NCBI RefSeq assembly: GCF_036203305.1
Contig: NZ_CP108131.1
Span: forward strand, 7,626,001 to 7,690,000
DNA length: 64,000 nucleotides
Origin: Streptomyces sp. NBC_00190
GTDB taxonomy: Bacteria; Actinomycetota; Actinomycetes; Streptomycetales; Streptomycetaceae
Reading direction: 5' to 3'
A program made the position numbers and the translations under genes. This document shows, piece after piece, positions 1 through 64,000 of the stretch (the first letter of the stretch is position 1; every line of letters begins with the position of its first letter). The notes below the pieces were generated by a model, which saw only the letters and a program-made list of their open reading frames with translations, searched no databases and had not been told where the DNA came from.

Positions 1-1686
<1,686 letters not shown>

Positions 1687-1699
1687 CGAAGGAGAACCC

Positions 1700-2064
1700 A
1701 TGTGCCTGGCGGTACCCGGCCGAGTGCTCGACATCGGGGAGAGGGACGGCACCCGCATGGCGACCGTCGATTTCGGCGGCGTGCAGAAGGAGGTCTGCCT
1801 GGAGTACCTGCCGGACCTCCAGGTCGGTGAGTACGCCATCGTCCACGTGGGATTCGCCCTTCAGCGCCTCGACGAGGAGTCGGCCAAGCAGACTCTCGAA
1901 CTCTTCGCCCAACTCGGCATGCTGCAGGAGGAGTTCGGCGATCCCTGGGAGGCGGCCGCAGCGGCCGGAGGCGCCCCCTGGCCCTTCGACGACGAACCGG
2001 ACGGCCTTGACGTTCCCGCCGGAGCGGCGCCGCACGGAGAGGTCCGGCAGGAGGAGATCCGCAA

Positions 2065-2068
<4 letters not shown>
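1700..2068 (+). CDS. hypC: HypC/HybG/HupF hydrogenase assembly chaperone
   Basis: Small chaperone that carries the Fe(CN)2CO unit with HypD and delivers it to the hydrogenase large subunit. The N-terminus MCLAVPGRV has the invariant Cys2 that binds iron, which fixes the ATG start; an AAGGAGA site lies just upstream. At 122 residues it is longer than the usual 75-100, with an Ala/Pro/Asp-rich C-terminal tail after the conserved [16 protein letters not shown] helix. Its TGA overlaps the GTG of hypD (GTGA), so the two are probably translationally coupled. Confidence 0.95.
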
Positions 2069-3193
<1,125 letters not shown>

Positions 3194-3201
<8 letters not shown>

Positions 3202-4285
3202 GACAACACTGCCCGGGACCGTACGGCCCGGGACCACGCTCGACATCACCGGCTGGACCTGCCCGGCCCCCCTGCGCGACCGGCCCCGCGTGGTGATGGG
3301 CCACGGCGGCGGCGGCGCGCTCTCGGCCGAACTCGTCGAGCACCTCTTCGCCCCCGCGTTCGGAGGTGAGGTACTGGCCCAGCTCGGGGACTCCGCCGCC
3401 CTGTCGCTCGGCGGAGTCCGGCTGGCCTTCTCCACCGACTCCTACGTCGTGCGGCCGCTGTTCTTCCCCGGCGGCAGCATCGGCGATCTGGCGGTCAACG
3501 GCACGGTCAACGACCTGGCCATGAGCGGGGCCGCAGCCGCCTACCTGTCCTGCGGGTTCATCCTCGAAGAGGGCGTCGAGGTCTCCGTCGTGGCGCGGGT
3601 GGCCGAAGCCCTGGGAGCGGCCGCGCGCGCGGCCGGGGTGGAAGTGGCGACCGGCGACACCAAGGTCGTCGAGTCGGGCCACGGCGACGGCGTGTACATC
3701 AACACGGCGGGCATCGGGCTGATCCCCGACGGGGTGGACCTGCGGCCCCAGCGCGTCGTCCCCGGCGACGTCGTGATCGTCAGCGGCGAGATCGGCCTCC
3801 ACGGGGTGGCGATCATGAGCGTCCGGGAGGGCCTGGAGTTCGGCGTGGACGTCGAGAGCGACTGCGCGGCCCTGGGCGGTCTCGTACGAACGATGCTCGC
3901 CGTCACTCCGGACCTGCACGTCCTGCGCGACCCCACCCGCGGCGGTCTGGCGGCCTCCCTCAACGAGATCGCCGCCGCCTCCGGCACCGGCGTCGTCATC
4001 CACGAGGGCCGTGTCCCGGTCCCCGCCGCCGTCGGCAACGCCTGCGCGATCCTCGGCCTCGACCCGCTCTACGTGGCCAACGAGGGCAAGCTGGTGGCCT
4101 TCGTCCCGCGCGAGCACGCCGACGCGGTCCTCGACGCCATGCGCGCCCACCCGCTGGGCCGTCACGCGGCGGTGATCGGCGAGGCGGTCAGTGCACACCC
4201 CGGCCTTGTCGTGGCCCGCACGGGCCTCGGCGGCACCCGGGTGGTCGACCTGCCGATCGGGGAGCAGCTGCCGCGCATCTGCTGA
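3194..4285 (+). CDS. hypE: HypE carbamoyl dehydratase, hydrogenase maturation
   Basis: Dehydrates the HypF-made C-terminal thiocarboxamide to thiocyanate, the CN donor. The AIRS/PurM-like ATP-binding fold shows [13 protein letters not shown] near residue 36 and [15 protein letters not shown] near residue 246. The protein ends in LPRIC, whose terminal Cys is the carbamoylated residue. A TTG start overlapping hypD gives 363 residues; a slightly later start is possible because the first 30 residues are not conserved. It is the last hyp gene here; hypA/hypB and the hydrogenase subunits are not in the window. Confidence 0.94.
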
Positions 4286-4415
4286 GCCGGGCGGGGCAGG
4301 AGCGGGAAATACCGGAAACCGGTCGGCCGGGCCGCGCGGCGCGGTGCGGGTGATGATGGAAGCGGAGGGCCGCTTCGGCGAGGGCCGACCCGAGCGCGGA
4401 GGAGGTGTGCGTGCC

Positions 4416-4658
4416 ATGACGGAGCACGATGGCGGTCCGTCGGCGCGGAAACTGGAGGAAGGCCGACTGCTCAAGGAGCTGGAGGCCATCCACCGCACGC
4501 GCCACGAGACCCTGCTGCACGGGTCGGACGACGCCCTGGTCACCCACACGCAGCGGATGAACGAGCTGGAGCGCGAGTACGTACGCCGCCACCCGCAGCG
4601 GGCCCAGACCGCCGGGCGTACCCGCTCGGGCGCCCGGGCCCGCATCACCGGGGATTAG
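4416..4658 (+). CDS. DUF6158 family small protein
   Basis: An 80-residue soluble, charged protein with the ELEAIHRTRHETLLHGSDDAL core and the NELEREYVRRHP C-terminal helix that I recognise from actinobacterial DUF6158 proteins. Function is unknown. The ATG has a good GGAGG site at about 4400-4405; an in-frame GTG at 4407 is the alternative. It lies 130 nt after hypE on the same strand, so cotranscription is possible, but nothing ties it to hydrogenase maturation. Confidence 0.75.
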   Translation: MTEHDGGPSARKLEEGRLLKELEAIHRTRHETLLHGSDDALVTHTQRMNELEREYVRRHPQRAQTAGRTRSGARARITGD

Positions 4659-4684
4659 AGCCGGGCGGAGAGCGGGGCCGGGCG

Positions 4685-5185
4685 TCAGTCCTCGCTGGTG
4701 TAGCGGCTGCGCGCCCACAGCGGCAGGACGAACCAGCACAGCAGGTACCACGCCAGCACCCCGGCAACCAGCCACGGCACGACGGTGTTGTCCGTGGCCA
4801 CCCGCAGGATCAGGAAGAGCGCGGTCGTCAGGGTGGCCAGCAGCAGGACGAGGCCCGCGAAGGTGAGCCGTGAGGCCCAGACGACGGCCTGCGGCTTGAT
4901 GCGGCGGCCCGAGACGATGCGGTGGAAGGCGACCGGTCCGATGAGCGCGCCGGTCGACAGGGACCCGAGGACGACGGTCACGATGTAGACCGTCTTCTCG
5001 GTCTGGGCCAAGCCCTGGAACTGCGGGGTGAACACCACCGTCAGGAGGAAGCCGAAGAGGATCTGCACGCCGGTCTGGGCGACGCGGATCTCCTGCACCA
5101 GCTCCTGCCACTGCCGGTCCGCGCGTTCCTGTTCGGTCTCGTTCCTGCCGTCGCCCCGTTCCGCGCCCTTGCCGTCGTCGCGCAT
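4685..5185 (-). CDS. DUF6328 family four-helix membrane protein
   Basis: A 166-residue integral membrane protein. A charged, Glu/Arg-rich N-terminus (about 30 residues) is followed by ELVQEIRVAQTGVQILFGFLL and four predicted transmembrane segments at about 41-58, 67-87, 107-127 and 134-155. The VAQTGVQILFGFLL..FTPQF region is typical of actinobacterial DUF6328. Function is unknown. It converges on the DUF6158 gene and is divergent from the TetR gene at 5320, with the palindrome 5269-5302 between them. Confidence 0.8.
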   Translation of the reverse strand: MRDDGKGAERGDGRNETEQERADRQWQELVQEIRVAQTGVQILFGFLLTVVFTPQFQGLAQTEKTVYIVTVVLGSLSTGALIGPVAFHRIVSGRRIKPQAVVWASRLTFAGLVLLLATLTTALFLILRVATDNTVVPWLVAGVLAWYLLCWFVLPLWARSRYTSED

Positions 5186-5268
5186 GCGGTCTCCCGATGG
5201 GTGTGCCCACGGGGTCGCCTACCCGGGTGCCGTGCGCCCATGCCGTGCGCCAGAAGTGGGTCATGTTT

Positions 5269-5302
5269 GCCTCGCGTGAGACAATTTTGTATCGTTCGAG
5301 GC
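5269..5302. promoter_or_regulatory. Candidate TetR operator upstream of the efflux pair
   Basis: Imperfect 34-bp dyad with outer arms GCCTCG / CGAGGC and inner matches (GA, AC / GT, TC) around the A/T-rich centre AATTTT, one of few A/T-rich spots nearby. It ends 18 bp before the GTG of the TetR gene, consistent with autoregulation. Binding is inferred. Confidence 0.5.
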
Positions 5303-5319
5303 GAAGGAGGCTCATCGTC

Positions 5320-5892
5320 GTGCACGAGAACGAATTGCTGGACGGCGCGGCGCGCGTCCTCGCCGGAGATCACAGCGCCTCCATGGTGCAGATCGCCGCC
5401 GGGATCGGGACCAGCCGCGCCACGCTCAGCCGCCGCTACGCGACCCGCGAGGCCCTGCTGAAGGCGGTGGCGGTGCGGGCGATCCAGGTGGTCGACGAGT
5501 GTCTGACCCCCGCGGACCTGCCGGAGACCGCCGACGGCGCCGCATTCGACGCGGCACTGGAGGAACTGGTCATCGCCCTGATGCCCGCGGCGCACCTGTA
5601 CGGCTTCACCTCGCGGGACGCCACCGTGCTCGCCGACCCCGAGTTCCGCGCCGGTGTCGACCGGCAGGACCGGCGGGCGCTGGCCTTCCTCGCCCTCGGC
5701 CAGCGGCTCGGGCGGCTGCGTACCGACCTGCCGCCGTACTGGATCTGGTACTCGCTCTGGGGTCTGCTCGACGCGGCCGCCGAGGGCGTTCGCGACGGGC
5801 ACCTCGCCCCCCGGCAGATCGGCCACCTGGTCCTGACGTCCTTCGTCAGCGGGACGCGGTTCACCGCGCCCCCGCCCCCCGCGCAACCCTGA
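5320..5892 (+). CDS. TetR/AcrR family transcriptional regulator
   Basis: A 190-residue one-component repressor. The N-terminal helix-turn-helix reads MVQIAAGIGTSRATLSRRYATREALLKAV (about residues 26-54), with the typical RRYATREAL recognition region; the rest is the variable ligand-binding domain. The GTG start is set by GAAGGAGG at 5303-5310. The gene lies 10 nt before an MFS exporter and just after a palindrome, so it most likely represses itself and the exporter until a drug-like ligand binds. Ligand unknown. Confidence 0.88.
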   Translation: MHENELLDGAARVLAGDHSASMVQIAAGIGTSRATLSRRYATREALLKAVAVRAIQVVDECLTPADLPETADGAAFDAALEELVIALMPAAHLYGFTSRDATVLADPEFRAGVDRQDRRALAFLALGQRLGRLRTDLPPYWIWYSLWGLLDAAAEGVRDGHLAPRQIGHLVLTSFVSGTRFTAPPPPAQP

Positions 5893-5902
5893 TCGGAACC
5901 CC

Positions 5903-7426
5903 ATGCACACCCCCTCGCAGGACCCCCGCCGGTGGATCGTCCTGGCGATCCTCTCCGGCAGTCTCCTGCTCATCTCCATGGACACCACGATCCTCAACGT
6001 GGCCTTCCCCTCGCTCGTCGGCGACCTCCAGCCGTCCGCCGTACAGCAGCTGTGGATCATCGACGTCTACGCCCTCGCCCTGTCCGGCCTGCTGGTCACC
6101 GCAGGCGCGCTCGGTGACCGCTGGGGCCGCAAGCGGCTGCTCATGGCCGGCTTCGGCATCTTCTCGCTCGCCTCGCTCATAGCCGTCCTCTCCACCGAGG
6201 CCTGGCACGTCATCGCGGCCCGCGCCCTCCTCGGGGTCGGTGGCGCGGCCATCATGCCCGCCACCCTGTCGATCCTGCGCAGCGTCTTCACCGACGCCAG
6301 GGAACGCGCCTTCGCCCTCGCCGTCTGGGCGGCCGTCTTCGGCGGCGGCATGGCCTTCGGTCCGGTCGTCGGCGGACTGCTGGTCCAGGACTACGGCTGG
6401 CACTCCGCCTTCCTCCTCAACCTCCCCGTCGCCGCCGTGATCACGGCGGCCGGCATGCGCTACCTCCCCGAATCGCGTGCCCCGCGCAGTACCGGCGCGT
6501 GGGACTGGTGGGGCGTCGCCCAGTCCATCGTCGGCATGCTCGCCCTCGCCGGAGGCATCAAGCAGCTCGGCAAGAGCGGCGTCGGTGACCCGCTCCCCTG
6601 GGCGCTGCTCCTGCTCGCCGCCGTCGCGCTCACCGTGTTCGTACGCCGCCAGCTGCGCGTGGACAACCCGTTGCTCCAGGTGCGGCTGTTCGCCAAGCCC
6701 GCCTTCAGCGTCGCGGCCACCGCGATCTTCCTGCCCATGGTGGGCATGGGCGCGATCCTGTTCCTGGTCACCCAGTGGTTCCAGTACGGCCAGGGCTACA
6801 CCCCGCTGGAGGCCGGGCTTCGGCTGCTGCCCGCGCCGCTCGCCCTGATCTGCGCCTCGATGGCGGCCCCCGCCCTGATGCAGCGCTTCGCGATCCGGCA
6901 CGTGCTGGGCGCCGGTCTGGTCGTCCTGGCCGCGGGCATGGCCATGCCCTGGACCCTCCAGCAGTTCACCGAACTCGGCTACCCCGCCTTCGCGGCAGCC
7001 CTGACCGTCATGGGCCTCGGCGCCGGCATGGCGACGACGGTCGCCTCGGTCACGCTGATCTCCGCGGCGCCCGCGGACGAGGTGTCCAGCGCCGCCGCCA
7101 TCGAGGAGACCTGCTACGAACTGGGCTCGGCCATGGGCGTCGCCATCCTCGGCTCGACCGCGGCCGCGCTCTACCGGGGCAACCTGCCCGCCCTCGACCT
7201 GGACGGCCCGAGCGCCGCCGCCGTCCGGGACTCGGTCGGCGAGGCCGCCCACACCGCCGAGCGGCTGGGCGGCGCCCTCGGCCAGGCACTGCTGGACACC
7301 GCCTCGCACGCCTACACCCTCGCGATCACCCCGGCGTTCCTCATGGCCGGCGGCCTCGCGGTCACCGCCGCGGTGACGACCTGGGCGCTCATCCCGCGGG
7401 ATCTCCAGCCCACCGAGAACCACTGA
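5903..7426 (+). CDS. MFS drug:H+ antiporter, DHA2 (14-TM) type
   Basis: A 507-residue multidrug exporter. The N-terminus has the DHA2 signature LDTT-like motif SMDTTILNVAFP (about residues 25-36), then motif A GDRWGRKRLL (about 72-81) and the motif C-type GPVVGGLL (about 153-160). Hydrophobicity supports 14 membrane segments. It resembles the QacA/SmvA-type exporters common in Streptomyces. It follows its TetR gene by 10 nt, and its 3' end overlaps the convergent XRE gene by 38 bp. Substrate unknown. Confidence 0.9.
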   Translation: MHTPSQDPRRWIVLAILSGSLLLISMDTTILNVAFPSLVGDLQPSAVQQLWIIDVYALALSGLLVTAGALGDRWGRKRLLMAGFGIFSLASLIAVLSTEAWHVIAARALLGVGGAAIMPATLSILRSVFTDARERAFALAVWAAVFGGGMAFGPVVGGLLVQDYGWHSAFLLNLPVAAVITAAGMRYLPESRAPRSTGAWDWWGVAQSIVGMLALAGGIKQLGKSGVGDPLPWALLLLAAVALTVFVRRQLRVDNPLLQVRLFAKPAFSVAATAIFLPMVGMGAILFLVTQWFQYGQGYTPLEAGLRLLPAPLALICASMAAPALMQRFAIRHVLGAGLVVLAAGMAMPWTLQQFTELGYPAFAAALTVMGLGAGMATTVASVTLISAAPADEVSSAAAIEETCYELGSAMGVAILGSTAAALYRGNLPALDLDGPSAAAVRDSVGEAAHTAERLGGALGQALLDTASHAYTLAITPAFLMAGGLAVTAAVTTWALIPRDLQPTENH

Positions 7427-8768
7427 CCCGGGCATCTCGGAACGCGGGTGCCACGGGCGCCGGGCCCAAGGTGGTCGTGCCCGGCGCCGCCCGGTGGCCC
7501 AGGCCCGTGCGGTACGCGTCCAGGGCGGCCTCCGTCCGGCCGGTCCGGCGCAGCAGGTCGCCCAGCATCCGGCACAGATCGGCCAGGTCGCCCGTGGCCC
7601 CGCTGCGTTCCAGCAGCGCCAGCGCCTGCACGTAGTGCTCCTCCGCGGATTCGGCCTCGCCCCGCTCCTCGGCCATCAAGCCGAGGAGCCGGTGCGCGCC
7701 GCCCGCGTGCACGGCGCCGTGGCTGTCCCCGAGCTCCAGCAGCGCCGACAGCAGCTCCGCGGCTTCCCCGTACCGGCCGAGCCGGCGCAGTACGTCGGCC
7801 AGCTCGACCTCCACCTGCGCCGTGTACAGGGCGGCGCGCCGGGCGGACAGCATCTCCCGGGCCGTACGCAACTCCCTCTCGGCCGAATCGAGTTCGCCGT
7901 TCTGGGCCTGTACGTAGCCGCGCATCCAGTGGCAGTGCGCCAGGTCGGTCCGCAGCCGCAGCTGCCCGTAGATCGCCTGGGCCTTGGCCAGTGAGGCGTC
8001 GGCGTCGGCCACCCGCCCCTCGGCGAGGAAGGTCCGCGCCACCTGCCGGTGCATCCCCGCCACCAGCGCCGGATCGCTGACCTGCGGGGCCAGGGCGAGG
8101 GCGAGCTCGGCCGCGTGGGCGGCGCGGGCGTGGGCGCCCATGTCCATGTACGGCCCGATCACCGCCGCGTAGAGCAGGACCAGCGCCTCGGGGTCGGCCA
8201 GTCCGCTCGTGCTCAGCTCGTCGATCGTGGACTCCAGCAGGTAGCAGGCGTAGCGCAGCTCTCCGGCGAGCAGGTGTGCGACGGCGCGGCCGCGGATGGG
8301 GCGGGCGCGGCGGGGCAGCGGCTCATCGGCCAGCAGCCGCTCGGCCGCCTCGAAGTGGCGGATCGCGCCCTGGAGTTCGCCGGATTCCAGGGCGCAGTCG
8401 CCCAGTCCGAGCAGCGCCTCCGCCTGCTCGGGGGCCAGCGCGAGTTCCTCCGCTTCGTCGAGCAGCTGCCGGTAGCGGACGGCGGCCTCGTCGGCGGCGC
8501 CGGTCGTGAGCGTCTGCTGGGCCTCGGCGAGGGCGAGCCGCACCTCGGTGGCCAGGTGCGGGGGGCGGCCGGTGGTCAGCTCCTCGTACGTGGTGCCCAG
8601 GCGTCCGGCGAGGAAGCGCAGCGCGGTCTCCGAGGGGCGGACCCTGCCCGACTCCAGCGTGGAGATGTAGGCAGGGGTGTAGTTGGGCTCTGCCAACTGT
8701 CTTTGGGTCAAGCCGAGTTCGCCGCGCATGCGCTGAACTCTGAGGCCGATACGGGCTGGTTCGTCCAT
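7389..8768 (-). CDS. XRE-family regulator with TPR-like sensor domain
   Basis: A 459-residue protein with an N-terminal helix-turn-helix (LTQRQLAEPNYTPAYISTLESG, about residues 20-41, written here as the family core) followed by about 380 residues of alpha-helical, Ala/Leu/Glu-rich repeats such as ALLGLGDCALESGELQGAI, typical of tetratricopeptide regions. This architecture is common in Streptomyces and may sense a peptide or partner protein. It is divergent from the secreted M64 peptidase gene at 8908, so control of that gene is plausible but unproven. Confidence 0.82.
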   Translation of the reverse strand: MDEPARIGLRVQRMRGELGLTQRQLAEPNYTPAYISTLESGRVRPSETALRFLAGRLGTTYEELTTGRPPHLATEVRLALAEAQQTLTTGAADEAAVRYRQLLDEAEELALAPEQAEALLGLGDCALESGELQGAIRHFEAAERLLADEPLPRRARPIRGRAVAHLLAGELRYACYLLESTIDELSTSGLADPEALVLLYAAVIGPYMDMGAHARAAHAAELALALAPQVSDPALVAGMHRQVARTFLAEGRVADADASLAKAQAIYGQLRLRTDLAHCHWMRGYVQAQNGELDSAERELRTAREMLSARRAALYTAQVEVELADVLRRLGRYGEAAELLSALLELGDSHGAVHAGGAHRLLGLMAEERGEAESAEEHYVQALALLERSGATGDLADLCRMLGDLLRRTGRTEAALDAYRTGLGHRAAPGTTTLGPAPVAPAFRDARVSGSRWAGDPAG

Positions 8769-8907
8769 GGATTCCCCCTGGTTGCTCGAACTCCCAAGTA
8801 TTCAGCGGGAACAGGCCATTGCGCACGCCCCGCGCGCGACCTAATTTAAGCAACCAGTTCAACAGGCTTATTCCGATGCTTAACTTCCTTTCCAGGGGGA
8901 TGACTTC

Positions 8908-10287
8908 ATGCTTCGAGCCAGACATCCGGCCGCCCGTCCGGCCGTCCGCACCGCTCTGCGCGGAGCCGTCGCGGCGGCCTGCGCCACCGCCGTACTGGTG
9001 GCCGCCGGGCCCGCGCGCGGGGCCGACGCGCCAGCGAAGGCCGCGGTGGGGACGGGGGTGGAGGTCGAGATACCGGGGCCGGAGCACGGCGGCGACGCCG
9101 GATCCGGCCACACCCGTGTCCCGGCCGCCGGTGCCCCGGCGAAGAGCGCGGGAGGGCTCTCGGCCGCCGAGCGGGAGGCCGACGGCGAGGTCACCAAGAT
9201 GATCGACAACGGCTCCACCGCCGACCGCCTCGACGTCGTCGTCATCGGCGACGGCTACACCGCTGCCGAACTGGAGCGCTTCCACGCCGACGCGCGGCAG
9301 AAATGGGACGAGGTGACGGCCGTCGAGCCGTACACCACCTACCGGAACCTCTTCAACGTGTGGACCGTCGACGCCGTCTCCCGCGAATCCGGCGTCTCAG
9401 GCGACCCGGACGCGGCCACCGTCCGCGACACCGCCCTCGGCTCGTACTTCTGGTGCGAGGAGATCGAGCGGCTGCTCTGCATCGACCAGCCCAAGGTCGA
9501 CGCGTACGTGGCCAAGGCGCCGGCCGCCGACCTGGTCATCGTGCTGGCCAACAGCGCCAAGTACGGCGGAGCGGGCTACAACGAGCGCAGCGCCACCCTC
9601 GGCTACGAGGGCATCTCGACCGCTTCGGCCGGCCACGCCAAGTCCGGCCAGGTCGCCATCCACGAGACCGGCCACTCGCTCGGCAAGCTCGCAGACGAGT
9701 ACTTCTACGTGGGCGTCCCGGGCTACGAGAAGTACACCGGCCCCGAGCCCGGCGAGTCCAACAGCTCCACGCTGGCCGCCGACCCGATGGCCGGACAGCG
9801 GGCCAAGTGGTACCGCTGGCTCGGCGAGCCGTCCCCGGACGGCGGCACGGTCGGCGCGTACGAGGGCGGCGGCTACTACGTCTCCGGCCTGTACCGGCCC
9901 ACGGACAACTCGATCATGCGGGTCCTCGGCAAGCCCTTCAACCTCCCCGGTGTCGAGGCGATGATCGGCGGCTTCTACCAGCACGCCAGGACCGTCGCGC
10001 CGATCACCCCGACCGACCGCACCCTGCGGGCGCGCCACACCGCGAGGGCGGCCGTGCCGAAGCTGGCCGGCGCGGACGGCCGCCAGCTCGTGGTCAAGTG
10101 GTACCTGGACGGCCGGGAGCTGAAGCGGTTCGAGGGCCGGACCGAGGTGGCGGTGGCCGAACTGTGGCTGTTCGATTTCCGCACGCACCGGCTGTCGGTG
10201 ACCGCGGAGGACCGCACGCCCTCGGTGCGCGACCCCAGGATCGCCCGCACCCTGAGCTCCACCGCGCAGTGGACGGTCCGGCTCTAA
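8908..10287 (+). CDS. Secreted M64-family metallopeptidase
   Basis: A 459-residue exported protein: Arg-rich N-terminus, hydrophobic AAACATAVLVAA and an Ala-rich cleavage region near residue 35. The catalytic part begins at RLDVVVIGDGYTAAELERF, and the zinc site HETGH lies at about 252-256 followed by LADEY, as in the IgA-peptidase M64 family. A GGGGGATGA ribosome-binding site precedes the ATG. Its TAA stop is formed by the left end of an inserted IS5-like remnant; without that insert the stop would be TAG, so the protein is probably intact. Confidence 0.88.
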   Translation: MLRARHPAARPAVRTALRGAVAAACATAVLVAAGPARGADAPAKAAVGTGVEVEIPGPEHGGDAGSGHTRVPAAGAPAKSAGGLSAAEREADGEVTKMIDNGSTADRLDVVVIGDGYTAAELERFHADARQKWDEVTAVEPYTTYRNLFNVWTVDAVSRESGVSGDPDAATVRDTALGSYFWCEEIERLLCIDQPKVDAYVAKAPAADLVIVLANSAKYGGAGYNERSATLGYEGISTASAGHAKSGQVAIHETGHSLGKLADEYFYVGVPGYEKYTGPEPGESNSSTLAADPMAGQRAKWYRWLGEPSPDGGTVGAYEGGGYYVSGLYRPTDNSIMRVLGKPFNLPGVEAMIGGFYQHARTVAPITPTDRTLRARHTARAAVPKLAGADGRQLVVKWYLDGRELKRFEGRTEVAVAELWLFDFRTHRLSVTAEDRTPSVRDPRIARTLSSTAQWTVRL

Positions 10288-10655
10288 AGGGTGTTGCAGA
10301 AGGCTTAGTTCTGGGCATTTTGCCTGCATGGGTGGGGTGTTGCGTGCTGAGCCGGTGTGAGTGGAGACGTTCACGGGCTTGCGGATGGAGCGGTTCGCGA
10401 AGCTGGTGAAGGTGGTGCGGGAGCGGGGCGGGACGGTCCGGGTGGCGGCCCGCCGTGGTGTCTGCCGCTGGCGGACCGGGTCTTCGCCCGCATGAAGAAC
10501 TGGAAGATCCTCCGCGACTGCCGCCAGAGGGGCGACGGCCCCCACCACGCCGTCCAGGCCGTCGCCACCATGCACAACCTCACCCTGGCACGGTGAAACA
10601 GCAGGCCAGACACCACCCTGGCCTGCCCGAGACAGACCTTCTGCAACGCCCTTTA
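10285..10655 (+). mobile_element. Internally deleted IS5-family element (non-autonomous remnant)
   Basis: A 371-bp element bounded by 19-bp inverted repeats TAAAGGGTGTTGCAGAAGG (10285-10303) and its complement at 10637-10655, with one mismatch. Inside, about 10367-10440 encodes a transposase N-terminal piece (FTGLRMERFAKLVKVV) and 10480-10596, in another frame, the IS5-type C-terminus (RVFARMKNWKILRDCR then HNLTLAR stop). The central DDE part is missing. TA at both edges fits a TA target duplication. It cannot transpose by itself. Confidence 0.85.
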
Positions 10656-10850
10656 GGTGTATTGACCTGAATCGTCGGTCAGAGCAGCCGCGGTCAAGGT
10701 GAGGTGCTGGACCAAGAGTGCGGCTGCGGTGTCGGCGTGGCGGGCCAGCGCCGCCTCCTCCAGCCTGCGGTGTTCCTTGGCGCCGTCCCGGCCGGGGTTG
10801 CGGTGCGCCGACGGGGTGGGCGTGCGGAAATGGCGTCCGGGCGGTCGGCG
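10653..10850 (-). pseudogene. C-terminal fragment of a GntR (FCD-domain) regulator
   Basis: Read on the minus strand, the stretch encodes KEHRRLEEAALARHADTA then ALLVQHLTLTAAALT, which matches the last two helices of FadR-type (FCD) ligand domains (EH..L..A.L..D...A..L...HL). No helix-turn-helix or start is found upstream in this frame. The fragment runs into the 14-bp sequence that recurs inverted at 17548 and ends as ...GQYT stop. It is a gene remnant at the edge of the accessory block. The upstream limit is approximate. Confidence 0.6.
10654..10667 (+). repeat. Left copy of a 14-bp inverted repeat bounding a 6.9-kb block
   Basis: TAGGTGTATTGACC here recurs as the exact complement GGTCAATACACCTA at 17548-17561. 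If the IS5-like remnant and one TA are removed, the match extends to 16 bp (TCTAGGTGTATTGACC). CTAG then flanks both copies, compatible with a 4-bp target duplication. Confidence 0.7.
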
Positions 10851-11001
10851 CGCGGACGAACGGGGCCGTGGTGTGGCTCCGCTGGCTCATGCGTGCTGTT
10901 TCGGGCCGTCGGCCGGACGGACCCACCCGGGCCTCGCCGTCGGGCCTGGAGCTGTCTGGCCCCGGGACCGGCCTGGCTCCGGGCGGGTCGAGGGTGTTCG
11001 A

Positions 11002-11691
11002 TCAGGCCGTGCCGGACGCCAGTCCGGCGCGGTGGGCGAGGACGACTACTTGGACCCGGTCGCGCAGGCCGAGTTTGGCCAGGATGCGCGAGACGTAGGT
11101 TTTGATTGTTTCCGGGGCGATGAAGAGGGCTTCGGCGATCTCCGCGTTCGAAAGGCCCTCGGCCACCTGTTGGAACACGTCCAGCTCGCGCGGGGTCAGT
11201 GCCTTGACGACCGTTTCGCGTTCGGGGTTGGTGGGGCGGATGTGCTCGGCGAAGTGGCCGATGAGGTGGCGGGTGACGGCGGGAGCGAGCAGGGCCTCGC
11301 CCCGGGCCACCGTCCGGATCCCGTTGACCAGCTGGGCCGGTGGTGCGTCCTTGAGGAGGAAGCCGCTGGCTCCGGCCTTCAGGGCGTCGTACACGTACGC
11401 GTCGACGTTGAAGGTGGTGACGACCAGCACCTTCGGCGGATTCTCGGCATCGGGGCCAGCCAGTTGGCGGGTGGCCTGGATGCCGTCGAGCAGGGGCATG
11501 CGGATGTCCATCACGACCACGTCGGGGCGCAGTCGGCGTGTGGCCTGGACCGCCTCGTGCCCGTTCTCGGCCTCGCCGACGACCTCCATGTCGGGCTGCG
11601 CGGAGAAGATGGTGACGTAGCCGGTGCGCACCAGTGCCTGGTCGTCACAGACGAGTACACGGATCGGCGGCGTCGCGTCGCTCTCGCTCAC
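11002..11691 (-). CDS. NarL/FixJ-family response regulator
   Basis: A 229-residue regulator. The receiver domain begins IRVLVCDDQALVRTGY with the acidic pair DD, has the phospho-acceptor in VVMDIRMP (about residue 60) and the KA of LKAGASGFLLKD; a LuxR-type helix-turn-helix follows (LTPRELDVFQQVAEGLSNAEIA). The GTG start sits 4 nt after the kinase stop, with AGGAG inside the kinase 3' end, so the two are coupled. Longer starts would add a low-complexity non-conserved leader. Target genes unknown; the adjacent CPBP gene is the obvious candidate. Confidence 0.9.
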   Translation of the reverse strand: MSESDATPPIRVLVCDDQALVRTGYVTIFSAQPDMEVVGEAENGHEAVQATRRLRPDVVVMDIRMPLLDGIQATRQLAGPDAENPPKVLVVTTFNVDAYVYDALKAGASGFLLKDAPPAQLVNGIRTVARGEALLAPAVTRHLIGHFAEHIRPTNPERETVVKALTPRELDVFQQVAEGLSNAEIAEALFIAPETIKTYVSRILAKLGLRDRVQVVVLAHRAGLASGTA

Positions 11692-11695
11692 GGGG

Positions 11696-12919
11696 CTACT
11701 CCTGGACGGGCTTGGTGGGAATCGTGGCGCGGACCTCGAACCCGCCCTCGGGCCGGGGACCGGCCTCAAGTTCACCATCGAGCATCCGCACCCGTGCACG
11801 CAGCCCGGCAAGACCCCGCCCGCCCCGCGAACCCGGCACCTGCATGACCGGTGGGTCGGCCGGGGGGCTGTCGGATCCGCCGGTGACCACCGTGATCTCG
11901 AGGTGCTCCCCGCCGTGGCGGGCCGAGACCCGGGTCGGCTGCCCGGCCGCGTACTTCATAGCGTTGGTGAGTGCCTCCTGCACCACCCGGTAGGCGGCCA
12001 GCTCCACGTCCACCGGCTGCGGCTGCCGCTCGCCCTGCTCGCTGAACTCGACCGGCTGGCCGGACCTGCGGGCCTGCTCGATGAGGTCCGCCACCCGTCC
12101 CAGGGCCGGGGCCCGGTCCGCACGCGCCGGATCGGCGCTTTCGCCGGTCGCCTCCAGCACGCCGAGGAGGTAGCGCAGCTCCGTCAGTGCCCGCCGTCCG
12201 GTGTCGCTGACGGCCACAAGTCCTTCACCGGCCTGCTCCGGCGCGGAGGTGATCAGGAACTGTGCCGCATCGGCCTGGACCACCATGGCCGTCACGTGGT
12301 GGGTGACCACGTCGTGCAGCTCGCGGGCGATCCGCGCCCGCTCGGTCGCCGTGGCCACCTCGGCGGCCAGCCGCCGCTGCTCCGCTTCTTGTGCCCTGCG
12401 CATCCGCACGCTGCTCCCTACCAGCCAGATCGCGGCCAGAGTCAGATAGAAGGCGGCATAGTCCGCAATGCCCTGCGGTGAGCCCAGACGGTGCAGCACC
12501 AGGGCCAGGGCGAAGTAGCCCGCACTCGCCGCGGCCGCCAGGCGCCGGCGGAAGCGGACCGGGTAGGCCCCGGCCGAGTACAGCGCGCCGTACAGGCCCA
12601 GGCTGCCGAACGTCGTCGCGAAACCCAGCGCCTGATGCGCGGCGAACGCGCCCGCGACCACGGCCAGAGTGGCGGCGGGCCACCGACGGCGGGCTGCCAG
12701 CGGCAGCGTCTGAGCCAGGGTCAGCCCGATACCCAGCGCGTCCACCGGCCGCTGGGGCAGATCACCGATCTGCGCGCCGATGTTCGACAGAGTCGGCGTG
12801 AAGGCGAGCAGCGCGAGCACCACGGCCACAAGGCCGTCCTGGAAGGCGGCGCCCCGCTCCCTCCACCGGTCGAGCGGCGCCTGGAGCCGCAGGGAGCTCC
12901 AGGGCGCCTGACGGGACAT
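11696..12919 (-). CDS. Membrane sensor histidine kinase (HisKA_3 type)
   Basis: A 407-residue kinase. The N-terminal half has about five membrane helices (for example GLVAVVLALLAFTPTLS and GYFALALVLHRLG), then a coiled linker EAEQRRLAAEVATATERARIARELHDVVTHHV, where the His of RELHDVV is the phosphorylated residue. A C-terminal HATPase region has YRVVQEALTNAMKYA and GGRGLAGLRARV. DesK-like architecture with no extracellular sensor domain, so it may sense membrane state. The ATG at 12919 was chosen over an upstream frame because the extra residues are not conserved in character. Confidence 0.88.
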   Translation of the reverse strand: MSRQAPWSSLRLQAPLDRWRERGAAFQDGLVAVVLALLAFTPTLSNIGAQIGDLPQRPVDALGIGLTLAQTLPLAARRRWPAATLAVVAGAFAAHQALGFATTFGSLGLYGALYSAGAYPVRFRRRLAAAASAGYFALALVLHRLGSPQGIADYAAFYLTLAAIWLVGSSVRMRRAQEAEQRRLAAEVATATERARIARELHDVVTHHVTAMVVQADAAQFLITSAPEQAGEGLVAVSDTGRRALTELRYLLGVLEATGESADPARADRAPALGRVADLIEQARRSGQPVEFSEQGERQPQPVDVELAAYRVVQEALTNAMKYAAGQPTRVSARHGGEHLEITVVTGGSDSPPADPPVMQVPGSRGGRGLAGLRARVRMLDGELEAGPRPEGGFEVRATIPTKPVQE

Positions 12920-12947
12920 CACTTCCGTATCCTCCGGTCGACCGGTC

Positions 12948-13832
12948 TCAATGCCGGGCCCGCCGCCGGGGCAGCAGGCCGCCGCCTCGACGGGCCAGGA
13001 CAAGCATCGGAACGGTGATCAGCACACTGAGGAGCACGGGCACGACCGACGCCTCCAGACCGAAGACACCCCCGGTCAGCGCCGCCGAGCCATGGGCATC
13101 GACGGTGAACAGCCCCTCCGGGGCATGCCCGGATACCGGAACACCGGCCAGCTGCTGAACGGTGTTCCACGCGAAGTGCAGACCCGCGACGAACCAGATG
13201 CTGCGCCTCCACATGTACGCGGCACCCAGCATCACACCAGCCTGCAAAGCGATCGCCAGCGCACTCCACAGGTTCGCCCCCGCCCCGCCCAGGTGGGCGG
13301 CTCCGAAGAACACCGCGGTGACCGCGATCGCGATACCGCGCCCCCACCGCTGCTCCAGGGCCTGCAAGAACAGACCCCGGAACATCAGCTCCTCAGTGAC
13401 CGCGGTACCGATCTGCACCATCACCGCGGACCACACCACCGACATGAAGCCGCTGCCCGCCCAGGAGAACGAATACCCCCCGAACAACGTGATCAACAAA
13501 AGCGCCGCCAGGATGAACCCCAGACCGATCACCCCGCCGAGCAGCGCCTCACTCGCCGCCCCGGACCGGGCTATCTCCGGCGTGGCACGTCCCGCGATCC
13601 GGCGCATCACCAGTGCGTACACGGCCACCGCGGCGGCCGCGCCCAGCACCGGCACCGGACCCGGCCCCGTGGCCGTCAGACTCGCGACCAGAGCGACTGC
13701 GACCAGCCCGGTCACCGACCAGCCGAGCGGCGAGCGCAGGATCCGGCCGAAACGGCCGCCCCAGCCGGCCGGCCCCGTGTCCGGACCGGCGTCCGCTTCG
13801 TGCCCGTACTTGGCAGTCGATGTCGTGCTCAT
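12948..13832 (-). CDS. CPBP (CAAX/Abi) intramembrane metalloprotease
   Basis: A 294-residue polytopic membrane protein of the CPBP family. Motif 1 EELMFRG (EExxxR) lies in TAVTEELMFRGLFLQAL (about residue 145), motif 2 is FFGAAHLGG, and motif 3 is HFAWN (HxxxN), the predicted metal ligands. It is the first gene of a probable CPBP-kinase-regulator operon, with 28 nt to the kinase. Bacterial members act in bacteriocin self-immunity or membrane-protein processing; which applies here cannot be told. Confidence 0.85.
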   Translation of the reverse strand: MSTTSTAKYGHEADAGPDTGPAGWGGRFGRILRSPLGWSVTGLVAVALVASLTATGPGPVPVLGAAAAVAVYALVMRRIAGRATPEIARSGAASEALLGGVIGLGFILAALLLITLFGGYSFSWAGSGFMSVVWSAVMVQIGTAVTEELMFRGLFLQALEQRWGRGIAIAVTAVFFGAAHLGGAGANLWSALAIALQAGVMLGAAYMWRRSIWFVAGLHFAWNTVQQLAGVPVSGHAPEGLFTVDAHGSAALTGGVFGLEASVVPVLLSVLITVPMLVLARRGGGLLPRRRARH

Positions 13833-14037
13833 GATGGCCTCCCCTGTGGCGGTGGTCGCACCAGCGGCGACCTGGCAACCACGCTAGAAACCAACCGGCA
13901 TCCGCGAATCACCCCCGGAGGGACAGCCCGCGTAGCTCTCACGGGGGATGCGCCACTCCCGCCCGACCACTCCCAGCCCCCACCGCCACGCAACGCAGCC
14001 GCGACACGAACAGCAGCGGGCACCCTACGAGGCTCTC

Positions 14038-14682
14038 TTACAGCCGGACGGCGGTACCGGGCTTGAGGCGGTCGATCGGGGTGCCGGTCAGGCCCTTCTC
14101 GCCGAGGAGATTGGCGGTGGAGTGCTGGCCGAGGTCGCTGAGCATGAGTTCGTGGATCTGGATGATGCGCTCGGGCTTGACGGTTCGGACGTAGTCGGCG
14201 GCTTCGCTGAGCTTTGTCCATGGGCCGCTGGTCGGTAGCAGGAGGGTGTGTATGGGAGCGTCGGGCGCGAAGTAGGCGTCGCCGGGGTGGTAGACGGCTC
14301 CGTTGTCGAGGAGGTAGCCGACGTTGTCGGGGCACGGGATGTCGGCGTGGATCAGCGCGTGGCGGTGGCCGTGGACGGTGGCGGTGATGGAACCGACGCT
14401 GAAGGTGTCGCCCGCGGCGACGGCGTGAACGCGGCCATCGTGGCTGCCGAGGGTGGCTGCGACCGTGGTTGTGCCGTAGACCTGCAGCCCGGGCTGGGCT
14501 TCGAGAGCGGCGGCGACGAGCTTTTCGTCGAAGTGGTCGAAGTGTTCGTGGGTGATCAGGACGGCGTGAGCCTGGGTGACGGCTTCTGCCGCGTCCGGGG
14601 TGAGGGTGCCGGGGTCGATGACCAGGCGGGTGCCGTCCTTCTCGAGTGTGACGCAGGCGTGGGCGTGCTTGGTGAGCTTCAC
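14038..14682 (-). CDS. Metallo-beta-lactamase-fold hydrolase
   Basis: A 214-residue MBL-fold protein. The metal motif is ITHEHFDHFDEK (HxHxDH), with further ligands in YHPGDAYF and IHELM. It resembles UlaG-like metal-dependent hydrolases common in actinobacteria; substrate unknown. The GTG start (VKLTKHAHACV) has GGAAAGGA upstream. It is divergent from a MarR gene, and inverted copies of a 15-bp sequence occur in front of both genes, suggesting MarR control. Confidence 0.85.
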   Translation of the reverse strand: MKLTKHAHACVTLEKDGTRLVIDPGTLTPDAAEAVTQAHAVLITHEHFDHFDEKLVAAALEAQPGLQVYGTTTVAATLGSHDGRVHAVAAGDTFSVGSITATVHGHRHALIHADIPCPDNVGYLLDNGAVYHPGDAYFAPDAPIHTLLLPTSGPWTKLSEAADYVRTVKPERIIQIHELMLSDLGQHSTANLLGEKGLTGTPIDRLKPGTAVRL

Positions 14683-14714
14683 AGCGGGTCCTTTCCGAGC
14701 CGACCAAATATCCA

Positions 14715-14729
14715 CAACCAAACTGTACA
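14715..14729 (-). promoter_or_regulatory. Candidate MarR site at the MBL promoter
   Basis: CAACCAAACTGTACA, a perfect inverted copy of 14852-14866. The half-site CAACCA also pairs locally with TGGTTG at about 14733-14738 to form a dyad. It lies about 33 bp upstream of the MBL start codon. Confidence 0.5.
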
Positions 14730-14851
14730 ACATGGTTGTAGATATCGCGCCGTGAGCGTCGACTGCGACTCGACTCCGGCGCTCCCGCCCCTCGTTACGG
14801 CGAGGGCCTGCGGACGCTCTTGTAGCACCAAAGCAAACAATGGAGCCAAGG

Positions 14852-14866
14852 TGTACAGTTTGGTTG
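14852..14866 (+). promoter_or_regulatory. Candidate MarR autoregulatory site
   Basis: TGTACAGTTTGGTTG, a perfect inverted copy of 14715-14729, located 23 bp before the MarR ATG. Two identical 15-mers facing the two divergent genes suggest a shared repressor; binding is inferred. Confidence 0.5.
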
Positions 14867-14889
14867 ATCGGTGTGGGTAAGCTGGCATC

Positions 14890-15315
14890 ATGGACGAGAA
14901 TGGGCTGGCTGAAGAACTTCGCCTGACCATCGGACGGCTCGTACGCACGGTGCGCACTGCCGACAAGATGCCGCCGGGCGAGGCCGCCGTCCTCGGCTAC
15001 CTGGACCGCAGCGGCCCGCTGACCACCGCCGATATCGCACAACAGCGGGGAGTCAGTCACCAGTCGGCTGCCAAGGCGGTCAAAGAACTCCTGGCTCAGG
15101 GCCTTGTGCATGCCGAGGCGCACCCCAGCGACGGGCGCAAGCTGTTGCTCCACCTCACGCCGACGGGAAGTGGCCGTCTGGCCGAGGAGCGCCGAAGGCG
15201 TGCCGACTGGCTCGGTACCGCGATCAACGATGTCCTCAGTTGCGACGAACGAAAGACGCTTGAGGCGGCGCTGCCTCTGCTATCACGCCTGACCACACAC
15301 TTGAATGGCAAGTAG
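14890..15315 (+). CDS. MarR-family transcriptional regulator
   Basis: A 141-residue winged-helix regulator. The recognition region is LTTADIAQQRGVSHQSAAKAVKEL (about residues 44-67) and the wing is HPSDGRKLLLHLTPTG (about 79-94), the D.R motif of MarR proteins. The ATG is preceded only by a weak GGTAAG. It is divergent from the MBL-fold gene, with matching 15-bp sites near both starts. Base composition is less GC-extreme than in flanking regions, in keeping with an acquired block. Confidence 0.85.
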   Translation: MDENGLAEELRLTIGRLVRTVRTADKMPPGEAAVLGYLDRSGPLTTADIAQQRGVSHQSAAKAVKELLAQGLVHAEAHPSDGRKLLLHLTPTGSGRLAEERRRRADWLGTAINDVLSCDERKTLEAALPLLSRLTTHLNGK

Positions 15316-15776
15316 CCCAGGGGCTGTCATTTGGGTCATCGAGCGCTGTGCATTGTGAAGTTGCAGGTCACGAGTCTGGTGTGCGTGATGTCCGGGATGC
15401 TCATGCTGGTCGCGCACGGATGAGTTCGGCGAAGATCGTCTGTCACCGGGAGACTTCGCGCTTGCCGTGCACCGCCACCTGAAGGCCAGGGCTTCGGCGT
15501 AGTCGGATGGTGTCCGGTTCATGAGGGTCAGTCGGGTGGGGAGCCCTGGGAGTAAGACAGTGCCGGACGGCCCCGGATCCCACGGCCCGGCAGGGTGATC
15601 GTCGCCCCTACGGCACGCACCACAGCAGCCGCGCCTCTGGGATGGTGCGGAATCTGATGCGGAGCCTGGGTTTCGTGCCCGAGGCCGCCGATCTGGCGAT
15701 CGATGCCTCGGGCAACAGAGAACGGGCCTTTGTGGGCGGCGAGTCGGGCCGGGGCCGTCTGCGCGCCCCGCTGGAT
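15316..15776. other. Intergenic stretch without a supported gene
   Basis: About 460 bases between the MarR gene and the end of the NmrA-like gene. No open frame has a credible start, ribosome-binding site and domain. The stretch may be degraded sequence of the accessory block. An open segment at about 15642-15770 on the plus strand is only the antisense lead-in to the next gene. Confidence 0.6.
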
Positions 15777-16637
15777 CTATTCGGCCCAGGCGCGCTCCAA
15801 CTGGGTGCGGAAGGCGGCAGGCTCCCGCCCAATCAGCTCGGCCAACGTCGAGTCGACCGTGCTGAACTCGCCATCCCGCGCCGCGCCGAAGATGCTCAGC
15901 ATCAGGTCGGCGATCGGGGCCGGGGTGCCGTGTGCCAGGACCTGCTCGCGGAAGGCGTCGTCTGGGACGACGCTGCGGGTGAAGGGCCGTCCGGTGGTCT
16001 GCGACGCGATCTCGGCGACGGTGTCGAAGTCGAGCGCCGCCGGGCCGGTGAGCGGCGGGGTGGGCCCGTCGAAGCGGCCCTCATCGAGGATGATCGCCGT
16101 GGTGGCCTCGGCGAGGTCGTCGTGGCCGGTCCAGGCGACAGGGCCGTCGGCGGGAAGGGCGATATCGCCGGTGTGGCGGGCGGACTCCAGGAACTGCAGG
16201 GCGCTGGCCGCGTAGAAGCCGTTGCGCAGCGCGGTCCAGGGCAGGCCAGTGGCGCGCAGCAGGTCCTCGGTCCTGGCGTGGTCCCGGCAGGCCTGGAAGC
16301 GGGAGTCATGGGCAGCGCCCATCTGGCTGGTGTAGAGGATGCGGCCGACCTTGGCCTTCACGGCGGCGTCGACGGCAGCACGGTGGCCGCTGACGCACTC
16401 CTCGCCCGTGCGGTCGAGGGAGACGAGGAGCAGCTGCTCGGCCCCTTCGAAGGCGTGCATGAGCGAGTCGGGGTCGTCGAAACTGCCCTGCCGGACACGG
16501 ACGCCGCGGTCGGCGAGGTCCTGGGCCTTGCGGGGGTCGCGGACGCTGACGCCGAGGCGGTCAGCGGGGACGCGCTCCAGGAGGCGCTCGATGGTGCGGC
16601 GGCCGAGCTTTCCGGTGGCTCCGGTAACGATGATCAT
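15777..16637 (-). CDS. NmrA/SDR-type NAD(P)-binding reductase
   Basis: A 286-residue atypical short-chain dehydrogenase. The protein starts MIIVTGATGKLGRRTI, with the GxxGxxG dinucleotide motif at residues 6-12, followed by VRDPRKAQDLADRGV and VRQGSFDDPDSL, as in NmrA/QorB-like proteins. It lacks an evident YxxxK, as usual for this group. Likely a quinone reductase or redox sensor. The ATG at 16637 has GGGAGAA upstream; it is divergent from a TetR gene 89 bp away, probably its regulator. Confidence 0.85.
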   Translation of the reverse strand: MIIVTGATGKLGRRTIERLLERVPADRLGVSVRDPRKAQDLADRGVRVRQGSFDDPDSLMHAFEGAEQLLLVSLDRTGEECVSGHRAAVDAAVKAKVGRILYTSQMGAAHDSRFQACRDHARTEDLLRATGLPWTALRNGFYAASALQFLESARHTGDIALPADGPVAWTGHDDLAEATTAIILDEGRFDGPTPPLTGPAALDFDTVAEIASQTTGRPFTRSVVPDDAFREQVLAHGTPAPIADLMLSIFGAARDGEFSTVDSTLAELIGREPAAFRTQLERAWAE

Positions 16638-16693
16638 TGGGTTCTCCCGACGCTGCTTCCGGTGGAATCGCTTCAACGGTAACACTGGAAATT

Positions 16694-16723
16694 CCGATGG
16701 AAACAGTTCCTCGGTACCATCGG
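16694..16723. promoter_or_regulatory. Candidate TetR operator between reductase and TetR genes
   Basis: Perfect 7-bp arms CCGATGG (16694-16700) and CCATCGG (16717-16723), ending 3 bp before the TetR ATG. The overlapping GGAAATTCC (about 16687-16695) is also palindromic. Both sit in the shared divergent promoter region. Confidence 0.45.
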
Positions 16724-16726
16724 TTC

Positions 16727-17455
16727 ATGCCTACACGCGACTCAACCGACAACCCTCGGCGCCGCATCGTCGAGGCAGCCGTCGAGCTGCTGGAGAATGG
16801 CGGCCCTGGCGCGGTGAGCACCCGCGCGGTCGCCGCCGCGGCCGGAATGCAGCCGCCAGCGATCTACCGCCTCTTCGGCGACAAGGAGGGGCTCCTTGAG
16901 GCCGTCGCCGAGCACGGCTACGCGCAGTTCCTGGAGAGAAAGCGCGCGCAGCTCGACCCCGCCCCGCAGGACCCGGTGGAGGAGCTGCGTCGCGGCTGGG
17001 ACGTGGTGGTCGAGTTCGGGGTCTCCCGCCCCGAGTTGTTCGCGGTGATGAACCGGGCCATCGGCCTGGGATCGGACGCAGCACACCGCTCGGGCTTGGA
17101 GATCCTCCATGGGCGGGTGCGTCGGCTGGCGGCCGGGGGATGGCTGCGGGTCGACGAGGAGCTGGCCGCCCAGATCATCCAGGCAACTGGCCAGGGCGCA
17201 GTCACCACCTGGCACTCCACGCCCGCGGACCGACGCAATCCAGCGCTGTTGACCGTCCTGCGTGAGTCCATGGTCGCGGCCGTCACTCGCGCCGAGCCGG
17301 CGATTCCCGCCGCGGAGTCCGGTCCCGCCGCGGCGGCCCGCGCGTTGCGCGCCGCCCTCCCCGACGACTCCGATGTCCTGAGCGACGCGGAGCAGCGCCT
17401 TCTGCATGAGTGGCTCACGCGCCTGGCGGCGGACGGTGGCGCTCCACGTGCCTGA
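16727..17455 (+). CDS. TetR/AcrR family transcriptional regulator
   Basis: A 242-residue regulator with the N-terminal helix-turn-helix GAVSTRAVAAAAGMQPPAIYRLFGDKEGLL (about residues 24-53), where YRLFGDKEGL is the typical recognition segment. The remainder is a TetR C-terminal-like ligand domain. Start ATG at 16727 because residues before it are not conserved. Divergent from the NmrA-like reductase with a palindrome directly upstream; it probably represses that gene and itself. Confidence 0.85.
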   Translation: MPTRDSTDNPRRRIVEAAVELLENGGPGAVSTRAVAAAAGMQPPAIYRLFGDKEGLLEAVAEHGYAQFLERKRAQLDPAPQDPVEELRRGWDVVVEFGVSRPELFAVMNRAIGLGSDAAHRSGLEILHGRVRRLAAGGWLRVDEELAAQIIQATGQGAVTTWHSTPADRRNPALLTVLRESMVAAVTRAEPAIPAAESGPAAAARALRAALPDDSDVLSDAEQRLLHEWLTRLAADGGAPRA

Positions 17456-17508
17456 TCGCGCGTCAAGCGCCCTCGTGCAGGTTGAAGCTCACAAGGAGAG
17501 ATCGTGCG

Positions 17509-17562
17509 ATGAAGCAGCCTCACCGCCCGACTGTTAACAACGCTCGTGGTCAATACACCTAG
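17509..17562 (+). pseudogene. 17-codon reading frame cut at the inverted repeat
   Basis: An AAGGAGA site (17492-17498) is well spaced before an ATG that opens MKQPHRPTVNNARGQYT and then a TAG formed by the right copy of the 14-bp inverted repeat. The good ribosome-binding site directly after a TetR gene suggests the 5' end of a gene cut off at the block boundary. A true 17-residue peptide cannot be excluded. Confidence 0.35.
17548..17561 (-). repeat. Right copy of the 14-bp inverted repeat
   Basis: GGTCAATACACCTA, the exact complement of 10654-10667. The next bases (GA, giving CACCTAGA) continue the match to the reconstructed left end. It marks the right border of the accessory block. Confidence 0.7.
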
Positions 17563-17605
17563 ACCGAGCCGTCAGGCTGCCTCAGCCCCGGCGCCCGAGA
17601 GCGCG

Positions 17606-17651
17606 CCGGCCGGTGGCCGCGGCGACGGGGATCGCGGCGGCCACCGGCCGG
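17606..17651 (-). terminator. Strong hairpin downstream of the DUF6381 gene
   Basis: 15-bp perfect stem, CCGGCCGGTGGCCGC (17606-17620) pairing with 17637-17651, with a 16-nt loop and no U-tract, 23 nt after the stop of the minus-strand DUF6381 gene. Confidence 0.65.
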
Positions 17652-17674
17652 TGTGCCTGAGGACCCGGGACGGG

Positions 17675-17863
17675 CTACATGGGGTCCATTCCCCGGTCGT
17701 CCATCCGGCTCTCCTGCTGGCTCTGCTCCATGAGGCGGCGGGCCTTGTCCCGCAGACGCTGCCGCTCCTCCGCGTCCTGCGAACGGTCGGCCGCCTCGTT
17801 CAGCTCCTGGGCCTTGGCACGCATCTGCTGGGACCGGCCGCGGGACTCGCCTGAAACGCTCAT
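17675..17863 (-). CDS. DUF6381 family small protein
   Basis: A 62-residue, highly charged, helical protein: MSVSGESRGRSQQMRAKAQ, then heptad-like ELNEAADRSQDAEERQRL and a Met/Gln-rich tail. This composition matches the DUF6381 family of Streptomyces. Function unknown; the helical stretch at 14-50 could form a coiled coil. ATG at 17863 with AAGGAG 7-12 nt upstream. A hairpin terminator follows. Confidence 0.8.
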   Translation of the reverse strand: MSVSGESRGRSQQMRAKAQELNEAADRSQDAEERQRLRDKARRLMEQSQQESRMDDRGMDPM

Positions 17864-18031
17864 TGATCGCTCCTTGGGTCTGTGGGGGAGAGCGGGCGGA
17901 TTCAGCGAACCAGCAGCGCTGTGCACCCGCATCTCGAACCGTCACCGAGCGTGACCCGTACGGACGGCCAGGCGCGCCCCATCCCGCCGACTGGCTTAGG
18001 CTCGGACCAGGCTGAAAAGGGGATGGTGTCC

Positions 18032-18877
18032 ATGTGTCGCTGGCTCGCCTACTCGGGTTCGCCCCTGACGCTCGACGCGGTGCTCTACCGTCCGGAGCAT
18101 TCGCTCATCAACCAGAGCCTCCACGCGCGCATGGGCGTGGAGTCGACCAATGGTGACGGCTTCGGCATCGGCTGGTACAGCGCGGACGGCAGCGGTGACG
18201 GCACGCCTGCCGTCTTCCGGGACATCGCACCGGCGTGGAACAACCGCAACCTGCGCGAGCTGGCCGGGCACGTGCGCTCGCCGCTCTTCTTCGCGCACGT
18301 CCGGGCCTCCACGGGATCGGCGATCCAGCAGACCAACTGCCACCCCTTCCGGCACGGGCGGTGGCTGTGGATGCACAACGGCGCGATCATGGACTTCCAG
18401 CGCTTGCAGCGGGACCTCTGCATGGCCGTGGACCCGGCCCTCTTCCCGTCCATCGAAGGATCGACGGACTCCGAGGTGATGTTCTACCTCGCGGTCACCT
18501 ACGGCCTCGACCAGGACGTGCCGGGCGCGGTCGCGCGGGTGGCGGGCCTGGTCGAGCGGCTCGGCAAGGAGCACGGTGTGCCCGACCCGCTCCAGATGAC
18601 GGTGGCGGTGAGTGACGGCGAGCGGCTGTGGGCGTTCCGCTATTCCAGCGAGGGGCACTCGCGATCGCTGTTCTACAGCAGCAAGGCCGATACCGTCCGC
18701 CACCTCCACCCCGAGCTGGACTTCCTCAGCGAGGTCTCCGACGCGACCCGGCTCGTGGTCTCCGAGCCCCTGGGCAATCTCCCCGGGATGTGGAACGAAC
18801 TGCCCGAGGCGAGCTACACGGTGATCCCCGCCGTCGACGGGGAGGACTACCTCCCTTTCGTCCCGGAGCTCCCGTGA
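18032..18877 (+). CDS. Class II glutamine amidotransferase (YafJ/EgtC-like)
   Basis: A 281-residue Ntn hydrolase. It begins MCRWLAYSG; Cys2, exposed after Met removal, is the N-terminal nucleophile, so the ATG at 18032 is preferred over the in-frame ATG 9 nt upstream. Other family marks are GDGFGIGWY, HVRASTG and NCHPFRHGRWLWMHNG. It resembles stand-alone glutamine amidotransferases and EgtC of ergothioneine synthesis, but no egtABD genes are nearby, so the substrate is unknown. Confidence 0.88.
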   Translation: MCRWLAYSGSPLTLDAVLYRPEHSLINQSLHARMGVESTNGDGFGIGWYSADGSGDGTPAVFRDIAPAWNNRNLRELAGHVRSPLFFAHVRASTGSAIQQTNCHPFRHGRWLWMHNGAIMDFQRLQRDLCMAVDPALFPSIEGSTDSEVMFYLAVTYGLDQDVPGAVARVAGLVERLGKEHGVPDPLQMTVAVSDGERLWAFRYSSEGHSRSLFYSSKADTVRHLHPELDFLSEVSDATRLVVSEPLGNLPGMWNELPEASYTVIPAVDGEDYLPFVPELP

Positions 18878-18931
18878 CGTCACCATCCCGTGGCCGGGTC
18901 GGCCGGGCGGGTCGGCCCGGGGCAGCCCTGG

Positions 18932-19729
18932 TCAGCCCGGGTCCGCCGCGAGGGACGTCGTCAGGGTGAAGAGGGCTCCGTCGGGGTCACGGAGCGCCAC
19001 CCACCGCTCAGTGGCGTTCGACGTGATGTCCGAGACGGCCCGCCCGCCCAGTGCCTCGGCGGCCTCGATGGCGGGGCGGAGCGCGGGGACACGGAAGTGC
19101 ACGTGCCAGCGCGGCCTGGTGTGCGGGGAGTAGGAGGCGAGCTCGACCGGTCCGCTGTTGAGGCGGGCGACGGGCTCGCCGCCCTGCCGCAGGACGACCT
19201 GGTCCTCCTCGTAGGAGACCTCGCAGCAGCCGGAGCGGCCGGTGGCCCACTCCAGCACCGCGCCGTAGAAGATCGCCGCGTCGAAGGCGTTCCTGGTCCG
19301 CAGCTCCAGCCAGGCCGGCGCGGGGCCCTTGCCCACCCGCCAGTGGGCGGAGACGGAGCCCTGCCAGATGCCGAAGACGGCGCCGTCGGGGTCGGCGGCG
19401 AGCGCCGCGCGGCCGCCGGAGACGAAGGAGACCGGGCCGACCGCGATGGTGCCGGTGCGCTCCCGGATCCGGTCCACCGCCGTGTCCGCGTCGTCGACGG
19501 CGAAGTACGGGGTCCACGCCACGGCGACCCCCAGGTCGGAGGCGAGCGCTCCGATGCCCGCCACCGGGACGCCGTCCAGCTCGGCGACGGAGAAGGCGTC
19601 GCCGAGCCGGGCGCGCCGGAACCTCCAGCCCGCGACCGCGGCGTAGAAGCGCTGCGCCGCCTCGAGGTCGCGGGCCATCAGGCTCACCCAGCACGGAGCT
19701 CCGAAGACCTCCTTCGTCGAAATCTCCAC
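18932..19729 (-). CDS. VOC-family protein with two glyoxalase-like domains
   Basis: A 265-residue protein made of two vicinal-oxygen-chelate modules. The first begins CWVSLMARDLEAAQRFYAAV (about residues 13-32) and ends DPDGAVFGIW; the second covers about 140-260 with FYGAVLEWATG and ends LRDPDGALFTL. Two-module VOC proteins of this type occur in Streptomyces as dioxygenases, isomerases or drug-binding proteins; which one is not determinable. Convergent with the amidotransferase gene. Confidence 0.85.
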   Translation of the reverse strand: MEISTKEVFGAPCWVSLMARDLEAAQRFYAAVAGWRFRRARLGDAFSVAELDGVPVAGIGALASDLGVAVAWTPYFAVDDADTAVDRIRERTGTIAVGPVSFVSGGRAALAADPDGAVFGIWQGSVSAHWRVGKGPAPAWLELRTRNAFDAAIFYGAVLEWATGRSGCCEVSYEEDQVVLRQGGEPVARLNSGPVELASYSPHTRPRWHVHFRVPALRPAIEAAEALGGRAVSDITSNATERWVALRDPDGALFTLTTSLAADPG

Positions 19730-19927
19730 GACTCGCTCCGTCCCTCATGAGCTCCGGCCCTATGGACCCATTCTGGTCCTTTTCGGGATGCTCTACGTGG
19801 TCACCGCCGCGGGTGTCGGCCGTCACCACCGGTAAGCGTGATGCTCCGGCGTCCTCGCGAGGGAGGGGCCGCCCGGGCGATAGCCTCGGATCCGGACGCC
19901 CCCGCTGGCTCGGAAGGCAGGTCTCCC

Positions 19928-20917
19928 GTGGTGCAATCCCAGGTTCCCGTGATCGATCTCGGGCCGTGGCGGTCCGGTGGACCCGACGACCGCGCGCGTA
20001 CGGCGGCCCGCGTCGACGAGGCGCTGCGGGCGGCGGGCTTCCTGCTGGTGACCGGCCACGGGGTGGACCCGGCGCTGCCCGCCAGGATCCGGGAGGCGGC
20101 GCGCGGCTTCTTCCGGCTGCCCGCCCAGGTGAAGGCGCCGTACGCGGTCGCCGTCGGCGGGCGGGGCTGGCTCGGCCCGGGCGCCGAGGCCAACAGCTAC
20201 GCGGAAGGAACGGCGTCGCCGCCCGACCTGAAGGAGTCCTGGTCATGGGCCGCGGAGGAACCCACCGGTGTGCCCGGCGTGGACGCCGAATGGTTCCGCC
20301 CCAACACCTGGCCGGCACAGGCGCCCGCGCTGCGGCCGCTGGTGACCGAGTACCTGAGCCTGATGCGGGCCCTCTCCGACGAGCTGCTGGAACTGCTCGC
20401 CACGGCCCTCGGCCTCGACGAGGACCACTTCACGCGCCACACCTCCCACCCCACCTGGGGTTTCAACCTCAACTGGTACCCGGGCACCGAGGTCGTCGGC
20501 CGGCCGCTGCCAGGCCAGTTCCGCATCGGGGCGCACACCGACTTCGGCACGGTCACGATCCTCGACCGCCAGCAGGGCGCGGGCGGCCTGCAGATCCACA
20601 CCGACGCCGACGGCTGGCAGGACGCCCCGTACGACCCGGCCGCACTCACGGTCAACATCGGTGACCTGATGGCCCGTTGGACGGGGGACCGATGGCGCGC
20701 GGGCCGCCACCGCGTACTGCCGCCGCCCGCCGACGCGCCGGCCGAGGAGCTGATCTCGCTCGTCTACTTCTACGAGTGCGATCCGCACACCCGCGTGGAG
20801 TCGCTGCCCGCCCCCGTAGGGCGCGTGGTGCACGACCCGGTCGACTCCCACACCTACCTGCGGGAGAAGCTCCGTGCCATCAGCGTCACCACCGAGGGGA
20901 CTACGACTTCCGGGTGA
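19928..20917 (+). CDS. 2-oxoglutarate/Fe(II) oxygenase, isopenicillin N synthase family
   Basis: A 329-residue non-haem iron oxygenase. The N-terminal DIOX_N part reads VPVIDLGPW..AGFLLVTGHGV. Iron ligands are His203 and Asp205 in GAHTDFGT and His261 in AGRHRV. At the position usually holding the RxS cosubstrate motif this protein has LIS (EELISLVYFYE), so 2OG binding may differ. GTG at 19928 or 19931 is the start. Substrate unknown; it stands alone between a VOC gene and a secreted hydrolase. Confidence 0.85.
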   Translation: MVQSQVPVIDLGPWRSGGPDDRARTAARVDEALRAAGFLLVTGHGVDPALPARIREAARGFFRLPAQVKAPYAVAVGGRGWLGPGAEANSYAEGTASPPDLKESWSWAAEEPTGVPGVDAEWFRPNTWPAQAPALRPLVTEYLSLMRALSDELLELLATALGLDEDHFTRHTSHPTWGFNLNWYPGTEVVGRPLPGQFRIGAHTDFGTVTILDRQQGAGGLQIHTDADGWQDAPYDPAALTVNIGDLMARWTGDRWRAGRHRVLPPPADAPAEELISLVYFYECDPHTRVESLPAPVGRVVHDPVDSHTYLREKLRAISVTTEGTTTSG

Positions 20918-20998
20918 GCAGGGACCTTCCCAGGTGGGAGAGGCCCGTCCTCCTGTGAGCTGACGATCCGGCAGGTCCCGCTCAGTAGCTTCGGATCC

Positions 20999-22162
20999 AT
21001 GAACCGACGCCGAGCGGCATCCGCCGCCGTCTTACTCGCCCTCCTCCTGCCGCTCCCGCTCGCCGGCGCGGGCACCTCGGCGGCCGCCGATGCCCCGTCC
21101 GCGGCCGAGAGCCGCCGTACCACGCTGGAACTCCCGCGCCCCACCGGCCGCTTCTCCGTGGGACAGGAGACGCTCCACCTCGTGGACCGCAGCCGGACCG
21201 ACCCCTGGTCCCGGTCCGGGCCGCGCGAGCTGATGGTGACCATGCGCTATCCGGCGCAGCGCGGCACCGGCGGTCCCGTGCGCTACCTCACCCGCGAGGA
21301 GGCCAGGCTGCTGCTGGTCGACCGGGGCCTGGACAAGGTGATCCCGGCCGAGACCCTGGCCGGTACCACGGCCTACTCCCGGTCCCACGCCCGTCCCGTC
21401 GCGGGGCGCTATCCGCTGATCGTGCTCTCTCCCGGCTTCACCGTCCCGCGCGCCACCCTCACCGCGCTGGCCGAGGACCTGGCCTCACGCGGCTACGTCG
21501 TCGCCGCGGTCGACCACGCGTACGAGAGCGCGGGGACGGCCTTCCCCGGCGGGCGCGTGCTGGAATGCCTGGCCTGCGAGAAGGTCGAGGCGGCGGGCGG
21601 CATGCACCTGGTCAGCGACACCCGCGCCCGCGACGTGTCCTTCCTCCTGGACCGGCTCACCGGACGCGACCCGGCCTGGCGCCACGCCGGCCTCATCGAC
21701 GCGAGCCGCATCGCGATGGCGGGCCACTCCATCGGCGGTGCCTCGGCGGCCGCCGCGATGGCGACCGACCCGAGGGTCCGCGCCGGGGTCAACATGGACG
21801 GCGGGCTCGCGACGCCGGTCCCGGAGACCGGGCTCGGCGGGCGCCCCTTCATGCTGCTCGGCGCGCAGGGCCGGGGCCCGGGCGGCAATCCGAGCTGGGA
21901 CCGTGACTGGCCGAAGCTCGACGGCTGGAAGCGCTGGATCACCTTCGCGGACTCCGGCCACTTCACCTTCAGCGACTTCCCGGTCTTCGGCGATCAGCTG
22001 GGCCTCCCGGACGCCGAAGCCCCGCTGTCCGGCACCCGCTCGGTCGAGCTGACCCGGCGCTACGTCGCAGCCTTCTTCGACCAGCACCTGGGCGGCGTGC
22101 CCCAGCCCGTCCTGGACGGCCCCTCCGCCGACGCGCCGGAGGTCCGCTTCCACACCCCGTGA
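20999..22162 (+). CDS. Secreted alpha/beta hydrolase, PAF-acetylhydrolase-like
   Basis: A 387-residue exported protein. The signal peptide is SAAVLLALLLPLPLAGAGTSAAA (residues 7-29, written here only as its hydrophobic span). The nucleophile elbow GHSIGG lies at about residues 241-246, preceded by YVVAAVDHAYESAG, as in platelet-activating-factor acetylhydrolase-like lipases and PET-hydrolase relatives. A late Asp in NMDGG and His in ADSGHFTFSD would complete the triad. Probably an esterase or lipase acting outside the cell. Confidence 0.85.
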   Translation: MNRRRAASAAVLLALLLPLPLAGAGTSAAADAPSAAESRRTTLELPRPTGRFSVGQETLHLVDRSRTDPWSRSGPRELMVTMRYPAQRGTGGPVRYLTREEARLLLVDRGLDKVIPAETLAGTTAYSRSHARPVAGRYPLIVLSPGFTVPRATLTALAEDLASRGYVVAAVDHAYESAGTAFPGGRVLECLACEKVEAAGGMHLVSDTRARDVSFLLDRLTGRDPAWRHAGLIDASRIAMAGHSIGGASAAAAMATDPRVRAGVNMDGGLATPVPETGLGGRPFMLLGAQGRGPGGNPSWDRDWPKLDGWKRWITFADSGHFTFSDFPVFGDQLGLPDAEAPLSGTRSVELTRRYVAAFFDQHLGGVPQPVLDGPSADAPEVRFHTP

Positions 22163-22174
22163 GCCGCTCCTCGC

Positions 22175-23458
22175 TCAGACCACCGTCACCGGGTGCCGCA
22201 CGACCGCGTCGAAGAGGTAGCCCTGCGTGTTGTGGGCGGCCGTCGCGGGCTGCGTGCGCCCGGTGGCGTCGGTCGCCCGGGCCAGCAGCGCCGTGGCGCC
22301 GGTGGCCCGCGGGGTCCACGGCAGCGACCAGCGCACCCAGCTGCCCCGGCGCGGCGCGTCGTGCAACCGGGCCCGCTGCCAGCGGACCCCGCCGTCGGTA
22401 CTGACCTCCACCCGCAGCACGGGGGCCGCGCCCGACCAGGAGCGGCCGGTCAGCAGCCGCGTCCGGTGCACGGGAACGGTCGCTCCCAGCTCCAGCTCGA
22501 AGGCGCTCTTGAGGGTCTGCCGGGTGAACGGGGCGCCCTCTGCCGGATACCCGGGCCCGAACAGCTGGTAGGTGTCGGTGTTCCACGGCGAGTACAGCGC
22601 CCGGCCGCTCACCTCGATGTCACCGACCCACTTGACCGAGGAGATCCCGGTCCACTCCGGTACCACGAGGCGGACCGGACCGCCGTGGTCGGGCGGCAGC
22701 GGCCGCCCGTTCATCTCGTAGGCGAGCAGTACGTCGTCCAGCGCCTTCGAGACCGGCATCGGGCGCCGCACCCGCCCGAGGTTCACCCCGTTCGTGACCA
22801 CCTCGCCGTCCAGACCGCGCGGCAGGATGTCGACGGCGCCGCGCGTCACCCCCGCCAGCCGCAGCACGTCCGACAGCCGCGCCCCGCGCCAGTGGCCGAC
22901 ACCGATTCCGCCCAGGGTCCAGGCGGTGCCGCTGACCGGCTGGCCCTGCTGGGTGGCGTAGAAGCTGCGGCCGTTGCCCGCGCACTCGATGAACAGCGTC
23001 CGCTCGACCGCCGGCAGCGCGCGCAGCCGGTCGTACGAGAACTCGACCGGGCCGCCCGCCAGCCCGTCGCCCCACACCTTCAGCTGCCATCCGCCGGCTT
23101 CGATCCGCGGGGTGGAGGTGTGGTTCCGTACGAAGAACCGGTCGACGGGAGTGAGCGGGCCGGTGCCGCGCAGGGCGGCGAAGTTCGTCTCCGCGTTGGT
23201 GCCGCGGATGGTGAACAGCTCGGGCGGCAGCGGCTTGACGATTCCGGGCGACGCGGCCCCGTCGTCTGCGGTGGTCGCGTCGGTCGCGGCCGAGGCCGTC
23301 CCGGCCGCGCCCAGCCCCAGGGATCCGGCGGCGGTCCCCGCCGCGAACAGCCTGAGCAGGTCCCGGCGGTCCACTCCGGCGGAGCGGGCGTGGCCGCGCG
23401 CCCACTGCCGCAGGCGCGTGCGGTCGTACCGGATCTCGTCCGACGGGTCGAAGGGCAT
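22175..23458 (-). CDS. Tat-exported molybdopterin-dependent (sulfite-oxidase-type) oxidoreductase
   Basis: A 427-residue enzyme. A twin-arginine signal, RRDLLRLFAAGTAAG, starts at residue 31. The Moco domain has the cysteine ligand in IECAGNGR (about residue 159) and PDHGGPVRLVVPEWTG; the C-terminal dimerisation domain ends with WTPRATGATALLARATDATG. No haem domain is present, so an external acceptor is needed. Likely oxidises sulfite or another S/N-oxide substrate at the cell surface. ATG at 23458 has GAGGAG upstream. Confidence 0.88.
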   Translation of the reverse strand: MPFDPSDEIRYDRTRLRQWARGHARSAGVDRRDLLRLFAAGTAAGSLGLGAAGTASAATDATTADDGAASPGIVKPLPPELFTIRGTNAETNFAALRGTGPLTPVDRFFVRNHTSTPRIEAGGWQLKVWGDGLAGGPVEFSYDRLRALPAVERTLFIECAGNGRSFYATQQGQPVSGTAWTLGGIGVGHWRGARLSDVLRLAGVTRGAVDILPRGLDGEVVTNGVNLGRVRRPMPVSKALDDVLLAYEMNGRPLPPDHGGPVRLVVPEWTGISSVKWVGDIEVSGRALYSPWNTDTYQLFGPGYPAEGAPFTRQTLKSAFELELGATVPVHRTRLLTGRSWSGAAPVLRVEVSTDGGVRWQRARLHDAPRRGSWVRWSLPWTPRATGATALLARATDATGRTQPATAAHNTQGYLFDAVVRHPVTVV

Positions 23459-23611
23459 GACGGTGGCACTCCTCGGTCGCGGTTTCCCCACGGACCGCGG
23501 GGGCCCGGGGCGAGCTGCGAAAGACATTCCCACCGTGATCGCCACGCATCCACACCAAGGCGGCAATGGCCGATTACCGCTGGTCCGCCGACTTTCGGCA
23601 GGATGTGCGGC

Positions 23612-24145
23612 ATGACCGAGATCCGTACCCCCCGACTCCTCCTCCGCCGCTGGACCGACGACGACCTCGTCCCCCTGTCGGAGATCAACGCCGACCCGGA
23701 GGTGATGCGCTGGATCGGTGACGGCTCCACCCGCGACCTGGACCAGACCGCCGAGGACATCGAGCGCTGGGAGGAGGAGTGGGACGAGGAGGGCTTCGGG
23801 CTCTTCGCGGTGGAGCTCCTCGGATCCGGCGAGCTCATCGGCGTCGTCGGCCTCTCGGTGCCCGAGTACCTGCCCGAGGTGATGCCCGCGGTGGACATCA
23901 GCTGGCGGCTCGGCCGCCAGTACTGGGGCCAGGGCTACGCGTCCGAGGCCGCTCAGGCCACGCTGGAGTTCGCGCTCCAGGACCGCGGACTCGACCGGGT
24001 CATCGCGGTCAACCGGGCGGGCAACGACGATTCCGAGAACGTGATCCGCAAGCTCGGCATGGTACTGGACCGCGACACGACCGAACCCAAGCACCACTAC
24101 CTCCTGCAGGTCCACAGCATCGACCTGACCGAGTACGAGGCCTGA
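23612..24145 (+). CDS. GNAT acetyltransferase (RimJ/RimL-like)
   Basis: A 177-residue acetyltransferase opening MTEIRTPRLLLRRWTDDDL. The acetyl-CoA signature is RQYWGQGYASEAAQATLEFAL (Q/RxxGxG/A, about residues 107-115). Members acetylate ribosomal protein N-termini, antibiotics or small amines; substrate not predictable. Divergent from the molybdenum enzyme gene with a 153-bp spacer. Confidence 0.85.
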   Translation: MTEIRTPRLLLRRWTDDDLVPLSEINADPEVMRWIGDGSTRDLDQTAEDIERWEEEWDEEGFGLFAVELLGSGELIGVVGLSVPEYLPEVMPAVDISWRLGRQYWGQGYASEAAQATLEFALQDRGLDRVIAVNRAGNDDSENVIRKLGMVLDRDTTEPKHHYLLQVHSIDLTEYEA

Positions 24146-24199
24146 TTCCCCGCGGCCCCGCAGCCCCGCCGTCGCCCAGCCGCCGCGCCGAGCCGCCGC

Positions 24200-24481
24200 T
24201 CAGGCGGGGGCGGTGCCCGGAGCCTGGGCCCCGTGGCCCGCGCGGATCGCGGTGAGGGCAGCGGCGTGCAGGGCCGCGGGGGCGCCGTGGTGGGGGAGGG
24301 GGCTGCCGGTGAGCGTGTACCACTCGTCGGCGTCGGTGTACTGGACGTCGAACCGAGCCAGGCCACCGGCCGCCGCCGTGGTGCGCAGGGTGAGCGGGCC
24401 GGTGATGACGCCGACCTCGTCGGTCATCGCGCCGCCCGGCCCGGCCAGCACCCGGTCCTGCCACTGCTGTCCGTCCGTCAT
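24200..24481 (-). CDS. Small protein coupled to the HNH nuclease gene
   Basis: A 93-residue soluble protein with no family I recognise with certainty (GPLTLRTTAAAGGLARFDVQ then YTDADEWYTLTGSP). Its ATG overlaps the TGA of the preceding HNH-nuclease lipoprotein gene (ATGA), so translation is coupled. Being encoded directly after an exported nuclease raises the possibility of an inhibitor or accessory protein, but it has no export signal and no direct evidence supports this. Confidence 0.7.
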   Translation of the reverse strand: MTDGQQWQDRVLAGPGGAMTDEVGVITGPLTLRTTAAAGGLARFDVQYTDADEWYTLTGSPLPHHGAPAALHAAALTAIRAGHGAQAPGTAPA

Positions 24482-25206
24482 GAGGTACAGGTGTCCAGCA
24501 TGGTGGCGAGCATCTTCTTCTCCGGTTCGGTGACGGTCAGCGCATAGGTGGATTTGACGGTGGTCCAGGCCCGTCCGTACTGGCACCAGGCGGCCTTGTC
24601 CGGCGGCTGCCAGAGGTCCGGGCTCTGGTCGCCCTTGGAACGGTTCGAGGCCGCGGTCACGGCCAGCAGCTGCGGGTGGGTCAGGTCGTTGGCGAAGGCC
24701 TTGCGCCGGGCGGAGTCCCAGTCGGCCGCGCCCGAGCGCCAGCCCTCGGCGAGCGGCACCATGTGGTCGATGTCCATCTTCGCCGCGTCCGTGACCTGCA
24801 CCCCGTCGTAGAAGCTCTTCCAGGTGCCGGAGACGGCGCGGCACTCGGAGTCCCGTGCCACGTCCGTGCCGTCCCGCTGGAGGACCACCTCGCGGGTGTC
24901 GCACTTGTCGCCCTGCTGTGCCCAGTGCGTGAACTTGTCGCGGCTGTACCCTGCCATCGTCCCGGCCGGCGCCACCTTCAGGGCGGCCAGCTGGGTCCGG
25001 GCCACGGCCGTCGTGACCATGCCCGGCAGCACGTCCCCGCCGGCGGGCTTGCCGTCGGCCGGTACGGAGGCCTTGGGGGTGGCGCGCGGGGCGGAGGGCT
25101 TCGCGTCCGGGCCCGTTCCCGACGGGGCCGGACCGGAGCAGCCCGCCACGGTCAGCAGCAGCGACGCCAGCAGGACCGCGGCAGGCACCCGTATCTGACG
25201 AACCAT
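24478..25206 (-). CDS. HNH-family endonuclease lipoprotein
   Basis: A 242-residue exported nuclease. A lipoprotein signal with lipobox LTVAGC sits at residues 17-22, then a Pro/Ala/Lys-rich linker. The catalytic domain has MDIDHMVPLAEGW (DH motif, about residue 149), ASNRSKGDQSPDLWQPP and WCQYGRAWTTVKSTY, the DUF1524-type HNH nucleases common in actinobacteria. Paired Cys residues (CDTREV and SECRAV) probably form a disulfide. ATG at 25206; an upstream start would spoil the signal peptide. Confidence 0.86.
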   Translation of the reverse strand: MVRQIRVPAAVLLASLLLTVAGCSGPAPSGTGPDAKPSAPRATPKASVPADGKPAGGDVLPGMVTTAVARTQLAALKVAPAGTMAGYSRDKFTHWAQQGDKCDTREVVLQRDGTDVARDSECRAVSGTWKSFYDGVQVTDAAKMDIDHMVPLAEGWRSGAADWDSARRKAFANDLTHPQLLAVTAASNRSKGDQSPDLWQPPDKAAWCQYGRAWTTVKSTYALTVTEPEKKMLATMLDTCTS

Positions 25207-25405
25207 GAACCCCACCCCGAACCGACTTCGCGTCAATGTTCCCTGAACACTACCCAGAACCGGACATAAAACCGACCTCCCACCCTCCGGCGGGCGTTGT
25301 CAGTGGCGCTCGCTAGTCTCCCGGCATACCGCAGCTCAGGGGGGCTTTGACCCCCGTGTCAGGGCTGCGCGGACATGGCCGGGACAGGCGGAGGGACGCG
25401 GGCTG

Positions 25406-26272
25406 ATGGCATGGGTGGCGGCAGGCGAGGGGTACGAGATCGCCCTGGTGGAAGGGCGGGTGGCGGCACGGCCGACCACCGGCCGGTCGGCGGGGCGGCA
25501 GCTGAAGACCCTGCCCAAGGCGCTGAAGGACCATCCCGAGGTGGACCGGCTGCGCAGGCTCGCCGAATGGCTCGACCGGCACGCGGCCGCCTGCGTCGCC
25601 CAGGTCGACACCTGGATGGTGTCCTCGCTGCCCGTGCCGACCGCACTGCTCGCCCGCGTGTGGCCGGACGAGGCCTGGCAGAGCGCCCTTCGCGACCTGG
25701 CCGTGGTCGGCGACGACCCCGACGAGGTGGGCTTCCTGCGGGACGCCACCGAGTCCGGTGAGCTGAAGGTGGTCAACCTCGACGGCGAGACCGTACGGCT
25801 GTCCCCGCGCACGGTGACCCTGCCGCACCCGGTGCTGCTGCCCGACCTGGAGGACGTACGGGACTTCGCGGCCGAACTGGGCATCGTGCAGCGGGTCGAG
25901 CAGATCCACCGCGCCACGTGGCGCAAGCCCGCCGGGCTCGCGCCCACCGCCACCGAGGTACGCGACTACGCGGGCGGGGTGTTCCCCACCCGCTTCAGCC
26001 TCGCCGCCCGGGCGACCGGTCTCGGCTACCGGGTCTCCGGCGGCTACGCCACCTGCAAGGTCCGCGACACCGGCCGGGGCACGGAGGCCGCGGTGTGGAT
26101 CGGCGAGCCCTACTACGACGACGAGACCACCACGGGCGCACTGACCTGGCACGGCGAGGACGGCCGGGCGGTGCCCCTGACCGAGGTCGGACCGGTCGCC
26201 TGGTCCGAGGGGATGCGGATGGCCGCGGCGCTGTACGCCGGGCGCAAGATCGAGGAGGGCGGGGACGCGTGA
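25406..26272 (+). CDS. DUF4132-domain protein, first gene of the MoxR/VWA/SWIM locus
   Basis: A 288-residue soluble protein. The C-terminal two thirds (PHPVLLPDLEDVRDFAAELG, QIHRATWRKPAGLAP, then GYRVSGGYATCKV and GPVAWSEGMRMAAALY) resemble the DUF4132 region found at the C-terminus of E. coli YehI (formerly MolR). It is far shorter than YehI, as if the domain stood alone. Its TGA overlaps the GTG of the next gene. The role is unknown; neighbours suggest a subunit or substrate adaptor of a MoxR chaperone complex. Confidence 0.7.
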   Translation: MAWVAAGEGYEIALVEGRVAARPTTGRSAGRQLKTLPKALKDHPEVDRLRRLAEWLDRHAAACVAQVDTWMVSSLPVPTALLARVWPDEAWQSALRDLAVVGDDPDEVGFLRDATESGELKVVNLDGETVRLSPRTVTLPHPVLLPDLEDVRDFAAELGIVQRVEQIHRATWRKPAGLAPTATEVRDYAGGVFPTRFSLAARATGLGYRVSGGYATCKVRDTGRGTEAAVWIGEPYYDDETTTGALTWHGEDGRAVPLTEVGPVAWSEGMRMAAALYAGRKIEEGGDA

Positions 26273-29200
26273 GCACCACCGACAGCAGCACCGAGAACAC
26301 CATGACCAGCGACAGCACCACCGACAGCACCACCACGGGGAAGGACGGCGTGTCCGTGAGCGAGGCCGAACTGCTGCTCAAGGCCGGGGCGGTACTGCCG
26401 CACGGAACCGAGGGCGCGGGCCCCACCGCCGTCGACCTGACCGCGCGCGCCTACCGTCACCCCGCCCTCGGTGACGACCGCGTCGTCGTCCGGCTCGCCG
26501 CCGCCGAACTGGGCCCGGCCGAGGACCTCGCCGCCGGCTTCCTGGGCCTGGTGCCCGAGGAGGGCGAGCCGCCCGTCGTCGGCCTCGGCCACCGCCAGGC
26601 ACTCGGCTTCCCCGAATGGGTCCTGGTCCACCACCCCGAGGACGGCCACCACGCCCTCGCCGTCGTGCCCGAACTCGACCGCATCGCCCGGCAGGCCAAG
26701 ACGAAGCCCAAGGCGGCCCTCGACGCGTGCCACGAGCTCGCCGGGCGGCTCGCCGCCGCCGTCCCGCACTTCCTGCCGGTCTTCCACGAGCAGGCCGCCC
26801 GTATCTTCCTCGCCGTCGAGAACACCACGTACGCCGCCCAGCTGTTCGGCCGCGCCCGCACCGCGGAGGCCCAGCACGGGCTGAGCGTCGACGAGGACCG
26901 GCTGGACGCCGTCTTCCTCGAATTCGCCCTGGCCGGCGCCCTGCCGGTCAAGGTGCTCACCGGCTACGGCAAGGAACTGGCCGTCCGCGTCAGCCCCGCC
27001 GAGGCCCACGAGCGCTTCCGCCGCCTGTGCGTGCGCCGCACCGCGGGCGGGCTGCCGCCCTCCGCGCAGGCCGCCACCGAGCTGCGCCGCCTGGCCCGCG
27101 CCGCCGGCCTGACGGGCACCGAGCCCGAGCAGGACTACCTCGCCGAACTGCTGCCGCTGCCCGCCACCCTGCGCGCCGCGACCGGCTGGTGGAAGGCCCA
27201 CCGCGGCGCGCTCGTCGCCCTCGCCCGGCGCGTTCCCTCCGTACGCGGCACGCTCCTGGACCTGACCCCGCCCGGCGGCGGTGACAGCGTCGCACTCACC
27301 GGCCTGTGGCTGGACATCCTTCAGGAGTCCGGCGCCACCGCCGGGCTGGAATCGCAGGACCTGCCCGCGGAGCAGCGGTGCGCCGACGGCGCGGCCGGCT
27401 GGCTGGAGCGCTTCCACGCCGCCCGCCACGCAGGCTGGGGCACGCGCCCCACACCCCCCGCGCTGCTCGACGTCGTCACCCGCTGCGCGGCGCAGCTGCG
27501 CACCGAACTCGCGCGCCCCGGACGGGAGGCGGGCCTGCGGGTGGGCGTCGAGGACGCCGACCTCCTCGACCTGTTGCTCACACTGGAGGTCCCGGTCGCC
27601 GATCCGGACCCCGAGGACAAGAGGTACCAGCACAACCAGCTGAACCTGCGCGACTGGGCCATGGCCGACCAGCGCCGCGACCTGGCCGCGGTCGCCGCCG
27701 ACACGCGCTTCCACCCCGCCTTCCACCGGGCCCTGAACGCCTTCGGCGACGCCGCCGGCGGGACCACCGTCGTCCGGCGCGTCGCCGCCTCGACCGGCAC
27801 CCGCCCGCTGCTGGCCGAGTGGATGCGCGGCGTCGCCCGCGCCTCCACCGCGGCCGGCCTGCCCGGCGTCCCCGACGCCATCCAGCGGCTGACCTGGCTG
27901 CCCGCCGAAGCCCTGGAACTCGCTCCCGAGGAGGTCGCCGCCGCGGCCGCCACCGATCTCGGCGAGACCCTCGCCCGCACCCTGCGGGCCGGTCTCTTCG
28001 AGGAACTGGTCTGGCCCGCCTGGGAGAGCGCGGTCGCCGATCTGACACCCGGCCAGGGGCGTCAGGGACTCACCGTCGTCGAGGCCTGGCCGTACCTGAT
28101 CGTCGCCAACCAGACCCAGGTCCGCGTCATCGACGCCGACACCACCGTCCTCACGCACGACCTGCGCGTCCCCACCGGGTCCAACTACCGGTACGGATTC
28201 CACTACGTCGACGGCGACCTGCTGGTCTTCTGGTCCGCGTGGAGCGCCGACCGGACCGAGGGCTACTGGCACTCCTCGCCCGGCACCGTCTTCACCCTGG
28301 ACACCGACCGCAACCACTGGTCGCTGCGGACCGAGCACGTCTCCCTGCCGCTCCCGGACGGCGGCCGCACCACCGGCGGCGGCGTCCTGCACCGCGGGGA
28401 CACCGCGCTGCCGAGCGAGCTGCCGGTACTGTCCGACGGCACCTCGTACTGGGTGTGGCAGCGGCGCGACCATTCCTCCGAATGCGACGGGTCCTGCGGG
28501 AACCCCGGAAGCGGATGGCGCGAGTACGACCCCGCCGGCAACGCGCTGGGCCGGTTCTCCCTGCCCGGATTCCTCTCCGACGCGCTGCGTGCCCACCCGG
28601 AGGACGATGTCGCCACCGGGCAGTCCGGCTGGCTGCGGCCCGCGCCCACCGTCGAGGGCTCGGTCCTCGGCGCACCCGCCGACGGCCTGCTCGGCTGGCG
28701 CGCCGTCCGGATCCCCGGCCACGGCTGGCAGGGGACCGACACCGGCGGCCGCACCGTCACCGTGCCCGAAGGCGGCGACTACCCGATCGCCGCGCTCACC
28801 TTCCCCGGCGACGACCGTCCGCGCGCCCTGTCGCACCGCTGGCGCGAGCTGAGCATCAGCGACCCGGAGGGCGTGGTCACCGCCCAGTCCCGGGGCGACC
28901 ACCGCAAGGCGGCCTTCGCCACCGGCAGCGTGGACCTCCCGCCGCTCTCGCACTGGTACGCCCTGCGCCCGCGCGACCCGGAGGGCTCCGCCGCGCTGCG
29001 CACGGCCGACGGGGAAACCATCGGCACCCTCCTGAAGGCTGCCGCGGCGGCGGACAAGGCCGCCGACCTGCCCGACCTGGTGAGTGCCGCCCTGCCCCGG
29101 GTCACCGCCCCCCGGCTGGTCGGCGGCATCGTCGAGGTCCTGCGCTTCGCCCTCACCCAGCAGAAGGCCCTGGACGCGGTCGCCGCCCGGCTCCACCCGG

Positions 29201-31272
29201 ACGCGGGCCCCGCCGAGGAGACCGTGCAGGGCCCCACCGACCGGATCCTCGACGAGGCGCTCAGCGGACTCACGGGCGCCTCGTACTACCGCAACGGCGC
29301 GGACTCCGATGTCGCCCACCGCCTCCTGCGCGAACTCGCCGCCGCCTGCGCGCGGACCGACGCGGCCGAGGTGCCCGGCCGGCTCCACTTCGACGTGCCC
29401 GCGCTGCCGTACTCCAACCTGCGGTGGACGCCGCTGCTCGACCAGCCGGCCGCCGTCGCCTACCGGGCCGTCGCCGTCGGCGCCACCGACGAGCAGCGCG
29501 AGGCCCTCCTCGGCCTGCTCGGCGCGGTCGACGCCCTGGGCCTGGCCTCGGCCGAGGCCTCCGCCGACCGCTGGCGCCGCGTCCTGCTCCACCTCGACCA
29601 GCGCCACCTGCGCACCCCCGACGGCATCGAACGCACCCTCTACCAGCGCAGCGTGCTCCCGCTCGGCGGCGGCGCCGTCATCGCCCTGACCGAGCACAGC
29701 GAATCCGTGCCCGACGGGCAGGAGTTCGGCGCCCTGCTCCACGACCCCACCGGCCGCTTCACCGTCCCCGGGCCCTACTCCGTGCGCGGCGAGGCCCCAC
29801 TCGGCGACCCGTCGCGCGACGCCGGCTGGCTGGCCGCCTTCCTCCAGGAGGCCGCCCGCCGCGGGGCCGCGCCGTTCGTCCCCGAGGCCGCCGAGGAGTT
29901 CACCCGTCTCACCGGAGTGCCCGGCGCCCTGGCCCGGCTGGTGATCGCCGGCCTGCCCCACGTCGACACCTGGCAGAGCAATTTCCTGCCCGCCGACCTG
30001 CGGACCGCCCTCGGCGTCAAGGCCACCGAGGCCGCTCACGCCCGCAACGAGCTCAGGAGCCTCGACAGCGGGGTACGGCAGGCCGTGGTCGCGGCGCTCC
30101 TGCCCGTCGACCCGGCACGGCTGTGGACCGAGGGACCGGACGCGGCCGCCGCGGCCGACGTGTGGAACCGGCGCGTGGGCCGCCGTACGCGAGTGCCCGA
30201 CTGGCTCCTCGCCGAGGCCGCACGGGCCGTGCGCAGCGGCTGGGCCGCCCACTGCGCCCTGCCCGCCGTCCTCGACCCGGCGGCCTCGCGCGAACTCTCC
30301 GCCGACGTGGAGTGGACGGTACGGGGCGACCACGCGGAGCCCGTCCAGCCGGCCACCGAGCCCTTCACCTCGGCCGTGCTGACCGGGACCATGGCCATGG
30401 CGGCCTGGCTGGCCCACCGGCTGCCCGCGGGTGATCCCGTACGCGCCGCCCTGCCGCCCGCCCTGACCGCCGTCCGGCAGCGGCTCGCCGCGCCCGGACT
30501 GCTGCTCTGCGTCGGGCACTTCACCAGCCTGTCCGACTTCCGCAAGGCGGCGGGCACACCCACCGAGACCGGCGAGGACCACGAGCGGTACGGCGCGGTC
30601 GTCATGGCCACCCACGACGGGCAGCCCAAGCCCGCGCTGCGCCCGGCGCTGCTCGACTCCACCGGCTCCGACCCCTACTTGCCGCTGCTGCGCGGCGACG
30701 ACCAGCGGATCTCGGGAGTCGAGGCGGCGCTGCTGACCGCACACGACCCGCGCTTCGCCGCCCTGCTCGCCGACCCGGGCGCCCCGGCGGCCGGCGCCGT
30801 CGACAAGGACGGCACGTGGTGGCCGCAGGACCCGAGCAGGTCGGTCCCCGAGCTGGTCGCCGAGGTCGCCGCCGAGCACGGGCTGGGCGCGGACGCGGCC
30901 GCCCTGTACCTCGCGCTGCTCGCCATGCCCGACCCCACCGACCGCAACACCGCCCGCTGGACCGGCTGGAAGCCGGCCCGCCTCAAGGCCGCCCGCGCCG
31001 AACTGGCCGCCACCGACCTCGTGGTGTCGGCCGGCCGGAGCCGGGCCGGGCGCTCGCTGTTCCTGCCCGGCGGGTGGGCGGACATGGCCTCCCCGGCGCT
31101 GCCCGTGGAGCGGTGGAAGCTCCCGATGTACGGCCACACCCTGCCGGGCATGCTGCTGCCCGCCGAACCGGCCTCGGAGCTCTACCGCCGGGCCTGGCAG
31201 CGGGTCCGCGAAGGCGACGTACCGCGCTTCGAGGAACTCAAGGTGAAGCGCACCCGCGCCCGCCGCCGCTGA
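26269..31272 (+). CDS. 1667-residue uncharacterised protein of the MoxR/VWA/SWIM locus
   Basis: Giant soluble protein, no signal peptide or membrane segment. The GTG start in a GTGA overlap is followed by a Ser/Thr/Asp-rich disordered stretch (residues 2-26), then a long Ala/Leu-rich, helical-looking body. A middle part (about 600-930) with many Trp/Tyr/Gly, such as SNYRYGFHYVDGDLLVFW, looks beta-propeller-like and includes ECDGSCGNPGSGW. The end is basic (KVKRTRARRR). I recognise no catalytic motif. By position it may correspond to the large N-terminal part of YehI split from its DUF4132 domain, but this is inference. Confidence 0.75.
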   Translation: MSTTDSSTENTMTSDSTTDSTTTGKDGVSVSEAELLLKAGAVLPHGTEGAGPTAVDLTARAYRHPALGDDRVVVRLAAAELGPAEDLAAGFLGLVPEEGEPPVVGLGHRQALGFPEWVLVHHPEDGHHALAVVPELDRIARQAKTKPKAALDACHELAGRLAAAVPHFLPVFHEQAARIFLAVENTTYAAQLFGRARTAEAQHGLSVDEDRLDAVFLEFALAGALPVKVLTGYGKELAVRVSPAEAHERFRRLCVRRTAGGLPPSAQAATELRRLARAAGLTGTEPEQDYLAELLPLPATLRAATGWWKAHRGALVALARRVPSVRGTLLDLTPPGGGDSVALTGLWLDILQESGATAGLESQDLPAEQRCADGAAGWLERFHAARHAGWGTRPTPPALLDVVTRCAAQLRTELARPGREAGLRVGVEDADLLDLLLTLEVPVADPDPEDKRYQHNQLNLRDWAMADQRRDLAAVAADTRFHPAFHRALNAFGDAAGGTTVVRRVAASTGTRPLLAEWMRGVARASTAAGLPGVPDAIQRLTWLPAEALELAPEEVAAAAATDLGETLARTLRAGLFEELVWPAWESAVADLTPGQGRQGLTVVEAWPYLIVANQTQVRVIDADTTVLTHDLRVPTGSNYRYGFHYVDGDLLVFWSAWSADRTEGYWHSSPGTVFTLDTDRNHWSLRTEHVSLPLPDGGRTTGGGVLHRGDTALPSELPVLSDGTSYWVWQRRDHSSECDGSCGNPGSGWREYDPAGNALGRFSLPGFLSDALRAHPEDDVATGQSGWLRPAPTVEGSVLGAPADGLLGWRAVRIPGHGWQGTDTGGRTVTVPEGGDYPIAALTFPGDDRPRALSHRWRELSISDPEGVVTAQSRGDHRKAAFATGSVDLPPLSHWYALRPRDPEGSAALRTADGETIGTLLKAAAAADKAADLPDLVSAALPRVTAPRLVGGIVEVLRFALTQQKALDAVAARLHPDAGPAEETVQGPTDRILDEALSGLTGASYYRNGADSDVAHRLLRELAAACARTDAAEVPGRLHFDVPALPYSNLRWTPLLDQPAAVAYRAVAVGATDEQREALLGLLGAVDALGLASAEASADRWRRVLLHLDQRHLRTPDGIERTLYQRSVLPLGGGAVIALTEHSESVPDGQEFGALLHDPTGRFTVPGPYSVRGEAPLGDPSRDAGWLAAFLQEAARRGAAPFVPEAAEEFTRLTGVPGALARLVIAGLPHVDTWQSNFLPADLRTALGVKATEAAHARNELRSLDSGVRQAVVAALLPVDPARLWTEGPDAAAAADVWNRRVGRRTRVPDWLLAEAARAVRSGWAAHCALPAVLDPAASRELSADVEWTVRGDHAEPVQPATEPFTSAVLTGTMAMAAWLAHRLPAGDPVRAALPPALTAVRQRLAAPGLLLCVGHFTSLSDFRKAAGTPTETGEDHERYGAVVMATHDGQPKPALRPALLDSTGSDPYLPLLRGDDQRISGVEAALLTAHDPRFAALLADPGAPAAGAVDKDGTWWPQDPSRSVPELVAEVAAEHGLGADAAALYLALLAMPDPTDRNTARWTGWKPARLKAARAELAATDLVVSAGRSRAGRSLFLPGGWADMASPALPVERWKLPMYGHTLPGMLLPAEPASELYRRAWQRVREGDVPRFEELKVKRTRARRR

Positions 31273-31309
31273 CCCCGCACGCACGACTTCCCCCTACCAA
31301 GGACTCCGT

Positions 31310-32452
31310 ATGACCGTCACCGAACAGCCCGTACCCGCCCGGCAGGCGCTGCCCGCCGAGGAGCGGTACGCCGCCGAACTCGCCTTCCTCGCCGCCCAGG
31401 ACCCCGGCCCCCGCCCGCCCGGCTGGGCGCTGACCCCGCGCGCCGTCGTCACCTTCGTCTGCGGCAGCGACGGCGCCGAGCTCACCCTGCCCAAGGGCGG
31501 CGGCAAGCTCGCCATCGCCCCCAAGTTCGTCGGCGAACGGGCCCTGGTGGAGCGGTGCGTGGTCACCCTCGCCGGAGAACGCGGGCTGCTGCTCACCGGC
31601 GAGCCCGGCACCGCCAAATCGATGCTCAGCGAGCTGCTGGCCGCCGCCGTCTGCGGCACCAGCGCCCTCACGGTGCAGGGCACGGCCGGAACCACGGAGG
31701 ACGCCTTCCGCTACGGCTGGAACTACGCGCTGCTGCTGGCCGGCGGGCCGAGCGCGGGAGCCCTGGTCGACTCGCCGGTGCTCTCCGCCATGCGGACGGG
31801 GCGGGTGGTCCGCGTCGAGGAGATCACCCGCTGCCTGCCCGAGGTGCAGGACGCGCTGGTGTCCATCCTGTCCGACCGGCGGGTCAGCGTGCCCGAACTG
31901 ACCGCCACCGAGGACGCGGTGGTCTCGGCGGCGCCAGGCTTCACGGTCATCGCGACCGCCAACCTGCGCGACCGCGGCGTCTCCGAGATGTCCGCCGCCC
32001 TCAAGCGGCGCTTCAACTTCGAGACCGTCGCCCCGATCGCCGACGCGGACGCCGAGGCCACGCTGATCCGCCGCCAGGCGGTCGCCGCCGTCCAGCGGGC
32101 CGGCGCCGCCTTCGCCGTCGACGACGCGGTGCTCGACGCGCTCGTCACCGTCTTCCGGGACCTGCGTTCCGGGCGTTCCGCCGAGGGCTGGGACGTGGAG
32201 CGCCCCGGTACGGTCATGTCCACCGCCGAAGCCGTGCAGGTGGCGGCCTCGCTGGGGGTCTCGGCCGCGTACCTGCCGGGCGGGGACGTGCTGGACCTGC
32301 TGCCGGGGCACCTGCTGGGCGTCGTACGCAAGGACGACCCGGCCGACCACGGGCGGCTGCTGGGGTACTGGGACGGCCCGGTGCGCCGCCGGGCCGAGGA
32401 CGGCTCGGCGATGTGGCGCCGCCTCTGGGACCTGCGCGGGAGCCTGCGGTGA
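31310..32452 (+). CDS. MoxR-family AAA+ ATPase (YehL-like)
   Basis: A 380-residue AAA+ protein. Walker A GEPGTAKS is at residues 97-104; the Walker B region reads VVRVEEI (166-172), with Glu170-Glu171 where D-E is usual; sensor 1 is IATAN (214-218), and LKRRF (231-235) supplies the likely arginine finger. MoxR ATPases work with VWA proteins as chaperones or metal-insertion factors, and a VWA protein is encoded by the next gene. The stop overlaps the GTG of that gene. Closest in context to E. coli YehL. Confidence 0.88.
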   Translation: MTVTEQPVPARQALPAEERYAAELAFLAAQDPGPRPPGWALTPRAVVTFVCGSDGAELTLPKGGGKLAIAPKFVGERALVERCVVTLAGERGLLLTGEPGTAKSMLSELLAAAVCGTSALTVQGTAGTTEDAFRYGWNYALLLAGGPSAGALVDSPVLSAMRTGRVVRVEEITRCLPEVQDALVSILSDRRVSVPELTATEDAVVSAAPGFTVIATANLRDRGVSEMSAALKRRFNFETVAPIADADAEATLIRRQAVAAVQRAGAAFAVDDAVLDALVTVFRDLRSGRSAEGWDVERPGTVMSTAEAVQVAASLGVSAAYLPGGDVLDLLPGHLLGVVRKDDPADHGRLLGYWDGPVRRRAEDGSAMWRRLWDLRGSLR

Positions 32453-35400
32453 CGAAGACCGATCCGCGGGCCGCGGTGGACGCCCTCGCCGCGTCCGGCG
32501 AGCCGTACCTGCTCGGGGTACGCCACCACAGCCCCGCGCTGGCCGCGATGGTCCCCGCCCTGCTGGACGCCTCGGGCGCGGACGTGGTCTGCGTCGAACT
32601 GCCGACGGACTTCCAGCCGTGGCTGGAGCACCTGGCCGACCCGGAGACCGTCGCCCCGGTCGCCCTCGCGGGCACGGGCGGGGACGGCCGCCTGGCGTTC
32701 TACCCGTTCGCGGACTTCTCCCCGGAACTGGCCGCGATCCGCTGGGCCCGCGGGTCCGGCGCGGCCGTCGTCTGCTGCGACCTCCCGCTGTCCGACCGCG
32801 GCTGGACCGCGCCGGACGCCGCCCCGGGCCGGGACGCCGCCCTGCTCCCGGCTCCGGGCGCGACCCGGCCCGCGGGTCCGGCGGCGGGCTCGCCGCCGGA
32901 CCCGGCCGCGGGGGCCGGCCGTACCTTCGGCGACGGCCTCACCGCCGCCGGGACGGGCCGCGACGGTGACGACCTGTGGGACCGCGCCGTCGAGGTCCTG
33001 GCACCCGGCTGCTCCCCGGAGGCCGTCCGGCGGGCGGCCCTCGGCGTCGGTTGGGCCCTGCGCCAGGACGCGCCGGCCGTACCGGAGACGGACCTGGCCC
33101 GCGAGGCCCACATGCGGGACGTCATCGGTTCCGCCACCGCCGCGGGCCACCGGGTGGCGGCGGTGATCGGCGCCTTCCACGCCCCGGCCCTCCTGGGCAC
33201 CGGCACTGTGCCGCGTCCCCGCTCCGGCGAGGCCGGGGCGGGCGCCGGCGCGTGCGCGGACCCGGCCGTCACCTCGTTCGTGCCGTACTCCTTCGACCTG
33301 CTCGACTCCCGCTCCGGGTATCCCGCCGGGATCCGGGATCCCCTCTGGCAGCAGGCCGTCCTGCGTGCCGCGGGCGACCCCGGGCGCCTGCGGGACGCGG
33401 CCTCCGTCGCCGTCACCGGACTCTGCCGGGAGCTGCGCCGCGCCGGGCACACCGCGGGGACGGGCGAGGCCGCCGAGACCCTACGGCTCGCCTGCGACCT
33501 GGCCGCCCTGCGCGGACTCCCCGCGCCCGGGCGCGGGGAGCTCCTGGAGGCCGTCACCACCGTCCTCGGCCAGGGCGAACCCCTCGGCCGCGGCCGGGCG
33601 CTGGCCCGCGCCCTGGAGGCGGTACTCGTCGGCACCGCCCGCGGGCGGATCACCCCGCACGCGCCCCGCTCCGGCCTCGGCCCCTCCGTCGAGGCCGAGC
33701 TGGCACAGCTGCGGCTGCCCGCACCGGACGATCCCGCCCCCCGCGAGGTCCGCCTCGACCCGCTGCGCTCCGCCCTCGACGGCCGCCGCGAGGTTCTCCT
33801 CCAGCGGCTCCTGGTCTGCGGCGCCTCCTACGGCGAGCCCCTCACGGTCGCCACGACCGGCGACGGGACCGCCCTCGGTACCAAGTGGCGGCTGTCCTGG
33901 ACGCCTTCCGTCCCGGCCCGGCTCGATCTCGCCGGGGTCCGCGGCGTCACCGCCGCCCAGGCGGCCGCCGGCACCCTGCGTGACACGGCGCGCCGCGCCG
34001 CCGCCGACGGCGGGCCGACCCCGGCGCAGATCCTCGCCGGGCTGGCCGCCGCCGCGCGGTGCGATCTGCCCGAGCTGGTCGACGTACGGCTCCAGGAGGC
34101 GGCCACCGTCCTGCCGCAGACCGCGGCCCTGCCCGAACTCCTCGAGGCCCTCGACCTCCTGGAGTCCCTCCGCCGCGGCCATCTCCCGGGCACCCGCGCC
34201 GAGTCCCGTACCGCCGCCGCCGCGCTCGGCGGCGACCTGCTCGAAGCGGCGGTCCGGTCCCTGCCCGGCCTCGCGGGAAGCGACGACCCCGCCGACGCGG
34301 CCGCTCTCGTGGCCCTCGCCGACCGCGCCTCCGCGCACCACCTCGGGCTGCGCACCGACGCGGCCCTCGCGGCCCTGGCCGCCTCCGCGTCCCCGCTGAT
34401 GCAGGGCGCGGCCATGGCCGTACGGGTCCTCCTCGACCTCGATCCGGCCGCCCGGCTCGGCGACCGGGCCGCCGGCTGGATCGACGGCGCCGCCACCGCC
34501 GACGGCCGCCGCGCCCTGACCCGCCGCCTCGCGGGACTCCTCACGGCCGCCGGACCACTGCTCCAGTCCTCCCCGGCCGCCCTCGCCCCGCTCCTCGACC
34601 GCGTCGAGCACCTCACCGACCGCCTCTTCCTCGATCGTCTGCCCGCCCTGCGCGGCGGCTTCGACGCCCTTTCCCCCGCCGCCCGCGACCGGTTGCTGGA
34701 CACGGTGGCCGAGCGGCTGGGCGACCGGATCGACCTCGCGCTCGACGCGCCGCCCGCGCTGCTCGCCCTCTGGGCCGCCGCCGACGCTGCCGGGCTCGCC
34801 GCCCTGGGTGAACTCCCGCTGCCCGCCGCGGACGCGCCGCCGCTCCCGATGCCGCAGACCACCACGGCCGCCGAAGCGATCGAAGCCGTCGAAGCGGTCG
34901 ACGCCCCGCGCGCACCCGCCCCCACCGGCCTGCGGCTCGCCCCCGCCGACCGCTGGCGGCTGCTGCTCGGCCGCGAACGCGACCGCCTCCCCGCGGGCGC
35001 CCGCCGCTACGCCCACGCCCTCGACGAGCTGTACGGCGCCGGCCGTGGCGAAGGCGCCTCGGGCGTCGACGGCGGCCAGGGCGGCGGCCAGGAGGCCTCG
35101 TTCCCCACCGCCCGCGAGTGGTCGCAGGAGCTGGAGGCGCTGTTCGGCGCCGACGTACGGGAGGAAGTGCTGGGCGAAGCGGCCGGAGCGGGCCGCACCG
35201 ACGTACTGGCCCAGCTCGACCCGGCGACCGTACGCCCCTCCGTGGAACTGCTCAGCTCCGTCCTGTCCCTCGCCGGCGGGCTGCCCGAAGCCCAACTGGC
35301 CCGGCTGCGCCCCCTGGTCAGGAGACTGGTCGACGAACTCGCCAAGGAGCTGGCCACCCGGCTGCGCCCGGCCCTCTCCGGCCTCGCCACCCCGCGTCCC

Positions 35401-36045
35401 ACCCGCCGCCCCGGCGGCAGGCTCGACCTGGCCCGCACCCTGCGCGCCAACCTCGCGCACACCCGGCGGCGGCCCGACGGAAGTGTGGTCGTGGTCCCGG
35501 AACGGCCGGTCTTCAGCACCCGGGCGAACCGCGAGAGCGACTGGCGGCTCATCCTCGTCGTCGACGTCTCCGGCTCGATGGAGGCGTCCGTCATCTGGTC
35601 GGCGCTCACCGCGGCCGTACTGGGCGGCGTACCGACCCTGTCCACCCACTTCCTCGCCTTCTCCACCCAGGTCGTGGACCTCACCGACCGGGTCGAGGAC
35701 CCGCTCTCGCTCCTGCTGGAGGTCCGCGTCGGCGGTGGCACGCACATCGCCGCCGGACTCGCGCACGCCCGCTCGCTGATCACCGTTCCGAGCCGCACCC
35801 TCGTCGTCGTGGTCAGCGACTTCGAGGAGGGTGCCCCGATCGGCGGGCTCCTCGGAGAGGTCCGCGCACTCGCCGCCTCCGGCGCCCAACTCCTGGGCTG
35901 CGCCGCGCTCGACGACACCGGCACGCCCCGGTACTCGGTCCCGGTCGCCCGGCAACTCGTCACGGCCGGCATGCCGGTGGCCGCCCTCAGTCCGCTCGCC
36001 CTTGCCCGCTGGGTCGGCGACCGCCTCCGTGGAGAATCCCGTTGA
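32449..36045 (+). CDS. DUF5682-VWA fusion protein, MoxR partner
   Basis: A 1198-residue protein. The N-terminal half begins YLLGVRHHSPALAAMVPALL and has AAVIGAFHAPALLG near residue 240, as in DUF5682 (E. coli YehM-like). A helical linker leads to a C-terminal von Willebrand A domain: MIDAS motif DVSGS at about 1038-1042, GGGTHI at about 1095, and VVSDFEEG at about 1122. In E. coli the counterparts YehM and YehP are separate, so this is a fusion. GTG start overlaps the ATPase stop; TTGA overlap with the next gene. Probably the metal-binding cochaperone of the MoxR ATPase. Confidence 0.85.
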   Translation: MTKTDPRAAVDALAASGEPYLLGVRHHSPALAAMVPALLDASGADVVCVELPTDFQPWLEHLADPETVAPVALAGTGGDGRLAFYPFADFSPELAAIRWARGSGAAVVCCDLPLSDRGWTAPDAAPGRDAALLPAPGATRPAGPAAGSPPDPAAGAGRTFGDGLTAAGTGRDGDDLWDRAVEVLAPGCSPEAVRRAALGVGWALRQDAPAVPETDLAREAHMRDVIGSATAAGHRVAAVIGAFHAPALLGTGTVPRPRSGEAGAGAGACADPAVTSFVPYSFDLLDSRSGYPAGIRDPLWQQAVLRAAGDPGRLRDAASVAVTGLCRELRRAGHTAGTGEAAETLRLACDLAALRGLPAPGRGELLEAVTTVLGQGEPLGRGRALARALEAVLVGTARGRITPHAPRSGLGPSVEAELAQLRLPAPDDPAPREVRLDPLRSALDGRREVLLQRLLVCGASYGEPLTVATTGDGTALGTKWRLSWTPSVPARLDLAGVRGVTAAQAAAGTLRDTARRAAADGGPTPAQILAGLAAAARCDLPELVDVRLQEAATVLPQTAALPELLEALDLLESLRRGHLPGTRAESRTAAAALGGDLLEAAVRSLPGLAGSDDPADAAALVALADRASAHHLGLRTDAALAALAASASPLMQGAAMAVRVLLDLDPAARLGDRAAGWIDGAATADGRRALTRRLAGLLTAAGPLLQSSPAALAPLLDRVEHLTDRLFLDRLPALRGGFDALSPAARDRLLDTVAERLGDRIDLALDAPPALLALWAAADAAGLAALGELPLPAADAPPLPMPQTTTAAEAIEAVEAVDAPRAPAPTGLRLAPADRWRLLLGRERDRLPAGARRYAHALDELYGAGRGEGASGVDGGQGGGQEASFPTAREWSQELEALFGADVREEVLGEAAGAGRTDVLAQLDPATVRPSVELLSSVLSLAGGLPEAQLARLRPLVRRLVDELAKELATRLRPALSGLATPRPTRRPGGRLDLARTLRANLAHTRRRPDGSVVVVPERPVFSTRANRESDWRLILVVDVSGSMEASVIWSALTAAVLGGVPTLSTHFLAFSTQVVDLTDRVEDPLSLLLEVRVGGGTHIAAGLAHARSLITVPSRTLVVVVSDFEEGAPIGGLLGEVRALAASGAQLLGCAALDDTGTPRYSVPVARQLVTAGMPVAALSPLALARWVGDRLRGESR

Positions 36046-37886
36046 CCAGCACCGACACCCAACTGCCGCCCGTCGCACCCGAGGTGCTCGCCGAGGCGGT
36101 GGAGCAGCTCAGCGCCCGACTGCGCAAGAAGCTGGACGCCGCCACCGAGGGCTGCGCCGCCCTCGCCGTGCGGACGGCGGACGGCGAGGTCGTCCTCGGC
36201 TTCGGGGAGGACGCCGTGGTCACGCTGCGCCCCGGTCCCACGGGCGCGGTCACCCTCGCCGAACAGGCCGCGTGCACCTGCCTGTTGGCCCCGCGCTGCC
36301 TCCACCGCGCCGCCGCCCTGGGCGCCGCCCCGCTGGCGGACGCCGGGCCGTCGGCGGACGCCGGGCCGCCGCCGCCCGTACCGGAGGGGCGGACGGCGGC
36401 ATCCGAGCCCGATGCGGTGTCCGTCTCCGTCTCCGTGTCCGAGGGCGAGCCCGAGCCCGAGTCCCGGCCCGAAGCCACGCTCACCGACGCGCAACTGCAC
36501 GCGGCGCACGCCCTCTGGCAGGCCGCCGCCGAGGCCCTCGCCGCCGGGGCCACCGCCGGGGGCGCCGTCGTCCAGGCCGAGCTGCTGCGCGCCGCACACA
36601 CCGCCCGCCTGGCCGGGCTGCCGCGCGCGGAGGCGGCCGCCCTGCGCGTCGTACGCGGCTTGCGCGCCGCCCGGGAACGCCGGGCCGCCCAGCGGCTCGG
36701 CGATCTCACCACGGCATTCCGTGAACTCCTGCGCACCGCCGCCCTGCTGGCCGCCGGATCCGCCTCCCCCGCGCTGACCGGCACCTCCCGCCGCGCCTAC
36801 GCTCCGGGCGGCAGCCTCCAGGTGTACGGCCTGTGCCGGGAGCCCGTGCTCTCCGCCACCGGGTACGGGGGAGTGGTCACCCACCTGCTGGCCCCCGACG
36901 GCGCCGGCTACTCGGTCTCCGACGTGCGCCCGGGCGGCCTGGCCCGGGCACGCGGCGCGGGTTCGGCCTCCGTCGCCCTCGGCGGCGCCGCCCTCGACCA
37001 CGCCGGGCTGGCCCGCGGTGGCCTGCGCATCGCCGGCGCGACCGTCTCCCCCGAGGGCAGGCTCGGCGCCGGAGGCGGGGTCCAGGCGACCCCGCTGCGC
37101 GGAACACCCTGGAGCGAAGGACCCGCCGCGGCGCTCTTCGCCCGGCCGGCGGCCGAGGCGGTCGCCCGCGCGCTGGCCGAAGCGGACGAGGCCGAGCCCG
37201 CCCTGCTCGGATGCGACGTCACGGTCGTCGGTGCGGCGGGCGAAGACCTCCTCGTCCGCGAGGCACGTCCCGACGGACCGCTGCTCCGGCTGCGGCCCGC
37301 CCACCCCCACCCGGAGCTGCCGCACACGGAGAACCTGCGCCGCCTCGCCTCGTACCCCGGCCTGACGCTGCGGATCCTGGGCCGCCCCGACCTGGACCGG
37401 GCCGCGACCCTGCGGCCCCTCGCCGTCGGACCGGTGCCCGGCGCCGAGCACACGCTGCGGCTGCCCGAGGAATGGCTGGGCCGCGCGGACCTCGGCTACG
37501 ACCGGCTCCAGGGCGGCCACTTCCCGCCGCGGACCGCCTGCCCGGCCCCGGAGCCGGCTTCCGTCGGACCGGACCCCCTGGCCGACTCCCCGCTGTGGCG
37601 CGTACGCCGCCTCCTGGAGACCGGGGTCGCGGGCGGCCGCCGCGCCGTGGCCGAGGCCGCGCGGGGCACCGAACCCCTCGCCGCGTACGGTCCGCTGCGC
37701 CGGGCCGGGCTCACCGCGGGGGCGGAGCTGGCCACCGCCCTCGCCGCCGAGGCGGACCGCCGCCCCCGCGACGTCTTCGGCCGGCTCGCCGACTCCTCGG
37801 CCGAGGCCTACGCCCGCGCCTGGCTGGCGGCCGCCGCCTACCTGGCCGCGGCGGAACGCTCCCTGGTCCGCGCGTCCTGGACCTGA
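36042..37886 (+). CDS. SWIM zinc-finger protein
   Basis: A 614-residue protein. The SWIM motif CTCLLAPRCLH (CxC-x5-CxH) is at residues 78-88, after the beta-hairpin GEVVLGFGEDAVVTLRPG. SWIM domains bind DNA or protein. The rest is Ala/Arg/Leu-rich with no recognised domain; an acidic low-complexity stretch (VSVSVSEGEPEPESRPEA) lies at about 126-146. TTG start in a TTGA overlap with the VWA gene. Counterpart of E. coli YehQ by context. It ends the operon; a hairpin follows. Confidence 0.82.
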   Translation: MTSTDTQLPPVAPEVLAEAVEQLSARLRKKLDAATEGCAALAVRTADGEVVLGFGEDAVVTLRPGPTGAVTLAEQAACTCLLAPRCLHRAAALGAAPLADAGPSADAGPPPPVPEGRTAASEPDAVSVSVSVSEGEPEPESRPEATLTDAQLHAAHALWQAAAEALAAGATAGGAVVQAELLRAAHTARLAGLPRAEAAALRVVRGLRAARERRAAQRLGDLTTAFRELLRTAALLAAGSASPALTGTSRRAYAPGGSLQVYGLCREPVLSATGYGGVVTHLLAPDGAGYSVSDVRPGGLARARGAGSASVALGGAALDHAGLARGGLRIAGATVSPEGRLGAGGGVQATPLRGTPWSEGPAAALFARPAAEAVARALAEADEAEPALLGCDVTVVGAAGEDLLVREARPDGPLLRLRPAHPHPELPHTENLRRLASYPGLTLRILGRPDLDRAATLRPLAVGPVPGAEHTLRLPEEWLGRADLGYDRLQGGHFPPRTACPAPEPASVGPDPLADSPLWRVRRLLETGVAGGRRAVAEAARGTEPLAAYGPLRRAGLTAGAELATALAAEADRRPRDVFGRLADSSAEAYARAWLAAAAYLAAAERSLVRASWT

Positions 37887-37896
37887 CGGGCCCGCA

Positions 37897-37940
37897 CCGC
37901 GGCCGGGGTGCTCCGACGGTTCGGAGCCCCCGCCCCGCGG
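37897..37940. terminator. Hairpin between convergent SWIM and MarR genes
   Basis: Arms 37897-37916 and 37921-37940 pair through CCGCGG at the base and a CTCCGA/TCGGAG tip with an internal mismatch loop. It lies between converging genes and could terminate both. Confidence 0.55.
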
Positions 37941-37950
37941 CCCCCCCGAT

Positions 37951-38421
37951 CTAGCGGCCGCCCTTGCGCTCCTGGGTCGCCGCCCGGATCTCCTCCGTCG
38001 CCTCACGGAACGCGGGGGCCGCGCGCGTGAAGTAGTCGAAGAGCAGGTCCAGTTGCTCCGGCGTGTACCCGGCGAGTACGTCGGCGATCCGCCTCCGGGC
38101 CGGGCCCACGGCCGCCTCGACTTCCGCCAGCGTGCCGGGCACGGCCTCGACCACGACCTTGCGCCGGTCCGCCGGGTCGGCGGTACGGCGTACGTAACCC
38201 GCGCGCTCCAGCCGGTCGATCAGCCGCGTCGTGGCGCCCGTCGTGAGCCCCGTCCCGGCCGCGAGCTCGCCCGAAGTGAGCCCGCCCGCCAGGGTGATGC
38301 GGCTGAGGGCGTACCACTCGGACGCCTGGAGGCCAGCTGCCTCCGCGCCCGCCATGCCGTGCAGCCCCACGGCATCGATGTAGTCCCGAAAGACCGCACG
38401 CCGGTCGTCCTGCTCCGCCAT
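37951..38421 (-). CDS. MarR-family transcriptional regulator
   Basis: A 156-residue winged-helix regulator. Recognition helix region LTSGELAAGTGLTTGATTRLIDRLERAGY (about residues 47-75) and wing RRTADPADRRKVVVEAVPG (about 76-94) with the D.R signature. ATG at 38421 follows AAGGGGA. It is divergent from an exported SnoaL-like gene; two adjacent palindromes in the spacer suggest autoregulation and control of that gene. Confidence 0.86.
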   Translation of the reverse strand: MAEQDDRRAVFRDYIDAVGLHGMAGAEAAGLQASEWYALSRITLAGGLTSGELAAGTGLTTGATTRLIDRLERAGYVRRTADPADRRKVVVEAVPGTLAEVEAAVGPARRRIADVLAGYTPEQLDLLFDYFTRAAPAFREATEEIRAATQERKGGR

Positions 38422-38445
38422 CGCGACACCATCCCCTTGCCATTT

Positions 38446-38479
38446 ATCTGCACGTGTGCAGATACTGCATCTGTGCAGT
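38446..38479. promoter_or_regulatory. Two abutting palindromes, candidate MarR operators
   Basis: ATCTGCAC-GT-GTGCAGAT (38446-38463) and ACTGCA-TCTG-TGCAGT (38464-38479) lie end to end and share the TGCA core. They sit 25 bp upstream of the MarR start in the divergent spacer. Confidence 0.6.
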
Positions 38480-38548
38480 TGCTGCCTCAGTGTAATCAAT
38501 GGGGCGGCGGCCGTCATCCACCCGCACGCGCCGATCGAGAGGCATCCC

Positions 38549-39166
38549 GTGAACACCAGGACCGTCAAGGCCTTCAAGACCGTCAAGCGCGCCACGCTCG
38601 CCACGGCCGCCGTCCTCACCCTCGGCGCCGCCGGCGCGTATCTCTACCTCGACACCACCTCCGACGTGCGGCGCCCCGGCACGGAAGCGTGCGCCGACGT
38701 CATCCCGGCGGGCGCGAACCGCGCGGACGGCGAGGCCGTCTGCGCCACTCTCGACGCCCTCACCGCCGCCTGGGGCCGGGGCGACGCGGACGCGTACGGC
38801 CGCCAGTTCACCGAGAACGCCACGTACACCACCTATGTCGGCAGCCACTACGAGGGCCGCTCCGACATCACCGAGGGCCACCGGGCGCTCTTCGAGGACT
38901 TCGTCAAGGGCACCGAGCTGGCCGCCTCCTACCTCGACCTGCGCTTCCTCGGAAAGGACGCCGCCGTCCTGACGGGCCGGGGCGACGACTACAGCGGCAG
39001 CAAGCCCGGCCCCGCCGAGCTGTCCAAGGTCCAGACGTACACCCTGGTCCGCGACACCGACGGCACCTGGCGCATCGCGGCCTTCCACAACACCCAGCGG
39101 CACAACGTCATGGAGCGGTTCTCGTTCCTCTACTCCCCGGCCACGGCCCCGAAGGCGGAGAAATGA
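38549..39166 (+). CDS. Exported SnoaL-like (SgcJ/EcaC-type) protein
   Basis: A 205-residue protein with an N-terminal hydrophobic anchor (ATLATAAVLTLGAAGAYLYL, about residues 16-35) and a SnoaL/NTF2-like domain: ALTAAWGRGDADAYGRQFTE, ATYTTYVGSHYEGRSDI, and TYTLVRDTDGTWRIAAFHNTQ. Proteins of this SgcJ/EcaC type are annotated as oxidoreductases, but the chemistry is mostly unknown. GTG at 38549 chosen because longer forms lose the basic N-terminus. Likely controlled by the divergent MarR. Confidence 0.8.
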   Translation: MNTRTVKAFKTVKRATLATAAVLTLGAAGAYLYLDTTSDVRRPGTEACADVIPAGANRADGEAVCATLDALTAAWGRGDADAYGRQFTENATYTTYVGSHYEGRSDITEGHRALFEDFVKGTELAASYLDLRFLGKDAAVLTGRGDDYSGSKPGPAELSKVQTYTLVRDTDGTWRIAAFHNTQRHNVMERFSFLYSPATAPKAEK

Positions 39167-39673
39167 CCACCGCGGTCCGCCGCCGTGTCCGGGATCCTGG
39201 TGTCCAGCCAGCCACGCAGCACGGTGAGGTCGGCGGCGGCCAGACCCCGCCCCGCGTCCACCCGGTGGAGCAGGGCCCGACCGGGGTGGTGGGAGGCCAC
39301 CCAGGCCCGGTCGGGGTCGGTGATCTCGTCGTCGACCCAGATGAAGGGGCGGCCCGCCGCGTGGTCGAGGAGCGCGGGGGTCTTCCAGTGGATCCCGGCC
39401 CGGATGTCGTCGTCGCCGGATTCCGGCCACGCCACCACGGGCAGCTCCGGCAGGCCGAGCCGGGGCGCGACGCACTCGTTCGCGTCCGCCCCCCAGGTCG
39501 TCGCCCACACCAGCTCGCACGGCAGGGCCGCCAGACCCGGCCCGAGCGCGGGATCGATCCTCGCGAGCAGGGGATGGGCGTCGTCCCCCTGCGGGTACGG
39601 GCCCGCCCCGAACGGGATGAGCGGCCCGTCGACGTCCAGGAAGAGCAGAGGGCGGGCCTCGGAGCCGGTTCAT
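39130..39673 (-). pseudogene. HAD-like hydrolase with frameshifted start codon
   Basis: The minus-strand frame reads TGSEARPLLFLDVDGPLIPFG (motif I, DxD), CELVWATTWGADANE and PFIWVDDEITDPDR, a HAD-type phosphatase. No start is in frame: the ATG at 39673 is followed by AACC, and an in-frame TGA overlaps it. Removing one T of the TT at 39669-39670 would give ATG ACC GGC TCC, a normal N-terminus. So the start is separated from the body by a +1 insertion, a real lesion or a sequence error. Its 3' end overlaps the SnoaL gene by 37 bp. Confidence 0.65.
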
Positions 39674-39750
39674 GACAGCACGCTAGCCCGCGATCCGGCG
39701 GCGAGGGAACCTCCGCCGGTGGATTCGCCTCTTGAGGTGCGAGGGGGACG

Positions 39751-40452
39751 ATGACGATGGCGATGACGCCGATGACGACGAAGACGGCCGGCCGGGTGCT
39801 GGTGGCGGGACTGCTGTGCGCCGTACTCGCGGGCTGCGGGACCCAAGGGGCGGGCCAGGCCGCGGGACCCGCGCCCGTCCCCAGCCTCACGCCGCAGAAG
39901 TGCGCGCTCGACGTGCCGACGGAGGAACAGACCGGCGGTTACGCGGGCCCGCCGACGGACCAGGAGACGGGCGCGTACGCCGGGCCGCCGACCGATCAGG
40001 AGACCGGAGCTTACGCGGGGCCGCCGACCGATCAGGAGACGGGCGCGTACGCCGGTCCGCCCACGGACCAGGAGACCGGCGGCTACGCAGGCCCGCCGAC
40101 CGATCAGCAGACCGGCAGCGCCGCGCCCTCGGGTGACGCGGCGATGACCAACGGCGGCGGCCCGTGCGGTCCGGCGGACTGGTTCGACATGACCCGGGAC
40201 TTCACCGCCTACTGGACCGCGCACAGCACCGATTTCGAGGACGTCGTCATCAAGGAGACCCGCGTCCGCAAGGTCCGCACCGTCGGCGAGGCGAGGATCA
40301 CCTTCAGCACCGGATCGGTGGGCAAGGGCCGCGGGGACGACGCCCGCCAGATCGCCAAGGTGTTCGCCGACTGGCGGCGCGGGGTCTACGGCGACAGCGG
40401 CGACCTCGTCGTCCGCACCGCCGACGGGGTCGTCGTCACCGAGAAGTGGTGA
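39751..40452 (+). CDS. Lipoprotein with five 12-residue YAGPPTDQETG repeats
   Basis: A 233-residue lipoprotein: Met/Thr-rich start, hydrophobic VLVAGLLCAVLAGC with lipobox LAGC (Cys29). Residues 61-122 hold five near-identical repeats of TGxYAGPPTDQE, then a folded C-terminal domain (about 143-233) with paired Cys51/Cys139, DWFDMTRDFTAYW and many beta-forming residues. I do not recognise the family. The Pro/Gly/Gln repeat is like flexible cell-wall-spanning or surface linkers. ATG at 39751 or 39766 may be the start. Confidence 0.82.
   Translation: MTMAMTPMTTKTAGRVLVAGLLCAVLAGCGTQGAGQAAGPAPVPSLTPQKCALDVPTEEQTGGYAGPPTDQETGAYAGPPTDQETGAYAGPPTDQETGAYAGPPTDQETGGYAGPPTDQQTGSAAPSGDAAMTNGGGPCGPADWFDMTRDFTAYWTAHSTDFEDVVIKETRVRKVRTVGEARITFSTGSVGKGRGDDARQIAKVFADWRRGVYGDSGDLVVRTADGVVVTEKW
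39931..40116 (+). repeat. 36-bp in-frame tandem repeats in the lipoprotein gene
   Basis: Five 36-bp units with synonymous and GCG/GGC (Ala/Gly) differences encode TG-A/G-YAGPPTDQE/Q. Units are contiguous, with no spacers. Confidence 0.9.
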
Positions 40453-42048
40453 CCGGGGGCCACCGCGCGTCCCACAGCGCGCAGTGGTGTTCGGCCCGGG
40501 CGTCGACCGTACGGATCCCGCCCGTGCCGGGCGCCAGGGACAGCACCGAGGCCGGTGAGCGGTAGCGCGGCCACCGCGGCGCTCCCGTGGCCGCCGGTAC
40601 GCCGGTGCGGGCGAAGCCGGTCCAGTAGTCACCCATCCGGTCGGCCAGCTCCTGCTGCGGGCCCGCCAGCGGTACCACCGGGAACAGGTAGGGCAGTTCG
40701 AAGCCGTGCGAGGCCCGGTACGGCAGCCCCGGCACCTCCGGCAGGCCCGTGAAGTTCGGCGCGTCGCCGTCGCTGAACCGGTAGCCGTACGTCGGCACGC
40801 GGCGGGCCAGCGCACCGCTGTCCCGCAGGGCCGGGCAGGTGAACGACGCGTCGGACAGCAGGGTGGCCCACGCCACGGCCGGCGTCGGGTAGGCCGAGAC
40901 CGGATAGCTCGCCTCGACCGCGCGGGCCGCCCCGGCCCCGAACGACCGCTCCAGCCGGGCCCGGTACGTGGCTTCGTCGCCGACCGGGTACACCGCCAGG
41001 GCTGCGCCACGAAGATCCGCATCTCGTCCCGCGTCGTTCCCTGCACCACCGGCACCCGGTGGAACCGCCCGGCCTCCAGGGCCCGCCGGGGTTCCACGGG
41101 CAGGTGGGCGCCGCCGTACGAGACCTTGGAGAAGGTCTGCGTCAGTTCAGGCGTCACGAGCGTGCCGGTGTCCAGCCGGCGCAGGCAGTCCAGCGCAGCC
41201 GCCGAACCGCCGCAGCCGAGTCGGGCCGTCGCCAGCACGCCGTCCGCGACCGTGCGCCGTTCGGGCACGAAGGGTTCGTACGCACCGAGCGTGGGCAGCA
41301 GGGACCACGGCGGCACCGTGGTCGAGCACGATCCGCTCTGCACGATCGCCTTGTGGAACAGGTCCGCCGACGCCGGTGAGGTGAGGTGCGCGCAGACGCT
41401 GAGGGCGCCCGCCGATTCGCCGAACACGGTGACGTTGCGCGCGTCCGCGCCGAAGCGCTCCGCGTTCGCCCGTACCCAGCGCAGCGCCGCCCGCTGGTCG
41501 GCGAGGGCGAAGCCGGGGGCGCCGCCGAGCTCGGGGTGGCCGAACAGGCCGAAGACGCCCAGCCGGTAGTTGACGGTCACGACCACGACGTCACCCCGGA
41601 CGGCGAGCCGTTCGGCCGGGTACAGGTCGCCCGCGCCGTTGACGAACCCCCCGCCGTGGAACCAGACCATGACGGGCCGCCGCGTGCCCGGGGCGGCGGC
41701 CCCGGCGGGCGCGGTGACATTGAGGTACAGGCAGTCCTCCGAGCCGCTCGGCCCGCCGGGCCCGACCGCGGGCAACTGCACGCAGCGGGAGCCGGGGGCG
41801 CCCGCGTCGCGGACCCCCTCCCACCGGGGCGCCGGCTCCGGAAGCCGCCAGCGCAGCGCGCCGGTCGGGGGAGCGGCGTACGGGATGCCCTCGAAGGTGG
41901 TGTACGCCCCGTGGGACCGGCCGCGTACCCGTCCCCGGTCGGTGTCCACCACGGGCCGCGCCGAACCCTCCGCCGCGGCCGCGGCCACCGGGATCAGTGC
42001 GAGGGGCAGCGTCAGCGCCAGCGGCAGTGCGCACCGGCGCCAGAACAT
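40436..42048 (-). pseudogene. Type B carboxylesterase, frameshifted
   Basis: The first part (42048 to about 41003) encodes a signal peptide (LPLALTLPLALIPVAAAAA), the oxyanion motif WFHGGGFVNG, the nucleophile GESAGALS and the acid in TTRDEMRIFVAQ. The second part (about 41000 to 40436), in another frame, encodes YPVGDEATYRARLERSFG to the end with the catalytic His in RASHGFELPYLF. The frames join near GCGCAGCCCTGGCGG at about 40995-41010, so a one-base deletion or two-base insertion separates Ser and Glu from His. Either a pseudogene or a sequencing error. Confidence 0.75.
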
Positions 42049-42226
42049 CCGCACGTCAAGCACGGTCTACGCCCTTTCTCCGCGGGCCGGACGGGCCCCC
42101 GTCTGCCCGCCCCGAATGGCGCAGTGAGCGGAATTGGCAGTAAATGTAACAAATCGTATGCTTCCCGTGACGCACGATGACCGGCTCGCGATGTGCAGAC
42201 CCGCGTGTCGGCGAACGGAGCTTTCC

Positions 42227-42742
42227 ATGACTGACCCCATACCCTTCGCGGCGACGGACCATGAAGACCGCCGCGAGATCCCCGGCACCACCGCTCCGGG
42301 CGCTCCGGGTACCCAGCCCGTCCGCGCCGGGCCGGAGGCCGTCCCGGCCGGTTCCGGCTCCCCGGTGCTGCGGCACGTCCTGCGCCAGCCGGTCGCGGTC
42401 GCCCTGCTGGTCAGCGGCGCGCTGCACCTGCCCAGAGACTTCGCAGCCCTGTCGGCGGCGGCCCCCCTCGACTTCCTTCCCCTCCTCGCCACCGTGCTCT
42501 GCCTCGGCCTCGGGGCGCTCCTGGCGCTCCGCGACACCGCGGTCGTGTGGCGGGCCGCAGCGGCCGCGGCCGTCGGAGTCGTCGCCCTGCACGTCGTCGG
42601 CGGCGTGGCGGGCTTCGACCCGCTCGCCCGGGCGGTGGGCGGGTCCCTGGCCTGGGCCGGGGTCGTCGCGGTGCTCTGCGCGGCGGTCGCGGCCGTCCTC
42701 GCGGGCCTGGCCCTGAGGAACCGTCAGGAGGACCCTGCCTGA
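42227..42742 (+). CDS. Small multi-pass membrane protein
   Basis: A 171-residue protein: polar Pro/Gly-rich N-terminus (about 50 residues), then four predicted membrane helices (VAVALLVSGALHL, LDFLPLLATVLCLGLGALLAL, AAAAAVGVVALHVVG, LAWAGVVAVLCAAVAAVLAGLAL). No family recognised. ATG at 42227 follows GGAG. Divergent from the esterase gene; a bidirectional hairpin separates it from the convergent flavoprotein gene. Confidence 0.72.
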   Translation: MTDPIPFAATDHEDRREIPGTTAPGAPGTQPVRAGPEAVPAGSGSPVLRHVLRQPVAVALLVSGALHLPRDFAALSAAAPLDFLPLLATVLCLGLGALLALRDTAVVWRAAAAAAVGVVALHVVGGVAGFDPLARAVGGSLAWAGVVAVLCAAVAAVLAGLALRNRQEDPA

Positions 42743-42758
42743 ACCGGCGGTGAGGACG

Positions 42759-42791
42759 AGCGGCACTCCGCGCCCAGCGCGGGGTGCCGCT
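42759..42791. terminator. Bidirectional hairpin terminator
   Basis: 14-bp stem with one T:G wobble (AGCGGCACTCCGCG, 42759-42772, pairing with 42778-42791) and a 5-nt loop between convergent genes ending at 42742 and 42819. Confidence 0.7.
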
Positions 42792-42818
42792 TGCACTTCC
42801 ACGCGTGACCGCGCGCGC

Positions 42819-43844
42819 TCACGCCAGGAGGTTCACCGCCCCCGTGAACACGCGCGGGAGCCGGGCCGCCAGTGGGACGATCTGCCGGGCGAGCCGCGGC
42901 CGGTGGCGTGCCCAGAGCAGGGACTCGGTGAGCGTGCGGTAGCTGCGCGACAGCTCCCGCCAGGCCTGCTCGTACGCCTGCGGCCGCCCCGCCCGTACGC
43001 AGCGGACCAGCTCGCCGGCCGCCGTCACGGCCAGTGTCAGGCCCTCACCGGTCAGCGCGTCCACGTACCCCGCAGCGTCACCGACGAACAGCACGCGCCC
43101 CGCCACCCGTACGCGGGCCGCTTGGCGCAGCGGCCCCGCCCCGCGCACCGCCGCACCGGGGGACGCGGGCAGCCGCGCCGCCAGCAGCGGGAAACGGGCG
43201 AGCTGTACGTCGAACGGGGCCTGCTCCGCGGTCAGCAGGGCCACCCCGATCCGGTCGGGCCCGAGCGGGGTGACGTACGCCTCGCACCGGGCCGACCAGT
43301 GGACCTCGACGAGGTCGCTCCACGGCTCGGCGGCGTAGTGGCGGCGCAGGCCGTAGCGCGCCGGCCGGGCGGGCGCCGGTGGCGCGCACAGACCGAGGCG
43401 GCGCCGGACGGGGGAGTGCAGGCCGTCCGCCGCGACGAGGTAACGGGCCGTGAAGCCCGCCGCGTTGACGCTGTCGCCGTCCTGGCCGATCCCCTCGACC
43501 CGCCGGCGGACCACGCGCACGCCCAGCTGGCCGGCGCGTTCGGCCAGCGCGGCCTGGAGCGCGGTGCGCCGGATGCCGAGGCCGGGGCCGGAGCGGAACA
43601 GCCCCTCGGCGTGCCGCCCGGTCACCGCGTCGACGTAGCGGATGCCCCGGAAGGGCTGCCCGGTCGCGGACACACCCAGCTCCAGCAGCCGGCGGACGGC
43701 CCCCGGCATCAGCCCCTCCCCGCAGGCCTTGTCGATCGGGGTGGGCCGCGGCTCCACGACGACGACCTCCAGACCGGCCAGTGCGCCGTGGATGGCCGTC
43801 GCCAGGCCCGCCGGGCCGCCGCCCGCGATCAGCAGGTCGATCAC
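42819..43844 (-). CDS. FAD-dependent oxidoreductase of the type III PKS cluster
   Basis: A 341-residue flavoprotein of the geranylgeranyl-reductase/aromatic-hydroxylase fold: dinucleotide motif GGGPAGLA at residues 8-15, ACGEGLMP, ADGLHSPVRRRLGL and the second FAD motif FVGDAAGYVDALTGEGL. It would hydroxylate, oxidise or reduce the polyketide product. The GTG start overlaps the methyltransferase TGA (GTGA). Last gene of the PKS-methyltransferase-flavoprotein operon. Confidence 0.85.
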   Translation of the reverse strand: MIDLLIAGGGPAGLATAIHGALAGLEVVVVEPRPTPIDKACGEGLMPGAVRRLLELGVSATGQPFRGIRYVDAVTGRHAEGLFRSGPGLGIRRTALQAALAERAGQLGVRVVRRRVEGIGQDGDSVNAAGFTARYLVAADGLHSPVRRRLGLCAPPAPARPARYGLRRHYAAEPWSDLVEVHWSARCEAYVTPLGPDRIGVALLTAEQAPFDVQLARFPLLAARLPASPGAAVRGAGPLRQAARVRVAGRVLFVGDAAGYVDALTGEGLTLAVTAAGELVRCVRAGRPQAYEQAWRELSRSYRTLTESLLWARHRPRLARQIVPLAARLPRVFTGAVNLLA

Positions 43845-44425
43845 GAGCGGGAGCCCGACGTGGGAACGGAGGCGGGGGCGCGCAGGCGTCCGCCGTCCGT
43901 CAGCGCGGCCTCCTCGCAGCCGATCCGCACGCGCAGCAGCATCAGGTTGAGCGCGGTGAAGCCGAGTGCGGTCAGCCAGGCGGTGTGCACCAGCGGCAGC
44001 GCGAAGCCCTCCACCACGACGGCCACGTAGTTGGGGTGGCGCAGCAGCCGGTACGGGCCGGCCGCCACCAGCGGCAGTCCGGGGACCACCACCACCCGGG
44101 TGTTCCAGCGCGGTCCCAGGGTGGCGATGCAGCACCAGCGCAGGACCTGCGCCGCCAGGACGAGGGCGAGGGCGGACCAGCCGAGTACGGGGACGAACGG
44201 GCGGTCGGCGGCCAGGGGTTCCACCACGCAGCCCGCCAGCAGCGCGGTGTGCAGGGCGACCATGGCCGGGTAATGGCCGCGGCCGTACTCGCGGCCGCCC
44301 CGGGCCAGGCTCCACGCCGTGTGGCGGCGGGCCGTGACCAGCTCGACGAGGCGTTCGGCCGCGATCAGGCCGATGAGCAGCAGGTACAGGGTCATGGAGG
44401 GGGCCATGGACGAGGACATGGGCAT
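43841..44425 (-). CDS. Isoprenylcysteine carboxyl methyltransferase-like membrane methyltransferase
   Basis: A 194-residue integral membrane protein of the ICMT family: four to five hydrophobic segments and the SAM/phospholipid signature GPYRLLRHPNYVAVVVEG (RHPNY core). In Streptomyces, ICMT-like enzymes next to type III PKS genes methylate phenolic lipids, as described for SrsB beside SrsA in S. griseus. It lies 18 nt after the PKS gene and overlaps the flavoprotein gene. Start could be any of the clustered ATGs at 44425, 44419 or 44407. Confidence 0.85.
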   Translation of the reverse strand: MPMSSSMAPSMTLYLLLIGLIAAERLVELVTARRHTAWSLARGGREYGRGHYPAMVALHTALLAGCVVEPLAADRPFVPVLGWSALALVLAAQVLRWCCIATLGPRWNTRVVVVPGLPLVAAGPYRLLRHPNYVAVVVEGFALPLVHTAWLTALGFTALNLMLLRVRIGCEEAALTDGGRLRAPASVPTSGSRS

Positions 44426-44443
44426 GGAGTCACCAATCAGCGG

Positions 44444-45505
44444 TCACCAGCGGAGCAGGACGAGTTCGGAGGCGAAGCCAGGCCCGAAGGCCAGCATCAG
44501 GCCGACCGATCCGGGGGGCGGCGGCCCCGCGGTCTGGATGCCGCCCAGGATGTGCAGGACCGAGGCGGAGGAGAGGTTCCCGGCGGCCGCCAGCGAACGG
44601 CGGCTCGCCGCGAAGGCCGACTCGGGCAGGCCCAGCGCGTCCGCGAGCGTGTCGAGGATCTTCGGGCCGCCCGGGTGGCAGATCCACGCGTCGACGTCGG
44701 CGGGCTTGAGGTCGTGCGCGGCGAGGAAGGTTTCGACCTCCTCGGCCACGTGCAGCCTGACCAGGTCCGGGATTTCACGGCCGAGGACCATGCGCAGGCC
44801 CCAGTGGCCGATGTCCCAGCCGAGCAGGTGCTCGGTGCCCGGGTAGAGGTGGCTGCGCGCGGCCACCACCGCGGGTCCGGCGCCGGTGGCGTGCAGGGGA
44901 TGGTCGCGGCCCACCGCGACGAGCGCGCCGGCCCCGTCGCCGAAGAGGGCTCCGGCCACCAGGTTCGCCATGGAGGTGTCCGTGGGCTGCAGGGTGAGCG
45001 AACAGAGCTCGGTGGACAGCAGCAGGGCCGCGTGGCCGGGCCGGCCCGTCAGGTAGTCGTGGAGATGGCCGACGCCGGCTGCGCCGGCCGCGCAGCCGAG
45101 GCCGAAGAGCGGTACCCGCTTCACGTCGGGCCGCAGCGCGGCGTGCGGGGCGAGGCGGGCCTCCAGCGACGGCGTCGCGAGCCCGGTCACCGTGGTGGAC
45201 ATGACGAGGTCGATCTCCGGCGCCGTGAGACCGGCGGCGGCGAGGGCGTGTTCGAGAGCCCGGCCGGCCAGCTCCAGGGCGGCTTCCAGGAAGAGGGCGT
45301 TCGTCGTGCCGAAGTCGTTCGACGGCCCGTACCGCTCCAGCGGGAGCGCGAGATGGCGGGTCTCCACGCGCACCGAGGCGTGGACCCGGCGCAGCAGCGC
45401 GGTATCGGAGCCGGACGGCAGGAAACGGGCGAGCGCTGCCGTGATCTCGGCCTGCGGATGGCGATGCGGCGGGAACACGCTGCTCACTGCCAGGACACGT
45501 GTCAT
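44444..45505 (-). CDS. Type III polyketide synthase
   Basis: A 353-residue chalcone-synthase-like enzyme with the full triad: Cys138 in FGLGCAAG, His277 in WICHPGGPKIL, Asn310 in AAGNLSSASVL. C-terminal GFGPG-like loop is AFGPGFASE. It condenses an acyl starter with malonyl-type extenders. With methyltransferase, flavoprotein and a UbiA prenyltransferase around it, the product is probably an alkylresorcinol, pyrone or quinone. It begins at the ATG for MTRVLAVSSVFPPH; longer forms add a leader with no homologous character. Confidence 0.9.
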   Translation of the reverse strand: MTRVLAVSSVFPPHRHPQAEITAALARFLPSGSDTALLRRVHASVRVETRHLALPLERYGPSNDFGTTNALFLEAALELAGRALEHALAAAGLTAPEIDLVMSTTVTGLATPSLEARLAPHAALRPDVKRVPLFGLGCAAGAAGVGHLHDYLTGRPGHAALLLSTELCSLTLQPTDTSMANLVAGALFGDGAGALVAVGRDHPLHATGAGPAVVAARSHLYPGTEHLLGWDIGHWGLRMVLGREIPDLVRLHVAEEVETFLAAHDLKPADVDAWICHPGGPKILDTLADALGLPESAFAASRRSLAAAGNLSSASVLHILGGIQTAGPPPPGSVGLMLAFGPGFASELVLLRW

Positions 45506-45581
45506 TGATTCACCATAGGAAACAACTGACACATCGTTATGAATCAGGCGAACCGGGCGCGGCGCGGCTTAGCGTGACGGT
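45506..45581. promoter_or_regulatory. Divergent promoter region of PKS and UbiA genes
   Basis: A 76-bp, relatively A/T-rich spacer with inverted TGATTC (45506-45511) and GAATCA (45541-45546). Both divergent genes must be transcribed from here; the dyad is a possible shared regulator site. Confidence 0.4.
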
Positions 45582-46460
45582 GTGCCCGCGCGAACCGCAG
45601 AGACAGGACGGCCGCCCAGGCCCGCCGTCGCCTTCGCCCTTCGGTGGCGTACGGCAGCCGTGGGCCTGCTGGCAGCGTGCCATCCCCTGCCGGCGGCGGC
45701 CGTGACCCTCTTCACCGCGCTGCTCGCGGCCGCGGCGGGGCGAAGCCTCCCGGGCGCGGCGGCCACGGTGGGCGCGGTGGCCGCCGGGCAGCTCTCGGTC
45801 GGCTGGTGCAACGACCGGGCCGACCTGCGGCGGGACCTCGCCGCGGGGCGGCGGGACAAACCCCTGGTGGCCGGTACGGTGCGGCCCGCGGCCGTGACCC
45901 GCGCGGCGGCCCTGGCGCTGCTGGTCTGCGTCCCGCTCTCGCTGGCCGGCGGGCTGCTCGCGGGCGCGGTCCACCTCGTGTGCGTGGCGGCCGCCTGGGC
46001 GTACAACCTCAAGCTGAAGGGGACGGCCGTCTCCTGGCTCCCGTACGCCCTGGCCTTCGGACTGCTTCCCGCCTTCGTGACCCTCGGCCTGCCCGGCGCG
46101 CCGTGGCCGCCGCCGTGGCTCACGGCCGCCGCGGCCCTGCTGGGCGCGGGCGCGCACTTCGCCAACGTCCTGCCCGACATCGCCGACGACCTGGCCACCG
46201 GGGTCGTGGGCCTGCCCCAGCGGCTCGGGGCTCGGACCTCGGCCGCGCTCGCTGGGCTCCTCGTGCTCGCCTCGGCCGCCGCGCTGGTCGTGGGGCCGCC
46301 GGGGCGGGTGACGGCGTACGGCTGGGGCCTGCTGGCCGCCACGGCGGCGACGGTGCTCCTGGGAGGCCGGCGCCCGGCGGGCCGGCTCCCGTTCCGCGCG
46401 GTGATGGCCGTCGCCGGAGCCGATGTCCTGCTGCTGGTGGTCCAGCTCAGACGGTCCTAG
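45582..46460 (+). CDS. UbiA-family prenyltransferase
   Basis: A 292-residue polytopic membrane enzyme. First Asp-rich motif NDRADLRRD (NDxxDxxxD, about residues 76-84) and second DIADDLATG (about 199-207), the Mg-prenyl-diphosphate sites; about eight membrane helices. It would attach a prenyl chain to an aromatic or quinone acceptor. It is divergent from the type III PKS across 76 bp, so it probably prenylates that product. Starts with GTG; its end overlaps the convergent PHP gene by 14 bp. Confidence 0.85.
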   Translation: MPARTAETGRPPRPAVAFALRWRTAAVGLLAACHPLPAAAVTLFTALLAAAAGRSLPGAAATVGAVAAGQLSVGWCNDRADLRRDLAAGRRDKPLVAGTVRPAAVTRAAALALLVCVPLSLAGGLLAGAVHLVCVAAAWAYNLKLKGTAVSWLPYALAFGLLPAFVTLGLPGAPWPPPWLTAAAALLGAGAHFANVLPDIADDLATGVVGLPQRLGARTSAALAGLLVLASAAALVVGPPGRVTAYGWGLLAATAATVLLGGRRPAGRLPFRAVMAVAGADVLLLVVQLRRS

Positions 46461-47478
46461 TACGGGTCCACTCGAGGAGCCGGTCCGCAGGCCAGGTGTT
46501 GACGACGCGCCCGGCCGGGACCGCGCACGCCGCGGCCCGTTCGCAGCCGAGGATCTGCCAGTCCAGCTGGCCCGGCGCGTGCGCGTCCGTGTCGATCGCG
46601 AACAGGGTCCCGGCGTCGACGGCGAGGCGCAGCAGCCGCCGGGGCGGGTCCAGCCGCTCGGGCCGACTGTTGATCTCCACCGCGGTACCGGAGCCGGCGC
46701 AGGCGGCGAAGACGGCCTCGGCGTCGAACCGCGACTCGGGCCGGGTCCGCCCGGTCACCAGCCGTCCCGTGCAGTGGCCCAGTACGTCCAGCAGCGGATT
46801 GCGCACGGCCGCCAGCAACCGCCGGGTCATCGCGGGTGCCTCCATCCGCAGCTTCGAATGGACGGAGCCGACGACCAGGTCGAGCTGGTCCAGCAGCTCC
46901 GGTTCCTGGTCCAGTGAACCGTCGTCGAGGATGTCGCACTCGATGCCCGTCAGGAGTCTGAACGGCGCCCAGGTCTCGTTGAGCTCCGCCACCACCCGCA
47001 GCTGTTCCCGCAGCCGCTCCGGGGAGAGGCCGCGGGCGACGGTGAGCCGCGGCGAGTGGTCGGTGAGCACGGCGTACTCGTGCCCCAGCGAGGCCGCCGC
47101 CCGGCCCATCACCTCGATCGGGCTGCCCCCGTCCGACCAGTCGGAGTGCACGTGGCAGTCCCCGCGCAGCGCCGCCCGCAGGGCGGTGGCTGCTGTGGTG
47201 GCCGGGGGGCCCTCGGGGAGCGCGGCGGCCTCGTCCTCCAGCGTCTGCAGGTACGCCGGCACCGACCCGTCGAGGGCCTCGCGCACCACCTGGGCCGTCG
47301 TGGGGCCGATGCCCTTCACGGCTTCCAGGGAACCGGCCGCCGTGCGTGCGGCGGTCTCGTCCTCGCCCATCTGCCGGAGGGCGGCCGCGGCCGTCCGGAA
47401 GGCCCGCACCCGGTAGGTGGGCGCCTGGGCGCGCTCCAGCAGGAAGGCGATCCGGTCCAGCGCGGCCACCGGGTCCAT
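46447..47478 (-). CDS. PHP-domain phosphoesterase with helix-hairpin-helix region
   Basis: A 343-residue protein: N-terminal part like the 8-kDa region of family X polymerases ([19 protein letters not shown] then [16 protein letters not shown], a helix-hairpin-helix), then a PHP domain with metal motifs [34 protein letters not shown] and [10 protein letters not shown]. It lacks the polymerase palm, resembling the stand-alone PHP proteins of actinobacteria. Likely a metal-dependent phosphoesterase, possibly acting on nucleic-acid ends. Confidence 0.84.
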
Positions 47479-47533
47479 CGCGTACCTCCTGGACCCAGTG
47501 TGGCGGCGCGGCGGTGATCGCGCCGGACGGGTC

Positions 47534-48010
47534 TCACGCCTCCTGCGGGACCGCGGCGTCGAGGGCGGCGGTGAGGCGGTTCAGGCGGGTCTGGAGGTCG
47601 AGGATCTCGGCCAGCTCGAAGCCGGTCGCGGTCGCGATCCGCCGCGGTACCTCCACCGCGCGGGCGCGCAGCGCGGCGCCCTCCTCGGTGAGGTGCGCGT
47701 GCACGGAGCGCTCGTCCTCGGCGCTGCGCTCGCGGCGGACCAGACCGGCCGCCTCCAGCCGCTTGAGCAGCGGCGACAGTGTCCCGGAATCGAGCCGGAG
47801 GTGCTGCCCGATCTCCTTGACCGGCAGCTCGCCGTGCTCCCACAGCACCAGCATGACCAGGTACTGCGGGTAGGTCAGGCCCAGGTCCTTGAGGACCACG
47901 CGGTAGAGGCCGCCGAAGGCGCGGCTCGCCGCGTTCAGCGCGAAGCAGATCTGGCCGTCCAGGCGCAGGAAGTCCTGGTCGGGGTGGGTTGCGGTCGGCT
48001 TCTCGGTCAT
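47534..48010 (-). CDS. ohrR: OhrR organic-hydroperoxide-sensing MarR repressor
   Basis: A 158-residue MarR-family repressor. [20 protein letters not shown] holds the redox-sensing Cys22 characteristic of OhrR; DNA-binding region [20 protein letters not shown] and wing [14 protein letters not shown] follow. Oxidation of the Cys by organic peroxides releases DNA. It is divergent from ohr, with a 20-bp near-perfect palindrome between. ATG at 48010 gives the family-standard N-terminus. Confidence 0.9.
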
Positions 48011-48045
48011 GAGGGCCAGTGTACCCGGGGCAGACTTGCGAGGCA

Positions 48046-48065
48046 TTGAATTGTGCACAACTCAA
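48046..48065. promoter_or_regulatory. OhrR operator
   Basis: TTGAATTGTGCACAACTCAA, a 20-bp palindrome with a single mismatched pair (TTGA-N-TTGTGCACAA-N-TCAA), in the ohrR-ohr spacer; a further partial copy (CAATTGTGTGC) follows. Position and symmetry fit known OhrR operators. Confidence 0.75.
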
Positions 48066-48138
48066 TTGTGTGCTCTAATGGTGGAGCGAGGCCGACCGAC
48101 GGCCGCCGCAACGGTTCACTTCTGCGAGAGGAACTCCG

Positions 48139-48549
48139 ATGGACGCGCTGTACACCGCTGTCGCCACCGCCAACGGCCGCGAGGGCCGCACCGTCAGCTC
48201 CGACGGCCAGCTCGACCTCGCCCTCGCCATGCCCCCGGCGCTCGGCGGCAACGGGCAGGGCACCAACCCCGAGCAGCTCTTCGCGGCCGGCTACGCGGCC
48301 TGCTTCGCCAGCGCGCTCGGCCTGGTCGGCCGCCAGGCCAAGGCCGACACCAGCGAGGTGTCGGTCACGGCGGAGGTCTCCATCGGCAAGGACGGCGCCG
48401 GCTTCGGCCTGGGCGTGGTCCTGCGCGTCGAGCTCCCCGAGTCCCTGGCGGGCGAGACGGGCACCCTGCTGGTCAAGCAGGCGCACGAGGTCTGCCCGTA
48501 CTCCCGTGCCACGCGCGGCAACATCGACGTGGACCTCGTGATCGAGTAA
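48139..48549 (+). CDS. ohr: Organic hydroperoxide resistance protein Ohr
   Basis: A 136-residue OsmC-fold thiol peroxidase that reduces fatty-acid and other organic hydroperoxides. The two catalytic cysteines are Cys55 in GYAACFASAL and Cys119 in AHEVCPYSRA. GAGAGGAA precedes the ATG. It is divergent from its regulator ohrR with the operator between. Confidence 0.93.
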   Translation: MDALYTAVATANGREGRTVSSDGQLDLALAMPPALGGNGQGTNPEQLFAAGYAACFASALGLVGRQAKADTSEVSVTAEVSIGKDGAGFGLGVVLRVELPESLAGETGTLLVKQAHEVCPYSRATRGNIDVDLVIE

Positions 48550-48625
48550 AGATGCCGGACGCCGGGCGGGCGGCCACGATGGAGGGAAACCGACTCGTAC
48601 GGGGGCCGCTCGCCAGGAGGCGCCG

Positions 48626-50299
48626 ATGGCGCACACCTACGCAACCGACGTACTGGTCGCCGGAGCCGGCCCGGTCGGACTGACCGCGGCGCTGGAGCTC
48701 CGCAGACGCGGAGTCTCCTGCCGGATCGTCGACCGGCTGCCCGCCCGCCTCCCGTTCGCCAAGGCCGTGGGCATCCAGCCGCGCACCCTGGAGATCTGGG
48801 ACCGGATGGGACTGGTCCGCACCGTCCTGGACGCGGCCGTCCCGATGCGCGGCCAGCTCGCGTACGTCAACGGCGCCGAGCAGGCGCGCATCGAGCTCGC
48901 CCTGCCGCCCGAGGTTCCGTACGGGTTCGCCGCGCTGCCCCAGTACGAGACCGAGCGCATCCTCGACGAGTTTTTGGCCCGGTTCGCCACCTCGGTCGAG
49001 CGCGGCACCGAGCTGGTTTCGTTCACCCAGGACGCCGACGGGGTGACCAGCCGGCTGCGCACCCCTTCCGGCGCGGAGGATGAAGTACGGACCCGCTTCC
49101 TGATCGGCTGCGACGGCGCGCACAGCATCGTCCGCAAGGGGCTGGGGCTCGGCTACGAGGGCGGAGCCTTCCCCGAGGAGTTCATGCTCGGCGACGTCGA
49201 ACTCGACTGGGACCTGCCGCACGAGTACGGCGTGCGCTCCATGCACCGGGGCGAGGACGGCACGATCGACGACACGCTGGTGTGCATCCCGCTGCCCGGC
49301 CCCGGCAGGTACCGGGTGTCGATGACGGTGCCGCCCGAGTTCTCGGCCGCGCGGCAGGACGGGGCCGCCTCCGACGGGGTCGCCCACGGCCTGGAGAGAG
49401 GCCGGGCCCCCGGACTCGCCGACATCCAGACCGTCCTGGACCGGCTCTCGCCGCACCCCACCACGGCCTCCAACATGCGCTGGACCTCGGTGTTCCGCAT
49501 CAGTCACCGGATCGTGGACCGCTACGGCGACGGCCGCATCTTCGTCGCCGGGGACGCGGCGCACATCCACCCGCCCACCGGCGCCCAGGGCATGAACACC
49601 GGCATCCAGGACGCCTGGAACCTGGCCTGGAAGCTCGCCCTCGCCATCGACGGCGGCGCCCGTCCCGACCTGCTCGCGAGCTACGACGCCGAACGCCGGC
49701 CCGTGGGCGAGGAGGTCGTCAGCCGCACCGTGCGGCACGCCGCCGAGGGGGTCCAGGCCGACCCGGAGGACAAGGCGACGCTGCTGATGCGCGAGGCCCA
49801 ATTGCTCGTCGGCTACCGGGGCAGCCCGCTCGTCGACCCGCCGGGCGAGGGCCCCGGACCCCAGCCGGGCGACCGGGCCCCGGACTGCGCCGGCCTCACC
49901 GCACCGATTGCCGCCTACCCGCTGCGCTTGTACGACGTCCTGCGCAACCGCGGACACCTGCTGGTGCTGTACGGGGGCGGGAACGGGTCCGCGGGCGGGG
50001 CCGGGGCGGGGGACGGCCGGTGGATCGACGAACTCGCGCGGACGGCACGGGAGTCGTCAGGGGACCGGGTGGAGACCTGCGTGGTGCTCGAACCCGACGC
50101 CCCGGCCGCCGCCTGCCGGGGCGGCCTACCCGCCTACCGCGACACCGGCGGCGAGTTCGCCCGCCTCTACGCGGCCGACCGGCCGACGGCCTTCGTGATC
50201 CGCCCCGACGGCTACCTCGGCGCCCGCCTCTCGCCACCCACGGCGCAGGCACTGCGCACGCACCTCGCGGGCACCTTCGCCGCCACGGACCAGGGGTAG
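48626..50299 (+). CDS. FAD-dependent aromatic monooxygenase (PheA/TfdB type)
   Basis: A 557-residue class A flavoprotein hydroxylase. GAGPVGLTAALELRRRG (residues 13-29) binds FAD, GCDGAHSIVRKGLG is the DG motif, and GDAAHIHPPTGAQGMNTGIQ (from about residue 310) is the second FAD site. A C-terminal thioredoxin-like domain (about 420-557) ends YADRPTAFVIRPDGYLGAR-like, as in phenol and rifampicin hydroxylases. Substrate unknown: a phenol, polyketide or rifamycin-like drug is possible. Confidence 0.88.
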   Translation: MAHTYATDVLVAGAGPVGLTAALELRRRGVSCRIVDRLPARLPFAKAVGIQPRTLEIWDRMGLVRTVLDAAVPMRGQLAYVNGAEQARIELALPPEVPYGFAALPQYETERILDEFLARFATSVERGTELVSFTQDADGVTSRLRTPSGAEDEVRTRFLIGCDGAHSIVRKGLGLGYEGGAFPEEFMLGDVELDWDLPHEYGVRSMHRGEDGTIDDTLVCIPLPGPGRYRVSMTVPPEFSAARQDGAASDGVAHGLERGRAPGLADIQTVLDRLSPHPTTASNMRWTSVFRISHRIVDRYGDGRIFVAGDAAHIHPPTGAQGMNTGIQDAWNLAWKLALAIDGGARPDLLASYDAERRPVGEEVVSRTVRHAAEGVQADPEDKATLLMREAQLLVGYRGSPLVDPPGEGPGPQPGDRAPDCAGLTAPIAAYPLRLYDVLRNRGHLLVLYGGGNGSAGGAGAGDGRWIDELARTARESSGDRVETCVVLEPDAPAAACRGGLPAYRDTGGEFARLYAADRPTAFVIRPDGYLGARLSPPTAQALRTHLAGTFAATDQG

Positions 50300-50312
50300 T
50301 CCCACCGACCGG

Positions 50313-50681
50313 TCATGACCGGCCGTCCCCGCGGGCGGCCTCCCGGCGCCCGCGCTTGCCCAGCGGGGCCTGCGAGAGGTCCTGGGCCGTGGACTTGAGC
50401 CGCTTGAACCCGTACCCGCGCTCGGTCAGCCAGCTCTCCGCCGCGAGTTCGGCCCGGGCCGTCGCGTCGAGGATGTCCTCCTCCGCCTCGCCCGAGTCAA
50501 GGAAGCGGAAGGTGAAGGAGGGGCGGACGGCGACGTCGTCGTACGTGAGGTGCCCCTCGGTGGTGAAGGCCGCGTACAGCACGTCGTGTTCGGGAGCGGC
50601 GGCCGTCAGCTCGGCCCGCTGGTCGGCCGTGAGGTTGTCGAAGGAGCCGCGGACGGTGATGCGGAAGGTACGGGAGCTCAT
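50313..50681 (-). CDS. DUF6204 family protein
   Basis: A 122-residue soluble protein: FRITVRGSFDNLTADQRAEL, EHDVLYAAFTTEGHLTYD and SFTFRFLDSGEAEED match my recollection of actinobacterial DUF6204. Predicted alpha/beta with a basic C-terminal tail (GKRGRREAARGD). Function unknown; no operon partner. Convergent with the monooxygenase gene. Confidence 0.75.
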   Translation of the reverse strand: MSSRTFRITVRGSFDNLTADQRAELTAAAPEHDVLYAAFTTEGHLTYDDVAVRPSFTFRFLDSGEAEEDILDATARAELAAESWLTERGYGFKRLKSTAQDLSQAPLGKRGRREAARGDGRS

Positions 50682-50833
50682 CTCGGCACCCTAGAACGCA
50701 CCTTTCGCCCCCCGCACCGGGATATTCCGCGCGGCGGCGGCCGACGCGCCCGCCCCAGCGCCGGGGGAACGGCCGAAGCCCGGGACCCGCAGCACATTTT
50801 GGATTGGCGGACGATCCTCAATACGATCCGGCG

Positions 50834-52111
50834 ATGATCACAACAAAACGGCTTGCGGCCGGGGCGTGCGGCCTGCTCGCAGCCCTGGCCGTCGGGCTCT
50901 TCCCGGCGAGCGCCACCGCCGCCGACGGACCGACGGCGAAGGAACCCCCGAAGGTCGACCTCGTCCTCGACGTCAGCGGCTCCATGCGGGCCACCGACAT
51001 CGACGGCCAGTCCCGGATGGTCGCCGCGAAGCAGGCCTTCAACGAGGTCATCGACGCGGTCCCGGGCGAAGTACGGCTCGGCATACGGACCCTGGGCGCC
51101 ACCTACCCCGGTGAGGACAAGGCGCTCGGCTGCAAGGACACCAAGCAGCTGTACCCGGTCGGACCGCTCAACCGGACGGAGGCGAAGACCGCCGTCGCGA
51201 CGCTCGCCCCCACCGGCTGGACGCCGATCGGCCCCGCCCTGCTCGCCGCGGCCCAGGACCTGGACGGCGGTGACGCAACCAAGCGGATCGTGCTCATCAC
51301 CGACGGCGAGGACACCTGCGCCCCGCTCGACCCGTGCGAAGTGGCGCGCGACATCGCCGCCAAGGGCATTCACCTGGTCATCGACACCCTCGGCCTGGTC
51401 CCGGACGCCAAGACCCGGGCCCAGCTCACCTGCATCGCCGAGGCAACCGGCGGTACGTACACCTCGGTGCAGCACACCGCCGAACTCTCCGGCAGGGTCA
51501 AACAGCTGGTCGACCGGGCCGCCGACCCGGTCGTCAACCCCGTGGCCACCGAGGGCGCCAAGCAGTGCGCGGGCGCCCCCCAGCTGAAGCCCGGCCTCTA
51601 CAGCGACCGCGAGACCTTCGGCGAACACCGCTGGTACCGGGTCGACGTCCGCCCCGGCCAGGAGCTGCGCGCCTCGGTGAGCATCGCCGCCGACCGCGCC
51701 GTCAACAACGACTACGGCGTCCTGCTGCGCGCCACCACCGTGCACGGCCGCGAGATCGTCCGGGGCTCGGAGGCGGGTGACGGGCGTACCGACGTCCTGT
51801 CCACCGGCCTGCGCTACCCGAAGGCCGAGATCGACGGCGTGGACGAGCAGGCCGCGGAGGCGACGGAGACCGTCTGCATCCAGGTCAGCAACTCCTTCTC
51901 CGCCCCCGCCTCCGTCAAGACCACCCCGGGCATGCCCGTCGAGCTGACCATCGACGTGGTCGACGGACCCGACGAGGCGTCCGACGCCGCCTCCTTCGGC
52001 CTCGGCCGCGGTTGGTGGCTGCTGGCCGTCCTGGTGCTCATCGGGCTGGCGGCCGGTGTGGTGTGGGGATGGATCTCACGCTGGCGCATCTCCGTCTGGA
52101 GGACCAACTGA
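50834..52111 (+). CDS. Exported membrane-anchored VWA-domain protein
   Basis: A 425-residue protein. Signal peptide KRLAAGACGLLAALAVGLF (residues 5-23); VWA domain from about 39 with MIDAS DVSGSM, later GWTPIGPAL and ITDGEDTC; a C-terminal all-beta domain (about 245-385); one membrane helix WWLLAVLVLIGLAAGVVWGW near the end with a short basic cytoplasmic tail. A surface metal-dependent adhesion or assembly protein. The next gene starts inside its stop (TGATG), so the two are coupled. Confidence 0.85.
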   Translation: MITTKRLAAGACGLLAALAVGLFPASATAADGPTAKEPPKVDLVLDVSGSMRATDIDGQSRMVAAKQAFNEVIDAVPGEVRLGIRTLGATYPGEDKALGCKDTKQLYPVGPLNRTEAKTAVATLAPTGWTPIGPALLAAAQDLDGGDATKRIVLITDGEDTCAPLDPCEVARDIAAKGIHLVIDTLGLVPDAKTRAQLTCIAEATGGTYTSVQHTAELSGRVKQLVDRAADPVVNPVATEGAKQCAGAPQLKPGLYSDRETFGEHRWYRVDVRPGQELRASVSIAADRAVNNDYGVLLRATTVHGREIVRGSEAGDGRTDVLSTGLRYPKAEIDGVDEQAAEATETVCIQVSNSFSAPASVKTTPGMPVELTIDVVDGPDEASDAASFGLGRGWWLLAVLVLIGLAAGVVWGWISRWRISVWRTN

Positions 52112-52923
52112 TGCGTACCGTACGCACACTGACCGCCGCCCTGCTGACCGCGGCCGCCGCCCTCACGGTGGCGGGGACGGCCGCGGGGACGGCCGCGGCG
52201 GACACCGCGACGGCGAGCCCCAGCCCCGGTAACGGCTCGAAGTCCGGGCAGGGCGAGGCCGCCCCGACCGAGGCCGGTACGAGCTTCCGTACCGCCACGG
52301 CGATGCGCCCGGGCCAGCGGGCCACGGCCGGCGCGTCCACCGGCGACTACCTCTACTGGGTCCTTCCCGTCGACGCGCAGCAGCGCGCGACCGTGAAGGC
52401 AACGGTCACGCTGCCCGAATCCGCGAGCCGGCACGGCGCCGCGACCTGGCAGCTCGACGTGTACGACGGGCTGCGCCGCAGGCAGGCGTGCACCTACGGC
52501 ACGCAGACCAGGGCCGCGGGCAAGGACGCGGCCTCGGTGGAGCTGTCCTGCACCCTGCGTACGGTCCGGGCCGCGGCCGAGCAGTGGGCCAACGACCCGC
52601 TGCCGGGCAGCTACTACGTGCGCCTGACCGTCGTCAATCTGCCGGAGGAGGACCTCGGCCTGCCGGTACGCGCGGCAGTGGAGGCCTCCGTGCAGGAGAC
52701 GGGCGGCGCCCACGCCGTGGACGGCGCCCTCGCCACGCCGCTGGTTCCGGCCACCGTGACCGGGTCGCTGCGCGAGCCGGAGGACGGCTGGTCCGGCGGC
52801 TGGTGGTCGGACCGCTGGCTCTGGACGGCGGCAGGAGGGATCCTGGGCGCCCTGGCGGGCATCTTCGGCTACTCCCTGACGCGCGGCGCGGGCCGCCCGT
52901 CCCGGGTGCCGCCCCGCGCCTGA
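52111..52923 (+). CDS. Exported single-anchor partner of the VWA protein
   Basis: A 270-residue protein with signal peptide (AALLTAAAALTVAGTAAG), a Ser/Pro/Gly linker, a beta-rich domain (about 55-200: SFRTATAMRPGQRATAG, GDYLYWVLPVD, WQLDVYDGLRRRQAC) and a C-terminal helix WLWTAAGGILGALAGIFGYSL with basic tail. Its topology mirrors the preceding VWA protein. Family not recognised by name. Start overlaps the VWA stop by one base, implying stoichiometric expression and perhaps a surface complex. Confidence 0.8.
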   Translation: MRTVRTLTAALLTAAAALTVAGTAAGTAAADTATASPSPGNGSKSGQGEAAPTEAGTSFRTATAMRPGQRATAGASTGDYLYWVLPVDAQQRATVKATVTLPESASRHGAATWQLDVYDGLRRRQACTYGTQTRAAGKDAASVELSCTLRTVRAAAEQWANDPLPGSYYVRLTVVNLPEEDLGLPVRAAVEASVQETGGAHAVDGALATPLVPATVTGSLREPEDGWSGGWWSDRWLWTAAGGILGALAGIFGYSLTRGAGRPSRVPPRA

Positions 52924-53039
52924 CAACCGGCCGCGGCAGGCGGCCGCGGTCCCGGGGACGCCTCCCGGGGCTGCGGCCGTCCGCGTGGATTGACGCGTTC
53001 CACGGGTATGGCGCGGCCTCGCCGGGGCAGACGCCGAGC

Positions 53040-53417
53040 ATGAGCTTCCAGCATCCCGCGGAGAAGGGGAAGAAGGGCGACGGCGGGATCGGCCGCTTCG
53101 AGAAGCTGGCCGAGCTCGCCTCCAACTTCACGAGTTCCGCCTTCTTCTCGATGCTGTGCGTGGCCCTCGTGGCGGCTTTCGTCGCCGTGCACGTGGCCCA
53201 TATGCCGATGGAATGGCAGCACCTCGCGGGTGACGCGATGGGCGCGGTCGCGCTTCTCCTGCTGGCCCTGCTCAAGAACTCCGAGCGCCGGGCCGAGCAC
53301 GCCATCCAGCGCAAGCTGGACGCCATCGCCGCCGCCCTCCTGGAGCAGCAGCAAGGCGAGCCGGGCCAGGCCCACGAGGACCTGGAGAAGGCGATCCGGA
53401 TGGAGGAGCGCCAGTAG
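53040..53417 (+). CDS. Low-affinity iron permease-like small membrane protein
   Basis: A 125-residue protein with two membrane helices (FFSMLCVALVAAFVAVHVA and LAGDAMGAVALLLLALLK) and the conserved ERRAEHAIQRKLDAIAAALLE segment, which I recognise from the bacterial Iron_permease (FET4-like) family. These short proteins usually carry EWQHLAGDAM as here. Iron transport is a family-name inference, not shown. ATG at 53040. Confidence 0.75.
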   Translation: MSFQHPAEKGKKGDGGIGRFEKLAELASNFTSSAFFSMLCVALVAAFVAVHVAHMPMEWQHLAGDAMGAVALLLLALLKNSERRAEHAIQRKLDAIAAALLEQQQGEPGQAHEDLEKAIRMEERQ

Positions 53418-53446
53418 CGAGGGCCGACGGACATGGCGCCCGGGCC

Positions 53447-54448
53447 CTATGCGCGGGCCGCTTCGCTTCCCAGGAGTTCCGCGCCGAGCGGAGTGATGGT
53501 GTGCACGACCGACTTGCCACGCCGGCTCGTGGTGATCAGATTGGCGTTGCGCAACACCGTCGCGTGCTGGCTCGCCGCCGCCACCGAGACGTTCAGACGC
53601 CGCGCGAGCTCGGTGGTGCTGCACCCCTCGGCGGCCACCTTCAGCGCGGCGGCCCGGGTGCGCCCCAGCAGTGCGCCCAGCGACTGGTCGGCCGCTTCCC
53701 CGGCACCCCACAGCGCGGCGCCGGCCTCCGCGTCATTGATGGTGGGGATCGCGAGGGTGGGTGCCGAGTCGGCGTCCGACGGGTCCCACAGCAGCCTCGC
53801 GTCCCGCCACAGGAAGACCGTCGGAGCGATGACGAGACCCCGTCCCCCGAGGTGGACCTCGACGTCCCGGTGGTAGCGCATCTCCAGAACGGGCGCCCGC
53901 CACCGCACCAGCGGAACGCACATTCCCTCCAAGAGCCGTTCGACCCCGCCGTCGAGCAGCGTCCGCGCGAAGGTGGTGCGTACCCCCTCCATATGGGTCC
54001 TCGCCCGGCTCCAGTAGGGAGCGATGATCGCCTCGTTGCAGGCGGCGAGCCCCGCGGCGAAGTGGCGGCGGGCCTCGAGGCCGCCCTCCGCCAGGGTCCG
54101 GGCCCACGACAGCTGTGAAGGGTGGAAATCGATGTGCTCGAGCTCGGTCCGTATCCGGTCGGGCGATGCGCGCAGCAGGTTGTCGATCCCTTCCTCGATG
54201 GACGGCGAGTTGCCCATCAGCATCGTCAGATCGATGTCCGGGCCGTCCACGGACAGCAGGCTCGTCACCGGGCGGGTCGCCGCCCCCAGCCGTCCGCGCG
54301 CCATCGAGTCCCAGGGGCGGAAGGGCAGGGCGTTGGCGGCGCAGTCGCGCAGCAGTTTCAGCCCCATCATGGTTTCCGTGGCCGCGCCGAGCGTCGCGGC
54401 CACCCGGGTCCGGGCCAGATCATCGGCGGTGAAATGAATGCGCAGCAC
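53447..54448 (-). CDS. ArsR-family winged-helix regulator with large N-terminal domain
   Basis: A 333-residue protein. The C-terminal 80 residues form a winged helix: ALKVAAEGCSTTELARRLNVSVAAASQHATVLRNANL, with the typical ASQHA recognition helix. The N-terminal 240 residues (MLRIHFTADDLARTRVA) match the DUF5937-type domain of actinobacterial ArsR-like regulators. Ligand and targets unknown. It ends 29 nt after the iron-permease-like gene, convergent. Confidence 0.82.
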   Translation of the reverse strand: MLRIHFTADDLARTRVAATLGAATETMMGLKLLRDCAANALPFRPWDSMARGRLGAATRPVTSLLSVDGPDIDLTMLMGNSPSIEEGIDNLLRASPDRIRTELEHIDFHPSQLSWARTLAEGGLEARRHFAAGLAACNEAIIAPYWSRARTHMEGVRTTFARTLLDGGVERLLEGMCVPLVRWRAPVLEMRYHRDVEVHLGGRGLVIAPTVFLWRDARLLWDPSDADSAPTLAIPTINDAEAGAALWGAGEAADQSLGALLGRTRAAALKVAAEGCSTTELARRLNVSVAAASQHATVLRNANLITTSRRGKSVVHTITPLGAELLGSEAARA

Positions 54449-54596
54449 CGAGCGTCCCCCGTCGCCGTCGACCCGGCGCCACTGGAACGCCAGCCGCAGT
54501 CTGCGCCGTGCCCAGGGCCTCGTCCAGCGGTTATTGAGCCAGGACTCAAGAGCTGTCCGCCGCGGACGGCAATCGAGTGGGGGAGCTGGGGGTGGC

Positions 54597-54788
54597 TAAG
54601 TGGCCTCGGGGAAGTGGGGCACGTCCCCGTGCCGCTCCCCCGGCTACCGCTGGGAGGTGCCCCCAGGCACGGTGCCTCGCCGCGTTGTCGCAGTACCCGA
54701 GTACGTCCAGTACAAGGGCACTGCTCCGCCTTGCGATGCACCGCACCGGACGACGCGGAAACGCACCCCACTTCCCCGAGGCCGCTTA
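54597..54788. mobile_element. MITE-like element with 23-bp terminal inverted repeats
   Basis: 192 bp bounded by TAAGTGGCCTCGGGGAAGTG (start of the left arm, 54597-54619) and its complement at 54766-54788, matching at 22 of 23 positions. No coding capacity. TA at both edges suggests TA target duplication. The interior (CTGGGAGGTGCCCCCAG, GAGTACGTCCAGTACAAG) looks like a dispersed intergenic repeat I recall from other Streptomyces genomes. It abuts the stop of the aryl-AMP ligase remnant. Confidence 0.75.
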
Positions 54789-56144
54789 GACCGGCCCTTC
54801 CTTGAGGCGGCCGGTCACCACCAGGTTGCCGTCCGGGGTGAGCCGCGCGAGGACGCCGGTGCGGAAGTAGCCGTCGGTGGTGAAGGAGCGTGCGTTGTGG
54901 TCGGGGGCCCGGTAGTACCCTCGCAGGGTGTACGGACCGCGGGCGAGGAGCTCGCCGGGCTCCCCGTCGGGTACGTCCTCTCCGTCGACGTCGACGATGC
55001 GGATCTCGTCGTCGGGCGAGAGCGGGCGGCCCTGCGTGGTGAGCACGGTCTCTTCCGGATCGGCGGGCCGGGTGAGGGTGAGCAGCCCCTCGGCCATGCC
55101 GAAGACCTGCTGCAGGCGACAGCCCAGCGCGGGGCCCAATCGCTCGGCGGTCGTCCGGTGCATGGGCGCGCCGCCGATCTGCACGAGGCGCAGACTGCTC
55201 AGCTCCGTCTGGACCGTGGGGAGTGCGTCGAGCCAGAGCTGGGCGACGGCGGGCACCACCGAGGTGATGGTGACCCGCTCCCGTCCGATGACCGGAAGGC
55301 ATTCGGCGGGTCCCGGGTTCTCGGCCAGGACGACCGTGCCTCCGGCGGAGAGGGTGCCGACGATGCCGGGGCAGCCGAAGGCGAAGGTGGACTCGGCGGG
55401 CTGCGCGGCGAGATACACGTCGTTCTCGGTGAGCGACACCAGCTCGGCGGCGGCCCGCGCCTGATAGGCGTAGTCGTTGTGGGTGCGCGGAATGAGCTTG
55501 GGCGGCGCGCTGGTACCGCCGGAGAGCAGGAAGAAGGCCACCTGGTCGGCGCTCTGCGCGAGCGCCGGCTCGGGCGGGGCGTCGATCGAGCCCAGCGGGC
55601 TGTACTGGCAGCCCGACGGGTCGGTCGTGAGGCCGCCGTACGGGGACGGGGCGCCCGGTGCCTCAAGGGTGAACACCCGCCGCAGGAAAGGCTCTTGGGC
55701 CGCGATGTCCGCGGCCATCGCCGTGTGGTCGAAGCCCTGGAACGTCGAGGGGCCGACGTAGCCGACGGCCTGGGCGACCCGCACGAGGTGGGACACCTCG
55801 GACGCTCGGTGCGAGACCGGGCAGAACACGGGGACCCCGCCGGCGCGCATCAGCGCGAACACGGTGACGACGAACTCGGGAACGTTGGGTAGCTGGACGA
55901 CGACCCGCTGCCCGGGCCGGAGGCCGCGCAGCCGGAATCCTGCGGCCATGCGGCTCACGCGCCGGTTCAGGGCCGCGTACGTGATGCGGGTGCCGGAGTG
56001 CACGAGCGCGGTCCGTGGTCCGTACTGCAGGGCCCAGCCACGCAACAGGTTGTCCAGCGTATTGCCACGCCAGTGCCCGGCTGCCCAGTAGCGGTCGACG
56101 AACTCCTCGGGCCAGGGCGTGCAGCCGTTGAGCATGGACGTCAT
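54786..56144 (-). pseudogene. Truncated aryl-AMP ligase (DhbE/EntE-like)
   Basis: 452 residues of an adenylation enzyme; the family is usually about 540. It opens GCTPWPEEFVDRYWAAGHWRG as in 2,3-dihydroxybenzoate or salicylate-AMP ligases, and has SGGTSAPPKLIPRTHNDY (phosphate loop), GMAEGLL and YFRTGVLARLTPDGNLVVTGR. It stops just after GRLKEGPV, where GRxKDxI and the C-terminal lid with the catalytic Lys should follow. The stop lies at the MITE border. No siderophore genes adjoin. Adenylation activity is probably lost. Confidence 0.75.
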
Positions 56145-56299
56145 TCGCTTCCTTCGGTACTGGTCACACCCCGCCGCCTTGACCTTGGCATCCAATCCGT
56201 CAACACCCCCGCACACAATGAGCCTTCCCGACCATGGACGCTGAACTCCCTCGGCAGAAGGCCCAATGGGAGCCGCTGACCAGGAGGAATGGCTGCCGG

Positions 56300-57073
56300 C
56301 TAGTCGTCCGAGCCGGTGGCCGACGGCGGAACTTCGACGACGAAGAACAGGAAGGTGGTTTTGCTCGAAAGGTCATGGAAGTCGTCGGGGAACAGTTCAC
56401 GGGCGGCCGGGTCGGGCTGCGGCTCGCTGATGACGGCAAGGCGAAAACCGGCGGTGGTGAAGGCATCGGTCATCGCGTGCAGTGGCTTGCGCCAGAACCG
56501 CATCGGGACGGACTGCCCGTTGAACGTCCAATCGAAGGCATAGCTGGTGGTCGCAAAGTAGTCGGGACGAGGATCCTGGATCGTGTAGGCCACGAAAGGG
56601 TGGTCCACCGACGCGATCAGCCGGCCGCCGGGCCTGAGCACTCGCCGCAACTCGGCCAGCGTCGGCCCCCAGTCCTCCAGATAGTGCAGCACCAGCGATG
56701 CGACCACGTGGTCGAATGCACCATCGGGGAACGGCAGGCGGTCGCGCAGGTCGGCCACGTGCAGGGCTGCGTCGTCACCGAGCCGCCGCCTTGCCAATGC
56801 CAGCATCCCGGCGCTGGAGTCGATGCCGGTGACGACGGCACCGCGGTCGCGCAGTGCGGCGGACAGGGGGCCCGAGCCGCAACCGGCGTCCAGGATCCGG
56901 CGGCCGGCCACGTCTCCGGCGAGGGCTAACATCGCAGGCCGCTCGTAGTACGCGTTCACCAGGTTGTTCTCGTTCTCCGCCGAGTACGCCTCGGCGAAAC
57001 CGTCGTAGTCATTCACCTGGTCCCGATCCGCGGACTGGGCGAAGTTCTCAGGCACATCGGTTCCGTGTTCCAT
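56300..57073 (-). CDS. Class I SAM-dependent methyltransferase
   Basis: A 257-residue methyltransferase: SAM motif I RILDAGCGSGPLSAAL (about residues 59-74), acidic end VVTGIDSS, motif around FDHVVASLVLHYLEDW and post-I LRRVLRPGGRLIASVDHPF. N-terminal YDGFAEAYS..NLVNAYYERPAM is typical of UbiE/type-11 small-molecule methyltransferases. Substrate unknown. Base use is slightly less GC-extreme than neighbours. Confidence 0.85.
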   Translation of the reverse strand: MEHGTDVPENFAQSADRDQVNDYDGFAEAYSAENENNLVNAYYERPAMLALAGDVAGRRILDAGCGSGPLSAALRDRGAVVTGIDSSAGMLALARRRLGDDAALHVADLRDRLPFPDGAFDHVVASLVLHYLEDWGPTLAELRRVLRPGGRLIASVDHPFVAYTIQDPRPDYFATTSYAFDWTFNGQSVPMRFWRKPLHAMTDAFTTAGFRLAVISEPQPDPAARELFPDDFHDLSSKTTFLFFVVEVPPSATGSDD

Positions 57074-57125
57074 CGTCGCAGCCTAGTAGTCACATGATCC
57101 ACCGGACAGGCGCCACCAGGTCAGG

Positions 57126-57539
57126 TCAACGAAGTGATCCGGGTCGCGCGACGAAGCGGGCGAGCTCGTCAGCGGCGCCGCGGGGCAGACCGGCGACTGC
57201 TGCGTCCGGCAGTGTCGTGATCACGGTGCACAGCTGCGCGGCGAGGTCTGGCAGCGGGGACCAGGCAGAAGCGGGGGCATTGACGGCGGCAAGCAGCAGG
57301 TCGCCCTCGTAGAAGCAGGCGTCGATCAACGGCTCCTCAAGCAGCAGGCGCACCGCGAGCGGAAGGACGTACGGCAGCGCCACCTGCTGTGAGATGAGGG
57401 TGCGCAGATCCGCCGGACCGAGTTCGCCCAGCGGAACATGCCGCAACGTATGCACCTTGCGGACCAAATGCGTCGCGTCAGGGGCAGGAGGCGCCTCGAC
57501 ATCGGCTACCGGCTCGTCATTGCTGACCTGTAGCCACAT
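57126..57539 (-). CDS. CdiI-like immunity family protein
   Basis: A 137-residue acidic protein. The segment DATHLVRKVHTLRHVPLGEL, GPADLRTLISQQVALPYVLPLAVRLL, then ACFYEGDLLLAAV resembles contact-dependent growth inhibition immunity proteins (CdiI_3-type: ..L...PL..L...DLR.LI.Q..GL..L.P.AL..L). No CdiA-like or other polymorphic toxin gene is adjacent, so it would be an orphan immunity gene. The start is uncertain: ATG at 57539 has no clear ribosome-binding site; GTG at 57596 is the alternative. Confidence 0.65.
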   Translation of the reverse strand: MWLQVSNDEPVADVEAPPAPDATHLVRKVHTLRHVPLGELGPADLRTLISQQVALPYVLPLAVRLLLEEPLIDACFYEGDLLLAAVNAPASAWSPLPDLAAQLCTVITTLPDAAVAGLPRGAADELARFVARPGSLR

Positions 57540-57633
57540 CGACAAGGTCAAGTAGTGGTGCGGTCCGGCCGCTTGGTACGACCGGACCGCCACCATCTAC
57601 CTGGCCGGACCACACCTCGCGGGCCTCTTCGGC

Positions 57634-59796
57634 CTAGCCGAGCCGGGTGACTCGCGTGCCGAACGAGGGCTCGGCCAGGGCGCCCTGGACCGCCACCGGT
57701 ACGCTCTTCGCCCCGTCTCCTACGCCCGCCGTCAGCACGCCGATCTCCGACCCGGCCTTCGCGGTGTGCGGAACCGGCGTCGCCCCGGCTTCGAGGGTGA
57801 GCTTCAGCCGCTGACCCGGTACGCCGATCACGTTCAGGTCCTTCGTGGCGACCAGCGGTGTGCGGCCGCCGAGCCCGTCGTCCACGTACCCCACCTGCTG
57901 GCCCTTGCGGATGACCGGAGCCGACGCGAGCGCCTCCCGTACCGCTTCGATGATCTTCTTGCTGTTCGCCTTCACCAGGGTCAGGCTGTTCCGGCCGTCC
58001 GGGTCCGGTCCGTCCACGTGCTGGTCCATCAGCGTGCCCAGGATCAGCGGGGTTTCGTCGCCGATCGACTTGTAGGCCGCCCACATCAGGGTTCCGCCGG
58101 CGGGCGTGCTGGACCCGGTCTTGATGCCCCTGATGCTCAGGCCCTGGGCCGTGAGGAGGTTGCCGTTGTTATTGGTGATGGGCTGGGGCAGCCCCTTGAT
58201 CGTGGCGCTGGGCAGGGCGACGATCGCGCGGAACGCCTCGTCCTTCATGACCGCCTCGGCCAGTGCGAGCTGATCGGCGGCGGTGCTGACGGTCCCCGCG
58301 TCCAGGCCGCTGGGGTCGGTGTACGTGGTGCTCCGCATGCCGAGTTCCCTGGCGGCGGCGTTCATCTTCTCGACGAACGCCGTCTCGGAGTCGCTGCCGG
58401 TGTCCCAGCGCGCCAGCAGGCGGGCGATGTTGTTGCCCGAGGGGATCATGAGCATCTTGAGCATGTCCGTCTGGCTGAACTTCGAACCGGCGGTGAGTCC
58501 TTCGATGCGGGACTCGTGCTCGGACGTGCCGTCCGCCACCGCCTTCGCGTCGACCTCGATGGAGGGGCCGGGGTCGTTCTTGCGCAGCGGGTGGTTCTTG
58601 AGGATGACGTAGGCCGTCATCACCTTGGCGACGCTGGCGGTGGGGACGGGCTTCTGCTCGCCGAAGGTCCCGATGTCACCGGACCCGGGGACGCGGACGG
58701 CCCCTTGCCCCTTGGCGGGCCAGGGGATGGAGAACTGCCCGGCGAGGGTGTGGTCCGGCTCGGCGGCGACGATGGCCGGGGCGGGCAGCGGGCGCAGCAA
58801 CTGGGCGCCGGTGAACGCGCCTGCGAGGAGGAGCAGGATCGGGGTCCACACCTTGACGCGCCGCACCAGGGTCCGGCGGGGGGTCTGCGGCGGGGGAGCG
58901 GTGTTGGTGAGCTCGGCCAGCAGTTCCAGCGGGGGCAGCGGGGCCGCGACGGCCGACGCCTTGGCCTCGGGCCACGGTTGGGGCTCGGACTTGGCCGGGG
59001 ACGGGGTGGGCGCCGGGGTGTCCAGCGGCTTGAGCGCGACGAACTGACTGGTCTTCTCGGAGTCGCTCTCGGCCCCCTGAGCCCAGGAGGGCACCCGCCG
59101 GGGCGGGTCCGCCGCCTCGGCGTCGTCCTTCTCCTCGGGCGCGGCTTCGGTCTCGGTCTCGGCCGCCGGAGCGTCGGTCTGGGCGTCGGCGTCGACCTCG
59201 TCGGGAGCCCCGGCCTCCTCGGGGGCCTCGTCGGACGGGTCGTCACCGTCGTCAGCGTCGTCTGGTACGTCCGCCTCGTCGGGTACGACGGCGTCCTCGG
59301 GGTCCGCGCTGTCGGCTGCCGGTGCGGTGTCCTCGGCTTCGTCGGAACCGGCCGGTGAGTCCTCGACTGACTCGATGTCCGCCTCGGTTTCGGCGTCGGG
59401 TTCGGCGTCTGCGTCGGGCTTGAGCTCGGCCTCCGCCTCGGGTTCGGCCTCCGCCTCGGGTTCGGCCTCAGGCTCGGCCTCCGCCTCGACCTCGGTCGCG
59501 GGCTCGACGTCCGCCTCGGTTTCGGCCTCAGGCTCGGCCTCCGCCTCGACCTCGGTCGCGGGCTCGACGTCCGCCTCGGTTTCGGCCTCCGCCTCGGCCT
59601 CGGCCGCAGGCTCGACGTCCGCCTCGGTTTCGGCCTCACGCTCGGCCTCCGCCTCCGCCGCGGCCTCCGCCCCCGCGGCCTCCGCCTCCGCCTCCGCGGG
59701 TTCCTCGACGACCGTGTCGGGTTCCGCCTCCGGGACCGTCTCCTCTTCGGTCTCCGCCTTCTTCGAGGAACCGCCCGCCACCGTTTCCGCCTTCAT
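57634..59796 (-). CDS. D-alanyl-D-alanine carboxypeptidase with long acidic repeat domain
   Basis: A 720-residue class S11 penicillin-binding protein. The N-terminal about 250 residues are almost only Glu, Ala, Asp, Val, Pro and Thr repeats (EAEAEPEAE), predicted cytoplasmic because they precede the only membrane helix (VWTPILLLLAGAFTGAQLL, about 310-330). The extracellular catalytic domain has SVAK (SxxK, about 382), SGN (about 452) and KTG (about 559). It trims the pentapeptide stem of peptidoglycan. The repeat region contains an exact 60-bp duplication. The leader carries a 16-bp hairpin. Confidence 0.88.
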   Translation of the reverse strand: MKAETVAGGSSKKAETEEETVPEAEPDTVVEEPAEAEAEAAGAEAAAEAEAEREAETEADVEPAAEAEAEAETEADVEPATEVEAEAEPEAETEADVEPATEVEAEAEPEAEPEAEAEPEAEAELKPDADAEPDAETEADIESVEDSPAGSDEAEDTAPAADSADPEDAVVPDEADVPDDADDGDDPSDEAPEEAGAPDEVDADAQTDAPAAETETEAAPEEKDDAEAADPPRRVPSWAQGAESDSEKTSQFVALKPLDTPAPTPSPAKSEPQPWPEAKASAVAAPLPPLELLAELTNTAPPPQTPRRTLVRRVKVWTPILLLLAGAFTGAQLLRPLPAPAIVAAEPDHTLAGQFSIPWPAKGQGAVRVPGSGDIGTFGEQKPVPTASVAKVMTAYVILKNHPLRKNDPGPSIEVDAKAVADGTSEHESRIEGLTAGSKFSQTDMLKMLMIPSGNNIARLLARWDTGSDSETAFVEKMNAAARELGMRSTTYTDPSGLDAGTVSTAADQLALAEAVMKDEAFRAIVALPSATIKGLPQPITNNNGNLLTAQGLSIRGIKTGSSTPAGGTLMWAAYKSIGDETPLILGTLMDQHVDGPDPDGRNSLTLVKANSKKIIEAVREALASAPVIRKGQQVGYVDDGLGGRTPLVATKDLNVIGVPGQRLKLTLEAGATPVPHTAKAGSEIGVLTAGVGDGAKSVPVAVQGALAEPSFGTRVTRLG
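59461..59580 (-). repeat. Perfect 60-bp tandem duplication in the carboxypeptidase gene
   Basis: 59461-59520 and 59521-59580 are identical, encoding two copies of a 20-residue unit (core ADVEPATEVEAEAEPEAE). A diverged third unit follows at about 59581-59640. Perfect identity implies a recent duplication or gene conversion. Confidence 0.92.
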
Positions 59797-60113
59797 CCCA
59801 GCCCCGCCTTGCCGCTCACACCCGACGGCCGCCCGCCACCGCCCACGCGGTGGCGGGCGGCCCGCCGGTCTTGCCGATACGTCGGGCGAGGCCCTCCACG
59901 GAGCCTCGCCGATCACCTAGATGCCCCCGGCCACCCACCCGTTCCTCCCCGTGGATCCTGTGACCATTCGGTCATATTCCCTGGCCGGGAGGAGTGCGCA
60001 CGCAGGGCACGTCGCTTCACCCAGGGACGGTGAGTAGGGCTACTCATGACCGCTGCGCCGCCTCGGCCGACCATGGACGACACCACCACCGTGCCACCCG
60101 AACGGGGACGTCC
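59797..60113. other. Divergent intergenic region
   Basis: 317 bases between the divergent carboxypeptidase and PlsC genes. Besides the 59827-59862 hairpin it holds an 8-bp dyad GGCGAGGC/GCCTCGCC (59885-59892, 59903-59910) and the small palindrome TGACC-ATTC-GGTCA (59961-59974). No gene is evident. Confidence 0.6.
59827..59862 (-). terminator. 16-bp hairpin in the leader of the carboxypeptidase gene
   Basis: GGCCGCCCGCCACCGC (59827-59842) pairs perfectly with 59847-59862 around a CCAC loop, 31 nt upstream of the ATG. No minus-strand gene lies directly upstream for it to terminate, so it may be an attenuator or a boundary element. Confidence 0.6.
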
Positions 60114-60800
60114 ATGCTCAGCCGAATCGCCGCCGCCGTCGTACCCGCCTGCGGGACCCTGACGGTCACCGCCGACCCCGGGGCGCGGCCCGCCGCCGGC
60201 AGCATCCTCGTCGCCAACCACACCTCGCTCGCCGACCCCGCCGTGGTGGTCGCCGCGCTGCGCCGGTACGGGATCGAGCCGGTCATCCTGGCCACCAGCG
60301 GGCTGTGGCGGGTGCCGCTGCTCGGGTCCGCGCTGCGGCGCGAAGGGCACATCGCCGTCCACCGCGGAACCCACCGGGCCGCCGATTCTCTCGATGCCGC
60401 GGCCGTCGCCCTCGCCTCGGGCCGCAGCGTGCTGCTCTACGGAGAGGGCCGGCTGCCGGGCCGCCGCGACGCGGGGGAGTCCGCCCCGGGCCCCTTCCGT
60501 AGCGGCTTGGCCCGGCTCGCCGCCGCGACCGGCGCCCCCGTCGTACCCGTTGGCCAGGCAGGCGCCCGCCGCCTGTGCTCCGGCAGCAGCGCCAAGCAGC
60601 TCGCCGGAGCCCTCACCGCCCCGCTGCGCAGGCCCTGCCTCCACGTGCACATCGGCTCGCCGCTCCACCTCCCCGACCGGGTCCCGGAGGCGACGGAGCG
60701 GGCCCGTGAGGCCGTCACCGCCGCCTGGCGCACCGCGGCCCTCTCCCTCGGTGAACTCGCCGGGCCGGGTCAGGAGCCGTCGCGGGGTGACCACTCCTAG
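60114..60800 (+). CDS. PlsC-like 1-acylglycerol-3-phosphate acyltransferase
   Basis: A 228-residue acyltransferase. Block I is NHTSLADP (HxxxxD, about residues 35-42), block II-III about GHIAVHRGTHRAADSL and the EG of LLYGEGRLPGRRDAG (P-E-G-like), then APVVPVGQAGA. These proteins acylate lysophosphatidic acid or related lipids at the membrane. ATG at 60114 follows GGGGAC. The last 4 bp overlap the convergent lipoprotein gene. Confidence 0.85.
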   Translation: MLSRIAAAVVPACGTLTVTADPGARPAAGSILVANHTSLADPAVVVAALRRYGIEPVILATSGLWRVPLLGSALRREGHIAVHRGTHRAADSLDAAAVALASGRSVLLYGEGRLPGRRDAGESAPGPFRSGLARLAAATGAPVVPVGQAGARRLCSGSSAKQLAGALTAPLRRPCLHVHIGSPLHLPDRVPEATERAREAVTAAWRTAALSLGELAGPGQEPSRGDHS

Positions 60801-61528
60801 CGTGTGCTGTGGGACAGGACCACGTGGGCAGCGACCCCGTCGGCGTCCGTGTCGATGATGGACACCACCAGCGGGCTGCTGCCCGTCGGCCCGCCGGCCG
60901 TAGCGCGCATCCGGTAGCGCTCCACGCGCACGCCCTCGCGGGCGAGCGGACCGCCGCCGGCGTACATCGACTCCGGCATGCGGTCGTTGGCGATGCGCAG
61001 CGCCGCCGCGCGCCAGGTTCCCGAGGCCTGGTCGAAGCGCTCCAGCAGGAAGCCCGGTCCGCTGCCCGGCCGGTCGCCCGGTTCGCCGACGAGGATCTCC
61101 ATCTGGAAGGCGACCAGCAGGTGCCGGTACTCGGAGGAGTTGCCGTTCCGCAGGGTGACGGTGAACTCCTGAGCCGCGCCTCCGCGTACGAGGGCGAGTC
61201 CGCCGCCCCGGGTGTCGACCGCGACCTTCAGCCGGGTCGGGGCGGCGGGCGGCGCGGCCGGGGTCGTGGCGGAGGCCGACGGCGCGGAGGAAGCGGCGGC
61301 GGGAGTCGCGGACGGGGACGCGGAGGCGGACACGGGCGGCGAGGCGGCGGACTCGGTGGGCGTGGCCGACGGGGACGCCGATCCGGAAGCGGAGGCCGAC
61401 GGGGACGCGCTGCCCGGGGTCCCGCCGTCCTTCTTCCCGCATCCCGTCAGGCCGGTCAGGCCCGCCAGCAGTACGGCGGCCGCGGTCGCGGCGGTCAGGA
61501 CCCGGCGGGGTCCGGCGGATGCGGGCAT
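60797..61528 (-). CDS. Lipoprotein with Ser/Ala/Pro linker and beta-rich domain
   Basis: A 243-residue lipoprotein: hydrophobic TAATAAAVLLAGLTGLTGC with lipobox LTGC (Cys30), then about 60 residues of Ser/Ala/Pro/Thr linker (SASPSASASGSASPSATP), then a domain (about 98-243) with LVRGGAAQEFTVTLRNGNSSEYRHLLVAF, probably an Ig-like beta-sandwich. Family not recognised. It is likely anchored outside the membrane with the linker crossing the wall. Confidence 0.78.
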   Translation of the reverse strand: MPASAGPRRVLTAATAAAVLLAGLTGLTGCGKKDGGTPGSASPSASASGSASPSATPTESAASPPVSASASPSATPAAASSAPSASATTPAAPPAAPTRLKVAVDTRGGGLALVRGGAAQEFTVTLRNGNSSEYRHLLVAFQMEILVGEPGDRPGSGPGFLLERFDQASGTWRAAALRIANDRMPESMYAGGGPLAREGVRVERYRMRATAGGPTGSSPLVVSIIDTDADGVAAHVVLSHSTR

Positions 61529-61645
61529 GAGATCGGTTCCCCTACAGGTCGGCTGAGGCAGGAACCTAACAAGCGGGCACCGCGCCGACGAGCCCGGGCG
61601 TGCATCGAAGCGGCGACGGTTGGGTCACGGCCTAGCCGCGAAGCA

Positions 61646-62077
61646 TCAGCTCAGAGGCTTCTCGAAGTTGAACGCGGTCACTGCCATCCGCTCACGGAAG
61701 TAGAACCGGTGGGCGTCGGTCCGCTGGGTTCCGGAGTCCAGGGTGAGCGAGGTGCAGCCGGCTGCCCTGGCGCGCTCCTCGAGGTGCGCGAGGAGCGCGC
61801 GGCCCACACCGGTGGAGCGGGCGGCCGAGGTGGTGACCAGGTCGTCGACGTAGAGCTTGCGGACCTGGCAGGTGTTCGCGACGATCCGCCAGCCGGCCGC
61901 GCCCACGCACACGCCGTCGGCGTCGTAGGCCGCGGTGAAGCGCAGCCCCTGGCCCTGTCCCTCGGCGAGGACGGAGAGGAAGAGGTCTTCGGTGAGGTGG
62001 GGGCGCAGTTCGAGCAGTACGGGGAGCAGGTCCTCGGTCAGTCGCGAGTCGCCGGGCTCAAGGTCGATGATCTTCAT
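61646..62077 (-). CDS. GNAT-family acetyltransferase
   Basis: A 143-residue acetyltransferase: MKIIDLEPGDSRLTEDLLPVL, then core VRKLYVDDLVTTSAARSTGVGRALLAHLEERARAAGC with the acetyl-CoA motif RSTGVGRALL (about 85-94), and DSGTQRTDAHRFYFRERM. Matches small GNATs often annotated as YjdJ/PhnO-like. Substrate unknown. ATG at 62077. Confidence 0.83.
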   Translation of the reverse strand: MKIIDLEPGDSRLTEDLLPVLLELRPHLTEDLFLSVLAEGQGQGLRFTAAYDADGVCVGAAGWRIVANTCQVRKLYVDDLVTTSAARSTGVGRALLAHLEERARAAGCTSLTLDSGTQRTDAHRFYFRERMAVTAFNFEKPLS

Positions 62078-62235
62078 TGGGTCAGCGTAATCGGCCCCTG
62101 CGGGTGCGCAGTCGGGTGGGTGGGACGTCCGCCAATCGGCTTGGACTTGGCCGTGCTCGGCCGGGTGCCGGGACACGCGTCGGCTCCTTCTTTAGGTTCT
62201 TGGGTGTCCCCAGCCTCCTCGAAAAAGGTGGATCC

Positions 62236-62436
62236 ATGCGTTCTGTGCGCTCCGCGCTCTCCGTCCTCGCCGCCGGCGCGATCGTCCTCGGCGGCGCGTC
62301 CGCGGCCGCCGCCGACGTGAACGTCTACGCTCCGTCCGAGAACTCGTACACGTTCGTCTTCGGCGACTGGTTCCAGATCGCCGGCGACGACGTGTTCAAC
62401 GCGGGCCACGACAACACGGTCGGCTCCAACAACTGA
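62236..62436 (+). CDS. Small secreted peptide precursor
   Basis: A 66-residue protein: signal peptide RSALSVLAAGAIVLGGASAAAA (residues 5-26 region) and a mature part of about 40 residues, VNVYAPSENSYTFVFGDWF then AGDDVFNAGHDNTVGSNN, rich in Asp, Asn, Gly and aromatic residues and without Cys. It lacks chaplin features beyond size. AAGGTGG lies 7 nt before the ATG. A 17-bp hairpin follows the stop closely, consistent with a short monocistronic, well-expressed transcript. Confidence 0.72.
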   Translation: MRSVRSALSVLAAGAIVLGGASAAAADVNVYAPSENSYTFVFGDWFQIAGDDVFNAGHDNTVGSNN

Positions 62437-62443
62437 CGACGCG

Positions 62444-62481
62444 GCGAGGCGGCCCGCCCCACGTGGGGCGGGCCGCCTCGC
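62444..62481 (+). terminator. 17-bp perfect hairpin terminator
   Basis: 62444-62460 pairs perfectly with 62465-62481 around ACGT (arms contain GAGGCGGCCCGCCCC), starting 8 nt after the small secreted peptide stop. No U-tract, as is common for Streptomyces terminators. Confidence 0.85.
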
Positions 62482-62565
62482 GCGGCCTCGCCCGGCATGT
62501 TGCAAGGGGAGGGGATCGGGAGAGCAAGGGGGAGGGACCGTTACCGGCGGCAGGAGTGGCACCTC

Positions 62566-62982
62566 ATGAAGTACATGCTGATGGTCCTGGGCAAGCAGGC
62601 CGACTACGAAGCCATGAGCGGCAAGGCGAGCGGTGACAGCCCGGCCTGGTCCGCGGCGGAACTCAAGGCGATGTTCGACCACATGGGCGCGCTGAACGAC
62701 GAACTGGCCGCGGCGGGCGAGCTGGTCGACGCGCAGGGACTGGCCGAACCCCGCCAGGCGCGTCTGGTGACCGCCGACGCCGACGGCGCCCCGGTGGTTT
62801 CCGACGTGCCGTACGGGGAGAAGAGCGCGGTCATCGCCGGGTACTGGGTCGTCGACGTCCCCGACTTCGGCCGAGCCGCCGAGATCGCCGCCCGCGCCCA
62901 GGCCTGCCCGGTCCCCGAGGGCGCGCCCACCTACCCGGTCGTCGTCCACCCCGTCGGCGGCGCCCCCGAAACCGCGAAGTGA
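62566..62982 (+). CDS. YCII-related (DGPF-type) protein
   Basis: A 138-residue protein of the YCII fold: MKYMLMVLGKQADYEAM at the start, WSAAELKAMFDHMGALNDELAAAGELVDAQGLA, and GYWVVDVPDFGRAAEIAARAQACP. Such proteins often neighbour ECF sigma-70 genes, but none is seen here. Catalytic role unproven. ATG at 62566 has CAGGAG upstream. Confidence 0.87.
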   Translation: MKYMLMVLGKQADYEAMSGKASGDSPAWSAAELKAMFDHMGALNDELAAAGELVDAQGLAEPRQARLVTADADGAPVVSDVPYGEKSAVIAGYWVVDVPDFGRAAEIAARAQACPVPEGAPTYPVVVHPVGGAPETAK

Positions 62983-63070
62983 CGACCCGGCCCATCCGCG
63001 ATCCGGAAGCCGGTGTCCGCATGCCGGACGCCCGTCACGGTTGTCAGACCTCCCGCCTACTCTTGATCAC

Positions 63071-63250
63071 GTGAGTCCGACCCCTGACAACCTCGCCCCC
63101 GAGCGTCCCCTCGCTGAGATCAACGCCGACATCCGCGGCTTGTTCGCCCGAGCCGACGGCCGCCTGTCCGACGCCGAGCGCGTGCGGCACGCGATGCTGC
63201 TGGCGGAGTGGGCCGCCGCGATACGGGCGTCGGTCGTCCCCGCGGCGTAG
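63071..63250 (+). CDS. 59-residue conserved-looking small protein
   Basis: A short soluble protein: TPDNLAPERPLAEINADIRG, LFARADGRLSDAERVRHAML, LLAEWAAAIRASVVPAA. Helical and amphipathic, with third-position GC typical of coding sequence. I recall similar short proteins in Streptomyces but cannot name a family. GTG at 63071 is the likely start; no strong ribosome-binding site. Confidence 0.6.
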   Translation: MSPTPDNLAPERPLAEINADIRGLFARADGRLSDAERVRHAMLLAEWAAAIRASVVPAA

Positions 63251-63436
63251 CGGGCTCGCCAGGCCACCGTCCGGCCCACCGACCCACCGTCCACCCGCCA
63301 CCGGCCGCAGCCGATCGCGGTGTGGCGTGCCGTGTCGTGTCGGACCGATGAATTCCCGGTCCGGCGGCAGTCTTCCCCACGGGCTCCCGCGCCGGCCCCT
63401 TCGTTCCGGCGCTCCGCACGCACGAGAAGGTGGACG

Positions 63437-64000
63437 ATGAGCGGTCTGCGCAGGCTCCTGGAAGCCCACGTCGGTGACGGCCGACTGCCCGGCGCGGTGG
63501 GTCTGGTGGCCCGGGGCGATGACATCGAGGTGGCGGCCGTAGGCTCCCTCGACACCTCCGGCGGCGCCCCGATGGAACGCGACTCCCTCTTCCGGGTCGC
63601 CTCGCTCACCAAGCCGGTGATCGCCGCGGCCGCGATGACGATGATCGAGGACGGCCTGCTCGCCCTCGACGTGCCGGTCACCCGCTGGCTGCCGGAACTC
63701 GCGGCGCCGATGGTCGCCCGTACGCCGTCCTCACCCGTCGACGACGTGGTTCCCGCCGAGCGCCCGATCACCGTCGAAGACCTCCTCACCTTCCGGGCCG
63801 GCTACGGCTTTCCCGCGGACTTCTCGCTGCCCGCCGTCCGGCTGCTCTTCAGCGAGCTGGGGCAGGGACCACCGCAGCCCCAGCAGATCGCGGCGCCGGA
63901 CGAGTGGATGGCGGCCCTCGCACGGATCCCGCTCCTCCACCAGCCGGGCCGGGCATGGCTCTACAACACCTGCTCCGACATCCTCGGAGTGCTCATGGCC
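63437..64000 (+). CDS. Beta-lactamase-fold serine hydrolase (3' partial)
   Basis: The first 188 residues of a class C beta-lactamase-like serine hydrolase. SxxK is SLTK in FRVASLTKPVIAAAAM (about residue 60), followed by LALDVPVTRWLPEL, VEDLLTFRAGYGFP and the second motif YNT in WLYNTCSDILGVL (about 176). No signal peptide, so probably a cytoplasmic esterase or peptidase of the EstB type. GAGAAGG precedes the ATG. The gene runs off the window. Confidence 0.88.
   Translation, partial: MSGLRRLLEAHVGDGRLPGAVGLVARGDDIEVAAVGSLDTSGGAPMERDSLFRVASLTKPVIAAAAMTMIEDGLLALDVPVTRWLPELAAPMVARTPSSPVDDVVPAERPITVEDLLTFRAGYGFPADFSLPAVRLLFSELGQGPPQPQQIAAPDEWMAALARIPLLHQPGRAWLYNTCSDILGVLMA

Follow-up and report, generated by a model that had tools for sequence, protein, structure and literature searches.

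A candidate DNA-damage-inducible MoxR-VWA locus in Streptomyces related to the E. coli yeh cluster

What does a bacterium use a MoxR AAA+ ATPase for when the enzyme is encoded in one run with a VWA-domain protein, a SWIM zinc-finger protein, a DUF4132 protein, and a giant protein? This question is raised by five genes of Streptomyces sp. NBC_00190, whose genome comprises 8.9 Mb in two contigs. We analyzed the locus within a stretch of 64,000 nucleotides, referred to here as the window. The relatives of the window's proteins that carry organism names come mostly from Streptomyces.

Gene content, relation to the E. coli yeh cluster, and conservation

All five genes lie on the + strand. The first (25406..26272) encodes a 288-aa DUF4132 protein (PF13569, E 5.3e-29) that corresponds to the C-terminal portion of E. 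coli YehI, with an hhalign probability of 97.3 to columns 936-1219 of the YehI profile. Gene 2 (26269..31272), which starts with the GTG of a GTGA, encodes the giant, a protein of 1667 aa without a Pfam family. Gene 3 (31310..32452) encodes a YehL-type MoxR AAA+ ATPase of 380 aa (AAA_5, E 2.8e-36). Gene 4 (32449..36045), again with GTG in GTGA, encodes an 1198-aa fusion of DUF5682 (PF18934, E 1.7e-210) to a VWA domain (PF05762, VWA_CoxE, E 2.5e-63), equivalent to YehM plus YehP. Gene 5 (36042..37886), with TTG in TTGA, encodes a 614-aa SWIM zinc-finger protein homologous to YehQ (hhalign probability 98.6); its start is uncertain, as codon-bias calling favors 36084 (600 aa) over the TTG at 36042. 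Three junctions are 4-nt overlaps, and the fourth, from the giant to MoxR, is a 37-nt gap. The shared direction and the four junctions agree with the preliminary description of this DNA, and the three overlaps are seen again in an annotated Streptomyces atratus megaplasmid. None of the five products scored above the cut-off of any NCBIfam family.

By sequence comparison, the locus represents the actinobacterial counterpart of E. coli yehI-yehL-yehM-yehP-yehQ, with DUF4132, MoxR (47%, blastp E 1e-94), DUF5682 (27%), VWA (39%), and SWIM in identical order. The match to these Yeh proteins, drawn earlier from motifs, was borne out for four of the five genes by blastp and hhalign and fails for the giant. 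Nor is the mapping one to one. YehM and YehP are separate in E. coli and fused here, and DUF4132 ends the large YehI there, whereas here it stands alone and corresponds to the C-terminal part of YehI only. The giant is an addition, and the promoter type is not alike. When compared by blastp with YehI, YehL, YehM, YehP, and YehQ, the only E. coli proteins used, the giant gave no match; that it might be a split YehI was ruled out by an hhalign probability of 0.3 to YehI, and it does not match DUF4132 either. E. coli K-12 has two MoxR ATPases, RavA and YehL, of which YehL is the less studied (PMC3893208, in part). The ATPase described here resembles YehL more than RavA, to which it aligns at 27% over 130 aa (E 3e-4), and the locus proteins differ in type from RavA-ViaA (ViaA, E 0.054).

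These loci occur in two forms. In the giant-bearing form, found in actinomycetes, myxobacteria, and one planctomycete, the DUF4132 protein is short, a giant is present, and DUF5682 and VWA are joined in a single product. In the Yeh form, DUF4132 lies at the end of a large protein, and DUF5682 and VWA are encoded by separate genes; among four of its large proteins that were scanned, HEAT repeats scored above the cut-off in one (L145) and below it in another (L155).

The giant is present in 46 of 101 family genomes, our own genome counted. We compared 39 loci (L039-L077) drawn from 38 of the other 45 giant-bearing family genomes, seven being left out, and in 32 of the 39 the six domains are all present, with order and strand unchanged. 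Of the remaining seven, four are truncated by contig ends (L050, L051, L054, and L066), and L043, L048, and L049 are incomplete. The flanking genes vary from locus to locus, except within groups of near relatives, and at least 80% of the giant is encoded on megaplasmids in five records.

A MoxR-family search of the named genome collection returned 594 confirmed loci. The best 80, which are the closest relatives and not a random sample and which share some genomes with the family set, are mostly from actinomycetes; the others include deltaproteobacterial, Myxococcales, Sandaracinaceae, Planctomycetes, Verrucomicrobia, and sphingomonad records, as well as Pseudomonas, Gilliamella, Clostridium, Brevibacillus, and Spirochaetales. 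Gene order was counted in the 59 of these best 80 that extend at least 6.5 kb on either side. Downstream of MoxR lie DUF5682 in 58, VWA in all 59, and SWIM/YehQ in 58, and upstream lie DUF4132 or a YehI-type gene in 55 and a giant in 47. The four exceptions have the YehI-type gene downstream (L150 and L159), downstream on the opposite strand (L151), or giants only (L109). Because the order is conserved in other genomes, chance assembly is excluded. The genes thus co-occur beyond this genome, and the pairing of MoxR with VWA, which had been put forward at the outset, holds in every counted locus. We infer a single physical complex made up of these products. Distances between loci co-vary from family to family (r 0.885-0.962 over 70 loci), which, with no species-tree control, is weak evidence.

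Two further observations concern these searches. An apparent 2317-aa giant-DUF5682 fusion (P0111) has no MoxR match between its parts, looks like a read-through chimera, and was not counted as evidence. Among 50,697 phage records, one has a MoxR match.

A PafBC-type promoter motif upstream of the locus

A RecA-NDp/PafBC-type promoter motif, TTGTCAGTG-N8-TAGTCT, lies on the + strand at 25297..25319 and begins 109 bp upstream of gene 1. The reported consensus of the RecA-independent damage promoter is tTGTCRgtg-N8-TAnnnT (PMC5656591, in part), and PafBC binds this promoter according to the available portions of PMC6789036 and PMC8223512. We searched for a strict motif consisting of tTGTCRgtg and TAnnnT at a spacing of 7-9, and within the window only the site at gene 1 fits it. 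When 9-mers were counted upstream of 100 DUF4132 genes, TTGTCAGTG was the commonest (35/100). Of 95 distinct regions upstream of DUF4132, 38 contain the strict motif, compared with 8 of 18,819 random stretches from the same loci; dinucleotide resampling, repeated for 200 rounds, produced none. When a loose form was admitted as well, 60 of the 95 regions matched versus 70 of the 18,819 stretches (0.4%). The 35 regions with neither form include all five counted non-actinobacterial loci (L132, L133, L135, L136, and L138); five of ten inspected actinobacterial regions among the nonmatching ones carry TGTCRGTG-N8-TAnnnT, in which the first T is absent.

We also considered the actinobacterial LexA box, CGAACNNNNGTTCG, allowing up to two mismatches. 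It showed little enrichment upstream of DUF4132 (21/100 compared with 14/100 in one mononucleotide shuffle). The window holds 57 matches against 40.6 expected, none of them between 23144 and 25855.

Across the host genome, there are nine strict sites and none for a reversed-pattern control. Three of the nine belong to the genome's three MoxR-VWA loci. Two more, one upstream of recA and one upstream of a uracil-DNA-glycosylase gene, served us as positive controls. Near the remaining four we saw no clear repair gene; one of these precedes a gene for a VWA-like protein. Counts in 20 other family genomes range from 7 to 40 strict sites per genome, with three control matches in total, and the motif is therefore not confined to MoxR-VWA loci.

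The two further MoxR relatives of this genome lie in different settings. A sister locus (G000:C1:4823000-4842900) consists of two divergent operons, DUF5691-SWIM and MoxR-DUF5682-VWA. It resembles the five-gene locus in MoxR (46%), DUF5682 (35%), VWA (38%), and the promoter motif and differs in its divergent arrangement and in having DUF5691 in place of DUF4132 and the giant. At the third locus, MoxR is accompanied by VWA and by a protein of 935 aa with weak similarity to DUF5682 (E 1e-4). DUF5682 is found in 98 of the 101 family genomes, by score mostly in its sister-locus type. In a sample of 40 sister loci chosen for their better DUF5682 matches, 35 carry the strict motif and five lack it; it is always directed away from MoxR-DUF5682-VWA and, in L006, toward SWIM-DUF5691. 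Two genomes outside these 40 (G003 and G015) have no listed strict site near DUF5682.

A PafBC pair is expected near Pup, and two adjacent WYL genes about 8 kb from Pup are our PafBC candidates, judged by WYL domain and position alone. Streptomyces RecA-NDp promoters have been described at recA and SCO6735 (PMC5087735, in part), whereas for S. venezuelae, the accessible text of PMC9380542 states that an initial search suggested that the Mycobacterium smegmatis PafBC motif is not conserved. The locus shares the exact motif with the PafBC/RecA-NDp regulon, as does the recA gene of this genome; the five genes are not named as members in the parts of the regulon accounts available.

The job of the locus had been left open among stress, metal, and defense, and the promoter motif points to a DNA-damage response. 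Because a strict PafBC/RecA-NDp-type motif precedes a conserved gene set, we lean slightly toward the view that the locus encodes a DNA-damage-inducible MoxR AAA+/VWA remodeling machine.

Other lineages offer related signs. In E. coli K-12, the co-directional run is yehF (a WGR protein, first), yehH (pseudogene), yehI, yehK, yehL, yehM, yehP, and yehQ, and a LexA-type box, CTGGATAAAATTACAG (pattern CTG-N10-CAG), starts 25 bp upstream of yehF; the exact E. coli pattern CTGTN8ACAG has no match in locus L001. We take yehF-yehH to be remnants of molR. A list of LexA-regulated genes includes molR (PMC11039860, in part). Together, these data hint at LexA control at the head of the yeh run, which might reach as far as yehL. 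In Deinococcus, the available part of PMC8533742 reports that DRA0165-DRA0166, in which DRA0166 is the DUF4132 gene, has a DdrO site at -83 and is mitomycin-induced and IrrE-dependent. That system has DUF4132 in common with ours and is DNA-damage induced; its regulator, DdrO, is different. In Clostridium ganghwense, a near-consensus Gram-positive LexA box precedes the YehI-type gene. This single case is the only plausible one among the other Yeh-form loci, where SOS-type patterns gave nothing consistent.

These findings bear on the reading that the locus encodes a protein-quality chaperone of general function, without particular ties to DNA damage, the motif being a mere stress promoter. MoxR proteins are believed to act like chaperones (PMC3893208), and the PafBC regulon includes oxidative-stress genes (PMC8223512), both according to the portions of those reports available; the association of three lineages with different DNA-damage regulators argues against it, and we regard this reading as very improbable.

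Domain features and possible biochemical roles

For the giant, searches of Pfam and NCBIfam gave no match, and a PDB sequence search found none, whereas many of its relatives are labeled "DNA-binding protein" by their sources. A predicted β-propeller-like region spans about residues 571-913 (27979..29007, + strand). The C-terminal region at about residues 1522-1604 (30832..31080, + strand) contains a DPTDRN..RWTGWKPARLK..R motif conserved across relatives, and this motif, together with the helix pattern of the model, suggests a possible winged-helix-like fold.

The MoxR protein has intact GEPGTAKS, VEE, ATAN, and RRF motifs in alignment and matches Midasin and NorQ in a PDB sequence search. 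In the SWIM protein, the ligand motif CTCLLAPRCLH lies at 36273..36305 (+ strand), and the CxC-x(n)-CxH ligands are also present in 97 of 104 relatives; the PF04434 score of 15 bits is under the Pfam cut-off of 19.6.

The DUF5682-VWA protein was modeled with a pLDDT of 82.9, and its predicted secondary structure runs from an α/β part through a long helical stretch to the VWA domain. The N-terminal α/β part (32500..33336, + strand) contains RHH, E, SPE, D, RE, and G..H residues that are invariant in alignments of 44 and 43 sequences, and the invariant His, Glu, and His follow strands in the model. A 2His/2Glu signature characterizes the TIKI/TraB/erythromycin-esterase superfamily (PMC6254334, in part), and we propose that the N terminus of DUF5682 is probably a TIKI/TraB-like hydrolase. 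In the fold search with the whole model, the listed rows were filled by VWA and helical-repeat matches, with no TIKI-family fold among the matches listed; in such searches of large models, one domain dominates each result list. The PDB sequence search with this protein gave nothing relevant.

The VWA domain (35533..36039, + strand) carries DVSGS, GGGT, and SDFEEG, which we take to be its metal-site motifs. It resembles the VWA of the NorQD complex, a chain of which is Foldseek rank 2. NorQ-NorD likewise pairs a MoxR ATPase with a VWA partner (PMC13036017 and PMC9976466, in part); here, no nitric oxide reductase lies beside the locus, and DUF5682, DUF4132, SWIM, and the giant are extra. This resemblance would fit a metal or cofactor insertion chaperone for some enzyme, as would a molybdopterin oxidoreductase gene close by (22175-23458) and the relationship of DUF4132 to MolR, once linked to molybdate. 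The flanks, judged as a whole, differ between loci, so the oxidoreductase is not a constant companion. Against metal insertion also stand the DNA-damage promoter motif and the unchanged moeA and moeB of D. radiodurans in the available part of PMC8533742, and we consider this function improbable.

A more serious contender, which we nonetheless judge unlikely, is a conflict system, either anti-phage or suicide, in which MoxR-VWA restrains an effector (DUF5682 or the giant) and frees it on damage or infection. A conflict function has been proposed for the MoxR-vWA ternary systems, which are enriched in multicellular bacteria (PMC7159879, in part). They share with this locus a MoxR plus VWA core, more large proteins, and a propeller-like region, which is fused to the vWA protein there and lies in the giant here. 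The MoxR protein has a sub-threshold match to the bpMoxR model (20 bits against 27), and the patchy giant, the variable flanks, the megaplasmid copies, and damage induction itself would all be compatible with conflict. Conversely, no match to the published third components was seen: as far as Pfam models these families, VMAP, iSTAND (inactive STAND), and FtsH are absent by name from the Pfam matches of the five proteins. SWIM, DUF4132, DUF5682, and YehL are absent from the available main text of the same study. No product matched a PADLOC defense model above noise (best E 0.053), no exchanged effector domains were seen among the loci compared, the sister form is near-universal, and the conservation reaches as deep as E. 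coli.

A proposed model for damage-induced remodeling

If the locus is instead a DNA-damage-inducible remodeling machine, PafBC would switch the operon on upon damage, and translational coupling would keep the proportions of the subunits constant. In the way that NorQ docks on NorD, the MoxR ring would engage the VWA domain and spend ATP to pull or reshape a client. This client would be gripped by DUF4132, the giant, and the solenoid of DUF5682. The giant, with its propeller-like region and possible winged helix, and the SWIM protein could give nucleic-acid or protein contacts, and the N-terminal domain of DUF5682, through its invariant His/Glu residues, might hydrolyze the client or a bond within it. 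The likeliest clients, at a guess, would be protein complexes stuck on damaged DNA.

A broader proposal, which we advance tentatively and hold to be doubtful, is that YehL-type MoxR-VWA systems from E. coli to Streptomyces form an unrecognized branch of the DNA-damage response, in which an AAA+ machine and a TIKI-like hydrolase would dismantle or cleave DNA-trapped proteins, wired by lineage to PafBC, LexA, or DdrO. In literature outside subscription papers, we found no description of the locus as a damage system, no paper naming DUF5682 or DUF5691 or pairing DUF4132, MoxR, and DUF5682, none joining MoxR, a SWIM domain, and von Willebrand, and no job described for the E. coli YehL cluster. DUF4132 is named in three papers, and six mention at least two of yehI, yehL, yehM, yehP, and yehQ, one of them on a genome-reduced E. 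coli strain. The components come from families already described, and the yeh genes of E. coli are an established neighborhood; the new claim is the link to DNA damage.

The motif pattern suggests that Streptomyces does use control of the PafBC type, a point left open in the available text of PMC9380542. The strong damage clue in streptomycetes, with the hints from E. coli and Deinococcus, makes an orphan cluster that spans several phyla experimentally testable.

The damage motif beyond the cassette

The strict damage motif found at the cassette (tTGTCRgtg-N8-TAnnnT, a PafBC-type promoter) also lies upstream of the genes of a third MoxR-VWA locus of the same genome (G000:C1:842000-861900; L005:9752-16968). 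These encode a 157-aa protein, a 473-aa protein, a VWA protein, a MoxR protein, and a 935-aa protein whose resemblance to DUF5682 is weak. The cassette is likewise preceded by the motif in six other fetched loci, in strict form in L111 (Umezawaea) and in relaxed form in L083, L089, L092, L095, and L096; besides Umezawaea, the genera among these loci are Nonomuraea, Actinocorallia, Rhizohabitans, and Micromonospora. At another locus, a strict RecA-NDp site begins 63 bp upstream of the gene for a 352-aa VWA-like protein (L165:1501-2619). MoxR1 and MoxR2, different MoxR proteins from that of the cassette, are listed at lowered levels in a Mycobacterium smegmatis pafBC deletion (PMC5656591).

Neighborhood and composition of the cassette

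The DUF4132 gene shares a 190-bp intergenic region with a divergent GmrSD_C-domain gene (window 24478-25215, minus strand). Some actinobacterial loci (L109, L119, and L092) carry more than one giant gene, and a solitary giant paralogue lies at G000:C1:961844-966553 (L078), around which no relatives of the other cassette proteins were found in the 19.9 kb fetched. DUF4132 and the giant are present at L048, where the MoxR part is absent. L043 lacks the VWA part, and its DUF5682 and SWIM matches nearly adjoin, as after an internal deletion.

Plasmid and phage-collection records

One phage-collection record, from a human faecal sample, encodes a MoxR relative (41%; MT835988.1:12858-13913). The giant is present on Streptomyces plasmids of 0.8-1.3 Mb (NZ_CP108284.1 and four other plasmid records), and in the single one of these five records that was checked, the whole cassette is plasmid-borne.
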